NCBI GenBank assembly: GCA_030041475.1
Contig: JASHNU010000031.1
Location: forward strand, 1-64,000
Reading direction: 5' to 3'
Source of the DNA: Candidatus Sulfotelmatobacter sp.
GTDB taxonomy: Bacteria > Acidobacteriota > Terriglobia > Terriglobales > Acidobacteriaceae
Length of the DNA stretch: 64,000 nt
The notes under the pieces were generated by a model. The model worked only from the letters and a program-made list of their open reading frames with translations. It was not told the origin of the DNA and searched no databases. The position numbers and the translations under genes are program-made. Positions 1 to 64,000 of the stretch are shown one piece after another (the stretch's first letter is position 1; the number at the start of each line of letters is the position of its first letter).

Positions 1-17
1 CCGTTACAAGGTTCTGC

Positions 18-46
18 TTGACGCCTGGTTGCGCGTTTTGTAATAT
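18..46 (+). promoter_or_regulatory. Sigma-70-like promoter of the thrC operon
   Basis: A -35 box TTGACG (18-23) and a -10 box TAATAT (41-46) are separated by exactly 17 bp. The predicted transcript starts near position 53, about 35 nt before the SAM riboswitch, so the aptamer would lie wholly within the leader of the threonine synthase mRNA. Confidence 0.65.
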
Positions 47-87
47 TGGTGGAACAAGTTCGCCCAACGGTCATCCGGAGGGTGGAC

Positions 88-209
88 CTGAATTTCATGC
101 AGAGTGGCTGAGGGACGAGCCCTGAGACGCCACGGCAACCGCACCGCGATCATATATCGCGATTGGCCGGTGCCAACTCTCTCCTGGAAACAGGGAACAT
201 GAGATTCGG
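88..209 (+). promoter_or_regulatory. SAM-I (S-box) riboswitch aptamer
   Basis: The S-box core is visible in order: AGAGTGGCTGAGGGA (101-115), a GCCC..GAGACGCCACGGCAACC segment (119-140), GGTGCCAACTC (169-179) and GGAACATGAGA near 194-204. The closing P1 helix forms between CTGAATTTCATG (88-99) and CATGAGATTCGG (198-209) with only G-U wobbles. This class binds S-adenosylmethionine and normally switches off methionine-related genes when SAM is plentiful. Here it precedes threonine synthase and a sulfur carrier gene, which is not the commonest target. The assignment rests on recognised motifs; no covariance model was run. Confidence 0.88.
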
Positions 210-234
210 CTGCGAGCTGTAGCTGCAACCGATA

Positions 235-290
235 GCCTCTTTTCCTTTTCCTGGAAAAAGAGGCCATTTGCTTTTTATGGCCGCTTTTTC
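235..290 (+). terminator. Likely riboswitch expression platform (two hairpins)
   Basis: Hairpin one pairs GCCTCTTTTCC (235-245) with TGGAAAAAGAGGC (252-264). Hairpin two pairs GGCCAT (262-267) with ATGGCC (277-282) and is followed by a T-rich run (285-289). The two hairpins share positions 262-264, so they compete. CCGAT at 228-232 could also pair with the 3' strand of P1 (ATTCGG, 204-209), which would give an antiterminator. Together they look like a SAM-dependent attenuator just before thrC. The exact switching pairs are inferred. Confidence 0.5.
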
Positions 291-328
291 CGGCTCGTCC
301 TCAGCTATTCGCGAAAGCGAGTAGCGCA

Positions 329-1645
329 ATGTCTCACTACGAACTTCGGTGCCGGGAATGCGGACGGACCTGGGGAAACCAGCCCCGCTCCATCTGCGAC
401 GAGTGTTTCTCTCCTCTGGAGGTCGCTTACGACTACGATTCGCTGCGCGGATCTAACGGCAGCGCGTTGACCCGTGAGCGCATCGCCCAGCGGCCGCCGA
501 ACATGTGGCGCTACTCCGAGCTTCTGCCCCTCCCCCAGGGGTTTCAACCGCGGCTGCCGGTTGGATTCACGCCGTTGTTTCAGGCGCCGCAGCTGGCGGC
601 AAGATTGACCGGGACGACTGCCGCGGCGGCGAATCTTTATATCAAGAACGATGCCGTCTGCCTGCCTACGCTGAGCTTCAAAGATCGTGTGGTTGCAGTC
701 GCGCTGGCCAATGCTCGCGAATTCGGATTTGACACCGTTTCCTGCTCCTCGACCGGCAACCTAGCCAACGCGGTCGCGGCGCATGCGGCCCGCGAAGGAC
801 TGAAGGCCTGGATCTTCATTCCCTCCGATCTCGAGCCCGCAAAAATTCTTGGCACCAACGTTTTCGGCGCAAAAGTGGTGCGCATCGCTGGCAACTATGA
901 CCAGGTCAACCGCCTGTGCTCGCAGGTTGCCGACGAGCATCGCTGGGGATTCGTCAACGTGAACCTGCGCCCGTACTACGCGGAGGGATCGAAGACCTTC
1001 GGCTTCGAAATCGCCGAGCAACTCGGCTGGCGCTTGCCTGACAACGTTGTTTGCCCGATGGCGGGCGGCTCGCTGATCACCAAGATCAAAAAGGCGTTTG
1101 ATGAACTGATCAAGCTCGGTTTGGTTGAGCCGAAGGAAGTAAAGTTTTTCGGCGCGCAAGCCACCGGATGCTCGCCGATTTCGACGGCGATCAAGACGGG
1201 CACTTCTGAGATCGAACCGCAGAAGCCGGCGACAATTGCTCGTTCACTCGCGATCGGCAATCCTGCCGACGGACACTACGCGATTAAGACGATCAAAGGC
1301 AGCGGCGGATGGAGCGAAGACGTGAGTGATCCGGAAGTCATCGATGCGATCCGCCTGGTCGCGGAAACGGAAGGGGTCTTCACAGAGACCGCGGGCGGCG
1401 TAACCGTAGGCTGCGCGGGCAAGCTGTATCGCCAGGACCGTATCCTGCCGGAGGAAACAACGGTGCTGTGCATCACAGGCAACGGATTGAAGACGACCGA
1501 CGTGCTCGCCGGTGTTTATCAGACCGAGCGTCCAATTGCACCCAAGCTGGCAGAGTTCGAGCAGTATCTGCAAAAGACGCTGGATGTAGCAGACATCCGT
1601 GAAATCGTCGGCGCGGCGGAAGAAGCCGCGAGCGTCGGAGCCTGA
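329..1645 (+). CDS. thrC: Threonine synthase, SAM-riboswitch controlled
   Basis: PLP-dependent fold-type II lyase of 438 aa that would convert O-phosphohomoserine to threonine and phosphate in the cytosol. An N-terminal zinc-ribbon-like segment (Cys8, Cys11, Cys23, Cys26) precedes the catalytic domain. The PLP lysine lies in LSFKDR (about Lys118), and CSSTGNLANA (139-148) is the phosphate-binding loop. The length is normal for the family. The ATG at 329 has no strong Shine-Dalgarno but fits family N-termini. A SAM-I riboswitch lies upstream and a MoaD/ThiS-like gene follows by 33 bp, an arrangement suggesting a link to methionine or sulfur metabolism. A paralogue making a different phosphohomoserine product, for example a sulfhydrylase, cannot be excluded from sequence alone. 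Confidence 0.9.
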   Translation: MSHYELRCRECGRTWGNQPRSICDECFSPLEVAYDYDSLRGSNGSALTRERIAQRPPNMWRYSELLPLPQGFQPRLPVGFTPLFQAPQLAARLTGTTAAAANLYIKNDAVCLPTLSFKDRVVAVALANAREFGFDTVSCSSTGNLANAVAAHAAREGLKAWIFIPSDLEPAKILGTNVFGAKVVRIAGNYDQVNRLCSQVADEHRWGFVNVNLRPYYAEGSKTFGFEIAEQLGWRLPDNVVCPMAGGSLITKIKKAFDELIKLGLVEPKEVKFFGAQATGCSPISTAIKTGTSEIEPQKPATIARSLAIGNPADGHYAIKTIKGSGGWSEDVSDPEVIDAIRLVAETEGVFTETAGGVTVGCAGKLYRQDRILPEETTVLCITGNGLKTTDVLAGVYQTERPIAPKLAEFEQYLQKTLDVADIREIVGAAEEAASVGA

Positions 1646-1678
1646 ACGTTGATATAAGAAGCAATGGAGATCTCACCG

Positions 1679-1960
1679 ATGCCTATTACTGTGCAAATTC
1701 CCTCCGCATTGCGGCGTCACACCGCGGGAACAAGCTCGCTGACCTGTGCGGCGAAAGATCTCGGAGAATTATTTTCGGTTCTGGATGAAAAATTTCCCGA
1801 GCTGAAGTCTCACCTGCGGGATGAAACAGGCCAGATTCGCCGCTTCCTCAACATTTACGTGAACGAAGAGGACATTCGCTTTCTCGGCGGATCCGCCTAC
1901 GCGTTCCAGGAAGGGGACGAAGTTCTGCTCGTGCCCTCGATCGCCGGCGGGAAGAATTAG
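1679..1960 (+). CDS. MoaD/ThiS-like ubiquitin-fold sulfur carrier protein
   Basis: Small beta-grasp protein of 93 aa. Carriers of this family are adenylated by a MoeB/ThiF E1-like enzyme on a C-terminal Gly-Gly and then thiocarboxylated to donate sulfur to molybdopterin, thiamin, cysteine (CysO) or homocysteine (HcyS). Here the Gly-Gly is followed by two residues (SIAGGKN at the end), so a protease would have to trim it before activation, as JAMM-type enzymes do in some systems. I start it at 1679 because GGAGA at 1666-1670 is well spaced from that ATG, whereas the ATG at 1664 has none. It is the second gene of the riboswitch-controlled thrC operon, which argues for amino-acid sulfur chemistry rather than molybdopterin. 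Confidence 0.8.
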   Translation: MPITVQIPSALRRHTAGTSSLTCAAKDLGELFSVLDEKFPELKSHLRDETGQIRRFLNIYVNEEDIRFLGGSAYAFQEGDEVLLVPSIAGGKN

Positions 1961-2058
1961 TTTGCAGCTGAGGGGGGCGGCTGTTGGCTGATCGCCCCGG
2001 CGCGCGACATTCCGCCGCTTTGCCTGTGCTCCCAGCCGGATATTCCATCCTCCAAGAA

Positions 2059-2105
2059 TTGTTGCATCGTGCCTTTTGGTATATAATCTAACTAACTGGT
2101 TAATT
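2059..2105 (+). promoter_or_regulatory. Promoter and candidate TetR operator
   Basis: A -35 box TTGTTG (2059-2064), a 17-bp spacer and a consensus -10 TATAAT (2082-2087) precede the regulator gene. An imperfect palindrome AACTAACTGGTTAATT (2090-2105, 6 of 8 base pairs symmetric) covers the expected transcription start. That is the usual position for autorepression by a TetR protein. Operator function is inferred. Confidence 0.55.
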
Positions 2106-2109
2106 AATA

Positions 2110-2856
2110 ATGCCACGCCACATTCAACGCGACGAGCGCCGCCGGCAACTTCGCGAACGTCGCCAGCAGTTACGTCAGCAACGGCACGAACTCCGCCGCA
2201 TGGGCACCCGCGGCCAGCCGAAGGAAAGCCGAGCGGCTATTCTGCAGGCTGCCGCCCAGGAATTTGGCCGCCACGGCATTGACGGCGCCCGCACCGATGC
2301 CATCGCCCGCGAGGCTCGCGTCAATAAAGCCCTCTTGTATTACTACTTCAAGGACAAGGAGACACTTTACGCCGCGGTCCTCGACTCCGCGTTCGCCGGC
2401 CTGAAGGCGACTGTGTTCCGCATGCTCGACAGCGATCTGCCGCCCCGGGAAAAAGTGCTGGCCTATGTGGGCGCGTACTTCGACTTCATTGCTTCCAATC
2501 AAATGTACCCGCGGCTGATGCAGCGCGAAATGATGCGTGCCCGCGAGGGGCAGTCGTCCCACATCGACAAAATAATCAACGTTTACATTCGTCCTATCTT
2601 TGGGAAGGTCAGCGAACTGATTCAGAAAGGCATCGCGGCAGGTGAATTTCGTCCGGTCAATCCCGCCCACTTCGTCCCTTCCATGGTGGCGATGATCGTG
2701 TTTTATTTCAGCAGCGCTCCCATGATGCAGAAGATCGTGGGCTTCAACCCGCTGACGCCGGAGAGGATCGCTGAGCGCCGCACTGCTGTTCTGGATTTCA
2801 TCTCCGCGGCGTTGTTCCGCGCCAAACCCAACGTTGTGCAAGGAGTACGTTCATGA
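2110..2856 (+). CDS. TetR/AcrR family transcriptional regulator
   Basis: A 248-aa DNA-binding repressor. The N-terminal helix-turn-helix spans about residues 38-85 (ending in NKALLYYYFKDKETLY, the family hallmark), and a helical ligand-binding domain follows. Residues 1-30 are a very Arg/Gln-rich extension before the usual family start; Met31 (position 2200) is the alternative start, but neither has a Shine-Dalgarno sequence. With ATG 2110 the mRNA leader would be only about 15 nt. The stop overlaps the start of the membrane fusion gene (ATGA), so the regulator is cotranscribed with the exporter it probably represses. The inducer is unknown. Confidence 0.87.
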   Translation: MPRHIQRDERRRQLRERRQQLRQQRHELRRMGTRGQPKESRAAILQAAAQEFGRHGIDGARTDAIAREARVNKALLYYYFKDKETLYAAVLDSAFAGLKATVFRMLDSDLPPREKVLAYVGAYFDFIASNQMYPRLMQREMMRAREGQSSHIDKIINVYIRPIFGKVSELIQKGIAAGEFRPVNPAHFVPSMVAMIVFYFSSAPMMQKIVGFNPLTPERIAERRTAVLDFISAALFRAKPNVVQGVRS

Positions 2857-3950
2857 GTGCGCGCAACCGCTTTTTCATTCTGCTGGGCATCATCTTCGTC
2901 ATCGCGGCGACCTACTACTATTTTTCGAGTGATCATTCGCCGGATCTCGTGCTGATCGGAACGGTCGACGCGAATCAGGTAATCGTGAGCGCACAGGTCG
3001 AAGGACGCATTCAGAAATTGCTCGTCGATGAAGGCACGCCGGTCAAGGCGGGCGATCTGATCGCGGAGCTTGATCCGTCGGAACTGCAGGCGCAGGAAGC
3101 GGCGGCCACCGCCAACATCTACAGTCTGCAGCACAAAGTTGCCGAGATGGAGCACACGGAAAAATCGACCTCCGGTTCGACCTCGAGCGACGTGGCCAAT
3201 GCGGAGGCCAAGCTCTCGTCGGCGAAGGCGCAGTTGTTGCAGGCGCAGGCCACGCTCGAACGCACGGAGAGCGATACTCGCCGCGCCGTGGAACTCGCGA
3301 AGGTGGGCGTGGTTTCGGATCAGGAGCGGGTGCAAGCCGAAACGAACTTGCAGGCAGCGCAGGCTAGTGTGCAGGCACAGCAGGATCTGGTGAACGCGGC
3401 GCAGGCTGATCTGAACGCGGCACGAGCGCGCACTTATCAGGCAAACGCCGCGAAGAGCACTGTGGAGGCCACGGAAGCCGATCTAAAGAATGCGATTGAG
3501 CAGAAGAATCAGGCTGCGGTGCGACTGGGCTACACGCATGTGGTTGCGCCGGTGACGGGAACGGTTTCGGTACGCGCGGCCCGCCAGGGAGAGGTGGTCA
3601 ACATCGGGGCACCGATCGTCACGATCGTCGACTTGAACGACACCTGGGTGCGGGCGGCGATTCCTGAAACCTACACTGATCACATCGGTTATGGGGACAC
3701 GCTGCGCGTGCGTTTGCCGGGAGGAACGATTACGAGCGGGAAAGTGTTTTTCAAAGGTGTGGAGGGCGATTACGCCACGCAGCGGGACGTGAGCCGGCGC
3801 AAGCGCGACATCAAAACGATCATCCTTAAAGTTCGTCTCGATAATCCAAAGGGGGCATACGTGCCGGGAATGACGGCCGAAGTCCTAGTGACACCTGCGC
3901 AGTTGAAGGGCAGCGCGCCGCAAAGCGTGCAGGCAGGGGGACAGCAGTGA
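2853..3950 (+). CDS. HlyD/EmrA-type membrane fusion protein (periplasmic adaptor)
   Basis: A 365-aa adaptor that would bridge an inner-membrane ABC exporter to an outer-membrane channel. It has one N-terminal membrane anchor (about residues 6-25), a biotinyl-lipoyl half-motif (VDANQVIVSAQVEGRIQKL), a long Ala/Gln-rich coiled-coil hairpin (about 75-215) and the second lipoyl half (VVAPVTGTVSVRA), then a beta-barrel domain. AAGGAG lies just before the start. It overlaps the TetR gene by 4 nt and the ATPase gene by 1 nt. The order regulator-adaptor-ATPase-permease resembles YbhG-YbhF-YbhS/R, here with a single permease. The substrate is not evident; drug or lipid efflux is the usual role. Confidence 0.87.
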   Translation: MSARNRFFILLGIIFVIAATYYYFSSDHSPDLVLIGTVDANQVIVSAQVEGRIQKLLVDEGTPVKAGDLIAELDPSELQAQEAAATANIYSLQHKVAEMEHTEKSTSGSTSSDVANAEAKLSSAKAQLLQAQATLERTESDTRRAVELAKVGVVSDQERVQAETNLQAAQASVQAQQDLVNAAQADLNAARARTYQANAAKSTVEATEADLKNAIEQKNQAAVRLGYTHVVAPVTGTVSVRAARQGEVVNIGAPIVTIVDLNDTWVRAAIPETYTDHIGYGDTLRVRLPGGTITSGKVFFKGVEGDYATQRDVSRRKRDIKTIILKVRLDNPKGAYVPGMTAEVLVTPAQLKGSAPQSVQAGGQQ

Positions 3951-5044
3951 TGGCAGAGCGAGATTCCAAACTCGACGCAAGAACGGCAGGCACTGCCGTC
4001 GCGACCAACGGCACCGTGTTGGAGAAGCCGGTCTACGATCCGAATGCGCCGTCAGCCATCGAAGTCGAGCACATCGTAAAGAAGTTCGGCGACTTCGCGG
4101 CCGTAGACGATGTTTCGTTCACCGTGAAGGAAGGTGAAATCTTCGGTTTGCTCGGCCCGAACGGTGCAGGGAAGTCGACCTTGATTCGGATGATGACCAC
4201 GCTCATTCCGATCACGTCGGGCGCGGGGCGCATCGCCGGACACGACGTAGCCAGGGAACCGAACGCTGTGCGCCGGTTGATTGGCGTTATTCCGCAGGCG
4301 CTGACCAGCGATCTGGACCTGACCGTCGAAGAGAACATGAGCATTTACGCCAAGCTGTACGATGTTCCGGCGAAAGACCGCGAGAAATCGATCGACGAAC
4401 TGCTGGAACTCGTGGATCTGACGAAGTGGCGCGATGCGCAGACGAAGACGCTTTCGGGCGGCATGCGGCGGAGGCTGGAAATTGCGCGCGGCCTGGTGCA
4501 TCACCCGCGCATTTTCTTTCTCGACGAGCCAACCACTGGACTTGATCCGGTGTCGCGAGTCGCGGTGTGGGAAATGCTCGGCAACATCAAGGAGCACCGG
4601 CGCCTTACGATTCTGATCACGACCCACTACATGGACGAAGCTGACCGTCTCTGCGACCGGATTGCGATCGTCGATCACGGCAAGCTCGTGGCACTCGACA
4701 CGCCCATGGCGCTCAAGGCGAGTGTGCCTGGATCGAACGTGATCGAGGTGCAGTTCGAGAACCCCGCGGCCGATTGGGAGCAGCGGCTGCACATGCTCGA
4801 CGACGTCACTTCGGTTCAGCATGAAGGCGCGGGCATGTACCGCGTGCTGACGGGAAATGGCTCGCGCACCACTACCGAACTGGTGGAAATGGCAGTCACG
4901 GCAGGAGTGCCGGTGAAATCGCTCTCGGTGCAGAACACGACGCTGGACGATGTCTTTGTGCACTACACGGGACGGCAGCTGCGCGACGAATTGCAGAAGG
5001 CGTACGGCTTCGTGATGCCGCAGCGGCCTGGGCTGCAGCCGTAG
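3950..5044 (+). CDS. ABC-2 exporter ATP-binding protein
   Basis: ATPase subunit of about 364 aa. Walker A GPNGAGKST is at 69-77, the signature LSGGMRR at about 168-174 and Walker B FFLDEP at 189-194, followed by the switch histidine (ITTHYMDEADR). The C-terminal region contains the domain typical of DrrA/CcmA-like drug or polysaccharide exporters. I choose ATG 3950, whose A is shared with the TGA of the upstream gene and which follows an AGGGGG sequence; the GTG at 3947 is less likely. A 30-residue low-complexity N-terminal tail precedes the nucleotide-binding domain. It acts with the downstream permease, although a repeat element separates the two genes. Confidence 0.9.
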   Translation: MAERDSKLDARTAGTAVATNGTVLEKPVYDPNAPSAIEVEHIVKKFGDFAAVDDVSFTVKEGEIFGLLGPNGAGKSTLIRMMTTLIPITSGAGRIAGHDVAREPNAVRRLIGVIPQALTSDLDLTVEENMSIYAKLYDVPAKDREKSIDELLELVDLTKWRDAQTKTLSGGMRRRLEIARGLVHHPRIFFLDEPTTGLDPVSRVAVWEMLGNIKEHRRLTILITTHYMDEADRLCDRIAIVDHGKLVALDTPMALKASVPGSNVIEVQFENPAADWEQRLHMLDDVTSVQHEGAGMYRVLTGNGSRTTTELVEMAVTAGVPVKSLSVQNTTLDDVFVHYTGRQLRDELQKAYGFVMPQRPGLQP

Positions 5045-5055
5045 TTTCCCGGTGC

Positions 5056-5127
5056 GCCTCTGTCCTCTCTGTGGTTTAGGCTTTTGAAAAATCACTCACC
5101 ACAGAGGGCGCAGAGGGGCACAGAGGA
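5056..5127. repeat. Palindromic 'CCACAGAGG' intergenic repeat
   Basis: CTCTGTGGT near 5068-5076 pairs with ACCACAGAG near 5098-5106 (9 bp), flanked by further CCTCTGT and GCAGAGG/CACAGAGG units. It fills the ATPase-permease gap. A related element occurs at 54955-55005. It looks like a dispersed non-coding palindrome rather than a terminator, since no T-run follows. Confidence 0.6.
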
Positions 5128-5147
5128 AGGCGACTCAGGACTAAGTT

Positions 5148-6260
5148 ATGAACCGGATCATGGCCATTGTCGAGCGCGAGATGCGCAAGTTTTTCCGCTC
5201 GCCGGCGTTGATGCTGGCGTCGATGATCTTTCCGCTGGTGCAGCTGATCATCCTGGGCAACGCGTTTGGCGGAAAAATCCACGATGCGAAAATCGCCATC
5301 GTGGATCAGGACGTCGGCCCGCAAGCGCTGCGGGTGCGCGAGGCTTTCGACGCCGTGCGCGCCAACATTCGCACCTTTACGCCCATCCCCTACGACAGCG
5401 ACAAGCAGGCCCAGGAAGACGTTCGCAACGGTCGCCTGCAGGGCGCGGTGATCATCCCGCCGCAGTTTTCACGCCGGGTCTATGAGGAGAATCATCCCCG
5501 CATTGTTCTGGTCGTCGACAACAGCGACAACTTCATGAGCTCGGCAGTCGAGGACGAGCTGACAAGCCTTACCAACGCCCTGAATCAGCCTACGGTGTCG
5601 CCCCGCATTCTGCAGCAGACGGCGCTGGATATTGTCGAACTCTATCCGTACATCGAGTACATGAAGTATCTGCTGCCCGGATCGCTGGCCCTAGCCATGT
5701 TCGTCTCGGTGATGATCGGCGGCGGCATGCTGTACATTGACGACAAGGCGCGCGGCGTCCACGAAGGCTACCTGGTCACGCCGATTACGAAACTCGAGCT
5801 TGTGCTCGGGTTGAATCTGGCGGGCGCGATTAAGGCCGTAATGACTGGCGTGATCATCGTGGTCATCGGGTCGATGCTGGCGGGGGTGGGAACGATTTTC
5901 AATCCCATCACTATGTTCGGCCTGCTGATCATGATCACGCTGACGTCGCTGGCGTTCAATACCATGATGTTCCTGCTGATGGTGCGCATCGAAGATCCGC
6001 TGGTGCCGCGCGCCATGTTCGGTATTCTGAACACGCTGCTGTTTTTCCCCAGCGGCTCGGTATATCCCATTCAGGCGTTTCCGCCTTGGCTGCGCGTGAT
6101 TGCCAGGGGCGATCCGTTCACGTACGCGGTCGACGGCTTCAAGTGCCTGCTGCTGAAGGAGACCACGCTCACGGCTGTGTGGGGAGACATGGCGTTTCTT
6201 ACCGTTTTCGCGGCGATCACTCTGGGGATTGCGATCCCCCTGTTCAAACGGACCTTGTAG
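5148..6260 (+). CDS. ABC-2 type transporter permease
   Basis: Inner-membrane permease of 370 aa. A first transmembrane segment lies near residues 19-37, followed by a large extracytoplasmic domain (about 40-175). A C-terminal bundle of about five segments (from LLPGSLALAMFVSVMIGGGML onward) matches the ABC2_membrane family (YhhJ/YbhR-like). The ATG has a modest AGGA sequence about 8 nt upstream. It completes the TetR-MFP-ATPase-permease set; related systems usually encode two permeases, so this one may work as a homodimer. Confidence 0.88.
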   Translation: MNRIMAIVEREMRKFFRSPALMLASMIFPLVQLIILGNAFGGKIHDAKIAIVDQDVGPQALRVREAFDAVRANIRTFTPIPYDSDKQAQEDVRNGRLQGAVIIPPQFSRRVYEENHPRIVLVVDNSDNFMSSAVEDELTSLTNALNQPTVSPRILQQTALDIVELYPYIEYMKYLLPGSLALAMFVSVMIGGGMLYIDDKARGVHEGYLVTPITKLELVLGLNLAGAIKAVMTGVIIVVIGSMLAGVGTIFNPITMFGLLIMITLTSLAFNTMMFLLMVRIEDPLVPRAMFGILNTLLFFPSGSVYPIQAFPPWLRVIARGDPFTYAVDGFKCLLLKETTLTAVWGDMAFLTVFAAITLGIAIPLFKRTL

Positions 6261-6276
6261 CAGTGTCCGAGAAGAG

Positions 6277-6305
6277 CAGATTCCTCGCTGTGTTCGGAAT
6301 AACAA
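6277..6305 (-). repeat. Short copy of the 'TGTCATCCTGAGC..GGATCT' repeat family
   Basis: Read on the minus strand this is TGTTATTCCGAACACAGCGA followed by GGAATCTGC, a diverged and shortened member of the family seen at 15653, 43847 and 46498. It lies directly after the permease stop codon. Confidence 0.45.
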
Positions 6306-6348
6306 CGAATAATGTCGTGCTGGTCGGTAAAACCACACCTCGGAACTT

Positions 6349-6376
6349 TTGACTTGTCCCTCGTGTCCGTTATGCT
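6349..6376 (+). promoter_or_regulatory. Promoter giving a probable leaderless transcript
   Basis: TTGACT (6349-6354), a 16-bp spacer and TATGCT (6371-6376) lie only 6 bp before the ATG at 6383. The transcription start should coincide with the start codon. Confidence 0.55.
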
Positions 6377-6382
6377 AGAGGC

Positions 6383-6841
6383 ATGACGCTGCTGGACGCC
6401 AGAGAGTACGATTCCGGCAAAGAGCGGAAGCGCCGGAAGCAAATCATTGTCGCAATTGTCTCGCTGCTGATTGTCGCGGGGCTGGCCTGGTGGTTTCGTT
6501 ACTGGCCTGAAGAACGCGTCGTCGGCAAGTTTTTTGACGCGCTGCAGAGGCAGGATTACAACACCGCCTACGGTATCTGGATGCGCGATCCGGACTGGCG
6601 CCAGCATCCCGAGCGATACCCCAAATATCCCTTCGGCGATTTCTATCGTGACTGGGGTCCGGGCGGGGAGTGGGGAATCATCAAGACCCAGAAAGTCTTC
6701 GGAGCCAGCACTTGTCCCGGCGGCGGGAGCGGCGTAGTCGTCGATGTTGTAGTGAACGACCGCGCCGAGCACGCCCAGGTCTGGTTCGAAAAGTCCGATA
6801 AGACGCTCAGCTTCCCGCCGTGCGAGTTGGTGTTCCGCTAG
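6383..6841 (+). CDS. Hypothetical single-pass membrane protein
   Basis: A 152-aa protein not matched to a named family. A basic cytoplasmic N-terminus (KERKRRKQ) precedes one transmembrane helix (about residues 21-39), so the rest should be periplasmic. The exterior part begins with a helical segment (KFFDALQRQDYNTAYGIWM), which resembles the start of DUF4878/NTF2-like lipoprotein domains, and contains two cysteines (in STCPGG and PPCELV) that could form a disulfide. A -10 box immediately before the ATG supports this start. Function is unknown. Confidence 0.65.
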   Translation: MTLLDAREYDSGKERKRRKQIIVAIVSLLIVAGLAWWFRYWPEERVVGKFFDALQRQDYNTAYGIWMRDPDWRQHPERYPKYPFGDFYRDWGPGGEWGIIKTQKVFGASTCPGGGSGVVVDVVVNDRAEHAQVWFEKSDKTLSFPPCELVFR

Positions 6842-6887
6842 CGGATGCCGTGATTCGCTCGGCGGCCAATAAATTCAGCCTAGAAAT

Positions 6888-6924
6888 AACGGCCCACTCG
6901 AGTCTCGAGAGGGCCGCCGTTTTG
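6888..6924. terminator. Convergent (bidirectional) intrinsic terminator
   Basis: AACGGC (6888-6893) pairs with GCCGTT (6916-6921), with additional pairing inside the arms. TTTTG follows on the plus strand and an A/T-rich run follows on the minus strand. It sits between the plus-strand hypothetical gene and the minus-strand S53 peptidase gene and can serve both. Confidence 0.6.
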
Positions 6925-6936
6925 TTCCGGGCACGT

Positions 6937-8166
6937 CTACTTGCCAGCCTTGCCTTTGTTCGTGCCAACTCCAGTGCAGAAATCCCATCCCGTGCCAGCG
7001 CCGTATCCCGCATAGGGACCACAGTAGCCGGACGTGATGTCGTTGTAGTCGGCCGTCACGTTGGCCTTGCTGTAGATCATCGTCAGTTCCGCATTGGACG
7101 AGGCAGAGAAGCTGCCGGCGAGGTTGATGATTCCGGCCAAAGACGGGGAGGCCACGCTGGTCCCACCCACGATGTACCATCCACCTGCGTCCGAGTCATA
7201 TACCCAAACGCCGGTAACGGGATTGGAGTCAAAGGACAGATCAGGAACCCCACGGTACCTCCCGACGACCGCAGAGATTCCGTTCTGGTAGCTGGGACGC
7301 GGTTCCAGCGCACTGAGACCGCCACCCGCCGAGTCCCATGGAGCTTCCGCAATGAAGTTGCCCGTGGACGGGTTACGGCGGACGGTTGTTCCTCCTGCCG
7401 AGACTACATTCGGGGAGGTCCCAGGCCAGATTGTGCCCGGAGAATCGCCCGCAGAGGCAAGAAACACGACGCCCGCCTCGACAAAGTTTGAGTCGTAGGT
7501 CGTCTCGCCGTAGAACTCGCTTCCTCCCCAACTGTTGGAGACTTCTCCGCCGCCGGCGGCATTGACCATCGCGCTGGCGACGTCTTCGGCAGTCATCAGG
7601 TCGGCAAAGCTGTTGGAAGCTGCTTCCACCAGGACGATCTGAGCGTCGGGAGCCATGGCATGAGCCCACTGCACGTCGAGTGATTCTTCCAGTTCCCATC
7701 CAATGTCGTATTCCGGCCTGGTTCCGCTGGCGAACACGACCTGAAAACTCGCAGGCGGTAAACCGAACTGTGCGGAGAATGCGGCAAGGTCGCTAGCCGC
7801 ATTGGGCGCGTCATAGGCATCGACAAGCGCGATCATTCTGCGTCCACCCGACGGGACCGCTGTCGCCTTGTTGGGATTGCAGCCTGTAACCTGGCTCACA
7901 AGCCCATATACGCACGCCAGCGAGGCTGGCGTCTCATAAGCGTAACCGGGATACGGCGGGCCCGCGGACTGGTGGTTCAGCAGAGGCTCGGCGGGAAGGA
8001 AAACCTGAATGTTTGTGTGAGCGAAATCTCCGATGTCGGTAGGTTTCTCGATGCTCGAAGCGGGCACCAGCACCTTGCCACTTGTCGGCCTGATCTGCGC
8101 CCATGCCGGAGCACCAACGACCAGCACCAGCGCAAAGGTCAAAACAAAGAGGGCTTTGATTTTCAT
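6937..8166 (-). CDS. Secreted S53 family (sedolisin/kumamolisin-like) peptidase
   Basis: A 409-aa serine-carboxyl peptidase. An N-terminal signal peptide (MKIKALFVLTFALVLVVGAPAWA) directs export. The Glu-Asp pair lies in ELEESLDVQWAH, the oxyanion-region motif is SNSWGGSE, and the nucleophile lies in GTSVASPS. The C-terminal part (YNDITSG...GWDFCTGVG) resembles the calcium-binding end of the family. I use the ATG at 8166 because the longer reading frame adds 14 residues before the signal peptide. The pro-domain is much shorter than in fungal or kumamolisin precursors. Expected role: degradation of extracellular protein at acidic pH, as is common in soil Acidobacteriota. Confidence 0.87.
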   Translation of the reverse strand: MKIKALFVLTFALVLVVGAPAWAQIRPTSGKVLVPASSIEKPTDIGDFAHTNIQVFLPAEPLLNHQSAGPPYPGYAYETPASLACVYGLVSQVTGCNPNKATAVPSGGRRMIALVDAYDAPNAASDLAAFSAQFGLPPASFQVVFASGTRPEYDIGWELEESLDVQWAHAMAPDAQIVLVEAASNSFADLMTAEDVASAMVNAAGGGEVSNSWGGSEFYGETTYDSNFVEAGVVFLASAGDSPGTIWPGTSPNVVSAGGTTVRRNPSTGNFIAEAPWDSAGGGLSALEPRPSYQNGISAVVGRYRGVPDLSFDSNPVTGVWVYDSDAGGWYIVGGTSVASPSLAGIINLAGSFSASSNAELTMIYSKANVTADYNDITSGYCGPYAGYGAGTGWDFCTGVGTNKGKAGK

Positions 8167-8258
8167 GATGGTCAGTCTGAAGGTGTGAGGGGAAAGGGAC
8201 AAGATCACGAGCGATGTTTGTGCCGGGTTACGTTCGCGGGAGATTTGTTAGAAATCGC

Positions 8259-9203
8259 TCATGCCAGCGATTCGAGCGTCTTCGCGAGTGAGGCTTCATC
8301 GCCGACATTCATGACCGTCTTCAATCGGTCGATCTGGCGCATGAGTCCCGAGAGAACTTTCCCCGGACCAACTTCGATGAACGTCTGCACGCCGCGGTCG
8401 ATCAGCAGATGAATGCACTGCTCCCATTTCACTGATCCCGTGACCTGGCGCACGAGCGTGTCGCGGGCGCGTGCTTCGTCGGTGACGAGCTCGGCGTCGA
8501 CATTGCAGGCAACGGGATAAGCGGGCTTCTGCAAAGCGAGCGCATTCAGATCCGTTTCCAGCTGGTCTTGCGCCGGTTTCATCAGCGAACAATGGAACGG
8601 GGCGCTGACGGGCAAGAGCTTGGCGCGCTTGGCCCCGCGCTCGTCGGCGAGTTTTGCGGCGCGCTCCACGGCGGCAGTGTTTCCCGATATCACGATCTGT
8701 TCGGGCGAGTTGATGTTCGCAGGGTCGCAAACTTCTCCGTGGCGCGCGTCATGGCAGACTGCTGTGACTTTCGCGAGATCCATGCCCAGGATCGCCGCCA
8801 TCGCTCCCACGCCCACGGGAACAGCTTCCTGCATGTATTTGCCGCGCTGGCGCACAGTGCGGACAGCATCGGCAAAACTGATTGTGCCCGCCGCGACATG
8901 CGCCGAATATTCGCCGAGGCTGTGTCCCGCGACGAATGCCGGTTTGGGTAGGCGGGTTTCCAAAACTCGCAGCGACGCGACGGAGGCCGTGAGAATCGCC
9001 GGCTGCGTGATCTCTGTCAGACGAAGCTGCTCTTCCGGTCCCTCGAAACACACTCGCGAAAGCTTGTAGCCGAGGGCCTCGTCGGCTTCTTCAAAGGTCT
9101 GCCGCGCGACCGGATATTTTTCAGCGAAATGCTTGCCCATTCCGACCACTTGCGAGCCCTGGCCAGGGAAGAGCAACGCGAGGGAGTGGTTAGTGTTCGA
9201 CAT
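8259..9203 (-). CDS. fabD: Malonyl-CoA:ACP transacylase
   Basis: A 314-aa cytosolic enzyme that loads malonyl groups on acyl carrier protein for fatty-acid elongation. FPGQGSQ is at about residues 13-19, the nucleophile is in GHSLGEYSA, an Arg follows in the RGKYMQEAVP region, and the catalytic His is in APFHCSLM. Length is normal. It is the last gene of yceD-rpmF-plsX-fabD, the usual bacterial order, here on the minus strand; fabH, acpP and fabG are not in the window. Confidence 0.95.
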   Translation of the reverse strand: MSNTNHSLALLFPGQGSQVVGMGKHFAEKYPVARQTFEEADEALGYKLSRVCFEGPEEQLRLTEITQPAILTASVASLRVLETRLPKPAFVAGHSLGEYSAHVAAGTISFADAVRTVRQRGKYMQEAVPVGVGAMAAILGMDLAKVTAVCHDARHGEVCDPANINSPEQIVISGNTAAVERAAKLADERGAKRAKLLPVSAPFHCSLMKPAQDQLETDLNALALQKPAYPVACNVDAELVTDEARARDTLVRQVTGSVKWEQCIHLLIDRGVQTFIEVGPGKVLSGLMRQIDRLKTVMNVGDEASLAKTLESLA

Positions 9204-9281
9204 GCGATGAGTCGAAATGCTTCGTCCGATTACTCACTACGAAGGGCGAGAAGCCCCTCGCTGCGGCTGGTTCTTTTTGCT

Positions 9282-10340
9282 TTAGCTCGGTTGCGCACCG
9301 ACCGTTTCAACGGCCGCATGAAGCACGGCCAGCCCGCGCTCGATGGAATCGTTGATTCCACGCTCGGAAAGCTCGGCCGCCACGCGCACAGCGTTTTTCA
9401 TGGCATTGCCGTTCGACGAACCGTGGGTGATGATGCACACTCCCTTGACGCCGAGCAGCGGAGCTCCGCCATATTCCGTGTGATCGAGGCGCTTCTTGAA
9501 GTCGGTGAAGGCGCTGCGCGAAAGCAAAGCCCCCACCTGCCGGGTGATCGTCGCCTTCAGCGATTCTCTCAGTGCGGTACGAACCAGGTTGGCAACGCCT
9601 TCAGAAATCTTCAGCGCGACGTTGCCCACAAAACCATCAGCCACGATAACGTCGACCTGGCCGTTGTACAGATCGCGGCCTTCCACGTTGCCCACGAAGT
9701 TCAACGGCAGGTGCTTGAGCAGGCGGAACGCCTCGCGGGTTAGATCATTGCCCTTGCTTTCTTCTTCGCCGATGGAGAGCAGGCCGACGCGCGGCCCCGG
9801 CGCGCCTGGTTTTTTGCTGAACATATTCGGGAACATGGCGCGGAAATAAATGTCGCCCATGATTGCGAACTGCTCGAGATTCTCCGCCGTGCAGTCCACG
9901 TTCGCGCCGACGTCGAGCAGCATCGCCGGATTTCCTGGCGCGGTTGGGAAAACTGCGGCCAGCGCCGGACGATCGACGCCGGGAACCGCGCCCAGCACAA
10001 TCTTGGCGGTCGCCATGGCCGCTCCGGTGTTGCCCGCGGTGACGAATCCGTTGGCCCGGCCTTCGCGCACCAGGCGCAGGCCGACGCGCATGGAGTTGTC
10101 GCGCTTGGCGCGAATGGCCTCCACCTTGTCTTCCATGGTGATGTATTCGCTGGCGTGGACGATCTCGATCGGCAAGCGCGCCGCCGAGGAATGGCGGTCG
10201 AGTTCGGCGCGAAGCAAATCTTCCGGGCCGACCAGCAACACGCGCACACCGTATTGGCGGGCCGCATGCAGAGCGCCCTCAATCTCAGGCTTGGGCGCAC
10301 GGTCAGAACCCATCGCATCCAGCGCGATCACGCTAGGCAT
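9282..10340 (-). CDS. plsX: Phosphate acyltransferase PlsX
   Basis: A 352-aa peripheral membrane enzyme making acyl-phosphate from acyl-ACP for the PlsY route to lysophosphatidate. It begins with [18 protein letters not shown] and shows the [10 protein letters not shown] and DVGANVDCT motifs typical of the family. It lies between rpmF and fabD, which fits shared control of phospholipid and ribosome output. Confidence 0.95.
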
Positions 10341-10353
10341 GGTGTGTCAGGAA

Positions 10354-10539
10354 CTAGCTGGCTTCCTCGACGTCGAGAACTTCGCGTCCCTTATAGTACC
10401 CGCATTTGGGGCACGCGCGGTGCGGCATTTTCTTCTCGTGGCAGTTGGGGCATTCAGAAAGTGAATGGCCCTTGAGCGCGTCGTGAGCGCGCCGGGTCGA
10501 GGTGCGTTTTTGGGAGTGACGACGTTTTGGATTCGGCAT
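10354..10539 (-). CDS. rpmF: 50S ribosomal protein L32
   Basis: A 61-aa protein with the MPNPKRRHSQKRTSTRRAHD N-terminus and a C-terminal zinc ribbon (CPNCHEKK...CPKCGYYKGR). All four zinc-binding cysteines are kept, so this is the C+ zinc-dependent form. It is encoded 13 bp before plsX in the same operon. Confidence 0.96.
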   Translation of the reverse strand: MPNPKRRHSQKRTSTRRAHDALKGHSLSECPNCHEKKMPHRACPKCGYYKGREVLDVEEAS

Positions 10540-10641
10540 GGTTAAGATTCCTCTCGCGCGGCGTTGCAGCCTGGCTGAAATTTGATCTTCTTGTGCACTC
10601 AGTGGCTTAGGTTGAATGCTAACTACTGAGCGCCAACGGCC

Positions 10642-11193
10642 TTAACGTTCCAGCCGCCCGCGGATGTCCTTCAGCGCTGCCCACCGTGGATCTTCCGCCG
10701 GAACCGCACAGGAGCAGGCCTCCTGGTTTAAATTTTTGCCGCACTGCGGGCACAGGCCCTTGCAGTCCTGCCGGCAGGTGATTTTAACGGGCAATGCGAG
10801 CAAAACCTGCTCGCGCAAAACATCTTCCAGCAGAATTCCTTCGCCCTGATAATAACCGATCTCGGCTTCGGCGTCGGTCACCGAAAGCTCATCACGACCA
10901 GCGTCCGCGCCCAGCGGACGATAGAGCAAATCGAACTCGCGCTCGACTTGCTGCGACACCGGCTCCAGGCAGCGCGCACAGGCAAGTTCCAGGCCGGTGG
11001 ACAAACGCCCGCGCAGGCGTATGTCCTTAATCACCTGATGCTTGCCGTGATGTTCCTCGACCACGTCGGCGCGCCCTGCCGTTTTCAGCGGCGTGCGCTG
11101 CCGAACCTCTTCGCCCAAGTCGATGGCATCGGGTGCGAACTCCTCCTGGAAGTCCAGGGGATGAAGTTCCAAGTCTTTGATGTCGAGGAACAT
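10642..11193 (-). CDS. yceD: YceD/DUF177 family protein
   Basis: A 183-aa protein of the DUF177 family, almost always encoded beside rpmF and implicated in 23S rRNA metabolism. It contains the core CARCLEPVSQQVEREFDLLYRP and a C-terminal cysteine cluster (CRQDCKGLCPQCGKNLN...CSC) likely to bind zinc. I use ATG 11193, which has GGAG 8 nt upstream, rather than 11226. It is the first gene of the operon and is driven by the promoter at 11288-11317. Confidence 0.88.
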   Translation of the reverse strand: MFLDIKDLELHPLDFQEEFAPDAIDLGEEVRQRTPLKTAGRADVVEEHHGKHQVIKDIRLRGRLSTGLELACARCLEPVSQQVEREFDLLYRPLGADAGRDELSVTDAEAEIGYYQGEGILLEDVLREQVLLALPVKITCRQDCKGLCPQCGKNLNQEACSCAVPAEDPRWAALKDIRGRLER

Positions 11194-11287
11194 TCCCGAC
11201 TCTCCGCGGCAACGTCGCCGGAACAACTTGAGCAGATCAGCCCGCGGAGCACGCCAAGGGGCGTAAGTACCGCAAGGAGCAAGACTT

Positions 11288-11317
11288 AGAATAAAGGCAG
11301 TGCGCCCGAGGTGTCAA
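11288..11317 (-). promoter_or_regulatory. Promoter of the yceD-rpmF-plsX-fabD operon
   Basis: On the minus strand a consensus -35 TTGACA (11312-11317) and a -10 TATTCT (11288-11293) are separated by 18 bp. The start would be near 11281, giving a leader of about 88 nt before yceD. It is divergent from the toxin-antitoxin pair. Confidence 0.75.
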
Positions 11318-11373
11318 GAAAACGGGTATTCCGTTCGCCTATGGATGTACTAGACTTTCCCTAGGGACACCCT

Positions 11374-11625
11374 ATGGCAACCCTTTACGTGGAGAATGTT
11401 CCCGACGATGTTTATAAGGCACTGCGCAAGCGGGCGCGCAAGAACGGCACATCGATGGCCGCGGAAGTGATCGCTTTGCTCAAGCAGTGGGTTCCCACAG
11501 GAGCCGAGTTGAAGCGACGGCGCGAATTCTACGACCGGCTGGCCGACCTTCGGAATACGCCGTCCCCGGGCCCCGGGCCGTTTCCCTCGACCGAGGAAAT
11601 GATCCGCGAGGACCGTGGACGTTGA
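11374..11625 (+). CDS. vapB: Ribbon-helix-helix antitoxin (VapB/FitA type)
   Basis: An 83-aa protein. The N-terminal half (MATLYVENVPDDVYKALRKR..NGTSMAAEVIALLKQ) is a ribbon-helix-helix DNA-binding domain; the flexible C-terminal half would wrap the toxin. The stop overlaps the start of the PIN gene by 4 nt, so the two are translationally coupled. Such antitoxins repress their own promoter; the sequence ACTAGACTTTCCCTAG just upstream (near 11350-11365) has paired CTAG half-sites and is a candidate operator. Confidence 0.85.
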   Translation: MATLYVENVPDDVYKALRKRARKNGTSMAAEVIALLKQWVPTGAELKRRREFYDRLADLRNTPSPGPGPFPSTEEMIREDRGR

Positions 11626-12053
11626 TCACGCTCGTGTTGGATGCCAGCGTCGCGGTCAAATGGGCTGTTCCTTCCAACCAAGAGCCGCTGACTGAGGAAG
11701 CTTTGAATCTTTTTCGGCGCCACTTGGCGGGCGAAATCTCGTTTCTAGTCCCCGATGTTTTCTGGGCCGAGATGGGCAATGTTCTGTGGAAGGGGATTCG
11801 CCTGCAGAGATGGCAGCGCGATAAAGCTGAGGCTGTTGCGGCAGATCTGATTACTCAGGACTTCCAGACCGTGCCCTCGAGAATCCTCTTGCCCGAAGCT
11901 TTGAAGATGGCGCCGACGTATAACCGGAACATTTACGATTGTCTATATGCGACGTTGGCGATGGAGTCGCGATCCGATCTCGTCACGGCTGACGAACGAC
12001 TAGCCAACGCACTGGCGGCGCGCTTCCCGGTGAAGTGGCTGGGCGCGATTTGA
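11622..12053 (+). CDS. vapC: PIN-domain ribonuclease toxin (VapC type)
   Basis: A 143-aa PIN-domain RNase. The acidic metal-binding residues are visible: Asp in LVLDAS, Glu in FWAEMGN, Asp in NIYDCLYATLA and Asp in LVTADERL. I use the TTG at 11622, overlapping the antitoxin stop as TTGA; the GTG at 11634 is possible. Known relatives cut tRNA or rRNA when the antitoxin is lost. The gene looks complete. It ends convergently with the molybdenum hydroxylase operon. Confidence 0.85.
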   Translation: MITLVLDASVAVKWAVPSNQEPLTEEALNLFRRHLAGEISFLVPDVFWAEMGNVLWKGIRLQRWQRDKAEAVAADLITQDFQTVPSRILLPEALKMAPTYNRNIYDCLYATLAMESRSDLVTADERLANALAARFPVKWLGAI

Positions 12054-12101
12054 CTGGGTTCTAGCGAGGCCGAGCGCATGCACAATGGCTTCGCGCAGGT
12101 C

Positions 12102-14234
12102 TCAGCTGAGAATCGGCAGCGCCCGGACTCTCTTCTTCGTGGCAGCGTAAATTGCGTTGCACAGAGCCGGAGCCAAGGGAGGGACCGAGGGTTCCCCGAT
12201 GCCGGTAGGCGCTTCCGTGCTCGGGACGGCGTAGACCTCGACCACTGGCGTTTCGTCCATGCGCAAAGGAGCGTAGTCGTCGAAGTTGCCTTGCACCACG
12301 CGTCCTTTCTCGATGGTAATCTTTGCCCGCAGCGCATTGGCCAGTGCGTAGACGATTCCGCCCTGAATCTGCTGCTCCAGAATGCTCGGGTTCACCACCT
12401 GCCCGCAATCAACGGCTGCAACCACACGGTGCACGCGAGGCTGGGCATTTTCTGTTGGCCCACCCTCCATCGAAATTTCGACCACTTCGGCCATATACGT
12501 GGCGAAGCAGCCGAAGCAGGCGATGCCGCGGAAGCGCCCCGCGGGGAGCGGCTTGTCCCAGCCTGCTTTTTCCGTCGCCAGCTGCAGCACGCCGCGCATG
12601 CGTGCGGTCTTCCAGGTGTTCGTGAAGTATTGCAGGTCTTGATCCTTTTCGAGCAGGTGTAGCCGGTACTTCAGCGGGTCTTTTGCCACGGCAACCGCGA
12701 GCTCGTCAATGAAACTTTCCAGGGCAAACGCCGCCTGAAGCGCATAGACCGAGCGCATCCAGCCGAGCGGAACCGGAATTTCCGCCATCACGTATTCGAT
12801 CGCGTAATTGGGAAGGCCGTAGACAGGGCCCGCTTCATCCGGCAGATCAGGGTCGACGTTGCCGGGTGTGGGCTGTCCCTTTTGTCCGCTGATCGACGGA
12901 GCGATCAGACGATGCGTCAGCGCAATGGGAAATCCGGAGCCGTCCAGCGTTGCCGAGAGCTGATGCAGGCTCGCGGGACGGTAGGTCGAAAAGCGCATGT
13001 CATCTTCGCGCGTCCAGATGACCTTCACGGGAGCGTTGATCACTTTCGACACCAGCGCAGCTTCGACGGCGTAGTCGTGCTCCAATCGGCGGCCGAACCC
13101 TCCCCCCATGAGCGTGACATTCACCTTCACCTGATCGGGATCGAGGCTCACGGCTTGCGCCACCGAGTCACGGCAATCCTGGGGGACCTGCGTCGGCGCC
13201 CAGAGTTCGCATCTTGTGCCCGAAAAATTCGCTGTGCAGTTTCCTGGCTCCATAGGCGCGTGGGCCATGAACGGCAACGAATATTCAGCGGAGATTTTTC
13301 GCCCCGAAACTTTGGCCGGGTCACCGACCGAATAAATGCTTGCTGCTTTTTTTGACGCCGCCTGCTTCAACGCGGCCGTGACCGACGCGGTATTCAGATC
13401 CTTGTTCTGGCCATCGTCCCAGGCGATGTTGAGAACGCGGCGGCCTTCCATGGCGCCCCACACACTGTCCGCGACAACAGCGACGGCAGAATCGCCGATC
13501 TTGCCGACATAACTTACGCCGGAAATCTTCTTCGATTCCTTGTCGTCAAAGCCCGAAACTTTTCCGCCGATCGTGGGGCAGCGCGCGAGCACTGCGAAGT
13601 TCATTCCGGGCAGGGCGAAATCAATGCCGAAGACTGCTTCGCCTTTCACTTTGGCCGGCGAGTCGAGGCGCGCCACGCGTTGTCCGACAATCTTGTAGTC
13701 CTTGCTCTGCTTCAGCGGCACATCCGCGGGAATGGGAAGCAAAGCAGCCCTGCCGGCCAATTCGCCGTAGCCCAAACTGCGGCCGGATGCACTGTGTTTG
13801 ATACGCCCGCTCTCTGCCACGCACGACGAGCGCGGCACCCCCCAGGCCACGGCCGCGGCTGAAATCAGCATCTCTCGCGCTGTCGCTCCCGCCTTGCGCA
13901 TAGGGTCCCACGTCGTGCGAATGCTGGCACTACCCCCGGTAGTCTGATCGCCAAACAGCGTGCTCGCGCCGGCCTGCTCAATCTCGATTTGCTTCCAGTC
14001 GGCCTCAAGTTCCTCGGCCAGGATCATCGGCAAAGCCGTCCGCACTCCTTGGCCCATCTCCGACCGCGCCACAACGATTGTGACTTTGTTATCGGGCGCG
14101 ATCCGCAGATAGGCATTGGGCGAGAATGACTCCTGCTTCGATTCGCCGCCGTGCGGCAAGTAGAAGCCGATGATGAGGCCCGCGCCGGCGGCGACTCCGG
14201 CGGCGACAAATTCGCGACGCGAGAGTGGGCTCAT
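12102..14234 (-). CDS. Molybdenum hydroxylase large subunit (isoquinoline 1-oxidoreductase beta-like)
   Basis: A 710-aa subunit of the xanthine dehydrogenase superfamily. A twin-arginine signal ([20 protein letters not shown]) indicates export to the periplasm after cofactor insertion. Molybdopterin-cytosine-dinucleotide-binding segments are spread over the protein (for example [65 protein letters not shown]). It pairs with the [2Fe-2S] subunit encoded upstream with a 4-nt overlap (ATGA). No maturation genes are nearby. The substrate (aldehyde or N-heterocycle) cannot be told from sequence. Confidence 0.9.
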
Positions 14235-14695
14235 CGTGCACCTCCGCCGGCTGCACGATGGATCGCTTTGCGAATTCGTTCATACGTTCCGCAGCGGCAC
14301 AGGTTGCCGTTCATCGCCTGCGTGATCTGATCGTCGGTGGGATTGGGCGTCTTCGATAGCAAAGCTGCAGCGGTCATGATCTGGCCCGTCTGGCAATAGC
14401 CGCATTGCGGAACTTCTTCGGCGATCCAGGCCTGCTGCAACACGTGCAGCCCGTTCGCGCTCAGCCCTTCAATCGTGGTCACGCTCTTGCCCGCGACTTG
14501 CGAAACAGGGGTTGAGCAGGAGCGGATGGCGCTGCCATCCACGTGGACGGTGCAGGCGCCGCACAAACCGGCCCCGCAGCCAAATTTTGTTCCCGTGAGT
14601 GCGAGCGTATCCCGCAAAACCCAGAGCAGCGGTGTCTCCGGCGAGACGCTCACCCTTTTCTCGTTTCCATTGACACGGAGTGTGGTGTCGGCCAT
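14231..14695 (-). CDS. [2Fe-2S] subunit of the molybdenum hydroxylase (IorA-like)
   Basis: A 154-aa electron-transfer subunit. The N-terminal plant-type ferredoxin cluster uses [15 protein letters not shown] and a further Cys in AIRSC; the second cluster domain has [10 protein letters not shown] and [11 protein letters not shown]. It has no Tat signal and would be carried to the periplasm with the Tat-tagged large subunit. Two-subunit enzymes of this kind pass electrons to a membrane cytochrome, which is not encoded here. Confidence 0.92.
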
Positions 14696-14846
14696 GGGGC
14701 AGTTCGTACTTGTGAATGAATGCTGCTGAACTGAACAACATGGTACTCAAGTAGCGGAAAAAGTGAAATGCCAGGGTTGCCAAACAGGGAGTGCCACGAA
14801 CGATCTGAAAGCCAGCGGCTGGTCGCCAGCCGTACGCAGTCTGAAC

Positions 14847-15572
14847 TTACTTCAGCTCTGCCAGTTTTTGTGTCGCCAGCTGCCCAGCCTCGTTGCCGGG
14901 GTTGTCCCGTTTGATCTGTTCGTAGATACGTTTCGCGTCGAGAGGCTGGTTGGAGTTCTGGTAAAGATCGGCCAGTTGCAACTGCGCCGCCACCTTGCTG
15001 ACCGAATTCGTGGGCTTGGTGATCAACTCTTGGTACAGAGCAACCGCTTCCTTGGTGCGATTAGTCTGGCCATAGAGCGAGGCCAGAGCGAATTTGGCGA
15101 CGGCGGCGATGTCGCGGTTGCCTGAGGAAGCCACGTCTTTGAAGTTCCGCTCCGCCGCGGCGCTATCGGATAGATCGGCTTCGGTCACGCCCAGAAAATA
15201 ATGCGCCATGTCGGAGGAGCGAGTGTGCGGGTACTTGTCCACAATCGCCTGAAACTGCTTGCGGGCAGCCTCGTTGCGTTCCTTCGCTGACGTAAACGTC
15301 GGGAAGTCGGGTTGAGCCGGCGTGCCGGCGGGACGTAATGGCGTATCCATGGTGCGAACCGCCTGATTGAGCTCCAGGCTGGCTTTCTCATCCTGTGTGG
15401 TGAGGTAATACCATCCGCCGATACCGCCGGCGAGCGCAATCGCGACCACGATGGTCGAAATGATCAGGGTGGAGCGGTGTTCCACCGTCCAGTGAGCCGT
15501 TTTCTCCGCGGCTTCGATGGTGACACGGCTGAACCGATCCTGTTTCAGTTGATGGCGGGTTTCTGCGCGCAC
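14847..15572 (-). CDS. Membrane-anchored TPR protein (YfgM-like)
   Basis: A 241-aa protein. A cytoplasmic N-terminus of about 33 residues precedes one transmembrane helix (about residues 34-56), and the periplasmic part has several tetratricopeptide-like helices (from about residue 100 to the end). It resembles YfgM, an ancillary Sec/BamB-associated protein of the inner membrane, but no bamB or der gene is adjacent. A 7-bp hairpin (14816-14832) lies 15 nt after the stop on the minus strand and may be a weak terminator. Confidence 0.75.
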   Translation of the reverse strand: MRAETRHQLKQDRFSRVTIEAAEKTAHWTVEHRSTLIISTIVVAIALAGGIGGWYYLTTQDEKASLELNQAVRTMDTPLRPAGTPAQPDFPTFTSAKERNEAARKQFQAIVDKYPHTRSSDMAHYFLGVTEADLSDSAAAERNFKDVASSGNRDIAAVAKFALASLYGQTNRTKEAVALYQELITKPTNSVSKVAAQLQLADLYQNSNQPLDAKRIYEQIKRDNPGNEAGQLATQKLAELK

Positions 15573-15652
15573 GGACTTCCCTTCTGATAATCGCGGTGGA
15601 TGGACAAACTAAAAGTTTAACAGGGGCAAAACAGAGCGTCAAAATGCGGTCT

Positions 15653-15717
15653 TGTCATCCTGAGCAAGCGTTCTCTGCGCGGCGAAGAGCCTGCCCCGAG
15701 TGCAATCGAAGGGATCT
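15653..15717 (+). repeat. Dispersed 'TGTCATCCTGAGC..GGATCT' repeat
   Basis: The unit begins TGTCATCCTGAGC and ends CGAAGGGATCT with a variable centre. Relatives are at 6277, 43847 and 46498 in this window, always intergenic. It lies in the 262-bp gap between the TPR and TonB-receptor genes; nothing else was recognised in that gap. Confidence 0.65.
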
Positions 15718-15834
15718 GGGCGAACCGCGCGCGCGGCGCGTTTCCTGCGCCGCATCATTCGCGCGTCAGGTTCGCTTCCTTGGCACTGCACCGATAGGAT
15801 GTCCTCCGGCATCACGATCGGATTCGGACGCCTC

Positions 15835-18800
15835 TCAGAACGTAAGCCGAGCCGCGATCTGTCCGATGCGGGGCGCCGGTCCGCGAAAACTCCCGGTGGT
15901 CGTGATCTGCCCAAACGTTGGCCCCAGGATGTTGGTCGCACCATCTGCCACCGTCGGCTGCGCGAACTCCGGATGATTCAGTGCGTTGAAGTACTCCACC
16001 CGCAATTCCAGCTTTACACGCTCCGTAATGGAGGTCGTCTTGGCTACAGCCAGGTCGAGATTCGTCAAGGTCGGACCCCGCAGAATGTTCCGAGCCAGCC
16101 CGTAGGTTCGATCTGAGGGATTCTCGACCGGGTCGAGTCGCGGGAAGCAGGGGTTCGGCAGCGCGCCATCTTCATAGTACGGGCTGTTGTACCAGGGCAC
16201 GTCGGAGAAGGCGTTGGGGTCGAACATGAAGTTGCCGGTTATGGGCGGTCCGTAAGTTACGACGCACTTGAAGCCGGTAAAGTCGGTTCCGTAAACAATC
16301 GGATAAATCGTCGTTTTCTTGCGCGGATTGAACGTCCGGATCGGCCCAACCACTGCGGCGTGAGAAAGAAAAACGTCCCCCGCGCCGGACGTTCCGGGGT
16401 TGAGTGGGTCGTTTGCATCGGGCAATTGCGCGGGAATATCGAAAGGAAATCCCGTGCGCCACGTGAAGATCGGATAGAGACTCCAACCCTGCGTGAGGTG
16501 CTTGGGGCCCGTGGCCCACACGCGGTCGAAGGGCAAGTCCCACCCCCCGCTGAAACTGATGCGCTGGCGCACGTCGGCATCTGACGAAGCGTAGAAAAGA
16601 TCCGGATTGTAATACGGCACGGTCGAGTTCCGCTGCGCAAAGCCGGACGCGTTATCCAGACTGTGGCCGTAGGTGTATGCGAAGGTGAAGTATGCCGTGC
16701 CGATTTTGGAATTCTTGGGCTGGCGCGTCAGACTGGCCTCGAGCGCGTTGTAGTTGGCGTTGGAGACGTTCTGAAATTCTGGAAGGTCGGAATAACAGAT
16801 CGGGAAATTCACGTTCGACGCGCCGCAAGTAGCATTCCCCGGCACCAGATTGAGCAGGCGGTTGGTCGTGCCCAGCACCATGGGGTTGATATCTTTCAGC
16901 GACGTCAGTCCGTGGCCGGAGCTGCCGACGTAGTTGGTCTCAACGACAATGTCGGCGAAAAGCTCGTGCTGCAGGCTCAAGTTGTACTGGTAAACGTACG
17001 GCGTGCGCAGGTGGGGGGCATCGAGAAAGATGAAACCGGTGCTGTTGATCGGCAGATCGGCCGCGAAAGACACGTTCGGTGCCGGGGGATGGGAGGGGAA
17101 GGTATTCGGTACGCCCGCGGCAACGAAAGGTTGAGACATGTAGTTCAATGCGCCGACCTGTCCCGGGCCAACGGGATTGAAGTAGAACCCAGCGTTGCTG
17201 ACAAATGGTGGCTGGCCGTTGTACTGCAGATTGTCTTCGCCCTTGAGAATGTCGTAGAAGACGCCCACGCCGCCGCGGACGCTGGTCTTCCCGCTGCCGG
17301 TCGGGTCGAGAGCAAATCCAAATCGCGGCGCCAAGTTTTTCTTGTCTGGAAAATTAACTCCCGTGGGAGCGCCCGGGTCTCCGGGGAACACCATATCGGG
17401 CGGCGCGTTCACGAATCGCTGCGATTGCAATCCCGGAATCACCGAAAACGTGCGGCCTTCGGTGTCCGTTTTCGGCGTATTGTACTCGTAGCGCAGGCCC
17501 AGCGTCAGAACCAGGTTCTTGTTGGCGTGCCATTCATCCTGCCCGAACACATACGTGCTCTTACAGCGGATGTTGGAAGGCGCCAATGCGCCCTGGAAGT
17601 AGGCGTCGGGAATGCCCAGCAGGAAATCCGCGTAATCATTGCCGGTTCCGGTGCTCGTGCCCGTGTAGTAATCGAATTCGCCGTTGGTGTAGTAATCGTA
17701 GACCATGTTTTCCTGATACGGGGAGAATCCCGCTCCAAACTTCCAGTTGTGCCGGCCGCGAGTCCAGGTAACGGCGTCGGTCCACGAAAAAGTGTTTTCC
17801 ACAAAGCGGGTCGGGCCGTTCTCGCTGAGGCCCAAAAAGAGTCCTGTGTCGAAGAACAGATTCGTCGGACCAGTCGCCAGATCGGGTGTGATTTGAACCC
17901 CGAGTGCCGGGCCCGTCGGTAACTGAACCGCCGGTTCATCGCCCAGGTAGTTGCTGCGGTGATAGACCGAGTGAAATTCGTTCAACAGCTGGGGCGAGAA
18001 CACGCGCGTGTAGGCGAAATTCGTGAAGTAATAGTTTGCTTCGGTGCGGCTGGGAAATCCTGGTACGGAAGCATACGGCAGCGGATTGTAGTTGCCGGTA
18101 TAAATATTTCCCGATCGGTTCAGGCCGATCGTGACAGAGATCTTATCCTTTGAGCTCAGGTTGAAATCGAATTTGGTGGTCAGTTCGTCGCGATCGTCGT
18201 CGGTGTCCACCGAAGTGGAAAGCAAACCCGTGGTATTGGATGGAATCAGGCCGGCATTGATGTATGCCTTTGCGATCGGATCGAAATTTGTGGCATCGAT
18301 CTGCGCATTCGCGGCGCCTCCGTTGGTAGACGCCGCAAAGTACGGATTCGCAGTCAGGAAGGCCACCACTCCGGGATCAGGCGTTCCGCCCGCGACCGTG
18401 GAATTGGAAAAATCGCCCTGCAAATTCGCCGTCGTAAAAACCGGGGTATCGATAATTGGCTCGGCCTTGACCTGGCGTTGTCCCTGATACGCCAGAAAGA
18501 AAAAAATCTTGTCGCGCACGATGGGACCGCCAAATGTGGCTCCATACTGATTGCGCTTGAGGTCGAGCCGCGGCAGGCCTTGCTCGACGTTGAAGTAGTC
18601 GTTGGCGTCGAAGGCGCGGTTGCGAATGAATTCGAAGAGGCTGCCGTGCCACTGATTGGTCCCTGACTTGGTGACGATGCTGATGATGCCGCCACCGTTG
18701 CGTCCGTACTCGGCCGTGTAGTCGCTGGTCAGCAGGCGGAACTCGGCAATCGCATCGGGATTGGGATCGAGAAAATTGCTGTTATCGAGCAGGTCGTTGT

Positions 18801-19401
18801 TGAGTCCGCCATCGAGCAGGAACGTGACCGAGTCCGTCCGTCCGCCCGCGATACTGTAATTTCCGGCGCCCCCATTGTCGTCGTTGCTCTCCGTCACGCC
18901 CGGTTGCAACAGCGCGAGATCGAGCATATCGCGTCCGTTCAGCGGCATGTTCGTGAGCACTCGTCCGGTAACCGACTGGCCCAACGTCGAGTTGACGGTC
19001 TCCACCGCCGCCGCTTCCGCTCCAACCTCCACCGTCTGGGTGGCTGCTCCAACCTCCATCTTGAAGTCGATACGCAGTGCCTGGTTGATCAACAGTTTCT
19101 GTTCTGCGCTGATGACGCTGCGAAAACCATCGCGCTCGGCTCTTACCGTGTAATTTCCGATCGGCAACTCCAGCACCTGGAAAGCGCCCTGGTGATCTGT
19201 CGTCGCGTCACGCTCCACCTGCGTGGCCGTATTCGTGACCGTGATTTTGACGCCGGGGATCACCGCACCTTGCGGGTCGTAGACCGTGCCGAAAATTCTG
19301 CCGGAAGCTTCCTGGGCCGATGAAGTCACCGGCATTGCCAGTGCGAACAGCAGGAAGAAGAAGATTGGCAAGGCTGAAACCTTCGAAGTCTTAACCTTCA
19401 T
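15835..19401 (-). CDS. TonB-dependent receptor with carboxypeptidase-regulatory domain (Oar-like)
   Basis: A 1188-aa outer-membrane protein. After the signal peptide (cleavage near TSSAQ) comes a carboxypeptidase-regulatory-like domain (GRIFGTVYDPQGAVIPGVKITVTN...), then a plug domain (MPLNGRDMLDLALLQPGV, ...RTDSVTFLLDGGLNNDLLD) and a long beta-barrel ending in RIGQIAARLTF with a terminal Phe. I use ATG 19401, which follows GGAG at suitable spacing; 19437 lacks this. Such large TonB-type proteins are greatly expanded in Acidobacteriota and are thought to import glycans or other large nutrients; the ligand is unknown. Confidence 0.9.
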   Translation of the reverse strand: MKVKTSKVSALPIFFFLLFALAMPVTSSAQEASGRIFGTVYDPQGAVIPGVKITVTNTATQVERDATTDHQGAFQVLELPIGNYTVRAERDGFRSVISAEQKLLINQALRIDFKMEVGAATQTVEVGAEAAAVETVNSTLGQSVTGRVLTNMPLNGRDMLDLALLQPGVTESNDDNGGAGNYSIAGGRTDSVTFLLDGGLNNDLLDNSNFLDPNPDAIAEFRLLTSDYTAEYGRNGGGIISIVTKSGTNQWHGSLFEFIRNRAFDANDYFNVEQGLPRLDLKRNQYGATFGGPIVRDKIFFFLAYQGQRQVKAEPIIDTPVFTTANLQGDFSNSTVAGGTPDPGVVAFLTANPYFAASTNGGAANAQIDATNFDPIAKAYINAGLIPSNTTGLLSTSVDTDDDRDELTTKFDFNLSSKDKISVTIGLNRSGNIYTGNYNPLPYASVPGFPSRTEANYYFTNFAYTRVFSPQLLNEFHSVYHRSNYLGDEPAVQLPTGPALGVQITPDLATGPTNLFFDTGLFLGLSENGPTRFVENTFSWTDAVTWTRGRHNWKFGAGFSPYQENMVYDYYTNGEFDYYTGTSTGTGNDYADFLLGIPDAYFQGALAPSNIRCKSTYVFGQDEWHANKNLVLTLGLRYEYNTPKTDTEGRTFSVIPGLQSQRFVNAPPDMVFPGDPGAPTGVNFPDKKNLAPRFGFALDPTGSGKTSVRGGVGVFYDILKGEDNLQYNGQPPFVSNAGFYFNPVGPGQVGALNYMSQPFVAAGVPNTFPSHPPAPNVSFAADLPINSTGFIFLDAPHLRTPYVYQYNLSLQHELFADIVVETNYVGSSGHGLTSLKDINPMVLGTTNRLLNLVPGNATCGASNVNFPICYSDLPEFQNVSNANYNALEASLTRQPKNSKIGTAYFTFAYTYGHSLDNASGFAQRNSTVPYYNPDLFYASSDADVRQRISFSGGWDLPFDRVWATGPKHLTQGWSLYPIFTWRTGFPFDIPAQLPDANDPLNPGTSGAGDVFLSHAAVVGPIRTFNPRKKTTIYPIVYGTDFTGFKCVVTYGPPITGNFMFDPNAFSDVPWYNSPYYEDGALPNPCFPRLDPVENPSDRTYGLARNILRGPTLTNLDLAVAKTTSITERVKLELRVEYFNALNHPEFAQPTVADGATNILGPTFGQITTTGSFRGPAPRIGQIAARLTF

Positions 19402-19711
19402 GGAAATCTCCGCAGTTTTCCCGAATGAAAGCAGCACGCGTGCGAGGGAGGACCAGTCTAGAGGCCTGCTTCGAGTTTTCCCGCATCGACGAGAAAGATC
19501 GTATTCTCGAAATCATGCACGGCACGGCGGCAAAGGCAGGGCGTGTGCATTTGAGACCCCATTATTTGCGGGAAGTTTGGCAGAGAACAGACAGGGAAGT
19601 CAACCAGAGCAGTTGCGTGGGAAACAAGGAAGCAAAGGGGCCGATCTTCGGTCTCAGACACAAACGCCGCCGATTTCCTCGGCGGCGCGTCGCACAACGA
19701 AACTCTATTTC
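19402..19711. other. 310-bp intergenic region, receptor leader and dksA 3' end
   Basis: Holds the dksA terminator (19655-19687) and the promoter/leader of the TonB receptor. I could not identify a convincing -35/-10 pair for the receptor; TAGACT on the minus strand near 19454-19459 is a weak -10 candidate. No ORF looks real here. Confidence 0.5.
19655..19687 (-). terminator. Intrinsic terminator of the DksA-like gene
   Basis: CGCCGCCGA (19679-19687 read on the minus strand) pairs perfectly with TCGGCGGCG (19665-19673), with a 5-nt loop and then TTTGTGT. It lies 25 bp after the stop codon. Confidence 0.75.
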
Positions 19712-20083
19712 CTACCGCGGAGCCTCTTCCAATAAACCCTGCTCCAGCTTTTCCTGGCACTCGATGCAATGACGCGTCCAGGGCACAGCTTCCAGTCGCT
19801 TGGCGTTGATCTCGTTGCCGCAGTGCACGCATTCGCCAAAGCTGCCTTCGCGGATGCGGGTCAGCGCATTCTCCACCATCTGCAGAAGTTGCCGCTCGTT
19901 GTTGCTCTGGCTGAACAGGAATTCCTTGTTGTACGAGCTGGCGGCGCGGTCGGCAATATCTGCCGCGGCAGTATCCTCGTCGGCAATGCGGCCATCCGCC
20001 TGTGTACGGTTCACGGTGCGGCGCAACTCCTGCTGCCGCGTTTCCAAACGTTTCTTGAATGCTTCCAGCTTCTTTTTATCCAT
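19712..20083 (-). CDS. dksA: DksA/TraR-type zinc-finger transcription factor
   Basis: A 123-aa protein with an N-terminal coiled coil (about residues 1-75) and a C-terminal C4 zinc finger (CVHCGNEI...RHCIECQEKLE). Members insert the coiled coil in the RNA polymerase secondary channel and, with ppGpp, adjust transcription of rRNA and biosynthetic genes. The coiled-coil tip reads AAADIADRAAS, consistent with the DxxDxA-type tip. I use ATG 20083 rather than the GTG two codons earlier. It has its own promoter, a leader hairpin and a terminator, so it is monocistronic. Confidence 0.88.
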   Translation of the reverse strand: MDKKKLEAFKKRLETRQQELRRTVNRTQADGRIADEDTAAADIADRAASSYNKEFLFSQSNNERQLLQMVENALTRIREGSFGECVHCGNEINAKRLEAVPWTRHCIECQEKLEQGLLEEAPR

Positions 20084-20130
20084 AGTCACTTCAAACCCGG
20101 TCTTTCTGAAACCGACTTGCCAAAACTCTT

Positions 20131-20156
20131 AGGACGCCTCGTCCCGGAGGCGTCCT
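20131..20156 (-). promoter_or_regulatory. Perfect 10-bp hairpin in the dksA leader
   Basis: AGGACGCCTC (20131-20140) and GAGGCGTCCT (20147-20156) are exactly complementary around a 6-nt loop. It falls in the predicted dksA leader, about 47 nt before the start codon. A TTTT run follows about 9 nt later on the minus strand, so it might act as an attenuator, or simply stabilise the mRNA. Confidence 0.55.
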
Positions 20157-20177
20157 TGGTCATTAGGCCAAACGAAA

Positions 20178-20207
20178 ATGATAAGCGCCAAAATTGAGAT
20201 GCGTCAA
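20178..20207 (-). promoter_or_regulatory. Promoter of the DksA-like gene
   Basis: On the minus strand TTGACG (20202-20207), an 18-bp spacer and TATCAT (20178-20183). The start would be near 20171, giving a leader of about 88 nt that contains the 20131-20156 hairpin. Confidence 0.7.
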
Positions 20208-20323
20208 CCGCTATGCGGGTTCCCGCTTGACTCTGAGGAAAAATCTGGCAGGCAACCGGACGAACCCGTCAACCGGCACAGTGCCTCCGGCCGCAAATTC
20301 TAGCTGCGATCAATGGCACGCGA

Positions 20324-20339
20324 TGTGATGCCAATCACA
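20324..20339. promoter_or_regulatory. Perfect CRP/FNR-family palindrome
   Basis: TGTGATGCCAATCACA matches the CRP consensus TGTGA-N6-TCACA exactly. It lies between the end of the M28 peptidase gene and the dksA promoter, centred about 160 bp upstream of the predicted dksA start. Whether a CRP-like protein uses it is inference. Confidence 0.5.
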
Positions 20340-20371
20340 GCCCCGAGGCCAGCGAGACTTCTTGATCCAGG

Positions 20372-21865
20372 TCAACGCGGTAGCGGCTCTTTCATGCTGG
20401 CCAGAGCATAAGCCATCACTGCCATCGCCGTCGCATTCTCGCGCAGTTCACTGGGCACGACCTTGTCCAGGGTGTCAGCCGCCGAGTGATGGTAATGAAA
20501 GTATGTACGGCCGTCCTGCAGGATCCCGATCGCTGGCACTCCCGCCTCTGACATGGCAGTGATGTCGGCGCCGGGCGGGTAGTTGGTCGGCATGAGAGCG
20601 TTGGCGCCGACGCTTTGCAGAAAATCGAGAGCCGGCTGCAGCAATTCGAGAGCCTTCTCGCTCATCCGTGCGTCAAATCCCAGAGGATGCGCCGCGCCGG
20701 CATCGCTCTCGATCGCAGCCACGTGGTTGGGGAAATCCTTGTGGTCGGCGGTGTACTGCTGGCTGCCCGAGCCGCCGCGCTCCTCATCCATCCACGCGAT
20801 CACGCGCAAGGTGCGCTTCGGCCGAAGATGCAGCATCCGCAAAACTTCGGCCGCCTCCATCGCCATGACCACCCCCGCTCCGTCGTCTATCGCGCCTGTG
20901 CCCAGGTCCCACGAATCCAGATGTCCAGACACGATGACCAATTGCTCGGGATGTTCGCTGCCCTTTAGATCGGCGATCACGTTGTAGCCGGTCGTATCGG
21001 GGAGCTTTTGCGGTGTAAGAGTAAGCCGCATGCGAACTTTTCCCTGCGCGGCCAGATCGGCGATCAACTGCGCATCCTCAGCGGCGACGGCGCCAGCGGG
21101 AATTCCGGCAGGTGTGCTCGCGCCCGTATGCGGCAAGCGAAAATCCGCGCTTCCCACCGAACGCACCAGTGCCGCGACCGCTCCCAGGTCCGCCGCAGCC
21201 TTCGGACCCGAACCACGATACGCCACGGCCTCCCCATACGACGCGAAAGCCATGCCGCCCTCAGCCTTGCGCTTGTCGAAAATCTCGTTGAAGAGGACGA
21301 TCTTGCCGGCGACCTGCTCCCGGCCGAGCGCCGTCAGTTCATCAAAACTGTTCACCACGACGACGTCAGCCGTGATGCCCTCAACCGGCGTCGCCGTGCT
21401 CGACCCGAGCGCCGTCAGCGCGATCCTCTGCGTGGTTCCGGGAACCTGACCCGCGTACTCGACCAGTTCCGCCGTTTCCGCGCCGCGCACCCAGTGCGGC
21501 ACTTTCACTTCCTCCAATTGGACATCGAGGCCAAGCTTGCGCAACTCGTCGCCGACATATTCGGCGGCAGCCTTGGCCTGCGCCGATCCCGCCGGCCGTG
21601 GGCCAATGTTCTCGGTCAGGTGCGCGAGCTGGCGGTAGGCATAGTCGTCCGACATCGCCGCGGTCCTGATCGCGGTCAGTTGCTCCAGTAATTCCGGCGG
21701 ATAGTTCTCCCGCTGCGCCGCCGACATCTGCGGTGCCGAATAGTGCGACGGCCGCGACGGAGCCTTTTGGGGCTGATTCTGGGTTGTCGAACTCTGGGCG
21801 TTAAGAAGGGTGGCAAGCAAACAAAACACGATGAGGGCGTTCAGTCCGGTATTTGGTTTGGTCAT
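20372..21865 (-). CDS. Secreted M28 family metallopeptidase
   Basis: A 497-aa dizinc aminopeptidase-like enzyme. A signal peptide (TGLNALIVFCLLATLLNAQSS) is followed by a protease-associated insert (about residues 130-260) and the M28 core. Zinc-site segments are visible: SGHLDSWD, GAIDDGAGVVMAME, MDEERGGSGS (general base Glu), ESDAGA and HYHHSAADTLDKV. It resembles carboxypeptidase Q/aminopeptidase-type proteins and would trim peptides outside the cytoplasm. An 8-bp inverted repeat and a structured RNA with terminator lie upstream. Confidence 0.92.
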   Translation of the reverse strand: MTKPNTGLNALIVFCLLATLLNAQSSTTQNQPQKAPSRPSHYSAPQMSAAQRENYPPELLEQLTAIRTAAMSDDYAYRQLAHLTENIGPRPAGSAQAKAAAEYVGDELRKLGLDVQLEEVKVPHWVRGAETAELVEYAGQVPGTTQRIALTALGSSTATPVEGITADVVVVNSFDELTALGREQVAGKIVLFNEIFDKRKAEGGMAFASYGEAVAYRGSGPKAAADLGAVAALVRSVGSADFRLPHTGASTPAGIPAGAVAAEDAQLIADLAAQGKVRMRLTLTPQKLPDTTGYNVIADLKGSEHPEQLVIVSGHLDSWDLGTGAIDDGAGVVMAMEAAEVLRMLHLRPKRTLRVIAWMDEERGGSGSQQYTADHKDFPNHVAAIESDAGAAHPLGFDARMSEKALELLQPALDFLQSVGANALMPTNYPPGADITAMSEAGVPAIGILQDGRTYFHYHHSAADTLDKVVPSELRENATAMAVMAYALASMKEPLPR

Positions 21866-21879
21866 TGTCGGCAGTCAGT

Positions 21880-21919
21880 GTATCCGAGGGGTGAAGCGAA
21901 CGCGAAAACTGTCGGATAC
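21880..21919 (-). promoter_or_regulatory. 8-bp inverted repeat upstream of the M28 gene
   Basis: GTATCCGA (21880-21887) and TCGGATAC (21912-21919) are perfect complements around a 24-nt spacer, starting 14 bp before the start codon. It could be an operator with two half-sites or a leader stem-loop. Confidence 0.4.
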
Positions 21920-21974
21920 TTCTTCCTAAGATGCAAGGCGGACACATACGACTCGCTGGCACGAGAACTGCGTC

Positions 21975-22001
21975 GAAAAAAATGGCCCCATCGCTGGGGC
22001 C
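21975..22001 (-). terminator. Strong intrinsic terminator, minus strand
   Basis: On the minus strand GGCCCCA (21995-22001) pairs with TGGGGCC (21984-21990) through a 4-nt loop and is followed by eight T residues. It lies 110 bp upstream of the M28 gene and 400 bp after the GvpL/F gene. It therefore ends either a separate small RNA or a prematurely stopped leader. Confidence 0.75.
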
Positions 22002-22140
22002 ACATTCAAGAGGCTACAGATGGTAGGTGATGTCAGGAAAGGCGATGCAAGACGCCGTCCCGCCAGCCGGGACAGCTTTTCGGGAAGTGACGCGGAGAAT
22101 CGTAGAGAGTGAAGGTCATTGTCGAGATTGCGGCCTCTTT
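22002..22140 (-). ncRNA. Candidate structured small RNA or leader element
   Basis: Just upstream of the U8 terminator, AAGAGGC (22133-22139 on the minus strand) pairs with GCCTCTT (22008-22014), closing a domain of about 130 nt. Inside are a 6-bp hairpin (22057-22062 with 22068-22073) and a 4-bp hairpin (22041-22044 with 22053-22056) next to each other. No credible ORF overlaps. I do not recognise the class; it could be a trans-acting RNA or an attenuator of the M28 peptidase gene. The rest of the gap, 22141-22397, shows no gene. Confidence 0.35.
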
Positions 22141-22397
22141 GTTACGTCTGATTCAAGCACTTCCCGCGCCAAAACCCACATCCCGCGCGGCCTGAGCTTA
22201 ACCGCACAATAACCCAAAGCCGCACAATTACTTAGCATACTCCGGAAAATCGAGTTGCTTGGCCGAAAGGGAAGTAAACGGAAAATCGGAAGTGCAGAAC
22301 AATGCATAATCAATGCACTCGCCTGCCCGGTACGGGCAAACACCAAGCTCCGGGCGGGTCTCCCGCCAGAGCCGCATGCAAGAATCTGCGATTTCTG

Positions 22398-23144
22398 CTA
22401 GCTATTGCCGGCTACCGTGCGCAGCTTCCCGGGCAGGAAATGATACGGCGGCCACGGTCCGCTGATGGCCACTTCGCAGTTCTTCAGTTGCTTGGTGGCG
22501 GTCGAGTAGCGGTTCTGATACTTCTCCACGCTCTTGGAGTCGATCAGGTGGGCGATGTCAATCAGCATGCCCTCGGGAGCGACTTTCTTGCAGCTGACTT
22601 CTTCTTCGAGCGGGTTGAACAGCTTGTGCACCTGGACCGACAGCGCCCGTGCCTTGGTCTGGCGCTCGCGCTCGCGCGAGGCCTTGACCCGCAACTTCGA
22701 CAGGTAGTCGCCGCCGACGGTGTCGGGCAGTTCGACGTCCATCATCGCCTCGCGCAGCGATCCGTCGCGCACGACCAGCTTGATGTGCATTTCCGACTTA
22801 CCGCGCAGATGGGCCACGCTCATGCCAAACGTCCGCCGGTTCACCCGGACGGCTTGGCGCAGAGCATCATCGCTGTCGAAGATGGTGCCGAACTTGAAGG
22901 GCAATACGGTCGAGCTGCGAAAACACATACTGACCACGCGGGCATGTTCGATGGCGGCCTTCTGATCCAGTTCGCCTGCCGCCGGATCGTATTCACTGAC
23001 GATTACGGCAAATTCGCCGCTGGGATAGCTCAGAACCGCTGCGCCGTTAACGCCTTGAGCACCTTCAAGGAGGAAAGGACGGCGAGTGCGGGTTCCATTA
23101 GGGAGGGTTTGATGCTCAGTCAGACAGTACGCGTACCACGCCAT
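22398..23144 (-). CDS. GvpL/GvpF family protein, orphan
   Basis: A 248-aa protein of the gas-vesicle GvpL/GvpF family. Hallmarks are the two-part alpha/beta fold and the segments VSMCFRSSTVLPFKFGTIFDSDDALR and EMHIKLVVRDG. In gas-vesicle clusters this protein contacts the shell subunit GvpA during assembly, but no gvpA, gvpN or gvpK gene is present here. A GGAG sequence 8 nt before the ATG supports the start. Its function without gas vesicles is unknown. Confidence 0.82.
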   Translation of the reverse strand: MAWYAYCLTEHQTLPNGTRTRRPFLLEGAQGVNGAAVLSYPSGEFAVIVSEYDPAAGELDQKAAIEHARVVSMCFRSSTVLPFKFGTIFDSDDALRQAVRVNRRTFGMSVAHLRGKSEMHIKLVVRDGSLREAMMDVELPDTVGGDYLSKLRVKASRERERQTKARALSVQVHKLFNPLEEEVSCKKVAPEGMLIDIAHLIDSKSVEKYQNRYSTATKQLKNCEVAISGPWPPYHFLPGKLRTVAGNS

Positions 23145-23356
23145 GTTGAACTCTCCGAACCGGGATGGAGGCGCTACGAAACGCCCCTCACGTCGAGTTT
23201 TTCGCCAAAGCTTGTACAGCGATTGTGGAAGTTGGAAACCGGGCGGTACAGGGTCAAACGCACTTGGGAACGCTTACAGTCGCAGTCCCTGATTGCATAT
23301 TACTTTGGGCACTCGGAAAAAAGCAACTTTTTCTTTACGAAAGGCATCGGAACGCT

Positions 23357-24916
23357 TCACTTCGCGCTAGCAGAGCGGTTAGCGCGCTCTTGCAGGGTGA
23401 GCAGTACGACGCGCAGCATCTCATCCCACGGCGCGGGTTTGCCGGTCCAGATCTCAAACTGACGCGCTGCCTGGTGCACGAACATCTCAATGCCCGGGAT
23501 GACCTGGGCACCTCGCTCTTTGGCCATTTTCAGCAGCCGGGTTTCGGCCGGATCGTAAACCATATCAAAGACATAGCGGGCATTGATCTCTTTCTCCTGC
23601 AGCGGCGATTCGCGCGTGTTGCCCATGCCTACCGGAGTCGCATTGATGATCACATCAAAGGCCAGCTTCTTTAAATCCGGGCGCTTCACCAGCCGAGCCC
23701 GGGCCTGGTGCGCCAGTTTCTTGGCAGGAGCCAGGCTGCGGTTCAGGATGTAAACCTCCGACCCTCGCTCCTTGAGTCCAAAGACGGCGGCGCGCGCTGC
23801 CCCTCCGGCTCCAAGCACCAGAATCCGGGCGCCTTCGAGCGAGTTCAGTCGGCGTTCGAGCGGCCTGACGATTCCTGCCGCGTCGGTATTGAAACCGTAC
23901 AGCTTGCCATCCTGCGCCCGCACGACCGTGTTGCAGGCTCCGATTTTGGACGTGTGCGAGTCGGTATTGTCCAGATGGTGCAGGATCGCTTCTTTGTACG
24001 GCATGGTCACGCTAACGCCGTGGATCGGAATCTCGCGCACGCAGGTCAAGAAATCCTTCAGCGTTTTCGCATGCAGGGCGAGGAAGACCGCGTTGACGTT
24101 CTCGCGCCGGAAAGCCGCATTCATGATGGCCGGCGAGAGCGAGTGCGCGATCGGATCACCCACCACGCCGTACACCCGCGTGGCCGCATCCACGTGTTCA
24201 ATTCGATAAAGATTGCGCAATTCCTGCGCCGTGACCTGGCCGGGAGCAGTCTCCTCGCCGGGACTGAAGGAGGCGAAGGTGAAGAGGCTGCCAGCACGCA
24301 CTCCCAGCACGCGGCTGATGATGCCCTGCTCGCCCATGCACATGCCGATCAGCGAATGCTGGTCGCCTTCGCTGGCCAGAAACTTGATCATGGCCACGTT
24401 ATCTGAAAGTGTGGTTGCGCTGCTGACCACCTTGTAGAAGTCGGCCGGGTATGCCAGCATCTTCTCCAGCGTTCCTTCCAGCTTCCTGGTGCCGCGGAAA
24501 TCGTGGAAAGAGAGAATCAGGGCGGCCTTGCTGCGCAGTTTCTGCAGTTTCTCCGGCTTGCACTTGCCGGCGGTTTGCAGTTCAAGATCCAGCAGCTGGA
24601 AGCCCGCGGCTGCTGCCTTGGCAAGGATGTCCAGCTGCGAGGCGATCGAGCCGCGGAACTTACCCCCATTCGCAACCCGGCGGCAGGTGGCAATGATCAC
24701 CGTTCCCGGGTGGGAATCCACAAAACGCTTGATCCTTGGAAGAGCCCAGCCGGGCTTGGACAGGTAGTCTAACCTGAACTCGAGAAAGGGATTATCCCGG
24801 ACCAGCGATTCGGCTTTCTCGGCCATTTCGCCGGCGTCGGACCCGATCACCGCGACACAGACGCGCGGCAGACGCAGAGGCAACAATCGCGGGGTGTAGG
24901 CGGGCGCCGAGTTCAT
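23357..24916 (-). CDS. aroDE: Bifunctional 3-dehydroquinate dehydratase / shikimate dehydrogenase
   Basis: A 519-aa fusion catalysing steps 3 and 4 of the shikimate pathway. Residues about 18-235 are a type I dehydroquinase, with the substrate pocket EFRLDY, the catalytic His in LSFHDF (about 138) and the Schiff-base Lys in FYKVVS (about 162). Residues about 245-519 are an AroE dehydrogenase with GDPIAHSLSPAIMN, the catalytic Lys in MPYKEA (about 308), GFNTDAAG and the NADP-binding GAGGAARA (369-376). The fusion order is that of plants and some bacteria and allows channelling of dehydroshikimate. It has its own promoter. Confidence 0.95.
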   Translation of the reverse strand: MNSAPAYTPRLLPLRLPRVCVAVIGSDAGEMAEKAESLVRDNPFLEFRLDYLSKPGWALPRIKRFVDSHPGTVIIATCRRVANGGKFRGSIASQLDILAKAAAAGFQLLDLELQTAGKCKPEKLQKLRSKAALILSFHDFRGTRKLEGTLEKMLAYPADFYKVVSSATTLSDNVAMIKFLASEGDQHSLIGMCMGEQGIISRVLGVRAGSLFTFASFSPGEETAPGQVTAQELRNLYRIEHVDAATRVYGVVGDPIAHSLSPAIMNAAFRRENVNAVFLALHAKTLKDFLTCVREIPIHGVSVTMPYKEAILHHLDNTDSHTSKIGACNTVVRAQDGKLYGFNTDAAGIVRPLERRLNSLEGARILVLGAGGAARAAVFGLKERGSEVYILNRSLAPAKKLAHQARARLVKRPDLKKLAFDVIINATPVGMGNTRESPLQEKEINARYVFDMVYDPAETRLLKMAKERGAQVIPGIEMFVHQAARQFEIWTGKPAPWDEMLRVVLLTLQERANRSASAK

Positions 24917-24954
24917 CGCTGCAAATCGAATCGTCTAACTGTAATGACGGCGCA

Positions 24955-24983
24955 TTATTACAGGGCAATAATTCTTTATGCAA
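24955..24983 (-). promoter_or_regulatory. Promoter of aroDE
   Basis: On the minus strand TTGCAT (24978-24983), a 17-bp spacer and TAATAA (24955-24960), about 39 bp before the start codon. Confidence 0.6.
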
Positions 24984-25045
24984 CAAGGGATTCACAATTC
25001 CTCGCGAAAACTTTTGCCCCCGCCCTGACCAACACCCTCGTAACC

Positions 25046-25074
25046 TTGACCCACCCTTACCGGCTTGTTACCTT
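25046..25074 (+). promoter_or_regulatory. Candidate promoter for the exported protein at 25158
   Basis: TTGACC (25046-25051), a 17-bp spacer and TACCTT (25069-25074). The -10 box is weak, but position and spacing fit a leader of about 77 nt. Confidence 0.4.
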
Positions 25075-25157
25075 CCCCGTGAAGCCTTTCTTTTCTGGCA
25101 CTTAACGTTTGCGGACTGGGGGAAGAGGACGTCTGGCGTTCCCTTCCCGGAGGTAAC

Positions 25158-26117
25158 ATGAAGAAAACAGGACTGTTCGTGTTGTTGTTCGCGGCTGCAG
25201 CGTGGGCCCAGTCGGGCGATGCCACTCCGGCCGAAACTCCGGCGGGAACCACCATGACGACGGCTGGCTTCCCGACCGAGCGCGTGCAGACGCCCACCTA
25301 CGCCGACTTGTACTGCGCCGGATTCATCAACAAACAGGTCCTGCCCGACGCCAACTACATTATGGGCGGACTGCAGACGCCCAGCACCACCAAGTTCACC
25401 CGCGGCGACGTGGTTTACCTGCACGGGACGGGCTATAGCATTGGCGCCCAGTACGAAATAGTCCGCGCCTTGCGCGACGTCAACGAGTACGAGATGTATC
25501 CCGGACAGAAAAAACTGTTGAAGCAAACCGGCCAGCCCTACGAGGAAGTCGGGCGCGTCAAAGTTATTGATACCCGTAGTCACAGCGCCATCGCCCTGAT
25601 CGAATACTCGTGCGACGGGGTTAACCCCGGCGATACAGCCATTCCCTTCGCCGAAAAACAGACGGTCAGCTTCCACACGCCGATCCAGTTTGACCGTTTC
25701 CTGCCCGCCAGTAACAAGGTTTCGGGCCGCATCGTCATGGGCAAGGACTTCGATTCCGAGCTAGGCACCGGCCATAAGGTTTACATGAACGTGGGCGCCA
25801 ACCAGGGCGTGAAGGTTGGCGACTTCTTCCGCGCCGTGCGCGGCTATCAGGCCGACCTGGAAGACCCGGTCGATTCTCTCTCATTCAAGGCCGCGATTGC
25901 CGAAGACACGCAAGCGAAGACCCCATCGGTCGATCCAAAGATGTTCACCAAGTCGAACGGCCCTGTGATTCACGTCCGCGATCTGCCGCGCCGCGCGGTG
26001 GGTGAGATCGTGATCATCGGCGTGACTCCGACGACTGCCACCGGCATGATCGTCTTCGCTTTGGAAGACGTCCACGCGGGCGATGGAGTGGAACTCGATC
26101 AGGTCCAAGCCAATTAA
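25158..26117 (+). CDS. Exported protein with FlgT-C-like beta domains
   Basis: A 319-aa protein with a signal peptide (MKKTGLFVLLFAAAAWAQ) and a strong Shine-Dalgarno (GGAGGT, 4 nt before ATG). Two similar modules follow, each with the pattern TG-x-hydrophobic-x-hN-G...GVKVGDFFRAVR..., then ..GEIVIIGVTPTTATGMIVFALEDVHAGDGVEL. This pattern is like the C-terminal domain of FlgT and related envelope proteins. Likely periplasmic or outer-membrane associated. I cannot name it. It is monocistronic, ending at the terminator at 26144. Confidence 0.72.
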   Translation: MKKTGLFVLLFAAAAWAQSGDATPAETPAGTTMTTAGFPTERVQTPTYADLYCAGFINKQVLPDANYIMGGLQTPSTTKFTRGDVVYLHGTGYSIGAQYEIVRALRDVNEYEMYPGQKKLLKQTGQPYEEVGRVKVIDTRSHSAIALIEYSCDGVNPGDTAIPFAEKQTVSFHTPIQFDRFLPASNKVSGRIVMGKDFDSELGTGHKVYMNVGANQGVKVGDFFRAVRGYQADLEDPVDSLSFKAAIAEDTQAKTPSVDPKMFTKSNGPVIHVRDLPRRAVGEIVIIGVTPTTATGMIVFALEDVHAGDGVELDQVQAN

Positions 26118-26143
26118 GTTTAGATAGGCCAAAGTCAGGTATG

Positions 26144-26178
26144 ACCGGGAATGGGCAACCATCCCCGGTTTTGTTTTG
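26144..26178 (+). terminator. Intrinsic terminator of the exported-protein gene
   Basis: ACCGGGAATGG (26144-26154) pairs with CCATCCCCGGT (near 26159-26169) with one mismatch and a GCAA tetraloop, followed by TTTGTTTTG. Confidence 0.75.
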
Positions 26179-26375
26179 CTGCCATTGCGCCATCACGCGT
26201 GCCGGTTTAAGGCACTTTTCAGCACTTGTACAAGCTCCGTGACGCCGCGCCGGATTTCAGACCGTGCACGGCCGAAGATGCCGCCCAAAATGGCCTTCCG
26301 GGATTCAACTCGCACAATATGGCCTTAGTCGGCAGCATTGAAATGCGCCGCCCGAATTTTGGTACTGGTGCCGTT

Positions 26376-26984
26376 TCAAACGGCTCCAGTACCCTGATTT
26401 TTGTGTGCCTGCTTTTCCCCGAACACTTCCGCGGTGAACGCCTCGATGCTTGCGCCCCGCTGCCACGCATCCCGTGGCAGGCCCGCCTTGCGGCAGGTTT
26501 GCTCCAGAAAAGTCAGGCGATCCCATCGCTGTTCCACCGGAACTTGCGGCAATAGAAGTCCCCGGTGTCCGCCCATGCTGATCAGCAGGCCATGGCGGCC
26601 AACCTCGACACCTTCGGCGCGAATGGGCCGCGGAGGCGAAAGGATGCTCAACTCAATTTCAAGCGCGCGCGCCTCGCCGTCAGTCACCGGAGAAAACCGG
26701 TTGTCTTCAAACGCCGCCGCCCGTGCGGTTTCAGCCACCGCGCGATACACGGGGCAGGATGGAAAGACATACCCCACGCATCCGCGCAATTCGCCATGCA
26801 GATAAAGAGAAGTGAAGACACCCCGCGGCTCAGCCATGTGCACGCTTGGAGGATCAAGTGGGATCTCACGTCCCTCAAGCGCCGACACGATCGCGTCGTG
26901 GGCCAGACGCACCAGGAGCGTGCGCTCGTCAGCTGAGAACTCGCTGAACTCTACGGCTGCGCAACTAGGTCGAGGCAGCGACAT
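26376..26984 (-). CDS. AMMECR1 / AmmeMemoRadiSam system protein A-like
   Basis: A 202-aa protein carrying an AMMECR1 domain (about residues 15-190) with the conserved LRGCVG motif (in LHGELRGCVGYVFP). The biochemical role of the family is unsettled. In many bacteria it is encoded with a Memo-family protein and a radical SAM protein; neither is in the window. The gene overlaps the end of pgsA by 20 nt, so it is probably cotranscribed with it. Confidence 0.85.
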   Translation of the reverse strand: MSLPRPSCAAVEFSEFSADERTLLVRLAHDAIVSALEGREIPLDPPSVHMAEPRGVFTSLYLHGELRGCVGYVFPSCPVYRAVAETARAAAFEDNRFSPVTDGEARALEIELSILSPPRPIRAEGVEVGRHGLLISMGGHRGLLLPQVPVEQRWDRLTFLEQTCRKAGLPRDAWQRGASIEAFTAEVFGEKQAHKNQGTGAV

Positions 26985-27645
26985 CGCGGTCCGCTTGCGG
27001 CGGCGCCGGCACCGGCTTTCTGCGCCGGCTCAGAATGAACGCTCGGCGTCGGCGTTTGACCACGCGCCGGTCGATCTTCGACCAGAAGGCAGCGAAGTAA
27101 TCGACCGCCGACGCCAAAGACAAAAACACCATGAACCAGATCGCCATGAGCGCGATCCAGTGAATCGGAAAGAAATAGCTGCCATACACCGGCAGCTCCT
27201 TCCAACGATGGTCCAGAATCACAGCGACCACCGACACAATTTGCACCACCATCTTGAACTTGCCCAGGTTACTGGCTTCGATGGTGAACCCTTCCGACGC
27301 GGCGATCGAACGCAGCCCGCTCACCAGAAATTCCCTTCCGATGACCACAATCGCAACCCACGCCGGTACCAGGCTGGGATTAAATTGCACCAGCACAATA
27401 AACGCCGCGGCGATCAGAAGCTTATCGGCTAGGGGATCGAGCAGAATGCCCATCGTCGTGATCTGCTCGCGCTTGCGGGCGAGATAGCCGTCAATGCCGT
27501 CGGTCATGGCCGCGGCCACGAACAGAGCCGAAGCCAGCAATTCTTTTTCGCCGTTGACACTGCTGAAGCGCGGGCTCGACAGAATCCAGATCAGCAAAGG
27601 AATGCTGGCAATGCGGATGAGCGTGATGGAATTGGGCAGGTTCAC
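26965..27645 (-). CDS. pgsA: CDP-diacylglycerol-glycerol-3-phosphate 3-phosphatidyltransferase
   Basis: A 226-aa integral membrane enzyme producing phosphatidylglycerol phosphate. The CDP-alcohol phosphotransferase signature is complete: DGIDGYLARKREQITTMGILLDPLADK (about residues 49-75), and several transmembrane helices surround it. The start codon is GTG. The C-terminus has a charged extension rich in Arg and Pro beyond the usual end. It is followed directly by the overlapping AMMECR1 gene. Confidence 0.92.
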   Translation of the reverse strand: MNLPNSITLIRIASIPLLIWILSSPRFSSVNGEKELLASALFVAAAMTDGIDGYLARKREQITTMGILLDPLADKLLIAAAFIVLVQFNPSLVPAWVAIVVIGREFLVSGLRSIAASEGFTIEASNLGKFKMVVQIVSVVAVILDHRWKELPVYGSYFFPIHWIALMAIWFMVFLSLASAVDYFAAFWSKIDRRVVKRRRRAFILSRRRKPVPAPPQADRDVAAST

Positions 27646-27757
27646 ACAAGCGCGCAGACCCGGTGGTCAAGCCGGAAGCCAAGTTGATTATGCTCCCGGC
27701 GGGAAGGGAACGCAATGCAGGAAAAGTCCGTGGACTAACCGCTCGTGTCTCAGAGCC

Positions 27758-28105
27758 TCATTTCGGCGCGGGCGTCGCGGCCTTCACCTGATGCGCGATG
27801 ATCGAGTCCTTGATCTTGTCGTACGTGGCCTGCGGGATGATCTTCTTCTGCACCAGTTCATTCTTGGCGCGGTACGGGCGCCCGTCGATGATCTTCTGCG
27901 AGTACGCGTCCCCGATGCCCGGCAGCGCCTTGAGCTGATCTTTGGTCGCAGTGTTGATGTCGAGCTTGTCGCCCGCCGCAGGCTTCGCCGCTGGCGCCAT
28001 CGCGGAACCGCTCGAAGCCTGTCCCATCGCCATGCCGCCAACCAGCGACAAGGCAAAAATCAGCACCGCAATCTGCGCCATCAGTTTTCTTTCAATCGAT
28101 TGCAT
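27758..28105 (-). CDS. Exported helix-hairpin-helix protein (ComEA-like)
   Basis: A 115-aa protein with a signal peptide (about residues 1-30) and two helix-hairpin-helix motifs (LDINTATKDQLKALPGIGDAYSQKIIDGRPYRAKNELVQKKIIPQATYDKIKD). That domain binds DNA without sequence preference, as in the competence receptor ComEA; a role in DNA uptake or periplasmic DNA binding is likely. AAGGAGG lies 5 nt before the ATG. No comEC gene is in the window. Confidence 0.82.
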   Translation of the reverse strand: MQSIERKLMAQIAVLIFALSLVGGMAMGQASSGSAMAPAAKPAAGDKLDINTATKDQLKALPGIGDAYSQKIIDGRPYRAKNELVQKKIIPQATYDKIKDSIIAHQVKAATPAPK

Positions 28106-28198
28106 AGCAACCTCCTTGGAACTTACCCGCCCTGTCGCAAAGAACGGGACAAGGGTGGGGAAACCGCTCAGGACTTACAGCTCGGGACTCGCGACTCG

Positions 28199-29476
28199 CT
28201 ACGCGTAAATGCCGCGCTGCCGGATCGTATACGCCACCCGGTCAATCGCCAGCATGTAGGCCGCGATGCGGTTGTTGACGTGATGCGTCTCAGCGTAGCG
28301 GACGACATCGTCAAACGACGACTTCATGATGGTGTCGAGCTGCTCGTTGACTACTGATTCCTTCCAGAAGTAGCCCTGGCGGTCCTGCACCCACTCAAAA
28401 TACGAAGTCGTCACGCCGCCCGCGTTGGCGAGAATGTCGGGAATCACGAACACGCCCTTCTCGCTGAGCACGTCGTCGGCAGCCGAGGTAGTCGGGCCGT
28501 TCGCGCCTTCGGCAAGAATGCGACACTTCACGCGATCCACGTTGCGCGTGGTGATCACATTCTCGGTTGCGGCGGGAATGAGAATTTCGCACTCGGTCGT
28601 CAGCAGTTCGGCGGCGTCATGCTTCTCGGCTCCGGGGAAGCCGTGCACGGTGCCGTTCTTCTGGCGGAATTCGGCGAGCGCCTTCAGGTCGATCCCGTTC
28701 TTGTTATAGAGGCCGCCGCCGACTTCTGCAATGCCGATGATCTTGTAGCCGGCTTCGTGCATGAGCAGCGCGGCGTTCGAACCCACGTTGCCAAACCCCT
28801 GCACGATCACACTCGCCCGCTGCGGATCGATGCCCAGCTTCCTGCAGGCTTCGTCGCACACGATCATCACGCCGCGCCCGGTGGCTTCGCGGCGTCCACG
28901 CGAGCCGCCAATGTTGATCGGCTTGCCCGTCACCACCGCAGTCACTGTCTGCCGCATGTGCATGGAGTACGTGTCCATCATCCACGCCATGACCTGTTCG
29001 TTGGTGTTCACGTCGGGCGCGGGAACGTCTTTTTCCGGGCCAATGAATTCGATCAGCTCCGCCGTGTAACGCCGCGTCATGCGCTCCACTTCGCCCATCG
29101 ACATCTTGTGCGGATCGCAAATCACCCCGCCCTTTGCGCCGCCGAAAGGAATGTTGACCACGGCGCACTTCCACGTCATCCAGCTGGCCAGGGCGCGCAC
29201 TTCATCGAGCGTGACATCGGGTGCATAGCGAATGCCGCCCTTGGCCGGCCCGCGCGCAATCGAGTGCTGCACCCGGAAGCCGGTGAAGACCTCGAGATGG
29301 CCATCGTCCATCTGCACCGGGATGTGTACCGTGATCTCGCGGTTGGGGTAGCGCAACACCCGCCACAGGCCTTCATCAAGGTTCAGTTTCTGCGCGGCCA
29401 GGTCGAAGCGCGCGCGTTGCGACTCCCACGGATTGGTTTCTTTATCCACGTGCGGGGCGGTCATCATCGTTGTCAT
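28199..29476 (-). CDS. gdhA: Glutamate dehydrogenase (Glu/Leu/Phe/Val dehydrogenase family)
   Basis: A 425-aa cytosolic oxidoreductase interconverting glutamate and 2-oxoglutarate plus ammonia. The N-terminal substrate domain holds [19 protein letters not shown], the catalytic-Lys segment [11 protein letters not shown] and PAPDVNT; a Rossmann domain follows ([10 protein letters not shown]). I start at 29476 because GGAG is 9 nt upstream; the ATG at 29485 would directly abut the Shine-Dalgarno. The leader of about 165 nt carries four 16-bp-spaced repeats, and the promoter nearly duplicates that of capA. Cofactor preference cannot be read safely. Confidence 0.92.
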
Positions 29477-29507
29477 AAGGGTCATCTCCAGAAGGATTGC
29501 AATTCAA

Positions 29508-29571
29508 GATCGTCGAGATTCACGCTCGTCGAGAATCGAGATCGTTGAGACTCGAGATCGTCGAACGAGAT
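29508..29571. repeat. Four direct repeats at exact 16-bp spacing
   Basis: Units GATCGTCGAGA (29508), GCTCGTCGAGA (29524), GATCGTTGAGA (29540) and GATCGTCGAAC (29556) start exactly 16 bp apart, with variable 5-bp linkers. The array sits in the gdhA leader, between promoter and start codon. It may be a regulator-binding array or form RNA structure; function is unknown. Confidence 0.75.
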
Positions 29572-29628
29572 GGTTAAGATAAGATTCCACTCACGTGCCG
29601 GCCCGCCAATAGAGAGTCCCGAGCCGTC

Positions 29629-29675
29629 GGCGACGAAACGTTCCGAGTATAAGAGGCTGCGCGGCAGGGAAGCAA
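29629..29675 (-). promoter_or_regulatory. Promoter of gdhA, near-duplicate of the capA promoter
   Basis: On the minus strand TTGCTT (29670-29675), 18 bp and TATACT (29646-29651), followed by a conserved CGGAACGTTTCGTCGCC block. The same architecture, including CCCTG after the -35 box and the downstream block, recurs at 31235-31281. Confidence 0.7.
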
Positions 29676-29734
29676 GCAGGTTCGCCGAACGGCGCTGCAC
29701 TTACGGTCGATGGCCAGCCTGCGCAAGCGTTGAC

Positions 29735-31171
29735 CTATCTTGCCACGTGAATGATACCAACATTGTGGTCGATTTTTATCTCGGTATGCAGGGGTTGAGA
29801 GAGCTTCTGCAATCTCTCGAGTATCACTCTTGCCACCTCGGGCGAAGCCATGCGCGGCACGCCGCGATCCGCCTCGGGCATCTTGAACCCCAATTCCACC
29901 GGATAGAGCCGAATCTCGGAGACCTGCCCCTGCTCATACCTGCTTACGGCGATCACGCTTTGATACCAGATGTCGCCGTTGAAAAACTTCTTTACGAAGA
30001 TTTCGCTTAGTTCGTGGCTGTTCACTTTGATCGGGTCTTGCTCGTAAATTTCGTATACATCGCGACTGAGAGGCTGCTGCTGATCGGCTTCGAAGAAGAA
30101 GTTGCCCAGACTGTAGAAGATGGGCTTGCCTTTGTAGATTTCGATGCCCCGCAGCTGATGCGGCCCGTGGCCGATGAACTCATCAGCGCCCGCGTCGATC
30201 GCGTCGTGGGCTAACTTCACCAGAAAATCCGGTGGCGTGTCGCTCCAGTTGCCCGGCTCGTGCGCATGGATGGTCGCGATCATGAAGTCAGAGTTCTGTT
30301 TGCCCTCACGAATGCTGGCCAGATTCTCGGAAAGATCCACGGGATTCATGTCGAAGGAAAACCCCAGGTGATCCGAGGAGCGATATGAAGTGTCGAAAAG
30401 ACTCAACTCGTTCGGTTTTTCCGGCCCGCTTTCAACCGACTCTTCAAGCAGTCCCTTCGGCTGCGCATCGCGGACCTTGCGCAGACTTTCTAACATCTCC
30501 GGCGTCACCAGGACGTGCATTTTGGTGCGCATTGCATTCAGCCCCGGGCGCCCCGGCGCTTCGCCCAGTTCCGACGTTGCCGGTGATGGTACGGCAAAGC
30601 TGGAAGCCATCGCTACGATGCCGACGCGTCCCTTGGGCGTATCGAGGAAGCGTGCCGCGCGAGCCAGCCCGCGGTTTTCGCCGGTTCCGGCGTGAACAAT
30701 GCCAGCTTCGTCGAGCGTGTGGTCGGTCTCGCGCATCCCTTCGATGCTCCAGTCGGTAGCGTGATTGTTCGCACGCGAAACCAGCCGTATGCCCATCGCG
30801 CGCAGATCCCGCGCAACTTCTGGAACGCCGATAAGACCAGGGTCGCCCTCGGAGGCCTGTGGGTAACCCTTAAAATGACGGATGTCGATCAGCGTGGCTT
30901 CCATGTTGCCGAAGGCTGCATCGGCGTCACGGAGGATTCGGGAGGTCGCGGCAAAATCTTCGTCTTTGACGGCAGAGATCGGCTGCGCGACGATGAGATC
31001 TCCGACGGCAGCCAGCGTGAATCCGTCAGCTATGCGGCAAGCCAGCGCCTTTTGTGACGCCTCATTGGTCGCCGGTTGATCCCCTTGAACCGTTTGGCTG
31101 CTCAAACTGTGCGGATAAAGCGCCAGCCCGACTAAGGCAAGCACAGCTGCACGGACAGGCATCGGCGTCAT
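29735..31171 (-). CDS. CapA-like (poly-gamma-glutamate synthesis) metallophosphatase-fold protein
   Basis: A 478-aa protein with a signal sequence (AAVLALVGLALYPHSLSSQ) and a PGA_cap domain: AAVGDLIVAQP near the start of the domain, AFGNMEATL, VSRANNHATDWSIEGM, IVAMASSF, IATIHAHEPGNWSDTPPDF, FIGHGPHQLRGIEIYKGKPIFYSLGNFFFE. The metal-site residues of the calcineurin-like fold appear intact. Family members take part in poly-gamma-glutamate capsule formation or act as exported phosphatases. No capB or capC is nearby, so capsule synthesis is uncertain. The start has GGAG about 9 nt upstream. Its promoter matches that of gdhA. Confidence 0.85.
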   Translation of the reverse strand: MTPMPVRAAVLALVGLALYPHSLSSQTVQGDQPATNEASQKALACRIADGFTLAAVGDLIVAQPISAVKDEDFAATSRILRDADAAFGNMEATLIDIRHFKGYPQASEGDPGLIGVPEVARDLRAMGIRLVSRANNHATDWSIEGMRETDHTLDEAGIVHAGTGENRGLARAARFLDTPKGRVGIVAMASSFAVPSPATSELGEAPGRPGLNAMRTKMHVLVTPEMLESLRKVRDAQPKGLLEESVESGPEKPNELSLFDTSYRSSDHLGFSFDMNPVDLSENLASIREGKQNSDFMIATIHAHEPGNWSDTPPDFLVKLAHDAIDAGADEFIGHGPHQLRGIEIYKGKPIFYSLGNFFFEADQQQPLSRDVYEIYEQDPIKVNSHELSEIFVKKFFNGDIWYQSVIAVSRYEQGQVSEIRLYPVELGFKMPEADRGVPRMASPEVARVILERLQKLSQPLHTEIKIDHNVGIIHVAR

Positions 31172-31234
31172 AAACTCACTCTCCGGGTTTAGAGCAGGTT
31201 AACGCTGGGCGTCGCCGGAAGGAATGCTGGCCGT

Positions 31235-31281
31235 GGCGGCGAAACGCTCCGAGTATATGAGCGCAGATGACAGGGAAGCAA
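31235..31281 (-). promoter_or_regulatory. Promoter of the CapA-like gene
   Basis: On the minus strand TTGCTT (31276-31281), 18 bp and TATACT (31252-31257), followed by CGGAGCGTTTCGCCGCC. Compare the gdhA promoter at 29629-29675. Leader length would be about 75 nt. Confidence 0.7.
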
Positions 31282-31375
31282 GTTAGGAGGTGTTGGTGGA
31301 AATAGTTCGGTTTGAATTTGAGACTGCCCGCGCAGTCGTGTGAGTGAGAGTAATTTGTCTGGACGGGCGCGGAGG

Positions 31376-32230
31376 TTACCGGCTGGCCCCCGATCCTTGG
31401 CCGCGAGCCCCGAGATGAATTTCCAGCCCTTCCGATGCCGCTTGCACCTTGGGATAGTAACTGCGCGCGTCGGTGACGACCTTGTCGACGATCGCGTCGG
31501 TGTGTTCGGGATCGTGATGGTAAAGGATCAATTCCTTCGCACCGCTTTCCATCACAACATTGACGGCCTCGCGCCAGTGGCTGTGTCCCCAGCCGCGGCG
31601 GCGCGCTTCGTATTCTTCGGGCAGATACTGCGCGTCGTAGATGAGAATGTCAGCCCCTTCGGCCAGCTTGCGTACCGCCTTGTCGAAGTGCGTGTCACCG
31701 GGTTCGTTATCGGTGGCATAAACGAGGATGCCGTCTTTGGTTTCGAGCCGGAATCCCAGGCAGCCCTGTGGGTGGTTCAGATATGCGGTCTTGATCTGAA
31801 TGCCGTCGTCCATAGGCAGGCATCCGCTTTCAATGTCGTAGAAATTCCGCTTCGCCTTCATGTGCGCGAGATCGACGGGGAAATACGGCGCGGCCATCTG
31901 TTCGGCCATGACCTGCTCCAGCCGCCGCGTGCGGCCGGACGAGTGAAAGACGAACCGGCTGCCCTTGTTCTCATACAACGGGCGGAAAAACGGCATGCCC
32001 TGAATATGATCCCAGTGAAAATGCGAGACGAACACGTGCGCCTGAAATGGCCGGTCGCCGAACTCGCGCTCGAATTCGCGCCCCAGCACGCGAAAGCCGG
32101 TGCCGCAATCGAAGATATAAATGCGATCGCCCAGCCGCACTTCGACGCAGGAGGTATTGCCCCCGTAGCGCATGTTCTCGGGTTGTGGCGTGGGCGTGGA
32201 GCCGCGCACGCCCCAGAACTTGATCCGCAT
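31376..32230 (-). CDS. Metallo-beta-lactamase-fold hydrolase
   Basis: A 284-aa protein beginning [15 protein letters not shown], typical of the class-III-cyclic-nucleotide-phosphodiesterase-like/PhnP-like branch of the MBL fold. Metal ligands: HFHWDH (about residues 80-85), Asp in YATDNEPGD and His in [11 protein letters not shown]. Substrate unknown; relatives hydrolyse cyclic phosphodiesters. I use ATG 32230, as the extra 25 residues of the longer frame do not look like the family. It is divergent from the kinase gene across a 292-bp gap in which I saw no other gene. Confidence 0.85.
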
Positions 32231-32522
32231 AGTCGTTCGTGTGCGTCGGCAGGCTTCGGACGCACCTCGTCCCGTCAATTCGACAGCCGGTTCCCGGGAG
32301 CACACCGCGCGCGCAATTCGGCCTGTAGCGCAAAATGCTCACAATACGCGGGATATGCTTGATTCTAGCCATTACGTGCAGTCCAACAAGGTGACCAAAG
32401 TTTTTCCCGTATGGGCAAATGGGCTAGTTTTGGGCTGGTTGACTTGCCACGGCATCCCGCCTACGATGGCCGACACCCAGATCCGACGCTGGACCGGGAC
32501 ACGTGGGCCTAAACTCAACAGA

Positions 32523-35252
32523 ATGATCGGCCAAACCATCTCGCACTACCGCATTCTCGAAAAGCTGGGCGGCGGCGGCATGGGCGTGGTCTACAAGGCG
32601 GAAGACATGCGCCTGCACCGCTTTGTAGCCCTGAAGTTCCTGCCGGATGAGGTGGCCCGCGATCCCCAAGCCTTGGCCCGTTTTCAGCGCGAGGCGCAGG
32701 CGGCGTCGGCTCTGAACCATCCCAACATCTGCACCATCCACGACATCGGCGAGCAGGATGGGCATGCCTTCATCGCCATGGAGTTTCTGGAGGGCATGAC
32801 GCTGAAACACCGCATCGGCGGGCGCCCGATGGAGACCGGGGAAATCCTCTCGCTGGCAATTGAGATCGCCGACGCGCTCGACGCCGCGCATGCCAAGGGC
32901 ATCGTGCACCGCGACATCAAGCCGGCCAACATCTTTGTCACCTCACGCGGACATGCCAAGATTCTTGACTTCGGGCTGGCCAAGGTCACGCTGACGGGAA
33001 GCTCTGCGAGCCAGATTGCCGCGGCCACGCGGACCATCGACGAGGAACCGCTGACCGATCCCGGTTCAGCCGTAGGCACGATTTCCTACATGTCGCCGGA
33101 GCAGGCGCGAGGCAAGGAACTCGATGCGCGCACCGATCTGTTTTCCTTCGGCGCAGTGCTGTATGAAATGGCGACGGGTACGCTGCCGTTCCGTGGTGAA
33201 AGCTCGGCCACGATTTTCGACGCCATTCTCAATCGCCCACCCATGCCGGCGATCCGGCTCAATCCTGATCTGCCGCCGCGGCTGGAAGACATCATCAATA
33301 AAGCGCTGGAGAAAGACCGCGACCTGCGCTACCAGCACGCCTCGGAGATGCGCACCGACCTGCAACGGCTCCGGCGCGACACAGACTCAAGCCGTCAGGT
33401 TCCGGCGGTAAAGGCGGAAGCCGAGCCAGCCGCTGCCACTCTCACTTCAGCGCCCTCACAACCCGCGCACGCCAGCAGCAGTTCCGCTGTAGTTGCCGTG
33501 GCGAAGCAGCACAAGTTCTCGCTTGGTGTTATCAGCGTGGTTGCGATTTTACTGATTGCGGCCGCTGGCTATGGCATCTACGCGCTGCTTTCGCGCGAGC
33601 GTCAGGCTCCGTTTCAGAATTTCTCCGCCAGCAAAGTAACCGAGACGGGCAAAGCCACGCTCGTGGCCATTTCGCCCGATGGCAAATACATCCTCAATGT
33701 AATGGACGATAACGGCCAGCAGAGCCTGTGGCTGCGCAATGTCCCCACCAACAGCAACACGCAGGTTGTGCCGCCCGCGGCCGTCGGCTACATCGGCCTT
33801 CGTTTTTCTCCGGACGGCAACTACCTGTATTTCGTTCGTTCCGAAATCGGCAGCCGCTCGCTCAAGTACCTCTATCGCGCCCCGGTGCTAGGTGGTACAC
33901 CGCAGAAGCTGGTCACCGACATCGACTCCAACATCAGCCTCTCTCCCGACGGCAAGAAATTCGTGTACAGCGTCGGCAACAATCCGAAACCGGGCGTGTA
34001 CCGCGTCGTCATCCGCTCAGTCGAAGGGAGCGAAGAAAAAACCCTGTTTACCGGTCCTGAAGGAGAAGCGCAGGCTGATGTGGCCTGGTCTCCGGACGGC
34101 AAGACCATCGTCATCCCGATCTCACTGCCGGAAAATGCGCTGAGCGCCTTGGCTGCGATTGATGTGGAAAGCGGGAAGCAAAATCGGTTCGTGACCTCGA
34201 AAGACACTTACTTCACGCGGCCGGTGTGGCTGCCTGACGGCAGCGGCTTGCTGGTCCTGGGCGGTGGTCCGTTCTTGCCGCAGACGCAAATCTTTTTTAT
34301 TTCCTTTCCGGCAGGCAAAATATCTCCCGTTACCCGCGACACCAACGCCTATATTGACCTGAGCGTGGCCGGCGATGGCCACACTTTGGCTACCGTGCTC
34401 CGACAGACGCATGTGAATACTTACGTGATGCCTGAAGGAGCCAGCGGTTCCCAGGCGCGGCAGTTCATGATGGAAGGCTCGCCAAGTAAGGATGTCTCCT
34501 GGACGCGCGATGGGCAACTTCTGATCTCTGCCGCGAGTGGTGGCATAACCCTGCTCAACCCCGATTCCGGCGCCAAGATTCCCCTACTTGCGCAGATCCC
34601 TTTCCCGAATTTCGCCCGGTCCTGTTCCGATGGGCACATCGTCTTCACTTCTTTTGTGCCGAAAATAGAGGACCACATCTTCCGTGCCGACGCCGACGGC
34701 GGAAATCCCAAGGAACTCACCGGTGGGAAATTCGACTACATTCCCGCCTGCGCCCGTGATGCAAGAACTGTGTTGTATTCAGACGCTGACACGAAATTGG
34801 AGAAGGTGTCGATGGATGGGAGCCCTTCCCAACAGGTCGCCGAGCTTTCGGTTTTCAGCCGCATTGCGCCTTCGCCAGATGGAAAAGTTGCCGCCTTCGC
34901 AACCTTCCGACCGCATGACCCCAAAGAGAAGCTGGCTCTGGTTCCCCTCAATTCCAGCGAGCCGCCACGATTCCTGGAATTCGAACGGCCACGGGCCGAG
35001 TTCAATTTTGGCGTCAGCCTTATGCCGATTGTTTTCAGTGCCGACGGCAAAGACGTTATCTACCCCGTGCGCGACGGCGACACGGGCAATCTCTGGCTCC
35101 AGCATCTCGACGGTTTGCCGGGAAAACAACTCACCGACTTCAAGTCGGAACGCATTCGCGACTTCGACTTCTCGCCTGATGGCAAGCAGCTCGCCATTAT
35201 TCGCGGCCACAGCGAGTCCGACGTCGTGCTCATCCGCGATGCCGGGAAGTGA
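32523..35252 (+). CDS. Receptor-like Ser/Thr protein kinase with TolB-like propeller
   Basis: A 909-aa protein. The Hanks-type kinase domain (about residues 9-270) has the Gly loop GGGGMGVV, Lys38, HRDIKPAN (129-136) and DFG (149-151), with activation-segment SPEQARG. A linker of Ala/Pro/Ser follows, then one transmembrane helix (about 334-358) and an extracytoplasmic TolB/WD40-like propeller (about 370-909) with repeated SPDGK motifs. It should sense an external signal and phosphorylate cytoplasmic targets. ATG 32523 is chosen because relatives begin here and the upstream frame is not protein-like. trpE follows by 4 bp but is functionally unrelated. Confidence 0.88.
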
Positions 35253-35256
35253 CGGC

Positions 35257-36753
35257 ATGCCGCAGCCCGACTTCAAAACATTTTCGAGACTCTCGCGCGA
35301 GGCGACGCTCGTACCGGTGGTGAAATCGGTGAGCGCCGACCTGCTGACGCCGGTTTCCGCATTCCTGGCGATTGCCGAAAAGGAATCCCACGCGTTTCTG
35401 CTGGAGTCGGTGGAGCGCGGCGAGCAGATCGGGCGCTATACGTTTCTTGGCGCGCGTCCCTACATGCGGCTGAAGGCGCAGGAGGGCAAGGTTGAGATTG
35501 AGCGTGGCGGCCGGCGGGAGGCGCTGGCCGAGAACGTCTTTCAGGTGGTGAAGCGGCTGCTGCGTGAGCATCGTCCGGCGAGCGTGCCGGGGCTTCCTCC
35601 GTTTACCGCCGGGGCGGTCGGATATTTCGCCTACGATGTCGTGCGGCAACTCGAAAAAATCGGTGACCACGCCAAAGACGACTTGCATCTGCCCGATGCC
35701 GAGCTGATGTTCTTCGATCGGCTGCTGGCCTTCGATCACCTGCGGCACCAGATCCACATTGTGGCTGCGGCGGATGTGTCCCGCCAAAGTCCGCGCCGCG
35801 CTTACGATCGCGCCCTGCGCGACATCGCGGCCATCGAGCGCAAACTGGCGCGGGGACTGAGTCCAGCGGCGTGGAAGAGATCGGCAAAAGGGAAGGCGGG
35901 CGCGTTGAAAGTTCACGCTCGCACGCGGCGTGCGGATTTTTTGCGGAGCGTTGAGCGCTGCAAAGAATACATCGCGGCCGGAGATATTTTTCAGGTTGTG
36001 CTCTCCCAGCGGCTGGACTTCACGCCCGGCGTCGCGCCGTTCGATTTGTATCGCGCGCTGCGGCAGGTGAATCCTTCGCCTTACCTTTATTTCCTGCGAC
36101 TCGGCGATCGTCGCGGAAACGGCACGCACATTCTCGGCTCGTCCCCGGAGATGCTGGTGCGAGTCACGGGACGCAAGCTGGAGTATCGTCCCATCGCGGG
36201 CACGCACCCGCGCGGGCATGACGAAGCCGAGGATGCGCGGCTGGAAAAGCAGATGCGCAACGATGAAAAAGAGCGTGCCGAGCACGTCATGCTCGTAGAC
36301 CTCGGCCGCAACGATCTGGGGCGGGTCAGCGAATACGGGTCGGTAAAAGTGAAAGATCTGATGTATGTGGAGCGCTACTCTCACGTCATGCATCTGGTCT
36401 CGGCGTTGGAAGGCACGCTGCGCAACGGTCTCGACGCGCTCGATGCATTTGCCGCCTGCTTTCCTGCCGGGACGCTCAGCGGAGCGCCAAAGGTGCGGGC
36501 GATGCAGATCATCGAAGAACTGGAACCGACGCGGCGGGGCATTTACGGCGGCTCGGTCCTCTATGCCGACTTTGCGGGGAATCTCGATTCTTGCATCGGC
36601 ATTCGCACCATGCTGATGCAAGGAAAGAAGGCTTATCTGCAGGCGGGAGCGGGAATCGTGGCGGATTCCGATCCAGAGCGCGAATTTCAGGAATGCATGA
36701 ACAAGGCGCAGGCGCTGCTAAGAGCAGTGGAGATGGCGAGGGGCCGGGAATAG
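35257..36753 (+). CDS. trpE: Anthranilate synthase component I
   Basis: A 498-aa enzyme converting chorismate to anthranilate with ammonia supplied by TrpG. The N-terminal LLES motif (in AFLLESVERGEQIGRYTFLG) forms the tryptophan feedback site. The chorismate-binding domain shows VLSQRLDF, GSSPEMLVR, IAGTHPRG, LVDLGRNDLGRVS, FPAGTLSGAPKVRAM and LQAGAGIVADSDPE. The frame is open upstream, but ATG 35257, 4 bp after the kinase stop, matches the family. TrpG is encoded tail-to-tail on the other strand, an unusual arrangement. No other trp genes are present. Confidence 0.93.
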   Translation: MPQPDFKTFSRLSREATLVPVVKSVSADLLTPVSAFLAIAEKESHAFLLESVERGEQIGRYTFLGARPYMRLKAQEGKVEIERGGRREALAENVFQVVKRLLREHRPASVPGLPPFTAGAVGYFAYDVVRQLEKIGDHAKDDLHLPDAELMFFDRLLAFDHLRHQIHIVAAADVSRQSPRRAYDRALRDIAAIERKLARGLSPAAWKRSAKGKAGALKVHARTRRADFLRSVERCKEYIAAGDIFQVVLSQRLDFTPGVAPFDLYRALRQVNPSPYLYFLRLGDRRGNGTHILGSSPEMLVRVTGRKLEYRPIAGTHPRGHDEAEDARLEKQMRNDEKERAEHVMLVDLGRNDLGRVSEYGSVKVKDLMYVERYSHVMHLVSALEGTLRNGLDALDAFAACFPAGTLSGAPKVRAMQIIEELEPTRRGIYGGSVLYADFAGNLDSCIGIRTMLMQGKKAYLQAGAGIVADSDPEREFQECMNKAQALLRAVEMARGRE

Positions 36754-36756
36754 CGA

Positions 36757-37332
36757 TTACTGCTTCAGAAAGTTCTCGACTAATTTTTTCCCCGCATCCG
36801 TCAACACGCTCTCGGGATGAAACTGCACGCCTTCGACCGCGCACTCGCGGTGGCGCAGGCCCATAATCGTTCGGCTGCCGTCTTTTTCGGTCGTCCAGGC
36901 GCTGACTTCCAATTCGGCGGGCAAGCCTTTCTCTTCCACGATCAGCGAGTGGTAGCGCGTGGCGGTCATGGGCATGGGCAGGCCCTGAAAGATGGTCTTG
37001 TTGTCGTGCACAACCGCGCTGGTCTTGCCATGCATGAGGTGCGGGGCACGCACGACACGGCCGCCAAACGCCTCTCCGATTGCTTGATGCCCGAGGCAGA
37101 CGCCCAGCACCGGCACCTTGCCGGCGAAGTGGCGGATAAGGTCAATGCTGATGCCGGCTTCGTGCGGCGTGCAGGGCCCCGGAGAGATGACGATCCGTTC
37201 TGGATGCATGGTCGCAACTTCTTTCACAGTGACTTGATCGTTGCGGCGGACCTCAACCTCCTCGCCCAATTCCCCAATGTACTGAACCAGGTTGTAGGTA
37301 AACGAATCGTAGTTGTCGAGGACGAAGATCAT
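36757..37332 (-). CDS. trpG: Glutamine amidotransferase of anthranilate/aminodeoxychorismate synthase
   Basis: A 191-aa class I glutamine amidotransferase. The catalytic triad is visible: Cys79 in GVCLGHQ, and His and Glu in [10 protein letters not shown]. It delivers ammonia to TrpE and may also serve PabB (TrpG/PabA dual use), a likely explanation for separate transcription. It ends 3 bp from the trpE stop on the opposite strand, so the two transcripts must overlap in their 3' ends. The 279-bp gap to its right (37333-37611) contains no recognised gene. Confidence 0.93.
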
Positions 37333-37611
37333 GGAACTAGCCCAGGGATCAGCTTACACGAGCGGCCCATGGGGCAGTTGTCATTGTTCAATAATTCAGT
37401 GTTCAGTAATAATGAGGCGTGCACGCGTCCTGAAAACAGGCCGCCAAAGGTTTTTTCCCCACACTAACTTCCGACTCTGCCGCCAAAACGGGCCACATTC
37501 TGACCCAAGCGTGGTATTGACCGCGACGACGCGCAGAGGGCATCCTCATCAGTAGTTAGTTGTTTGAGCGCCACTACACGCCACTTCTGTGCGTCACTTC
37601 GGAGGAACGAA

Positions 37612-37944
37612 ATGCCTGAGCCCCAGGCGGAGAAGCGAGCTTCAAGAAGATTCGCCCTGCGTGTGCCCGTCAAGGTTGATCACGGTCAAAATAGCAACAC
37701 TCACAGCGAAGTAGCCCAGATTCGCGACGTGAGCGCGCGCGGTATCTGTTTCTATCTGGAATCGGCCGTGGCGCAAGGATCGCAGATCGGCTTCACCCTG
37801 ACGCTGCCACCGGAGATCACGCTGACGGAAGCCATTCGCGTACAGTGTAAGGGACACGTCGTGCGGGTCGAGGAAGGCCGCGCCGACGGCAAACTTGCGG
37901 TGGCTGCCGTAATTGAAGAATACGAGTTCCTGCCCGAAACGTAA
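37612..37944 (+). CDS. PilZ domain protein
   Basis: A 110-aa single-domain protein. The cyclic-di-GMP-binding motifs are present: RRxxR-type ASRRFALR near residues 9-16 and the DxSxxG motif DVSARGI near 39-45. Expected to be a c-di-GMP effector in motility or adhesion. Start 37612 has GGAGG six nt upstream. No flagellar or cellulose genes are adjacent. Confidence 0.85.
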   Translation: MPEPQAEKRASRRFALRVPVKVDHGQNSNTHSEVAQIRDVSARGICFYLESAVAQGSQIGFTLTLPPEITLTEAIRVQCKGHVVRVEEGRADGKLAVAAVIEEYEFLPET

Positions 37945-38089
37945 GAAACCACGTTGCAACCGTGGCAAGGTGCCAGAGTTCCTCATCAGGATCTTGCCGA
38001 TTCAGGTTTGCAGTCTGCACGCCTGATGCATCGAACGGCCCTCGAATTTCTCAACTCCTGGCCCCTAGCCTCCAGCCTCCGCACCTGAT

Positions 38090-39505
38090 ATGTTTCCAAT
38101 CAAGAACCGAAAAGGGGATGCCTTGTCGCGGCGCGCAATCAATTCTGTCTGCCTGATTCTGTTCGCGGCCTTGCTCCCTGCCGCTGGCCAGACCTTTGGG
38201 CCCGCACCTCACATCACGGGCATTCGCATCGTCCATGAGCACGGCGTCCCTGCTGTGGAAATTATTTCGAAGGGCGGCCCGGTCATTCCGGAAGTGCAGG
38301 TGCTCGATTCGCCGCCGCGTCTGGTGATTGATCTGCCCAACTCACGCCTGGGCCTGACCCAGAAGAAGATCGAGATCCAGAAGGAAAACATCGTCGCCAT
38401 TCGCGTGGATCAGTATCAGCAGAACCCTCCGGTGACGCGCGTCGTGCTCGATCTGCTCGCGCCCTACGGCTACAGCTGGGACGGTGCCGGGAATCGCTTG
38501 ATGGTTCGCCTGAAGCCACCTGAAGACACGAATGCCAGCAAGGCCTCGCCGGTGCAGCCGCCAACCGCGGACGGCGCTGCGTTCGGCGCCACTCCTGCCG
38601 TAGTGCCCGTGACCAGCGGTATGGGAACCACAATTTTCGCCGGCGCGGGCCTGGGCGCCAACTCGGCTATTACGGCAGGGTCTGATACCGAGGTATTGCA
38701 TTTAACCCGCGGAGGAGAAATCCGCGTGTGCCCGCGCACAACCGTCACGGTGACGCAGTCGCGCAACCGGCGCGACCTGATGTTGGGGATCAGCACGGGC
38801 GGGCTGGAAACGCATTATTCGCTCAGGTCGTCCGCCGACTCGGTGCTCACTCCCGATTTCCGCATCATGTTCGCCGGGCCCGGACATTTCCACTATGCCA
38901 TCAGTGTCGATTCGCGCGGCGATACATGCGTGCGCGCGATGACCGGCAACACTTCTTCGGCCATCGTGTCGGAACTCCTGGGCGATCGCATTTACCAGGT
39001 AAAGCCGGACGAGCAGGCGATGTTCCGCTCGGGGCGAATCGATCGAGTCGATTCCGACGTTCCTCTCGAATGCGGATGTCCGCCGCCTCCGGCCATTCTG
39101 CGCACCGAGGCCCCTTCGGCGCCCTTGCCGGCGTCAGCAATGCCCGCGAATGCGCGGCTGGGCGGGAGTTCAACGGCTGGATCATCGGCAGCGAGTGCGC
39201 GGCCGGCTGACGAGACGGGGACAATGGCAGGGGGAACGACGCTGTCAAACGGGCCGGAGACAGCGCCTTTGCCGCCCTCCGGGCCGAACGACATTCATGT
39301 CAAAGTCGAGACGCCGTTCGTCTTCAACGCCAGCGAAATGGCTGCCAGTCGCGTGCCGCCTCCCCCGGTCATTACCGGGGATGTGCCTCTGGAGGATTCT
39401 CCGCAACGGCAGGTTCATCTGGACGCGACCATTCAGTTGCCCCCGCCGAAGAAGCAGCCCGAGCATCGCGGTTTTTTTCACCGCATCTTGTCGATATTCC
39501 ACTAA
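38090..39505 (+). CDS. Exported AMIN-domain protein with Pro/Ala-rich tail
   Basis: A 471-aa protein. After a signal segment ([18 protein letters not shown]) comes an AMIN domain (about residues 40-145; [20 protein letters not shown]...VTRVVLDL), as found in PilQ and AmiC, which targets proteins to peptidoglycan or septum. A FecR-like beta region follows (about 195-320; [18 protein letters not shown]), then a low-complexity Pro/Ala/Ser-rich tail with a His-containing basic end ([13 protein letters not shown]). No catalytic domain is visible. Start codon by first ATG; no Shine-Dalgarno is seen. Confidence 0.75.
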
Positions 39506-39548
39506 GGCAGCTGCTTGGAATCAGCCCGCGTGACTATCATGGCTCAAT

Positions 39549-39887
39549 CTAGCCGCGATTGATGACCCGGCGCAGGGGCTCGACTTTTTCGCGGGCGGTG
39601 TCGCGCAGCTCTTCCCCGAGATCGGAGGCCATCTCAACCCCGCGGCTAGCCGCGTCGCGCACGCGCTCGCCGGCCTCGTGGACACGACCTCGGGCTTCGT
39701 CGGCCCAGTCACCGAGCTTGTCGCGGGCGTCTTCGTAGCCGCGCTGCAGATCGCGGCGCAGCGCTTTGCCGCTCTTCGGTGCAAGCAGAAGGCCGACCAG
39801 AGCTCCCGCGCCCAGCCCGATCAGCAGGAATGTAATGGCGGTGCCGACGTTGCCGCCTTCGGAAGATTCGTAACGTCCAATGCGCAT
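39549..39887 (-). CDS. YtxH domain membrane-associated protein
   Basis: A 112-aa small protein: one N-terminal transmembrane helix with the YtxH core (TAITFLLIGLGAGALVGLLLAPKSGKALRRDL, about residues 16-47), then a long charged amphipathic helix. Family members are general-stress-type proteins of unknown mechanism. It is convergent with the AMIN gene and divergent from the second kinase. Confidence 0.82.
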   Translation of the reverse strand: MRIGRYESSEGGNVGTAITFLLIGLGAGALVGLLLAPKSGKALRRDLQRGYEDARDKLGDWADEARGRVHEAGERVRDAASRGVEMASDLGEELRDTAREKVEPLRRVINRG

Positions 39888-40005
39888 AAGAAATCCTCAA
39901 TTCCGCCCGAAACGGGCTGGGCACGCGAGATCTACGGGCCCGCCACGATTCTAGTCCTTTGCTCGCGGCTTTGCCCGCGATTGGCGCTATAATTCCCAGC
40001 CAAAC

Positions 40006-42648
40006 ATGCCGCTACCGTCGGGTACGAAGCTCGGTCCCTACGAAATTCAATCGCCGCTTGGCGCGGGCGGCATGGGAGAGGTCTATCGGGCCCGCGACAC
40101 GCGCCTCGACCGCACCGTTGCTATCAAGATTCTGCCCGAGCATCTTTCCAGCCCTGAAGCGCGTCAGCGCTTCGACCGCGAAGCGCGGGCCGTTTCCAGC
40201 CTCAGCCATCCCAATGTCTGCCATCTGTACGATGTGGGCACGCAGGACGGCACCAGCTACCTCGTCATGGAGTATCTCGAGGGAGAAACGCTGGCCGACC
40301 GGCTGCGCAAGGGACCGGTGCCGCTTGATCAGGTGCTGAGAGTCGGCATCGAAGTTTGCGATGGCCTCGAAAGGGCACACAAGAGTGGAGTCATTCATCG
40401 CGACCTGAAGCCGGGCAACGTCATGCTCACCAAGAGCGGCGCCAAGCTCCTGGATTTTGGGCTGGCGAAGCCGATGCAAACAAGCACCGGCGTGACGCAA
40501 ACCCTGACGACGCCACAGCATCCGCTCACTACCGAAGGCGCGATCGTGGGGACGTTCCAGTACATGTCGCCTGAGCAGGTGGAAGGCAAAGAGGCCGATG
40601 CGCGCAGCGACATTTTCTCCCTGGGTGCGGTCCTGTACGAGATGGTGACGGGCAAGCGCGCCTTCGAGGGCAAGACCGCAGCCTCCAGCATCGCTGCCGT
40701 TCTGGCCGCCGATCCTCCGCCAATCTCTGCCGTGCAGCCACTATCGCCGCCGGCGCTGGAGAGCACAGTTCGCAGCTGTCTGGCCAAAGATCCCGATGAG
40801 CGCGTGCAGACTGCCCACGACGTCAAACTGCAACTCAAGTGGATGCAGCAGAATGCTTTCTCATCGCATCTCCCTGTTGTGCCCGCGCTCAAGCAGAAAT
40901 CTGCCGGACGCACGGGCTGGATCGTCGCCGCCGCCTTGCTGATCGTGCTGGCCGCGGCAGCGATGTGGTGGGCGCGCACGCGCCCGATTCCGGTGGCGAT
41001 GTATTTCAACAGCACCGCTCCCGGCTCGGCGGCGGCGCTCTCGCTCTCCCCCGACGGCCGCACGCTGGCGCTGGTCGCATATTCCCGGCAGGCCAGCAAG
41101 AACATGATCTGGATTCAACAGATCGGTGGCCGAAGTACCACCCCGCTCGCAGGCACCGAAGGCGCCGCCTATCCCTTCTGGTCGCCCGATGGCCGCGCGC
41201 TGGGATTCTTCGCCGGGGGCAAGCTTAAAACCATCGACGTCACTTCCGGCAGAGCGCCGCAGACCCTGGCCGATGCAGCCTTCGGCCGCGGCGGAACCTG
41301 GAACAAAGATGGCGTGATTCTCTTTACACCAAATGTCTGGGACGGGCTCTACCGCGTCTCCGCCTCAGGCGGAACACCGGTGCAAGTTAGTAAGCCCGAT
41401 CCCGCCCAAATGCAGGTGAGCCATCGCTGGCCGGTTTTTCTGCCTGATGGCCGCCACTATCTCTACCTCGCCTGCAATTTCTCCGGATACCTCGATAAGA
41501 ACTTCATCGTCCTCGGGTCGCTCGACTCTAACGAAACACACCAAGTCGTCAATGCCAGCAGCAACGCCATCTATGCCGAGCCGGGATACCTGCTGTTCTG
41601 GCGCGACAACGCTCTGGTCGCGCAACGCTTCGATCTCCGCACGGCTTCTCTCAGCGGCGAACCGCACATCCTGAACGACGCCGTGCAGTATTTCCCGCAA
41701 GTCAACTACGCGGTATTCGCCGCATCTCGCGACAATCTGGCCGCGCAAACTGGGGGCAGCATGGGCGGTGCTCCTTCCCAGCTCACCTGGTTTGATCGCA
41801 GTGGAAAACAGCTGGGTACTGTCGGGCCCATGGCGCTCTTAGCCAATCCCAAGCTGTCGCCCGACCAGCGCCGCGTGGCCGTCAACCAGACTGATGTCGA
41901 TGGCCGCCATGTTAATCCCTGGATTTACGAAACGACCAACAACGTCACCACGCGCCTCACTTTCACCAATGGGCTGCAGGAAATTCCCATCTGGAGTCCC
42001 GACGGGAAGAGGATCGCCTACTTCTCGAATGAAGAGGGATTGAGCTTCTGCATCTTTACGAGGAATGCGGATGGCTCTGGAACGGCCCAGAAGATCCTTG
42101 ACCTGCACACCCTGTACGTGACGCCCTGGGACTGGTCCGGCGATGGCAGGTATATGCTGATCCGCCGGTACAGAGATCTGCTGTACATGACCCTCGCCGA
42201 CGGGCAGGTACATCCTCTGTTGCAGAAGCCGTGGGCAGTTGCGAACGCACAGTTCTCGCCCGATGGCAGGTTCGTTGCCTACGCTTCCCAAGAGACGGGA
42301 ACCTGGGACATCTACATCTCGCCTTTCCCGGATTTCGGCGGCAAGTGGCAAGTCTCAAGCGGCGGAGGCGAAGAACCCCGCTGGCGCGCCGATGGAAAAG
42401 AGCTCTTCTATCTCGCTCCCGATCGCAAACTGATGGCTGTTCCCGTCAAAATCAGTCCCGCTCTCGAGCTGGGCACACCGGCTCCTTTGTTCGTGACTTC
42501 CCCGCAACCTCCGATTTCAGCGCAGACCTACTTCAGTTACGACGTCACTTCCGACGGCCAGAGGTTCCTGATCAACACCCGCTCACCTAACGCCAACGCA
42601 GCGCCGGTGTCGATTGTGCTGAACTGGCCTGCCGAAGCGGAGAAGTAG
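40006..42648 (+). CDS. Receptor-like Ser/Thr protein kinase with TolB-like propeller (second)
   Basis: An 880-aa paralogue of the kinase at 32523. Kinase domain about residues 11-275 with GAGGMGEV, Lys41, HRDLKPGN (about 131-138), DFGLAKPM and SPEQVEGKE. One transmembrane helix (about 304-323) is followed by a propeller domain with repeated SPDGR/SPDQR motifs and a TolB-like end. A TATAAT at 39988-39993 lies 12 bp before the ATG and no Shine-Dalgarno is present, so the mRNA may be nearly leaderless. Kinase identity is clear; ligand and targets are unknown. Confidence 0.89.
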   Translation: MPLPSGTKLGPYEIQSPLGAGGMGEVYRARDTRLDRTVAIKILPEHLSSPEARQRFDREARAVSSLSHPNVCHLYDVGTQDGTSYLVMEYLEGETLADRLRKGPVPLDQVLRVGIEVCDGLERAHKSGVIHRDLKPGNVMLTKSGAKLLDFGLAKPMQTSTGVTQTLTTPQHPLTTEGAIVGTFQYMSPEQVEGKEADARSDIFSLGAVLYEMVTGKRAFEGKTAASSIAAVLAADPPPISAVQPLSPPALESTVRSCLAKDPDERVQTAHDVKLQLKWMQQNAFSSHLPVVPALKQKSAGRTGWIVAAALLIVLAAAAMWWARTRPIPVAMYFNSTAPGSAAALSLSPDGRTLALVAYSRQASKNMIWIQQIGGRSTTPLAGTEGAAYPFWSPDGRALGFFAGGKLKTIDVTSGRAPQTLADAAFGRGGTWNKDGVILFTPNVWDGLYRVSASGGTPVQVSKPDPAQMQVSHRWPVFLPDGRHYLYLACNFSGYLDKNFIVLGSLDSNETHQVVNASSNAIYAEPGYLLFWRDNALVAQRFDLRTASLSGEPHILNDAVQYFPQVNYAVFAASRDNLAAQTGGSMGGAPSQLTWFDRSGKQLGTVGPMALLANPKLSPDQRRVAVNQTDVDGRHVNPWIYETTNNVTTRLTFTNGLQEIPIWSPDGKRIAYFSNEEGLSFCIFTRNADGSGTAQKILDLHTLYVTPWDWSGDGRYMLIRRYRDLLYMTLADGQVHPLLQKPWAVANAQFSPDGRFVAYASQETGTWDIYISPFPDFGGKWQVSSGGGEEPRWRADGKELFYLAPDRKLMAVPVKISPALELGTPAPLFVTSPQPPISAQTYFSYDVTSDGQRFLINTRSPNANAAPVSIVLNWPAEAEK

Positions 42649-42842
42649 GGGTGATGGGGTCAAAAGCACCACTACCCGAAGTAGGCCCGCAGTTTCCTTT
42701 CCTCGGTTCCCACATGTAAAATGTTGCTTTCGCCATCGTAGGGGCGGAACCTGTGGCCTGCTGGCCCTCCGGCTCGCTGCACTCCGGGCAGGCTCTTCCG
42801 CCGGCTCCGCAACTTGTCATCATCGAGGAGAGTTTTTCACGC

Positions 42843-43403
42843 ATGTCGATCCCCGCCACACAGCTTCGTCCCGGCATGATCATCAAGCACAACAATGATC
42901 TGCACAGCGTTTTTTCGGTCGAGCACCGCACGCCCGGCAACCTGCGCGCCTTCATCCAGGCCAAGCTGCGCAACCTGCGCACGGGCGCCATGTTCGAGCA
43001 CCGCTTCCGCTCACCCGACCCCATCGAGAAGATCAACGTCGACGAAGTCGAGATGGAATATCTCTACAACGACGGCGACAGCTACTACTTCATGGACACG
43101 TCGAACTATGAGCAGACGCACCTGACCAAAGATATTCTGGGTGATGCCGTCGACTACCTGATCCCGAATCTGCAGATCAAGGTGGAATTTTTCGATGGCA
43201 AGGCCGTCGGGATCGAACTGCCACAAACGGTTGTCCTCACCGTGATGGAAACCGAACCGGGCCTGAAGAGCGCCACGGCTTCGAGCGTGACCAAGCCGGC
43301 CAAGACCGAAACGGGCCTTGTCGTGCAGGTGCCGCCTTTCATCAACGAAGGCGAGAAGATCAAGGTAGATACGTCAGAAGGGGCGTATCTGTCGCGAGCG
43401 TAG
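42843..43403 (+). CDS. efp: Translation elongation factor P
   Basis: A 186-aa three-domain factor that relieves ribosome stalling at polyproline. It shows the KOW-like N-terminus (ATQLRPGMIIKHNNDLHSV), the OB domains and a typical C-terminal TGLVVQVPPFINEGEKIKVDTSEGAYLSRA. The loop that enters the peptidyl-transferase centre reads TPGNLRAF (30-37); the tip residue that is Lys34 in E. coli or Arg32 in Pseudomonas is Asn33 here. The known lysylation (EpmA) and rhamnosylation (EarP) therefore cannot apply in the usual way. ATG 42843 matches family starts; the longer frame is not conserved-looking. Confidence 0.93.
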   Translation: MSIPATQLRPGMIIKHNNDLHSVFSVEHRTPGNLRAFIQAKLRNLRTGAMFEHRFRSPDPIEKINVDEVEMEYLYNDGDSYYFMDTSNYEQTHLTKDILGDAVDYLIPNLQIKVEFFDGKAVGIELPQTVVLTVMETEPGLKSATASSVTKPAKTETGLVVQVPPFINEGEKIKVDTSEGAYLSRA

Positions 43404-43411
43404 GTTTTCCA

Positions 43412-43843
43412 GTGGAGCATGGCAACCTCGATCGTGAAGCAATCGCGACTCGCCTGGAGGATTTCGGCGATGATGAGGTCTTAGATGCCGCGCGTCAGTT
43501 CCTTCAGAACCCCAAAGCTAGGCCTATATCTCGTCCCCTTCGCGGTCCCGCTGCCAAGCTTCTAAGAGTTTGGAGCGTTCGCCTCCAGAACACGAGGCTA
43601 ACGGGTCGCAAACTTTCCGGTGCGGCAGCTCTTGTTGAGAGGCTGCGTGCGCTGCATCGCAGCACTGCCGTCCGCGCATATGCCCTGGAAACAGAGGAGA
43701 AAGTTGGACTGTTCTACTTCACAGTGGAAGACAACAAGTTCATCGGGCTCGTGCTGACTGATAAACCCGATCCAAGGATCGCGTTGGGGAATTGGGAATT
43801 TGCGATGGGCAAAAGGGAGGAGTCGAGCAAGGCATCGAAGTAA
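43412..43843 (+). CDS. Hypothetical protein downstream of efp
   Basis: A 143-aa protein starting with GTG nine bp after the efp stop. No named domain was recognised. The middle is basic (KARPISRPLRGPAAKLLRVWSVRLQNTRLTGRKLSG) and the end is a beta-rich stretch (EEKVGLFYFTVEDNKFIGLVLTDKPDPRIALGNWEF). No strong Shine-Dalgarno is present, but close spacing suggests cotranscription with efp. Its reality rests on length and composition. Confidence 0.5.
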   Translation: MEHGNLDREAIATRLEDFGDDEVLDAARQFLQNPKARPISRPLRGPAAKLLRVWSVRLQNTRLTGRKLSGAAALVERLRALHRSTAVRAYALETEEKVGLFYFTVEDNKFIGLVLTDKPDPRIALGNWEFAMGKREESSKASK

Positions 43844-43846
43844 TGG

Positions 43847-43907
43847 GGATCCATCGACTGCGGATTTGCTTCGCTTCTGCGAAGCAAATTCCTCGCTCAG
43901 GATGACA
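43847..43907 (-). repeat. Dispersed 'TGTCATCCTGAGC..GGATCC' repeat with internal hairpin
   Basis: Read on the minus strand it begins TGTCATCCTGAGCGAGGAAT and ends TGGATCC. Its centre is a perfect 11-bp stem, ATTTGCTTCGC (43864-43874) with GCGAAGCAAAT (43879-43889), around a 4-nt loop. It lies just before acyP. Confidence 0.65.
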
Positions 43908-43920
43908 TTCGCGAAAGAGC

Positions 43921-44220
43921 ATGACTTCCACCGACAGAGCCGTAGAAGCCAGGCGCTACGTCGTTCGTGGCCGCGTGCAAGGCGTCGGTTTCCGCTGGTT
44001 TGTGGAGCGCGAAGCTCACATTCTCGGCATTGCCGGATGGGTGCGCAACAACCACGACGGCAGCGTTGAGGTTCTTGCCCAGGGCACGCGCGATCAGCTT
44101 TCCGCACTGCATTCGCGATTGCGCGAAGGCCCGCGTGCGGCCCGCGTGGATGCGGTCGAAGTCACCGAAGCCAATCCGGTTGCCGGACTCAGTTCATTTC
44201 GCATTGAAGGAGCGTGGTGA
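43921..44220 (+). CDS. acyP: Acylphosphatase
   Basis: A 99-aa enzyme hydrolysing acyl phosphates. The catalytic Arg is in [12 protein letters not shown] (about Arg25) and the catalytic Asn in [13 protein letters not shown] (about Asn43). Length is normal. The stop overlaps the apt start as TGATG, so the two genes are translationally coupled. Confidence 0.92.
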
Positions 44221-44795
44221 TGGCCCCAAGCTCGTCGCACTCAGGCTCGTCGTCCCCGGTGTCGGCTGCCGAAGCCGAATCCCTGAAGAAACTCATTCGC
44301 GAAGTTCCCGATTTCCCGAAGAAGGGAATTCTTTTTTACGACATCACTACGCTGCTGAAGGACAAGACCGGACTGGCCACGCTCATCGACAAGCTGTCCG
44401 AGCATTACATTGCGCAGAAGGTGGACCTGGTGTTGGGCATGGAAGCCCGCGGATTCATCTTTGCACCGGCGCTGGCCTACCGGCTGAACGCGGGATTCGT
44501 TCCTGTGCGCAAACCGGGCAAACTGCCGGCTGAGACCGTGAAATACGATTACGCACTGGAATACGGCAAGAACACGCTTGAGGTCCACAAGGATGCCATT
44601 CGCAAAGGCGAGCGCGTGCTGATCGTCGACGACTTGCTTGCGACTGGCGGCACCGCCGAGGCGACGGCCAAGCTGGCCGAGTCGCTGGGCGGAAAGGTCG
44701 CCGGCCTGGGATTTGTGGTGGAACTCGACTTCCTGAAAGGGCGCGAAAAGCTGAAGAATTACGACGTGATGTCGCTGCTGCACTACGATAAGTAG
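44220..44795 (+). CDS. apt: Adenine phosphoribosyltransferase
   Basis: A 191-aa purine salvage enzyme converting adenine and PRPP to AMP. The PRPP-binding motif is [16 protein letters not shown], and the family segments [21 protein letters not shown] and [16 protein letters not shown] are intact. I use ATG 44220, with AAGGAG at 44207-44212, rather than the GTG codons just before it. It is coupled to acyP. Confidence 0.94.
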
Positions 44796-44873
44796 GTTAG
44801 AGGAATAAATAATTAGGAAGAAATCAAAGCTGGGGCACGCTGGTTCGCGCATGGCCCCGCTTCAACTTGCCGG

Positions 44874-45134
44874 CTATTTCCAATATCGTGCGACCAGCCA
44901 GGCCATGCCGGCCCAGAATCCTACACTCATCCCAATGACGAGCAGGAGGCCGAGAATTACATTCCAGTTGAAGCCGGTGCGCGGGCTGGTCTTGCTCACC
45001 CCCGAATCATATTCCGACGAATCATATTCAAACCAGGAGCGCAAGAACTGCGCATTTTGAAAGCCTTCCGGCGGAGCGCTCCACAGAACCTGCACCGCCA
45101 ATCGCGTGTTTGTGCTGGTCTGGGAAGAACTCAC
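44874..45134 (-). CDS. Small C-tail-anchored membrane protein
   Basis: An 86-aa protein with a soluble Ser/Thr-rich N-terminal half and one hydrophobic helix near the C-terminus (WNVILGLLLVIGMSVGFWAGMAWLVARY). The GTG start has an excellent GGAGG (45141-45145) six nt upstream, the best evidence that it is real. No family recognised. Confidence 0.6.
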   Translation of the reverse strand: MSSSQTSTNTRLAVQVLWSAPPEGFQNAQFLRSWFEYDSSEYDSGVSKTSPRTGFNWNVILGLLLVIGMSVGFWAGMAWLVARYWK

Positions 45135-45326
45135 GCATCGCCTCCGTTTACAAATTTCCTAAGCAACTCAGCTGCTAACCCGACCGTTCATGCAGCCCTC
45201 TGAAAAGTTAAGATGCTCTGGAACGGGTCAAGTTGCGATGTCCGGAAAAACCCGCGGCCCGCCCACGAAAACCGCGAAATCGCGACTCTTACATCGCCAG
45301 TCTTACGGGGTAGTGTGAGTCGGTTG

Positions 45327-45584
45327 TCAGTTCCCCGCCAGTACCAACTTTGACTCTTTGGACAGGTATCCCTTACGGCGAAACCAGTCTTCCATCGCGT
45401 CTCGGAGCTGGTCGAGGGGCACACGGGACCCAACCTCCATCCGGCCGTCAGAAACCGGCAATGTGTCGTCAAACACCGTGGCGTTGGTAAAGTTGCGCAT
45501 GGAAAAGCTGTCGAGCCACTTCAGCGGACAGGGATACAGCCGACCGCCTTGCTGGTATTCGACGCGAATTTCGCGGGCGAACAT
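45327..45584 (-). CDS. Small hypothetical protein
   Basis: An 85-aa reading frame with balanced composition (MFAREIRVEYQQGGRLYPCP...LRDAMEDWFRRKGYLSKESK). The C-terminal half looks like a helix and could be a protein-interaction surface. No Shine-Dalgarno or family was recognised, so it may be chance. Confidence 0.4.
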   Translation of the reverse strand: MFAREIRVEYQQGGRLYPCPLKWLDSFSMRNFTNATVFDDTLPVSDGRMEVGSRVPLDQLRDAMEDWFRRKGYLSKESKLVLAGN

Positions 45585-45751
45585 GATTCGATTTAATCAC
45601 ATTGGCCAACGCATGACCCTGATTGGCGTATGTTTGTCGGCGGCCGTGTACTTGTGTCCGCCGGGCTCGCCAGCAATGTGGTCCCGCGTCTGTATTCATT
45701 GAAAGGGAAATATCTCACAGCCGGGTCAATGACTGTAGACGATTGCAACAA

Positions 45752-45970
45752 TTATCTCAAAATCCCTTCAAGAATCGCCCTGCGCCTAAGACGGCTGATG
45801 CTGAATTGCCTGCTTACGCGCCGAATCACCTTGTCGCTGATGCCAAACTCTTTCGCGATTTGGGCGTGAGTCAGGTCAGTCCTGCTGCGGAGGACTTCTG
45901 CGAGTTGTCTGTCGAAATCAGCGCGGACACGCTGAAGTTGCGCTGGTAAATCTATTCTTTTACACCACAC
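45752..45970 (-). CDS. Small helix-turn-helix protein, 5' end uncertain
   Basis: A 72-aa product from a GTG, containing a clear helix-turn-helix (LTHAQIAKEFGISDKVIRRVSRQF). The same frame stays open upstream to a stop at 46091-46093 and translates into credible protein (WRRIEIAGATSNGEDCENRT...), but no ATG, GTG or TTG occurs there. The true start could be a rare ATT (46067-46069 or 46061-46063), or the gene may be decayed or frameshifted. The DNA-binding role is inferred from the motif only. Confidence 0.45.
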   Translation of the reverse strand: MWCKRIDLPAQLQRVRADFDRQLAEVLRSRTDLTHAQIAKEFGISDKVIRRVSRQFSISRLRRRAILEGILR

Positions 45971-46064
45971 TAGGCCACCGCCTTCGCGGACAAGACGCTG
46001 GAATGTGACTTCCAGCGTGGTCCGGTTTTCACAGTCTTCCCCGTTCGAAGTAGCGCCCGCAATC

Positions 46065-46262
46065 TCAATCCGCCGCCATCCCGGAGCCGGTTAGGACCGG
46101 GAGCCGCCACGCTTCGCACTCCGGGCACATTTCTGGTTTTGCTTGCTCACTTACAGGCGGCGTCTGGGTCTCCTCTACGTCGTTTTGGGTATAGACCGCT
46201 CCGAAAAACCATCCAAGAGCAAACGCCCATGACGCCACAACAAAACAGTCGAAGTACGACAT
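46065..46262 (-). CDS. Small membrane protein with CxxC motif
   Basis: A 65-aa protein: an N-terminal transmembrane helix (FVVASWAFALGWFFGAVY) and a short tail with CPEC. AGGAGG lies 4 nt before the ATG, supporting expression. The tail ends where the helix-turn-helix frame opens. Unknown function; a redox or metal role is possible. Confidence 0.55.
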   Translation of the reverse strand: MSYFDCFVVASWAFALGWFFGAVYTQNDVEETQTPPVSEQAKPEMCPECEAWRLPVLTGSGMAAD

Positions 46263-46497
46263 ACAACCTCCTCAGCGCTCAAAAGGGCGCTTCTTTGAAA
46301 TCGGGGGAAACTTCGTGAAGAACGTCTCTTCTGTCCTCACAGAGTGAGGCGATCTTGAACCAGGTCGCCGAAAACGTCCATGGAGCCAGTCTGAATTGAT
46401 ATGAATTGATCTGAAGGACGGGTAGTGCGATTTTGAAGGTTGCCCACCACCCACTCTCCAGTGGTGGTTCAGTTCAGAAGCCAACGCTGTTCGAGGC

Positions 46498-46653
46498 GTC
46501 ATCCCGAAGCCCGCGTTTTTACCAGCGGGCCGAGAACCTGCCCCGAGCAAGCGAGTGTAGCGAGCACGTCGAATGGGGATCTCGCGCGCAGCTTGTCGGC
46601 GCTGCACGCAAGATCCTTCGCTCCGCCAGAAAAACGGCTGCGCTCAGGATGAC
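46498..46653. repeat. Inverted pair of 'TGTCATCCTGAGC..GGATCT' repeats
   Basis: The plus-strand arm runs from GTCATCCCGAAGC to GGGGATCT (46498-46582); the minus-strand arm runs from CGTCATCCTGAGCG to GGATCT (46653-46611). Together they make a composite palindromic module. Confidence 0.6.
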
Positions 46654-46717
46654 GCAGGCCAAAGGCCAAGGTCTGAGGGCAGGAATTCATATTGAGCCAC
46701 TGGAAGAATGTCTTTGC

Positions 46718-46746
46718 TTGACAGGTCATTGTGGCCGGAGCAGAAT
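46718..46746 (+). promoter_or_regulatory. Promoter of the winged-helix regulator
   Basis: TTGACA (46718-46723), a 17-bp spacer and CAGAAT (46741-46746). It lies after the earliest in-frame ATG (46708), which supports 46777 as the true start. Confidence 0.6.
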
Positions 46747-46776
46747 TTTCGACATACGGCGGGGTCTTGGGGTTCA

Positions 46777-47214
46777 ATGCAGGGAAAGAAGTTCCGCTTC
46801 CTCGAATTCGAGCTGGACTTCGGCCGCTTTCAGCTTTGTCGCCGCGGAAAGCCAGTGCGCATCGAAACCCTTCCTCTGCAACTGCTCATGCTTCTCATAG
46901 AGAACCCCGGCCAGCTCGTGACTCGCGAGCAAATTTCCGACAGGCTCTGGGGAAAGGACATATTCGTGGACGTGGAGCAGGGCATCAATACCGCCGTCCG
47001 CAAAATACGCCGGGCGCTAAGAGACAACTCATCGCAGCCGCAATATCTTCAGACCGTTGTCGGAAGAGGATACCGATTCGTGGCACTCGTCGAAGAAGAT
47101 CGCGAAGCCCCAACCCCTTCAGGGCATGCAGCAGTGTTCACCGGCGAAGAATTAGGTCGGGCAGTCATGGCCGCGGCAGGCATCGATCCCAACGATCCCA
47201 AGACCGATTCTTGA
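46777..47214 (+). CDS. OmpR/CadC-type winged-helix transcriptional regulator
   Basis: A 145-aa protein. The winged helix-turn-helix fills residues about 8-98 (FELDFGRFQLCRRGKPVRI...LLMLLIENPGQLVTREQISDRLWG...VDVEQGINTAVRKIRRALRD...YLQTVVGRGYRFVA). Relatives in Acidobacteriota usually continue into a transmembrane helix and TPR or TolB domains; this one stops after a short acidic tail. It has no receiver domain, so how it is switched is unknown. Confidence 0.78.
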   Translation: MQGKKFRFLEFELDFGRFQLCRRGKPVRIETLPLQLLMLLIENPGQLVTREQISDRLWGKDIFVDVEQGINTAVRKIRRALRDNSSQPQYLQTVVGRGYRFVALVEEDREAPTPSGHAAVFTGEELGRAVMAAAGIDPNDPKTDS

Positions 47215-47252
47215 ATCTCGGATGCGCCGCCAGTGAAAGTCCTTGTTCGCAG

Positions 47253-48833
47253 CTAGCGCTGCGCCTTCGGCCCTGCCGCTTTGACTTCGGGAGGAGCGTC
47301 GAAATTCTCGAAGTTCTTGGCGAAGCGGTTGCGCAGGTCTTCGGCGGCTTTATCGTAGGCAGCTTTGTCGGCCCAGGCGTTGCGTGGGTTGAACACCTCG
47401 GGAGGAACGCCGTGGCAGTGCTTGGGAATGGTGAAGCCAAAAGTCGGCTCGATCTCGAATTCTCCCTTGATCAGCTCGCCCTCCACGGCCGCATCGACCA
47501 TGGCGCGAGTGAACGGGATCGCCATGCGCTTGCCCACACCATATGGTCCGCCCTGCCAGCCGGTGTTCACCAGCCAGCATTGCGCGTTGTGCTCGCGCAG
47601 ACGACGGCCGAGCATCTCGGCGTAGACCTTTGGCGGCAGGGGCAGGAAGGGCGATCCGAAACAGGTTGAGAATGTGGCCGTCGGCTCCTTCAGGCCGGCT
47701 TCGGTGCCGGCGACTTTCGCAGTGTAGCCCGACAGAAAGTGATACATCGCCTGCTCGGGAGTGAGTCGCGAAATCGGGGGCAGAACGCCGAACGCGTCGG
47801 CCGTGAGAAACACGACGTTCTTGGGATGTCCAGCAACGGCAGGGATGACGGCGTTGTCGATAAAGTCGACGGGATAGGCCGCGCGCGAGTTCTCAGTCTT
47901 GGAGTCGTCGTCGTAGTCAGGAACGCGCGTGTGAGGGTCGAGGATGACGTTTTCGAGCACGCAGCCGAAGCGGATCGCATTCCAGATTTGCGGTTCGTTT
48001 TTCTTCGACAGCTTGATGCATTTGGCATAGCATCCGCCCTCGAAATTGAAAATGCCGTCGGCGCTCCAGCCGTGCTCGTCGTCGCCGACGAGGTTGCGCG
48101 AAGGATCGGCCGAGAGCGTGGTCTTGCCTGTGCCGGAAAGGCCGAAGAAGAGTGCACTGACGCCGTTGCGTCCCACGTTAGCCGAGCAGTGCATGGGGAA
48201 GACGTTGCGCGGCGGCAGCAGGAAGTTCATCACGCTGAAGATCGATTTCTTCATCTCGCCGGCGTACTCCGAGCCTCCGACCAGCACCGTGCGCCGGGTG
48301 AAGTTCAGGACAACGAAGACTTCGGAGTTCACGCCGTCGCGTTTGGGATCGGCCTTGAACCCAGGTGCGCCAATTACCGTGAATTCGGGGTGATGCGTCT
48401 TGAGTTCTTCGGCGGTGGGGCGGATAAACAACTGGTGCACGAACAAGTTGTGCCAGGCGTATTCGTTGACGATCCGCACGGGGAGACGATAAGCGGGATC
48501 GGCGCCGCAGTAGAGGTCCTGGACAAAAAGCTCGCGGCCGCGCAGATACTCCATGACGCGCGCATAAAGCACGTCGAATTTCTCCGGCTCGAACGGTGCG
48601 TTCACTGAACCCCAGTTCACGATATGGGCCGTGGTTTCGTCTCTTACCACGAATTTGTCTTTCGGGGAGCGACCGGTGCGGTTGGTAAACGCGTTGATGG
48701 CGCCATTGGAGGCCATGGTAGCTTCATCGCGCCGGATTGAGTTCTCAACCAGCGCCGCCGGGGAAAGATTGAAATGAGTTTTGCCTTCGCTCAGCAACTC
48801 GGCGATGTCGCTGACGTGCATTGTGGTAGCCAT
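47253..48833 (-). CDS. pckA: Phosphoenolpyruvate carboxykinase (ATP)
   Basis: A 526-aa gluconeogenic enzyme: oxaloacetate plus ATP to PEP, CO2 and ADP. The P-loop [16 protein letters not shown] is at about residues 229-244; [11 protein letters not shown] near 51-61, [10 protein letters not shown] and the EHGWS and FEGGCYAK motifs fit the ATP-type family. I use ATG 48833, with GGAG 5 nt upstream; the 36 extra residues of the longer frame are not family-like. The 240-bp region to its right (48834-49073) carries a 7-bp stem-loop (48926-48951) but no gene. Confidence 0.95.
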
Positions 48834-49073
48834 AAGGTCTCCAAGACGACAATTACCAGAATAAAACAAAGGCGTACATTCTGCCTTAAAAGCCAGGATG
48901 TTGCAAGGAAGCGGATCACACGGCGGTGTCCTAATTTTCAAATCAGGACACTAGCGATCACAAGCGATTGGTCAATCGGAGAAAGGCCTGAAGGGTAAAT
49001 GTGCGGAAATGGGAGATAAGGGTTGTATCTGGAGCTTTGAGATCCTCAGAGTCGAACGGCGGGGGCCGCCGGG

Positions 49074-49259
49074 CTAATCGGAAGACGTTTTGTAGTCGCA
49101 GGCCTCGCGGCAGGGAGCGCAATACATCAGGCCGTCGGCGCAGATGCGAATGTCAATGACGGATTGGCAAAGGCAGCAGTACTTTTCGCATTCGCACTCG
49201 TTCTCGGTCTTTTCGCATTGCGCGCAGCGATATTTGGCAGGTCCGGTTGCGGTGCTCAT
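49074..49259 (-). CDS. Cysteine-rich small zinc-ribbon-like protein
   Basis: A 61-aa protein with ten cysteines in paired spacing (CAQC, CECEKYCCLC, CAPC...C). Two or more zinc sites are likely. No family name recognised; the strong cysteine pattern argues that it is real. It is divergent from murE, 84 bp away. Confidence 0.6.
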   Translation of the reverse strand: MSTATGPAKYRCAQCEKTENECECEKYCCLCQSVIDIRICADGLMYCAPCREACDYKTSSD

Positions 49260-49329
49260 AAGTTCAATCTAGCCTGCGGGCAGGGCGGGCGGAACGTAAC
49301 CTTGGTAATGAACGAATGTTCCGGTCCTC

Positions 49330-49335
49330 TATAAT
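49330..49335 (+). promoter_or_regulatory. -10 box of murE, probably leaderless
   Basis: A perfect TATAAT ends 8 bp before the murE ATG, with no Shine-Dalgarno. No -35 box is convincing at the usual distance. Confidence 0.5.
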
Positions 49336-49343
49336 TTCTAGCA

Positions 49344-50858
49344 ATGACCTTCCAACATCTCCTGAATGGCGCCGAGGTTCTTTCGGTCAGCGGGAACCCC
49401 GATATCACCGGTGTGGAATATGACTCGCGCCGGGTGAAGCCAGGCAGCCTTTTCGTAGCGATGCGCGGGGAAAGTTCGGACGGCAATCGGTTCATCGACG
49501 CCGCCATTCGAGCCGGCGCGGTTGCGGTCGTTACAGATTCTCCTGCCGAAGCTCCACGCGAAGGCGTGGCCTGGGCGGTCGTGCCGCACGGCCGGCGGGT
49601 GCTGGCGCGGGTGAGCGCGAATTTCTACAAACGTCCGGCGGAGCGGATCGCGATTACGGGCATTACCGGCACGAATGGCAAGAGCACGGTGGCTTTTCTC
49701 GTGGAGTCGATTCTGGCGGTGGCTGGGCGCAAGAGCGCTCTGATCGGCACGATTGAATACCATGTGGCGGGGCGCGTGTATCCCGCGCCGCATACCACAC
49801 CGGAAGCGCTCGAACTGGCGCGACTGTTTAGCGAGGCGCTGGGGCAAGGCGCAACCGAGGCGGTGATGGAAGTCTCATCGCATGCCCTTGCGCAGCAGCG
49901 GACCTACGGAGTTCCGTTTGACGTGGCAGTGTTCACAAATCTCACCCGCGACCACCTCGACTATCACAAGACGATGGACGAGTATTTCGCTGCCAAGCGA
50001 GTTTTGTTCGAGGGATGCGGCACCGACCCGCCGCGCGTTGCAGTGACCAATCTCGATGATGAACACGGCGCGAAACTGGCAGAGTTCAGCCGCAAACGAA
50101 GCCCCGTGGTGCTGACCTACGGATGGGAGCGCGGAGAGTTCCATACCGAAAAAGTGGACATCAGCCCGCGCGGAACGCGTTTCGACCTGATCACGCCGGG
50201 GGAAAAGATTGCGGTTTTCTCTCCGCTGATCGGACGGGTCAACGTGTACAACATCCTCGCGGCAGCGGCGGCTTGCTACGCGCGCGGGTGCGAACTCCGA
50301 GCGATTGCGCGTGGTGTGGAGTCTCTTGCACATGTGCCGGGAAGATTTCAGCGCGTCGATTGCGGCCAGCCATTCACCGTGGTGGTGGATTACGCTCACA
50401 CGGACGACGCGTTGCACAATCTCACGGCGCTGGCGCGCGAGTTCGTCTCGCGCGGCGGCGCGGCCGGAAGGGTGCTGACCGTGTTCGGCTGCGGCGGCGA
50501 TCGCGATCGCGCCAAGCGTCCGCTGATGGGCGGGGCCGCCGGACGGGGCAGCGATTTCGTTGTGCTCACCTCCGACAATCCGCGCAGCGAGGACCCGCTG
50601 GCTATCATTAACGACGCACTGGTCGGGCTGCAGAAGACCGGGGTGAGATATAGCGTGGAACCCGACCGCCGCAAGGCGGTTGCGCTGGCGATCGGCGAAG
50701 CGCGGCCCGGCGATATTGTGCTGCTTGCCGGCAAGGGACATGAGAAGGTGCAGGTGACGGGGGAAGGCTCGCTTCCCTTCGATGATGTCGAGGTGGTGCG
50801 CGAGGCGCTGCGTGCGACGGGATTCGAATGTGAGTCAGTCGCGGGTGGTCCGCGATGA
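49344..50858 (+). CDS. murE: UDP-MurNAc-Ala-Glu:meso-diaminopimelate ligase
   Basis: A 504-aa Mur ligase adding the third peptide residue. ATP loop GTNGKST at 109-115; the residue-selecting motif DNPR (about 411-414, in SDNPRSEDP) specifies meso-diaminopimelate. First gene of the dcw cluster here; ftsL and ftsI are not immediately upstream. It overlaps murF by 4 nt (ATGA). The mRNA is probably leaderless. Confidence 0.95.
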   Translation: MTFQHLLNGAEVLSVSGNPDITGVEYDSRRVKPGSLFVAMRGESSDGNRFIDAAIRAGAVAVVTDSPAEAPREGVAWAVVPHGRRVLARVSANFYKRPAERIAITGITGTNGKSTVAFLVESILAVAGRKSALIGTIEYHVAGRVYPAPHTTPEALELARLFSEALGQGATEAVMEVSSHALAQQRTYGVPFDVAVFTNLTRDHLDYHKTMDEYFAAKRVLFEGCGTDPPRVAVTNLDDEHGAKLAEFSRKRSPVVLTYGWERGEFHTEKVDISPRGTRFDLITPGEKIAVFSPLIGRVNVYNILAAAAACYARGCELRAIARGVESLAHVPGRFQRVDCGQPFTVVVDYAHTDDALHNLTALAREFVSRGGAAGRVLTVFGCGGDRDRAKRPLMGGAAGRGSDFVVLTSDNPRSEDPLAIINDALVGLQKTGVRYSVEPDRRKAVALAIGEARPGDIVLLAGKGHEKVQVTGEGSLPFDDVEVVREALRATGFECESVAGGPR

Positions 50859-52225
50859 AGCTGCCGCTGGCCAAAATCGGCGAATTTATTTCTGCCGCGG
50901 AAGGTTTCTATCGCGAGGGAGTCGCGCGAGGCTACTCGATTGACTCGCGCACGATTGCGGCCGGTGAGCTGTTTTTCGCGGTCAAGGGCGAGCGGCTGGA
51001 TGGCCACGACTTTGTCAGTGGCGCGTTGAAAAAAGGCGCCGTGGCTGCCGTCGTCTGCCAAGATCAGTGGCATCGCTACTCCTGGACCAACCGCTTGCTG
51101 GTGGTCGACGACACGCTGGCTGCTTTGCAGACGCTCGCCACCGCGGTGCGCAAGCTGTGGGGCAAGCCGCTGGTGGGCGTCACCGGCTCGACCGGAAAGA
51201 CGACCACGAAAGAGGCCATTGCCCACGTGCTCAGTTCGCGCTTTCACGGGCTCAAGTCCGAAGGAAACTTTAACAATCACTTTGGATTGCCGTTGATGCT
51301 GTTGAAGCTCGAGCCGGAGCACGAAGTCGCCGTCATCGAGTTGGGAATGTCGCACGCGGGCGAGATTCGTGCACTGGCGAAAATTGCCCAGCCCGAGATC
51401 GGCGTAGTGACGAACGTCGCGCCCGTGCACCTGGAATTTTTCGATTCGATTGCCGCCATCGCGCGGGCGAAATATGAACTGGTCGAATCGCTGCCGTCGA
51501 CCGGAACCGCCGTGCTCAACGCCGACGACGAATATGTGTCGCAGTTCGGGCGCGATTTTAAAGGCAAGGTCATCATGTACGGAACGAGGGCGACCGCCGA
51601 TGTTCGGGCCGAAAACGTTCGATCGTTGGGCGTGGAGGGCTCGACCTTTGATGTGATCACTGCGGCCGGCACTGCGCCGGTTCGTTTCCCGCTGGTGGGC
51701 GAGCACAATGTGCTGAATGCGTTGGCGGCCGTGGCAGTGGGAATGACTCGCGGGTTGACTGTCGCCGACGCTGCAAGTGCGCTGGCGACGCTCCGGCCGG
51801 CGGATAAACGGGGACAGGTCGTCCAACTGGGTAACATCACGGTCGTCAACGATTGCTACAATTCCAATCCGAAGGCGTTCGAAGCCATGATCGAGGCGCT
51901 GTCTGCGATGAATGCGACGCGACGCATCGTAGTCGCGGGCGAGATGCTGGAGCTGGGTCCGGCGGGCGAGGAGATGCACCGCGCTGCTGGACGGCAAGCA
52001 GCAGAAAAGAAGATTGATGCACTGCTCGGCGTGCGCGGTCTGGCCAAGGCGATGGTCGAAGGGGCGCAGCAGGCGGGAATGCGGGCCGAGTTCGTGCCCA
52101 CGCCGGAGGAAGCCGGTGAATGGCTGGCGCGGGAAACGCGCGACGGCGATGTTGTGTTGCTGAAAGCTTCGCGCGGCGTGAAGCTCGAAAAGGCGCTGGA
52201 AAAATTCAAGGCCCTCAGAGGCTGA
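50855..52225 (+). CDS. murF: UDP-MurNAc-tripeptide:D-Ala-D-Ala ligase
   Basis: A 456-aa ligase completing the pentapeptide. ATP loop GSTGKTTTKEA near 110-120; the NNHFGLPLMLL segment and the C-terminal DCYNSNPKAFEAMIEAL motif are typical. It overlaps murE and is followed by a 105-bp gap with a perfect palindrome before mraY. Confidence 0.95.
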   Translation: MKLPLAKIGEFISAAEGFYREGVARGYSIDSRTIAAGELFFAVKGERLDGHDFVSGALKKGAVAAVVCQDQWHRYSWTNRLLVVDDTLAALQTLATAVRKLWGKPLVGVTGSTGKTTTKEAIAHVLSSRFHGLKSEGNFNNHFGLPLMLLKLEPEHEVAVIELGMSHAGEIRALAKIAQPEIGVVTNVAPVHLEFFDSIAAIARAKYELVESLPSTGTAVLNADDEYVSQFGRDFKGKVIMYGTRATADVRAENVRSLGVEGSTFDVITAAGTAPVRFPLVGEHNVLNALAAVAVGMTRGLTVADAASALATLRPADKRGQVVQLGNITVVNDCYNSNPKAFEAMIEALSAMNATRRIVVAGEMLELGPAGEEMHRAAGRQAAEKKIDALLGVRGLAKAMVEGAQQAGMRAEFVPTPEEAGEWLARETRDGDVVLLKASRGVKLEKALEKFKALRG

Positions 52226-52253
52226 AGCCTGTACACATTTTTCGGCGATTGAC

Positions 52254-52273
52254 GGCACGGCTGCAGCCGTGCC
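52254..52273. repeat. Perfect 20-bp palindrome in the murF-mraY gap
   Basis: GGCACGGCTGCAGCCGTGCC is fully self-complementary; similar partly palindromic text (GGCTGAAAGCCGAGGGCTGA) continues to about 52305. It belongs to the short palindromic repeats common between genes here. No T-run follows, so it is not a classical terminator. Confidence 0.55.
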
Positions 52274-52330
52274 CTTCCCGTGCGTGGCTGAAAGCCGAGG
52301 GCTGAAGACTGACGGCTGTTCGGAGGCGGA

Positions 52331-53464
52331 TTGCTCTACTGGCTGTTGTACGTCAAACTGCAGCACTACGTTGCGCCGTTCCGGATTTTTCGCTATGTCA
52401 CCTTCCGTACCGCCTTCGCCAGCCTGACTGCGCTGTTCACCGCGCTGATCGTCGGTCCGCTCGTGATCGGGCGCCTGCGCGAATTTCAAATCGGACAGTA
52501 CATTCGCGAAGAAGGCCCGAAGGCCCATCAGAAAAAAGCCGGCACGCCCACCATGGGCGGGCTGCTGATCGTGATCGCTATCGTGGTCCCGACTTTGCTG
52601 TGGGCCGACTTGAGCAACCGCTTTGTGTGGATCGCGGTTTTCTCGACTTGCGCGTTCGCAGCCATCGGATTTACCGACGATTACACCAAGGTGGCGCACC
52701 ACCGCAACCTGGGCCTCACTGCGCGGGCGAAGCTGGGCCTGCAGATCGCGACGGCGATAATCGTCGCTTCGATGCTGATTGCCATGCAGACCTACAATAT
52801 GTATTCGACGCGGCTGATTGTCCCGTTCTTCAAGCAGTTTCATCCCGACCTGGTAGTGCAGTCGCTGGAGCACGCGCGGCATTTGTGGTTTCTGGCTTTT
52901 CTGCCCTTCATGGCATTTGTGGCGCTGGTGATCGTAGGCTCGAGCAATGCCGTGAACCTAACCGACGGCCTCGATGGCCTCGCGATTGGATGCACGGTGA
53001 TCGCCGCGGGAGCGCTGGCTGTTTTGACTTACGTGAGCGGCCACGCGACCTTCGCCACATATCTGGAATTGCAGCGCATGCCCCAGGTCGCTGAATTGAC
53101 GATTTTCTGCGGAGCCATGGTCGGCTCGGCCATCGGATTTCTCTGGTATAACGCGCATCCGGCCGAAGTTTTCATGGGAGACGTAGGCTCGCTGGCGCTG
53201 GGCGGCGCGATCGGTACGGTTGCAGTCATTATCAAGCAGGAATTGTTGCTGCCGTTTATCGGCGGCGTGTTCGTGATCGAGGCGCTCTCGGTCATCCTGC
53301 AGGTCGGCTCGTACAAGCTGCGCAAGAAGCGCATCTTCAAGATGGCGCCGATCCATCATCACTTCGAGCTGCTGGGCTGGTCGGAGTCGAAGGTCATTGT
53401 GCGCTTCTGGATTGTGTCGCTGGTGTTCGCGCTGTTCGCGTTGACAACGCTGAAGCTGAGGTAA
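52331..53464 (+). CDS. mraY: Phospho-MurNAc-pentapeptide translocase
   Basis: A 377-aa polytopic inner-membrane enzyme linking phospho-MurNAc-pentapeptide to undecaprenyl phosphate (lipid I). Signature segments: PTMGGLLI, the FTDDYTKV aspartates, VGSSNAVNLTDGLDGLA, the GDVGSLALGG loop and the MAPIHHHFELLGWSE His box. The start is TTG at 52331, preceded by GGAGG; no ATG fits the conserved N-terminus. The gap to murD carries an inverted repeat. Confidence 0.94.
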   Translation: MLYWLLYVKLQHYVAPFRIFRYVTFRTAFASLTALFTALIVGPLVIGRLREFQIGQYIREEGPKAHQKKAGTPTMGGLLIVIAIVVPTLLWADLSNRFVWIAVFSTCAFAAIGFTDDYTKVAHHRNLGLTARAKLGLQIATAIIVASMLIAMQTYNMYSTRLIVPFFKQFHPDLVVQSLEHARHLWFLAFLPFMAFVALVIVGSSNAVNLTDGLDGLAIGCTVIAAGALAVLTYVSGHATFATYLELQRMPQVAELTIFCGAMVGSAIGFLWYNAHPAEVFMGDVGSLALGGAIGTVAVIIKQELLLPFIGGVFVIEALSVILQVGSYKLRKKRIFKMAPIHHHFELLGWSESKVIVRFWIVSLVFALFALTTLKLR

Positions 53465-53472
53465 GAACTTGG

Positions 53473-53550
53473 CCACGAATTTTCACGGATCGACACGGAT
53501 AACCCTTTCTGATGTTTTTCTGATCCGTGTGTATCCGTGTTAATCCGCGG
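53473..53550. repeat. 'CACGGAT' inverted repeat in the mraY-murD gap
   Basis: ACACGGAT (53493-53500) pairs with ATCCGTGT (53523-53530) around a T-rich loop, flanked by further CACGGAT and ATCCGTGT units. It resembles widespread intergenic palindromes of soil bacteria. Confidence 0.55.
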
Positions 53551-53568
53551 CGAAAGAAGTTGACTTTG

Positions 53569-54945
53569 ATGGAACTGAACAACAAACGCGTGCTGGTAGT
53601 CGGCCTGGGCAAGTCGGGCGTGGCGTCTGCGTTGTTCTTGAAGGCGCGCGGGGCGCGGGTGACGGTCTCTGACACCAAAAGCGGCGACGAACTGCGGAAC
53701 GAAATTCCGGTGCTGCTTGATCATGGCATTACGGTCGAAACCGGCGGGCACGGGGAGCGGACATTTCGCGGGCAGGATTTGATCGTCGTCAGCCCGGGCG
53801 TTCCGGTGGACGCGCCGCTGCTCAATCAGGCGCGCTCATTGGGAGAGCCGGTCATCGGCGAGATCGAACTCGCGGCCCAGTTCCTGCCCGGGCCAATTGT
53901 CGCGATCACCGGCTCGAACGGCAAGACGACCACGACTACACTTGCCGGCGAGATCTTGACGGCCGGAGGACTGCCCACTCTCGTCGGCGGCAATATCGGC
54001 ACGCCGGCCATCTCGCTGGCGGAACACGCTCGGCCGGAGACCGTGATCGTTCTTGAAGTCTCGAGTTTTCAATTGGAGACGATTCAGACCTTCCATCCAA
54101 CAATCGCGGCCGTGTTGAACGTAACGCCCGATCACCTCGACCGGCATCGCACGTTTGAAGTCTATGCCGATGCGAAGGCGCGCATTTTTGAAAATCAGCA
54201 GCCGAGCGAGTTCGCCGTGCTGAATGCTGACGACCCGACTTGCGTGGCCATGGCCGCGCGCACGCGGGCGCAGGTGTTCTGGTTCAGCCGCCAGAAAGAA
54301 GTTGAGCGCGGCGCGTGGGTGCGTGATGGCAACGTCGTCTTCCGCGACGGCCGCGGTGAGACAGACAAGCCGCAGCGCGAGATTCTGCAGGTTTCGGAAA
54401 TTCCCTTGAAGGGCGCGCACAATCTGGAAAACGTGCTGGCTGCGGTGTGCGCGGGCGCGCTGATGGGTTGCGCTCCGGAGAAGATTCGCCAGGCGGTGCA
54501 CAATTTCAAAGCCGTCGAACACAGGTTGGAGTTCGTGGCGACCATCCGCGGCGTGGACTACTACAACGACTCCAAGGCAACGAACGTGGATGCGACCATC
54601 AAGGCGCTGGAGTCGTTTCCGGCGAACATTCACCTGATTCTCGGCGGCAAGGACAAGGGCAGCGACTACAGTGTGCTCAACGAGTTGCTGCGCCAGCGTG
54701 TGAAGCGCGTGTATACCATCGGCGCGGCAGCGGCGAAGATTGAGTCGCAGATTCTTTCAGCAAAAAATGGTGGTCCGGAACTGGTCCTTGCCGAGACGCT
54801 CGAGAATGCGGTCCGCAAGGCACATGCCGTGGCGCAACCCGGAGACGTGGTCCTGCTGGCTCCAGCCTGCGCCAGCTTCGATCAGTTCAAGAGTTACGAG
54901 CACCGCGGGAAGGTGTTTAAGGAGATTGTGGGCAGCCTGAAGTAA
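53569..54945 (+). CDS. murD: UDP-MurNAc-L-Ala:D-Glu ligase
   Basis: A 458-aa Mur ligase. N-terminal UMP-binding region VLVVGLGKSGVAS, the ATP loop GSNGKTTTT near 115-123, VTPDHLDRH and GVDYYNDSKATN are all present. I use ATG 53569; the longer frame adds 14 repeat-derived residues. A 14-nt leader AAGAAGTTGACTTT precedes it and is identical to that of murC. Confidence 0.95.
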   Translation: MELNNKRVLVVGLGKSGVASALFLKARGARVTVSDTKSGDELRNEIPVLLDHGITVETGGHGERTFRGQDLIVVSPGVPVDAPLLNQARSLGEPVIGEIELAAQFLPGPIVAITGSNGKTTTTTLAGEILTAGGLPTLVGGNIGTPAISLAEHARPETVIVLEVSSFQLETIQTFHPTIAAVLNVTPDHLDRHRTFEVYADAKARIFENQQPSEFAVLNADDPTCVAMAARTRAQVFWFSRQKEVERGAWVRDGNVVFRDGRGETDKPQREILQVSEIPLKGAHNLENVLAAVCAGALMGCAPEKIRQAVHNFKAVEHRLEFVATIRGVDYYNDSKATNVDATIKALESFPANIHLILGGKDKGSDYSVLNELLRQRVKRVYTIGAAAAKIESQILSAKNGGPELVLAETLENAVRKAHAVAQPGDVVLLAPACASFDQFKSYEHRGKVFKEIVGSLK

Positions 54946-54954
54946 ACGACGTTC

Positions 54955-55005
54955 CACCACAGAGACACAGAGTCAGAGAGAGATTGTCTCTGTGCCTCTG
55001 TGGTG
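54955..55005. repeat. Palindromic 'CCACAGAG' repeat after murD
   Basis: The left arm (54955-54972) and right arm (54988-55005) form an 18-bp stem with a single mismatch: CACCACAGAG with CTCTGTGGTG, and CACAGAG with CTCTGTG. Its relative is at 5056-5127. It lies 10 bp after the murD stop. Confidence 0.7.
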
Positions 55006-55094
55006 AGAAATTCTTTGCCCCGAACCAAGACAATCAACGCTCCTCAACTAAGAATCAGCAATCCTGTTCAGCTCCGTGGTGAAATGAATTTCCC

Positions 55095-56186
55095 ATGGCG
55101 AAGCGGGTGAGCGTCGATCGCTGGCTGTTTACCGTCACCATGCTTCTGGTGTTTGTGGGGCTGGTGATGGTGTTTTCGGCGTCTGCGGTGATGGCGGGAG
55201 AGCGCTTCGGTTCACCCTACGCGTTCTTGCTGAAGCAGCTGATCTGGGCCGTCGCTGGCCTGGCGGCCATGGTCGTCGCCATGCGCGTGGACTACCGGCG
55301 CTACAAGCATCCGGCGCTGGTGTTCTCGTTCATGGGCATTACCACGCTGCTACTGATCTCGGTCTTTTTTCTTGACCGCTCGCACCACACGCATCGCTGG
55401 ATCCATGCCGGCGGCTTGTCGTTTCAGCCTTCGGAACTGGCCAAGCCGGTGCTGATTCTTTTTCTCGCCTACTTTCTCGACAGCCGCGCCAAGACAATGC
55501 ACGACCTGCGCAACACTCTCGTGCCGGCGGCCGCGCCCGTGCTCGTGTTTCTGGGACTGATCGTGCTGCAGCCCGACCTGGGCACGGCCATCGCCTGCGC
55601 CGGGATTGCAGCCTGCATTTTCTACGTCGCGGGACTGCGCATGCGCTACTTCGCCTACGCCTTTGGCGCGTCGCTGCTGCCGCTCTACGTGCTGATTTTT
55701 CGTGTGGCCTGGCGGCGCGACCGCATTCTGGCGTTTCTCAATCCCTACGCCGACCGCCAGAAGGCGGGCTTTCACATCATTCAGTCGCTGATTGCAGTCG
55801 GCACCGGCGGCCTGACCGGCACGGGATTAATGGAAGGCAAGCAGAAACTGTTTTACCTGCCCGAACCGCACACCGACTTCATTTTCGCCGTGACCGCCGA
55901 GGAACTCGGGTTGGTCGGCGCGATGTTTGTGGTCACGTTGTTCGCGATTTTTCTGTGGCGCGGCATGCGCGCTTCCTGGCGCACCAAAGATCTGTTTGGC
56001 CGCTACCTCGCGGTCGGAATCACCAGCATGGTAGTGCTGCAGGCGTTCATCAACATCAGCGTGGTTTTGGGCATGATGCCCACCAAAGGCATTCCGCTGC
56101 CATTCGTGTCGTACGGCGGCTCGTCACTGTTCGTCACGCTGGCTTGCGTGGGCGTGTTGCTGAACATTACAAAGCAGGCGGAATAG
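55095..56186 (+). CDS. ftsW: SEDS-family lipid II polymerase FtsW
   Basis: A 363-aa polytopic membrane protein that polymerises septal glycan strands with FtsI. SEDS motifs are present: VFSASAVMA near the first helix, the essential Asp in LQPDLGTAI, GLTGTGLMEGKQKLFYLPEPHTDFIFAVTAEELG and LPFVSYGGSSL. Identity as FtsW rather than RodA follows from its place between murD and murG. Confidence 0.94.
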   Translation: MAKRVSVDRWLFTVTMLLVFVGLVMVFSASAVMAGERFGSPYAFLLKQLIWAVAGLAAMVVAMRVDYRRYKHPALVFSFMGITTLLLISVFFLDRSHHTHRWIHAGGLSFQPSELAKPVLILFLAYFLDSRAKTMHDLRNTLVPAAAPVLVFLGLIVLQPDLGTAIACAGIAACIFYVAGLRMRYFAYAFGASLLPLYVLIFRVAWRRDRILAFLNPYADRQKAGFHIIQSLIAVGTGGLTGTGLMEGKQKLFYLPEPHTDFIFAVTAEELGLVGAMFVVTLFAIFLWRGMRASWRTKDLFGRYLAVGITSMVVLQAFINISVVLGMMPTKGIPLPFVSYGGSSLFVTLACVGVLLNITKQAE

Positions 56187-56193
56187 TGATCAG

Positions 56194-56263
56194 GGAACCA
56201 GTGGTCGGTGCCCGGCCACGATCGACAGTCTTACTCGCCACTGACCACCGTTAATCAGTGGCC
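56194..56263. repeat. 'CACTGACCAC' inverted motifs in the ftsW-murG gap
   Basis: GTGGTCGGTG (56201-56210) faces CCACTGACCAC (56238-56248) with one mismatch, and CAGTGGCC follows (56256-56263). Another short palindromic filler between wall genes. Confidence 0.4.
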
Positions 56264-56331
56264 AGCGCGTGTCGCGCGTGATACGTCTTGTTGACCACCC
56301 ATCACTCGATCACTGGTTTATAGTCACTTTC

Positions 56332-57471
56332 ATGCGAGCCATTCTTGCCGGTGGCGGGACGGGCGGGCACGTCATTCCCGCGCTGGCCATCGCCGGCGAA
56401 CTCAAGAAAAGCTACGGCGCGGAGTGCCTGTTTATCGGCACCGTGCGAGGTATCGAGAATCGCCTTGTTCCCGCAGCAGGATTTCCGCTGCAGTTGGTAC
56501 GCGTAGGAGCGCTTAAGAATGTCAGCCTCATGACTCGCGCTAAGACTGCCTTCGACCTTCCCCGCGCTTTGTGGGGCGCCGCACGCATGCTGAATGAATT
56601 TGCACCGGACGTCGTGATCGGCGTTGGTGGATACGCCTCCGGGCCGGCCATGCTGGCCGCAGTGATGAAGCACATCCCGACGCTGGCGTTCGAGCCGAAC
56701 GTCGTGCCGGGGTTTGCCAACCGCGTCGTGGCGCGATTCGTTTCGGCGGCTGCGGTACATTTTGAGGAGACGGCAAAGTATTTTCGTCACGGCGAGGTCA
56801 CGGGCGTCCCCGTACGGCAGGCATTTTTCGAGATTGCCCCGAAGCGCGGCGGCGCTCCAACTCTCCTGGTGTTCGGAGGAAGTCAGGGTGCGCACGCCAT
56901 CAATCAGGCGATGTTTCGCTGCCTGCATGTGCTCGAGCGCGAGGCGCCGGGGATTCACATCATTCATCAGACCGGCGAGCGTGACTATAATGACGCGCTG
57001 GCGGCTTATGAAAAGCTGGTTGCGGCTGCGCCTTCCGCCTCCGCCGGTTTTACGTTTGAGGTTTTCAAGTTCATTGAGGATATGCCGCGGGCATTTGCGC
57101 GCGCCGACCTGGTCGTCTGCCGCTCGGGCGCGAGCACGGTTGCCGAGATTGCCGCGGCAGGGAAACCGGCGATTTTTGTCCCATTTCCGCGCGCGGCAGA
57201 TGATCACCAGCGGGTAAACGCTGAAGCGCTGGCGAAACACGGCGCAGCGGTCGTAGTGGAAGAATCGAAGCTAGAGGGCGTGTGGCTGGCGGAGACGATC
57301 GCGGCGCTGCTACAGGACTCAGCGCGCTTGCAGAAAATGAGCCACGCCGCGCGGGCATTGGCGCACCCGGATGCGGCGCGCGATATTGCGGCGATGGCGG
57401 CACGGCTGGCAGGGATCGAAGAATCGGCCACGATTAATACGGATTCCACGAATGACGGACTGGCGCATTGA
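56332..57471 (+). CDS. murG: UDP-GlcNAc:lipid I GlcNAc transferase
   Basis: A 379-aa peripheral membrane GT28 enzyme making lipid [14 protein letters not shown] at residues 7-18, [38 protein letters not shown], and the UDP-site [31 protein letters not shown] are intact. I use ATG 56332; a TATAGT ends 7 bp before it and no Shine-Dalgarno is present, suggesting an internal, possibly leaderless, start. The 3' end overlaps a small gene by 20 nt. Confidence 0.94.
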
Positions 57472-57703
57472 TAACGCAAAGCACACAAAGGGGGCAACCC
57501 TCTGCTTCAAGAAATATGTACGCTGGAGCGACACATGGGATCACGACCACTGCGTGGCCTGCTGGGCAAAATTTATGGAGTCAGGGGCTGATGTTCTGAC
57601 CGAGGGTTACGCTACGGAGGATAGTTACCACTGGATCTGCTCCGACTGCCTCCGCGATCTCAAAGACGAGATGGGATGGACCTTGGCATCGGGTTCAAAG
57701 TAG
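57452..57703 (+). CDS. Small conserved-looking protein overlapping murG
   Basis: An 83-aa protein starting at ATG 57452, 20 nt inside murG. Composition is rich in Trp, His and acidic residues with two Cys pairs (CVACW and CSDC), so it may bind zinc. The sequence [20 protein letters not shown] onwards looks like a genuine folded protein rather than a shadow frame. Unknown function; its place between murG and murC suggests cotranscription with wall genes, not necessarily a wall role. Confidence 0.6.
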
Positions 57704-57733
57704 CCCAGGGATCGCGACGAAGAAGTTGACTTT

Positions 57734-59139
<1,406 letters not shown>

Positions 59140-59143
<4 letters not shown>

Positions 59144-60024
59144 CTCATCACCAGCGTAAGGGAAGGCAGCGGCAGCCCAGTGACTTCCGCCGTCCAGCGG
59201 TCGCCGCTCTGGGTCGCGTGTCCGCTGGTCAGCGTTCCAGTGCTGACAAGTTCGCCCGCGCCCAACAACTGCGTTGGGAAGCGGCGCAGGATAGCTACGG
59301 CAAGCTCGGCCACGCAAAGTGCCGGACTGCGCAAGGAATTCTTGCCCGATCCTTCTTCCACGAACTCGCCATTCTTCGACATGCGCACCTGAAACCTGGG
59401 CAGCTCTTCGACAAGCTGCGAAATCGCGTCCGACTGAACCGGAACTTTTTCCCCTACAACCAGCGCTGCGTGCAGCCCGAAGGACGCGACAAAATCGCCG
59501 GCCTGAAATTTCCAGTCGGGAAACGGGCAATCGATGATTTCGAAGCCCATCGCCAGCCAGTCGATGGATTCGAGAACTGCGGCAGCGTCAAGCCCTTCGG
59601 CAAGCAGCGGCCGTTTCAGGCAAAAGACAATTTCCGGCTCGATTTTGAGAGAGCGCACCGGCGCCAGGGCCAGCGCAGCGCGATTGTGTTCGTTGTAGTG
59701 CACCGTGTCGTCGTACATGTGCGCCCAAACCAGGGTTTCCAGCTTTAGCACCCGCCACATGGCCTTGTTCGCATAGCCGACCTTGCGGCCGACGGCTTTG
59801 TGCCCGTCGGCTTCGCGCATTCGCTTGAGCAGAGCCTCGACCTCATAGGCCGCGTTGAGATCAAAATCCGGGCAGGACGAAGGAAGAACAGGAATCATCT
59901 GCCCGGCTTTTTGGGCAGTGAACAACTCTTGCGCTAAAGCCTCAACTTCACTGAGCGACATCGTGCCTCGCGACATCATATCTTGCGCTTTCATATCTTG
60001 TGCCGTCGCATTTTGCAACATCAT
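59140..60024 (-). CDS. 2-keto-4-pentenoate hydratase-like protein (FAH/MhpD superfamily)
   Basis: A 294-aa protein of the fumarylacetoacetate hydrolase fold. MhpD-like features: YEVEALLKRMREADGHKAVGRKVGYANKAMW, the metal-binding EPEIVFCLKRPL and GDFVASFGLHAALVVG. Such enzymes add water to dienoates in aromatic meta-cleavage pathways, but no companion genes are present. The first about 22 residues (MMLQNATAQDMKAQDMMSRGT) are a Met/Asp/Gln micro-repeat; the later ATG before SLSEVEAL, with GAGG upstream, may be the true start. Confidence 0.78.
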
Positions 60025-60033
60025 GGGAGACCT

Positions 60034-61212
60034 TTACTTGATTACTCGGTGCTCCTTCAGGATCTCCAACGTCTTGTCGATGGGCAGAGCCTCGACGGTG
60101 TGTCCATTACCCGTGGTCGTCGTCGCTTTGAGCATCGAGTTGTAGATTGCCTCCTCGGTGGCTTCGATCACGGCTTCGAACAGTGGCGACATCGCTTCGT
60201 TTGTCAGGACTTCCATGCTTTGCGTGGGCGACTTGTCAGTCGCATGGATTCGCACCTGCGGCGCAGTCGAGAATGCGATCCCGTAGTCGCCGCTGCCGTT
60301 GGAGGCCGAACTGCCCGTGCGCGCCATCCCCAACAGTGCCCTCGCGGCGAGCCGCTTCAAGTTGCGAGCGTCAAGCGGCGCGTCAGTAGCGACGACCATC
60401 ATGCACGATCCGTCGGCCTTGTCTTTTGCGCTCGGCACGCCGTTTAAAGACTGGCCGAGTTCCTTACGCAGGTAATACTGCCCCAACTCCTGGCCCACCG
60501 GGGCGCCCGCAATCGTGAGCACGCCACCGAAATTCGTCTGCACCAGAACGCCCACCGTGTATCCACCAAGACTCGCGGGCAGGCGGCGCGAGGAGGTTCC
60601 GATGCCGCCCTTCCAGCCGAAAGCCACTGTGCCGGTGCCGGCCCCGACCGCCCCCTCCTCGACGGGACCGCTTTTGGCGTTCTTGATGGCCGCGAACACG
60701 TCGTCGGGGGTGATATGCCGGCCCCGAATGTCGCTCAGGTATCCATCATTGGTTTCGCCGACCACCGGATTGATCGAACGCACATCTTCGTTGCCTGGCA
60801 AGGCGAGCATATAGCTGATGACCGCGTCCGCCACGCGGGGCACGCTTGTGGTCGAGGTCAGCAGGATGGGTGTTTCAAGGTTGCCCATTTCTTCCACCTG
60901 CGTGGATCCCGCCAGCTTTCCGAAGCCGTTGCCCACGAAAATCGCGCCCGGCACTTTCTCCTGATAGAGATTGCCGGGATGCGGCACGATTGCGGTCACG
61001 CCGGTGCGGATGTCGTCGCCCCGAATGATCGTCGTCTGTCCGACTTCTACTCCGGCAATGTCAGTGATCGCATCGAGCGGCCCCGCCGCCAGAACGCCAA
61101 CCTTCAACCCCAAATCTGAGGCGCGCGGTCGCACATTTGAAGTTGCATTTTGGGCGGCGGCGAGCACGGTCACCGACACGACCATAACGACAGCGAAGAG
61201 CTTGATGGACAT
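60034..61212 (-). CDS. P1 family (DmpA/BapA-type) aminopeptidase, exported
   Basis: A 392-aa N-terminal-nucleophile peptidase. A signal peptide (MSIKLFAVVMVVSVTVLAAAQ) precedes the DmpA fold: KVGVLAAGPLDAITDIAGVEVGQTTI, TGVTAIVPHPG, GNGFGKLAGSTQVEE, and the autocleavage Gly-Ser in KADGSCMMVVATDAPLDARNLKRLA. Family members release D- or beta-amino acids from small peptides. I use ATG 61212, which places the signal peptide at the N-terminus. It lies 9 bp upstream of the hydratase gene and is probably cotranscribed with it. Confidence 0.88.
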   Translation of the reverse strand: MSIKLFAVVMVVSVTVLAAAQNATSNVRPRASDLGLKVGVLAAGPLDAITDIAGVEVGQTTIIRGDDIRTGVTAIVPHPGNLYQEKVPGAIFVGNGFGKLAGSTQVEEMGNLETPILLTSTTSVPRVADAVISYMLALPGNEDVRSINPVVGETNDGYLSDIRGRHITPDDVFAAIKNAKSGPVEEGAVGAGTGTVAFGWKGGIGTSSRRLPASLGGYTVGVLVQTNFGGVLTIAGAPVGQELGQYYLRKELGQSLNGVPSAKDKADGSCMMVVATDAPLDARNLKRLAARALLGMARTGSSASNGSGDYGIAFSTAPQVRIHATDKSPTQSMEVLTNEAMSPLFEAVIEATEEAIYNSMLKATTTTGNGHTVEALPIDKTLEILKEHRVIK

Positions 61213-61354
61213 GAGTAGAGGATACTGCAGGCTGCACACGAGAGAGCGTTCGTCGGACCGTTCAGCCCTGCAACTTTTCGCCGGCCCTTGCCGTATCTCC
61301 TTTTGCTAACCGAATTCCGGGGTCCTCGTCTATCTGAAAGACGGAGCCAAGGCG

Positions 61355-61909
61355 ATGAAAACACAAGCGTGGGGATGGTTGGTAGCGGGAGTGCTGGCGC
61401 TGGGGTTCAATGGCCTGTATCACGATGGCGGCCTCGACTGGGCGCACCGCATCGCCGCCGTGGTGCAGCACGACGTGCAGTACAAGGCGGATGCGCTGCT
61501 CGCCGGGCGAGCCGGGCAGATTCTGGCCGAAGCTGAGCTGTTCAGCGCCCGGAATGAAACGGCGACCGCCCGGATCGCCACTGCGGTGGCACAGGCCCAA
61601 AACCGTGTGGCTCGCTCGCAAACAGGGTTAGCCCGCCTTGAGGCGATGACGGCGCGCCAGCAGGCGGCATGTGCGCAGCTCGAAGCCAACCGCGCCCGCA
61701 TGGAAGCCGAGCGGGCCAGAATTGAGGCAATGGTTCAGGCAAGGATGGCAATGGCGGCTGTGCCCGTGCCGGCGGCTGCGCTCGTTCCGGGCGACATCAC
61801 AATTCCTGTGGTTTGTCCTCGAGTGAAGGTCGGCGTTCCCCGGACACCGCTGGTTCACGTTCCGGTTCGGATGATTCAGGTCGACTCCGCGGGCGCAGGT
61901 CCGGTCTAG
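61355..61909 (+). CDS. Hypothetical exported coiled-coil protein
   Basis: A 184-aa protein: an N-terminal hydrophobic segment (WGWLVAGVLALGFNGLY), a long Ala/Arg/Glu/Gln coiled coil (about residues 35-135) and a Pro/Val-rich tail. No family recognised. AAGGCG and GGAG lie before the ATG, and a strong terminator follows, so it is a single-gene transcript placed between murC and ftsQ. Confidence 0.6.
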   Translation: MKTQAWGWLVAGVLALGFNGLYHDGGLDWAHRIAAVVQHDVQYKADALLAGRAGQILAEAELFSARNETATARIATAVAQAQNRVARSQTGLARLEAMTARQQAACAQLEANRARMEAERARIEAMVQARMAMAAVPVPAAALVPGDITIPVVCPRVKVGVPRTPLVHVPVRMIQVDSAGAGPV

Positions 61910-61949
61910 CTCTTCGGGGCCGGCGAATTTCACTGGCGCCTCATGGAAT

Positions 61950-61985
61950 CCTGGGCGCGGAAAACCAGCCGCGCCCAGGTTTTTT
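61950..61985 (+). terminator. Strong intrinsic terminator before ftsQ
   Basis: CCTGGGCGCGG (61950-61960) and CCGCGCCCAGG (61969-61979) form a perfect 11-bp stem with an 8-nt loop, followed by six T. It insulates ftsQ from upstream transcription. Confidence 0.88.
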
Positions 61986-62155
61986 CTGCTTACCAACGCA
62001 TCAAGTTGCCTACAAGAAGTCGCCTACACGAACGTGCCGGTGCGCGATCTGGTTCCTGCTTGTGCAAAACGCCGATCTTTTGTCTAGGTCGGAATCTGAA
62101 ATGCGACTATAGTAAAAAGGCTCAGCGATTCCCTGACGACAACTGACCTGGACTG

Positions 62156-63610
62156 ATGGCGCGGAAAGCGAGTCCCACCATCTTGCAGGAGGAGTTGTAC
62201 CCGCCCAACGGGGAGTATTTCCGCGCCGATGCATCGCGCCCTGAATTTCCCCGTGACGAGCCCTTGCGCGTAGAGCTCGACGACGCGCGCCTGGTCGATC
62301 TCGACGTGGACGAGGAGTCGCCTTTTCTGCGCGGGCAGAAACGCGTGTCCGCCCGCCGCAATGCCCTCCCGAAACGAGCCGCGAATGGCCTTCTGTGGGC
62401 GTCCGCAGCGGCGGCGATTCTGTGCGTGGCCGCGCTTGGCGCTGCCGGGCTTTACCACTATAGCGAGCGCTCGTGGCGCTTTCGCGTCGACTCGAGCGAC
62501 AACATTGAAATCCTCGGCATGAAGAACGTGACCAAGGCGCAAATCATGGAGGTGATGGGCGCCGACATCGGACGCAATATTTTCTTCGTGCCCCTGGCCG
62601 AGCAGAAGGCGCAACTGGAGCAGATTCCCTGGGTGGAATCGGCCAGTGTGATGCGCTTTGTTCCCAACCGCCTGCGCGTCGAGATTCACGAGCGTACTCC
62701 GGTGGCGTTCGCGCGAGTGGGGCCGCGCATCCAGCTGATCGACGCCAGCGGCACGCTGATGGATTTGCCGAAAACGTCGCTCGCCGGCAGCCACAAATAT
62801 TCCTTCCCTGTGATTTTGGGGATGAATCCGAGCGAGCCACTCTCCACGCGAGCTCCGCGCATGAAAGCCTACGCCGAACTCGTGCGCGATCTCGACTCGG
62901 GCGGCGCGCGCTACTCGCAGGACCTGAGCGAGGTGGATCTCTCGGATCTGGAGGATCTGAAGGTGCGCGTGAACGATCCTGCCGGTGACGTGCTCGTGCA
63001 CCTGGGATCTTCTGACTATCTGCAGCGCTACAAGATTTACATCAGTCACGCGCAGGAGTGGCGGCAGCAATTTCAAAAGCTCGAGTCGGTGAACCTGCGC
63101 TACGACAACCAGGTCATCGTGAACCCCGACATGGAAGGCGCTCCTAGGCAGGCGCGGTTGAGTTTGGCGGCTGCGAAGGCTGCAGCGGCTGCGGGCGTGA
63201 AGCCGGCGGCGCTCGTGAGGAAAGTCGGAGCGAACCAAAAGCCGCTGCCCAAGCCGGCATTCGAGTTATCAAAGGCGACGCTCGACGCGGCATCGGGCAA
63301 GAAGCCACCCGCGAAAGCGAAGCCAGTGAAAGGGAAAGCAAAAGTCGCGCACGTAAGGAGCAGGGCTGCGCAGAAGAAAGCCGCCCAGAAAAGCGCAGTC
63401 CAGGCGAGCCTTCCGAAACCGGTTGCCAAGGCGAGTGGAGCGCCGACACTCCCAGCTGCAGCGGCGAAGGCGCCTGTCAAGGCAGAGCCGAAAGCGGCAA
63501 TGCAAATGCCCGCGCAAGCAGAAGAAAAGAAGCCGGTGCAGTCCGCACCCGCTGCCGGATCGAAGCCAAGTCCGGCGATCGCGAAACCGACGAATCAAGG
63601 GAACATCTGA
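62156..63610 (+). CDS. ftsQ: Cell division protein FtsQ with long basic C-terminal tail
   Basis: A 484-aa bitopic divisome protein. Cytoplasmic N-terminus 1-76, one transmembrane helix (about 77-100), POTRA domain (about 112-182; VDSSDNIEILGMKNVTKAQIMEVM...NRLRVEIHERTPVAFARV) and an FtsQ beta domain to about residue 325. Residues about 328-484 form an Ala/Lys/Pro-rich low-complexity tail with repeated KPxAK-type motifs, absent from typical FtsQ (about 250-300 aa). A TATAGT (62108-62113) may be its -10 box, since the terminator at 61950 blocks read-through. Confidence 0.9.
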   Translation: MARKASPTILQEELYPPNGEYFRADASRPEFPRDEPLRVELDDARLVDLDVDEESPFLRGQKRVSARRNALPKRAANGLLWASAAAAILCVAALGAAGLYHYSERSWRFRVDSSDNIEILGMKNVTKAQIMEVMGADIGRNIFFVPLAEQKAQLEQIPWVESASVMRFVPNRLRVEIHERTPVAFARVGPRIQLIDASGTLMDLPKTSLAGSHKYSFPVILGMNPSEPLSTRAPRMKAYAELVRDLDSGGARYSQDLSEVDLSDLEDLKVRVNDPAGDVLVHLGSSDYLQRYKIYISHAQEWRQQFQKLESVNLRYDNQVIVNPDMEGAPRQARLSLAAAKAAAAAGVKPAALVRKVGANQKPLPKPAFELSKATLDAASGKKPPAKAKPVKGKAKVAHVRSRAAQKKAAQKSAVQASLPKPVAKASGAPTLPAAAAKAPVKAEPKAAMQMPAQAEEKKPVQSAPAAGSKPSPAIAKPTNQGNI

Positions 63611-63649
63611 TTACGAAATATTCCATGAGGTCAGGGAATTCATAACGCA

Positions 63650-64000
63650 ATGGGGAACCCGCAAGGCAATTTCTTAACAGCAATTGATGTGGGCAGTGCG
63701 AAAACGTGCGCACTCATCGCCGAGATCACCGACGCCGGTTTGCGCTATCGCGGCCACGGCGTGGCCGATTCCCGCGGTTCGCGCAAGGGAGTGATTGTCG
63801 AACTGGACAAAGCCGTGGCGGCGATCCAGAAGGCGGTCGAGGCCGCCGAGGATCTTGCCAAAGCGCCCGTCGAGCACGCCATCGTCGGCATCGGTGGAGC
63901 GCACGTGCGCGGCGTGAACAGCCACGGCGGCATCAGCCTGGGCACGCGTCCACGGGAAATTGGACGTGACGAAATCAAGCAGGCGGTCGAACGGGCGCGG
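63650..64000 (+). CDS. ftsA: Cell division protein FtsA, N-terminal part (runs off the window)
   Basis: The first 117 codons of an actin-like protein that tethers FtsZ to the membrane. It begins MGNPQGNFLTAIDVGSAKTC, with the phosphate-1 loop AIDVGSAKTCALIAEI, then SRGSRKGVIVELDKAVAAIQKAVEAAEDLA and AIVGIGGAHVRGVNSHGGI, the 1C-domain start. The frame is open to the last base. It follows ftsQ by 39 bp. Complete length and the C-terminal amphipathic helix lie outside the window. Confidence 0.92.
   Translation, partial: MGNPQGNFLTAIDVGSAKTCALIAEITDAGLRYRGHGVADSRGSRKGVIVELDKAVAAIQKAVEAAEDLAKAPVEHAIVGIGGAHVRGVNSHGGISLGTRPREIGRDEIKQAVERAR

Follow-up and report, generated by a model that had tools for sequence, protein, structure and literature searches.

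A thiocarboxylate carrier reportedly feeds methionine synthesis in the HcyS-HcyD-MetY system of Wolinella succinogenes, MetY being a fold type I (PF01053) enzyme with an acylated homoserine as substrate. That system goes back to a 2011 paper cited in the accessible part of PMC6225789. In Streptomyces albulus, MetM converts O-phosphohomoserine (OPHS) to homocysteine, with a SAM riboswitch upstream and metO as a carrier gene of the neighbour type (Hasebe et al. 2024, as cited in the accessible part of PMC12172450). The same source describes a Microcystis homologue that matches S. albulus MetM at 51.6% and has an adjoining carrier gene and no SAM riboswitch. Mycobacterium tuberculosis combines O-phosphoserine with the thiocarboxylate of CysO, with MoeZ, and the source of the sulfur there remained unknown (available sections of PMC3227635). 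As to regulation, in Streptomyces lividans TK24 an RF00162 riboswitch precedes a two-gene ‘threonine biosynthesis’ transcript and a SAM-IV switch precedes a cysteine desulfurase (PMC8079986, Table 3 and accompanying excerpts), and in Vibrionales the cysteine desulfurase csd is predicted to belong to the MetJ regulon (available part of PMC4239095). Since MetM-MetO with a SAM riboswitch has been reported for Streptomyces, the idea of such a methionine route is not new; in the literature searched, outside which most subscription papers lie, no metM-metO is described in Acidobacteriota and no SAM-I control of a desulfurase is described.

We analysed a stretch of 64,000 nucleotides (the window) from a soil member of the Acidobacteriota whose genome is 99.56% complete. 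The gene pair listed in Table 1 is very probably, judging by sequence and gene order, an acidobacterial MetM-MetO pair that would form homocysteine under SAM control from O-phosphohomoserine and sulfur, the latter delivered as carrier thiocarboxylate or as sulfide. For the core of this reading, namely a SAM-controlled, phosphohomoserine-dependent homocysteine synthase of predicted activity, we estimate a probability of about 0.8. Among the genes of the host, it is the strongest candidate for the homocysteine step that the genome otherwise appears to lack.

Table 1. Features of the leader and of the gene pair, in window coordinates
Feature	Position	Strand	Basis or details
Promoter-like TTGACG-17-TAATAT, sigma-70-like	18..46	+	9/12 consensus positions
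SAM-I riboswitch aptamer (S box)	92..205	+	Rfam RF00162
Hairpin GCCTCTTTTCC / GGAAAAAGAGGC with T run at 272-276, terminator-like, unproven	235..276	+	Sequence and centroid fold
Anti-aptamer strand, one bulge, complementary to aptamer bases 104-121	292..308	+	Sequence and leader comparison
Hairpin directly before the start codon, 5' arm shared with the anti-aptamer strand	304..325	+	MFE fold
MetM-like PLP enzyme, threonine synthase family, fold type II	329..1645	+	438 aa; PF00291, TIGR00260
MetO-like sulfur carrier, CysO/MoaD/ThiS family, ending ...SIAGG-KN	1679..1960 (longest open frame from 1664)	+	PF02597

The original prediction placed a complete promoter, a SAM-I (S-box) aptamer and a hairpin platform before the genes. 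The aptamer is confirmed as an observation, with SAM binding predicted: the Rfam model matches over its full length (positions 1-108 of 108) with 69.4 bits vs. a gathering score of 44.4 (E = 3.9e-14), the sole match above the gathering score across the window. The promoter-like element and the hairpins are likewise present, but a scan of positions 1-420 found no terminator by its rule, which the hairpin at 235-276 failed. Of the 73 leaders compared (that of the window plus 72 from relatives; L063 has no upstream DNA and was excluded), 62 have a promoter pair with at least 9 of 12 consensus positions no more than 110 nt upstream of the aptamer, vs. 4.5% of mononucleotide shuffles. The start of the window coincides with a contig end (C106), where the view on the upstream side ends. 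Folding of positions 206-345 gave z = -3.7, and of positions 60-345 z = -5.8, indicating hairpins in the leader. When aptamer bases 104-127 were paired with the leader, the best duplex beat all 40 dinucleotide shuffles in 48 of 74 leaders, compared with 0, 1 and 0 of 74 for three non-overlapping control segments of the aptamer and 26 of 74 for an overlapping one; among ten more distant loci (L093, L095-L097, L100 and L102-L106), none beat all 40 mononucleotide shuffles in this pairing. Two of these ten loci come from cultured relatives, Silvibacterium bohemicum (L100) and Terriglobus albidus (L103). By the scoring used, a minority of leaders have arms of the GCTAYTCGC/GCGAGTAGC type and other stems are seen elsewhere, and an automatic search for the start-codon hairpin in the 74 leaders returned stems of many differing sequences. 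Because these stems vary in sequence, we claim conservation for the anti-aptamer pairing alone, and not in all leaders.

The two genes had been read as thrC followed by a MoaD/ThiS-like gene. The family assignments hold (265.7 bits vs. a cut-off of 167.1 for the threonine synthase model; PF02597 for the carrier), but the enzyme is not the housekeeping ThrC. Another thrC, proposed as a check, was found together with thrB in an ordinary, separate operon on contig C99. The solved ThrC structures that matched, which we take to come from Thermus, Aquifex and Bacillus, share with the window enzyme the family, the PLP lysine motif SFKD and ~350 aligned residues. Where the three best of them read PTGSFKDRGM, STGNT, NPxRxEGQKT, PVGNAGN, IGNPxSW and EP[AG]S, the window enzyme has PTLSFKDRVV, SSTGNLA, NLRPYYAEGSKT, PMAGGS, IGNPADG and ETAGG; the first four ThrC motifs, which are not universal, as more distant ThrC rows also lack some of them, are thus replaced, and this replacement may decide the activity of the enzyme. 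In 26 alignment columns, one residue is common to the window enzyme, 15 relatives and a riboswitch-linked actinobacterial enzyme from Nonomuraea, and occurs in none of five ThrC rows. The window enzyme also groups with its relatives and the Nonomuraea enzyme with support of 100/99, in a tree with long branches flagged and ThrC rows from the host's own genome and plasmids only. The Nonomuraea relative (52.8% identity) shows the order of the window, SAM-I, enzyme and a carrier ending in GG, and served as the stand-in through which kinship to S. albulus MetM was judged.

These data bear on the improbable alternative that the enzyme is a second threonine synthase, which at low SAM would maintain threonine flux or drain phosphohomoserine, the carrier being unrelated to catalysis. 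It agrees with the TIGR00260 score above cut-off and with the Microcystis homologue, which makes threonine; the report of that homologue as a threonine synthase and threonine deaminase counts against our core reading (accessible part of PMC12172450). Against it stand the dedicated thrC-thrB operon, the oddity of placing threonine under SAM control and the 26 columns with residues absent from the five ThrC rows; it would also leave the host with no known homocysteine route among those searched (MetX, MetA and HcyBio). We rejected an ordinary second threonine synthase.

The carrier probably starts at the in-frame ATG at 1679, because its relatives begin there. It is a beta-grasp protein with a C-terminal Gly-Gly followed by KN, as in the CysO type, and its best solved relatives are 3dwg_C (E = 5.7e-20) and 4n6e_B. 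The former is presumably M. tuberculosis CysO, although its structure record gives the name of an antigen; the latter belongs to the ThiS/MoaD family. Two residues follow the GG in 41 of the 66 relatives scored (14 of 80 were unscored) and would need trimming in MetO, a point against the core reading. The ThiS-family domain would agree with a plain MoaD or ThiS that sits after thrC by accident, but this reading is very improbable. The nearest solved relatives are of the CysO type, the adjacency to the enzyme gene is conserved (74 of 80 related loci), and elsewhere the genome encodes, on C15, a carrier joined to a MoaE-like part and, on C31, a short carrier resembling ThiS, with the MoaE part and the ThiS role judged by eye. 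A molybdopterin-specific role, which had been named as a ground for refutation, is unlikely because of this apparent MoaD-MoaE fusion. Both roles were rejected, a MoaD being taken to call for a MoaE partner and no other MoaD. A Wolinella-type HcyS-MetY route was also rejected, because it uses a fold type I PF01053 enzyme as partner and the window has a PF00291 enzyme, which differs in fold.

Within the core reading, an unlikely variant is a homocysteine synthase acting on free sulfide, the carrier being employed elsewhere or serving as an optional donor. The Microcystis authors mimicked the MetM reaction with sodium sulfide, which speaks for this variant, although they saw only an unidentified peak (accessible part of PMC12172450), and a second CysO-like carrier adjoins the MoeZ-like gene on C64. 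However, the adjacency of carrier and enzyme in the 74 loci and in Nonomuraea makes a joint role likely, and a SAM-controlled desulfurase (below) would be more in keeping with a persulfide relay than with free sulfide. We consider it rather likely that the carrier is the main sulfur donor.

Models for MetX, MetA and HcyBio gave no match in the host genome, and were positive in 9, 8 and 3 of 14 control genomes, respectively. That neither homoserine acyltransferase, MetX or MetA, was matched favours the predicted methionine route. A further proposed check was whether metB, metY and metZ are missing: two strong PF01053 enzymes are encoded, so metB/metY-type enzymes are not absent, and these could in principle use O-phosphohomoserine, which counts against the core reading. 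Taken together, the riboswitch, the second thrC, the missing MetX and MetA and the conserved pair support the predicted methionine route tied to the SAM level.

Across the order, we compared how the enzyme and MetX are distributed over 200 genomes: the enzyme was identified in 141 and MetX in 64, of which 20 have both, 121 only MetM and 44 only MetX, with neither in 15; the genomes with both and with neither count against the core reading. Among 57 genera (tallied by eye), 27 have MetM and never MetX, 14 MetX and never MetM, 7 both and 9 neither. No genome or control attained the curated TIGR01392 cut-off (500 bits), so a real MetX was defined by an E-value of at most 7.1e-88, beyond which a clear gap follows (next value 2.1e-46); MetM was counted where E did not exceed 1e-149, together with one 66% fragment lying at the end of a contig (G017), leaving out 7 genomes with weaker matches only (37-39% identity in 5, among the matches listed). 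The proposed role may extend to the 121 genomes with the enzyme and without MetX, MetA having been searched for in the window's genome only. The predicted conservation of the pair under S boxes in Acidobacteriota was found: besides the adjacency of the carrier, 130 of the 141 MetM-like genes have a SAM-I switch directly upstream, and these account for 130 of the 134 SAM-I switches; two MetX loci taken for comparison gave no SAM match. Among the 120 top protein records listed, many bear the name threonine synthase, and automatic pathway tools therefore likely miscall both threonine and methionine synthesis.

Each of the remaining 4 of the 134 switches lies just before a cysteine desulfurase of the NifS/IscS type; one is in the host genome (C89), and the four are a direct lead on the origin of the carrier's sulfur. 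In the scheme that we infer, which covers the direction of regulation as well as substrate, product, sulfur donor and every transfer step, low SAM would permit metM-metO expression; MetM would take the O-phosphohomoserine made by ThrB, and phosphate would be lost at PLP and sulfur added at C4 to give homocysteine, whereas a threonine synthase adds water at C3. MetO would deliver the sulfur as a C-terminal thiocarboxylate after loading by the MoeZ-type enzyme (C64), the sulfur would ultimately come from cysteine through the C89 desulfurase, and high SAM would switch off both metM-metO and the desulfurase. MoeZ-like, JAMM and desulfurase genes are all present in the genome, the JAMM gene in a separate CysM-JAMM pair on C112. 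The desulfurase step is tentative, at somewhat below even odds. It counts against the scheme that the desulfurase switch occurs in only 4 of 200 genomes and that, of 7 places with a desulfurase in Nonomuraea, the best showed no SAM riboswitch. Two desulfurases on Streptomyces plasmids showed none either. It is possible, if short of probable, that the whole relay from cysteine to homocysteine (desulfurase, MoeZ, MetO thiocarboxylate and MetM) forms a SAM-I regulon of these Acidobacteriota. If so, these bacteria would have a route other than transsulfuration in which free sulfide is never released, and Streptomyces would have arrived at the same arrangement by way of another riboswitch class (SAM-IV) on the desulfurase. 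This link to sulfur supply, with a desulfurase under the same SAM-I class, may be the new element.

Compared with the described systems, the locus shares the carrier idea with Wolinella HcyS-HcyD-MetY, but its partner enzyme is of fold type II (PF00291). Vibrionales csd resembles the C89 desulfurase in its methionine/SAM-responsive control, exerted however by the protein repressor MetJ and not by a riboswitch, and the available part of PMC4239095 mentions no carrier-based methionine route. The desulfurase switch of S. lividans, whose genes are known by annotation in the excerpts of PMC8079986, is SAM-IV, whereas that of the window's genome is SAM-I. With CysM-CysO-Mec+ of M. tuberculosis, as described in the available sections of PMC3227635, the locus shares a PLP enzyme, a phospho-amino-acid substrate (predicted here), a CysO-type carrier and MoeZ; that system, however, converts O-phosphoserine to cysteine, and the window enzyme is ThrC-like, not CysM-like. 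S. albulus MetM-MetO, set beside the locus by its description in the accessible part of PMC12172450, belongs to another phylum, and the window's genome adds a SAM-I-controlled desulfurase; the two have in common a threonine-synthase-like enzyme, O-phosphohomoserine as substrate (predicted here), a metO carrier and a SAM riboswitch upstream.

At the start of the window, the original prediction of a SAM-I leader ahead of a thrC-like and a MoaD/ThiS-like gene was confirmed by a promoter-like hexamer pair, a high-scoring aptamer and family matches for both genes (see table), of which we call the first the enzyme and the second the carrier. The genes are co-oriented and separated by 18 bases as first read, or by 33 with 1679 as the carrier start. 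The genome (4.63 Mb, completeness 99.56%) carries the locus at the end of contig C106, and the nearest named relatives by the enzyme are Candidatus Sulfotelmatobacter MAGs (Acidobacteriota). The best reading of the locus is a proposed MetM-MetO pair, in which phosphohomoserine and carrier-borne sulfur would be converted to homocysteine under SAM control. The adjoining genes (a TetR regulator followed by an HlyD-type fusion protein, an ABC ATPase and an ABC permease, the latter three identified by eye) look by eye like an export operon, and in four relatives an Acido-Lenti-1 RNA (RF01687) lies close to the pair.

Coordinates of the locus and of related features (bare numbers are window positions; C numbers are contigs of the window's genome, L numbers fetched loci)
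Feature	Location	Strand	Basis or remark
Promoter-like hexamer pair	18-46	+	hexamer match
SAM-I aptamer	92-205	+	69.4 bits vs gathering score 44.4
Enzyme gene	329-1645	+	PF00291/TIGR00260
Carrier gene	1664-1960	+	PF02597; start probably 1679
TetR gene and putative export genes	2110-6260
Desulfurase switch, own genome	C89 = L013:558-1973
Desulfurase switches, other genomes	L117, L118, L119
Third ThrC-like gene	C86, L111:4165-5403	-	PRK08197 type, 549.5 bits vs cut-off 303
CysM-type gene and JAMM gene	C112, L110:6841-8371
CysO-like carrier and MoeZ/MoeB-type gene	C64, L109:6610-8271		carrier ends GGAA
Enzyme-carrier single frame	L084:2992-4587		532 codons
Acido-Lenti-1 RNA	L039:429-474, L055:5273-5317, L079:1637-1683, L084:5878-5923		RF01687

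This enzyme is distinct from the housekeeping threonine synthase. Among ten PF00291 matches in the genome, a ThrC-type gene on C99 (TIGR00260, 269.1 bits) directly precedes the homoserine kinase gene thrB (TIGR00191, 202.8 bits, cut-off 168.25), and this pair therefore looks like the threonine operon; a third ThrC-like gene lies on C86. Motifs of the enzyme near the PLP lysine and the substrate site depart from those of the three best solved ThrC: PTLSFKDRVV vs. PTGSFKDRGM at the PLP lysine, STGNLA vs. STGNT, RPYYAEGSKT vs. NPxRxEGQKT, PMAGGS vs. PVGNAGN, and ETAGG vs. EPAS or EPGS. Some of the solved-structure motifs are also missing from more distant ThrC. In 26 alignment columns, one residue is common to the window, 15 relatives and the homologue from the actinobacterium Nonomuraea, and is absent from all five ThrC rows (the C99 gene and four plasmid genes). 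These enzymes also cluster apart from ThrC in a tree (support 100/99, with a long-branch warning).

The pair is kept under S-boxes in Acidobacteriota: in 73 of 80 related loci (19, 18, 19 and 17 in batches of 20), the enzyme gene has upstream of it a SAM-I match that exceeds the gathering score, and the carrier adjoins the enzyme in 74. Five of the seven loci without a SAM-I match have at most 208 bases upstream (L045, L066, L081, L094 and L101); in L049 the match is degraded (33 bits), and none was seen upstream in L099. A sample of 200 genomes from the order (completeness of 90 or more requested) gave 134 SAM-I matches in 130 genomes; 130 of the matches lie on the same strand, 99-412 bases 5' of the enzyme, and no genome had the riboswitch without the enzyme. 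Under the stricter filters of this search, 11 of 141 enzyme genes had no match: the five of genus g10, those of G017 and G188 at contig ends, and those of G088, G132, G185 and G190. In genus g10 (G034, G074, G112, G161 and G180), 5/5 sampled genomes have the enzyme and 0/5 a SAM-I match under these filters; control may have been lost or altered in that lineage. Nonomuraea has SAM-I 5' of the enzyme and a carrier ending in GG 3' of it.

Within the window leader, 292-308 could pair, with one bulge, with aptamer bases 104-121 (the P2 5' strand and P3). We compared the best duplex between aptamer bases 104-127 and the leader to 40 dinucleotide shuffles for each of 74 leaders (the window and 73 loci). 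It exceeded all shuffles in 48 leaders, compared to 0, 1 and 0 for three non-overlapping control segments and 26 for an overlapping one; pairing at that level was found in none of ten more distant loci (L093, L095-L097, L100 and L102-L106). The 3' part of 292-308 also supplies the 5' arm of a hairpin immediately ahead of the start codon. Positions 235-276 hold a terminator-like hairpin. Control could be by either termination or translation.

Across the 200 genomes, 141 encode the enzyme and 64 a real MetX (homoserine acyltransferase): 121 have the enzyme only, 44 MetX only, 20 both and 15 neither (Fisher value 2e-16, kinship ignored). In a count by eye over 57 genera, 27 show only the enzyme, 14 only MetX, 7 both and 9 neither; in the window's genus, the enzyme occurs in 14/14 sampled members (the window's genome included) and MetX in 0/14. 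These counts indicate that the two often, but not strictly, stand in for each other. No SAM match was found at two MetX comparison loci (L120 and L121).

In the window's genome, MetX (TIGR01392), MetA (PF04204) and HcyBio (PF01837) gave no match at E 0.001, and the same models matched in 9, 8 and 3 of 14 control genomes, respectively. Of the genome checks suggested, a second thrC is present on C99, and enzymes of the metB/metY type are not lacking: two PF01053 genes match strongly, at 511 and 450.5 bits, against at most 34 bits for 14 further matches. One adjoins cysK on C3, an arrangement that would suit reverse transsulfuration, and the other sits beside the threonine operon; both fall below the cut-off of every curated model among those listed (25 of 42). 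Conventional homocysteine routes thus appear absent, on negative evidence that is incomplete because these two enzymes could in principle use O-phosphohomoserine.

The nearest solved relative of the carrier is 3dwg_C (E 5.7e-20), which is M. tuberculosis CysO. Exceptions to adjacency are L094 (1.5 kb off), L074 (the locus stops at the gene) and L082 (a 17-residue remnant), and no carrier was found near the enzyme in L054, L057 and L098. In L084, enzyme and carrier form one open frame (a fusion or a lost stop; the frames are separate in the close relative L064); if the fusion is genuine, it would speak for a joint function. Of the 66 relatives scored (out of 80), 56 have 0 to 3 residues after GG (41 of them 2) and 10 have 9 to 29, and the carrier therefore probably needs a trimming peptidase, which a JAMM gene of the genome, adjoining a CysM-type gene on C112, could provide. 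In some Acidobacteriaceae (L095, L096, L100 and L105), the carrier ends in a cysteine-rich tail of 22-29 residues past GG. Three further carriers are encoded: a MoaE-like fusion (C15), a ThiS-like protein (C31) and a CysO-like protein beside a MoeZ/MoeB-type enzyme (C64); the C112 and C64 genes are perhaps a split CysO-type cysteine route.

The four SAM-I switches off the enzyme (G000:C89 in the window's own genome, G080:C66, G111:C12 and G157:C135; 4 of 200 genomes) all directly precede a cysteine desulfurase gene. The C89 desulfurase scores highest against NifS and IscS models without reaching their cut-offs (TIGR03402, 453.8 vs. 530.75); its three counterparts share 65-76% identity with it. 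By eye, all four leaders have in common a terminator-like hairpin with GCCTCATCC.../GGATGAGGC-type arms and a T run after it. At the one of seven Nonomuraea desulfurase places examined, no SAM switch was found. A Streptomyces lividans table in PMC8079986 (gene labels as given there) places RF00162 ahead of a two-gene transcript labelled 'threonine biosynthesis' and SAM-IV ahead of a cysteine desulfurase, and PMC4239095 has the desulfurase csd of Vibrionales predicted under MetJ.

The strongest counter-evidence to the MetM-MetO reading (PMC12172450) comes from a Microcystis homologue without a SAM riboswitch, which forms threonine and deaminates it and in cells does not appear fully MetM-like. 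The same paper cites Hasebe et al. 2024 for S. albulus MetM with metO and a SAM riboswitch, and PMC3227635 describes the CysO system as a precedent, in which MoeZ takes part and a cysteine desulfurase is suggested; with these precedents, the locus joins an already known kind. What may be new here is the desulfurase under SAM-I, together with the proposed interpretation of the order's entire SAM-I regulon as a sulfur relay.
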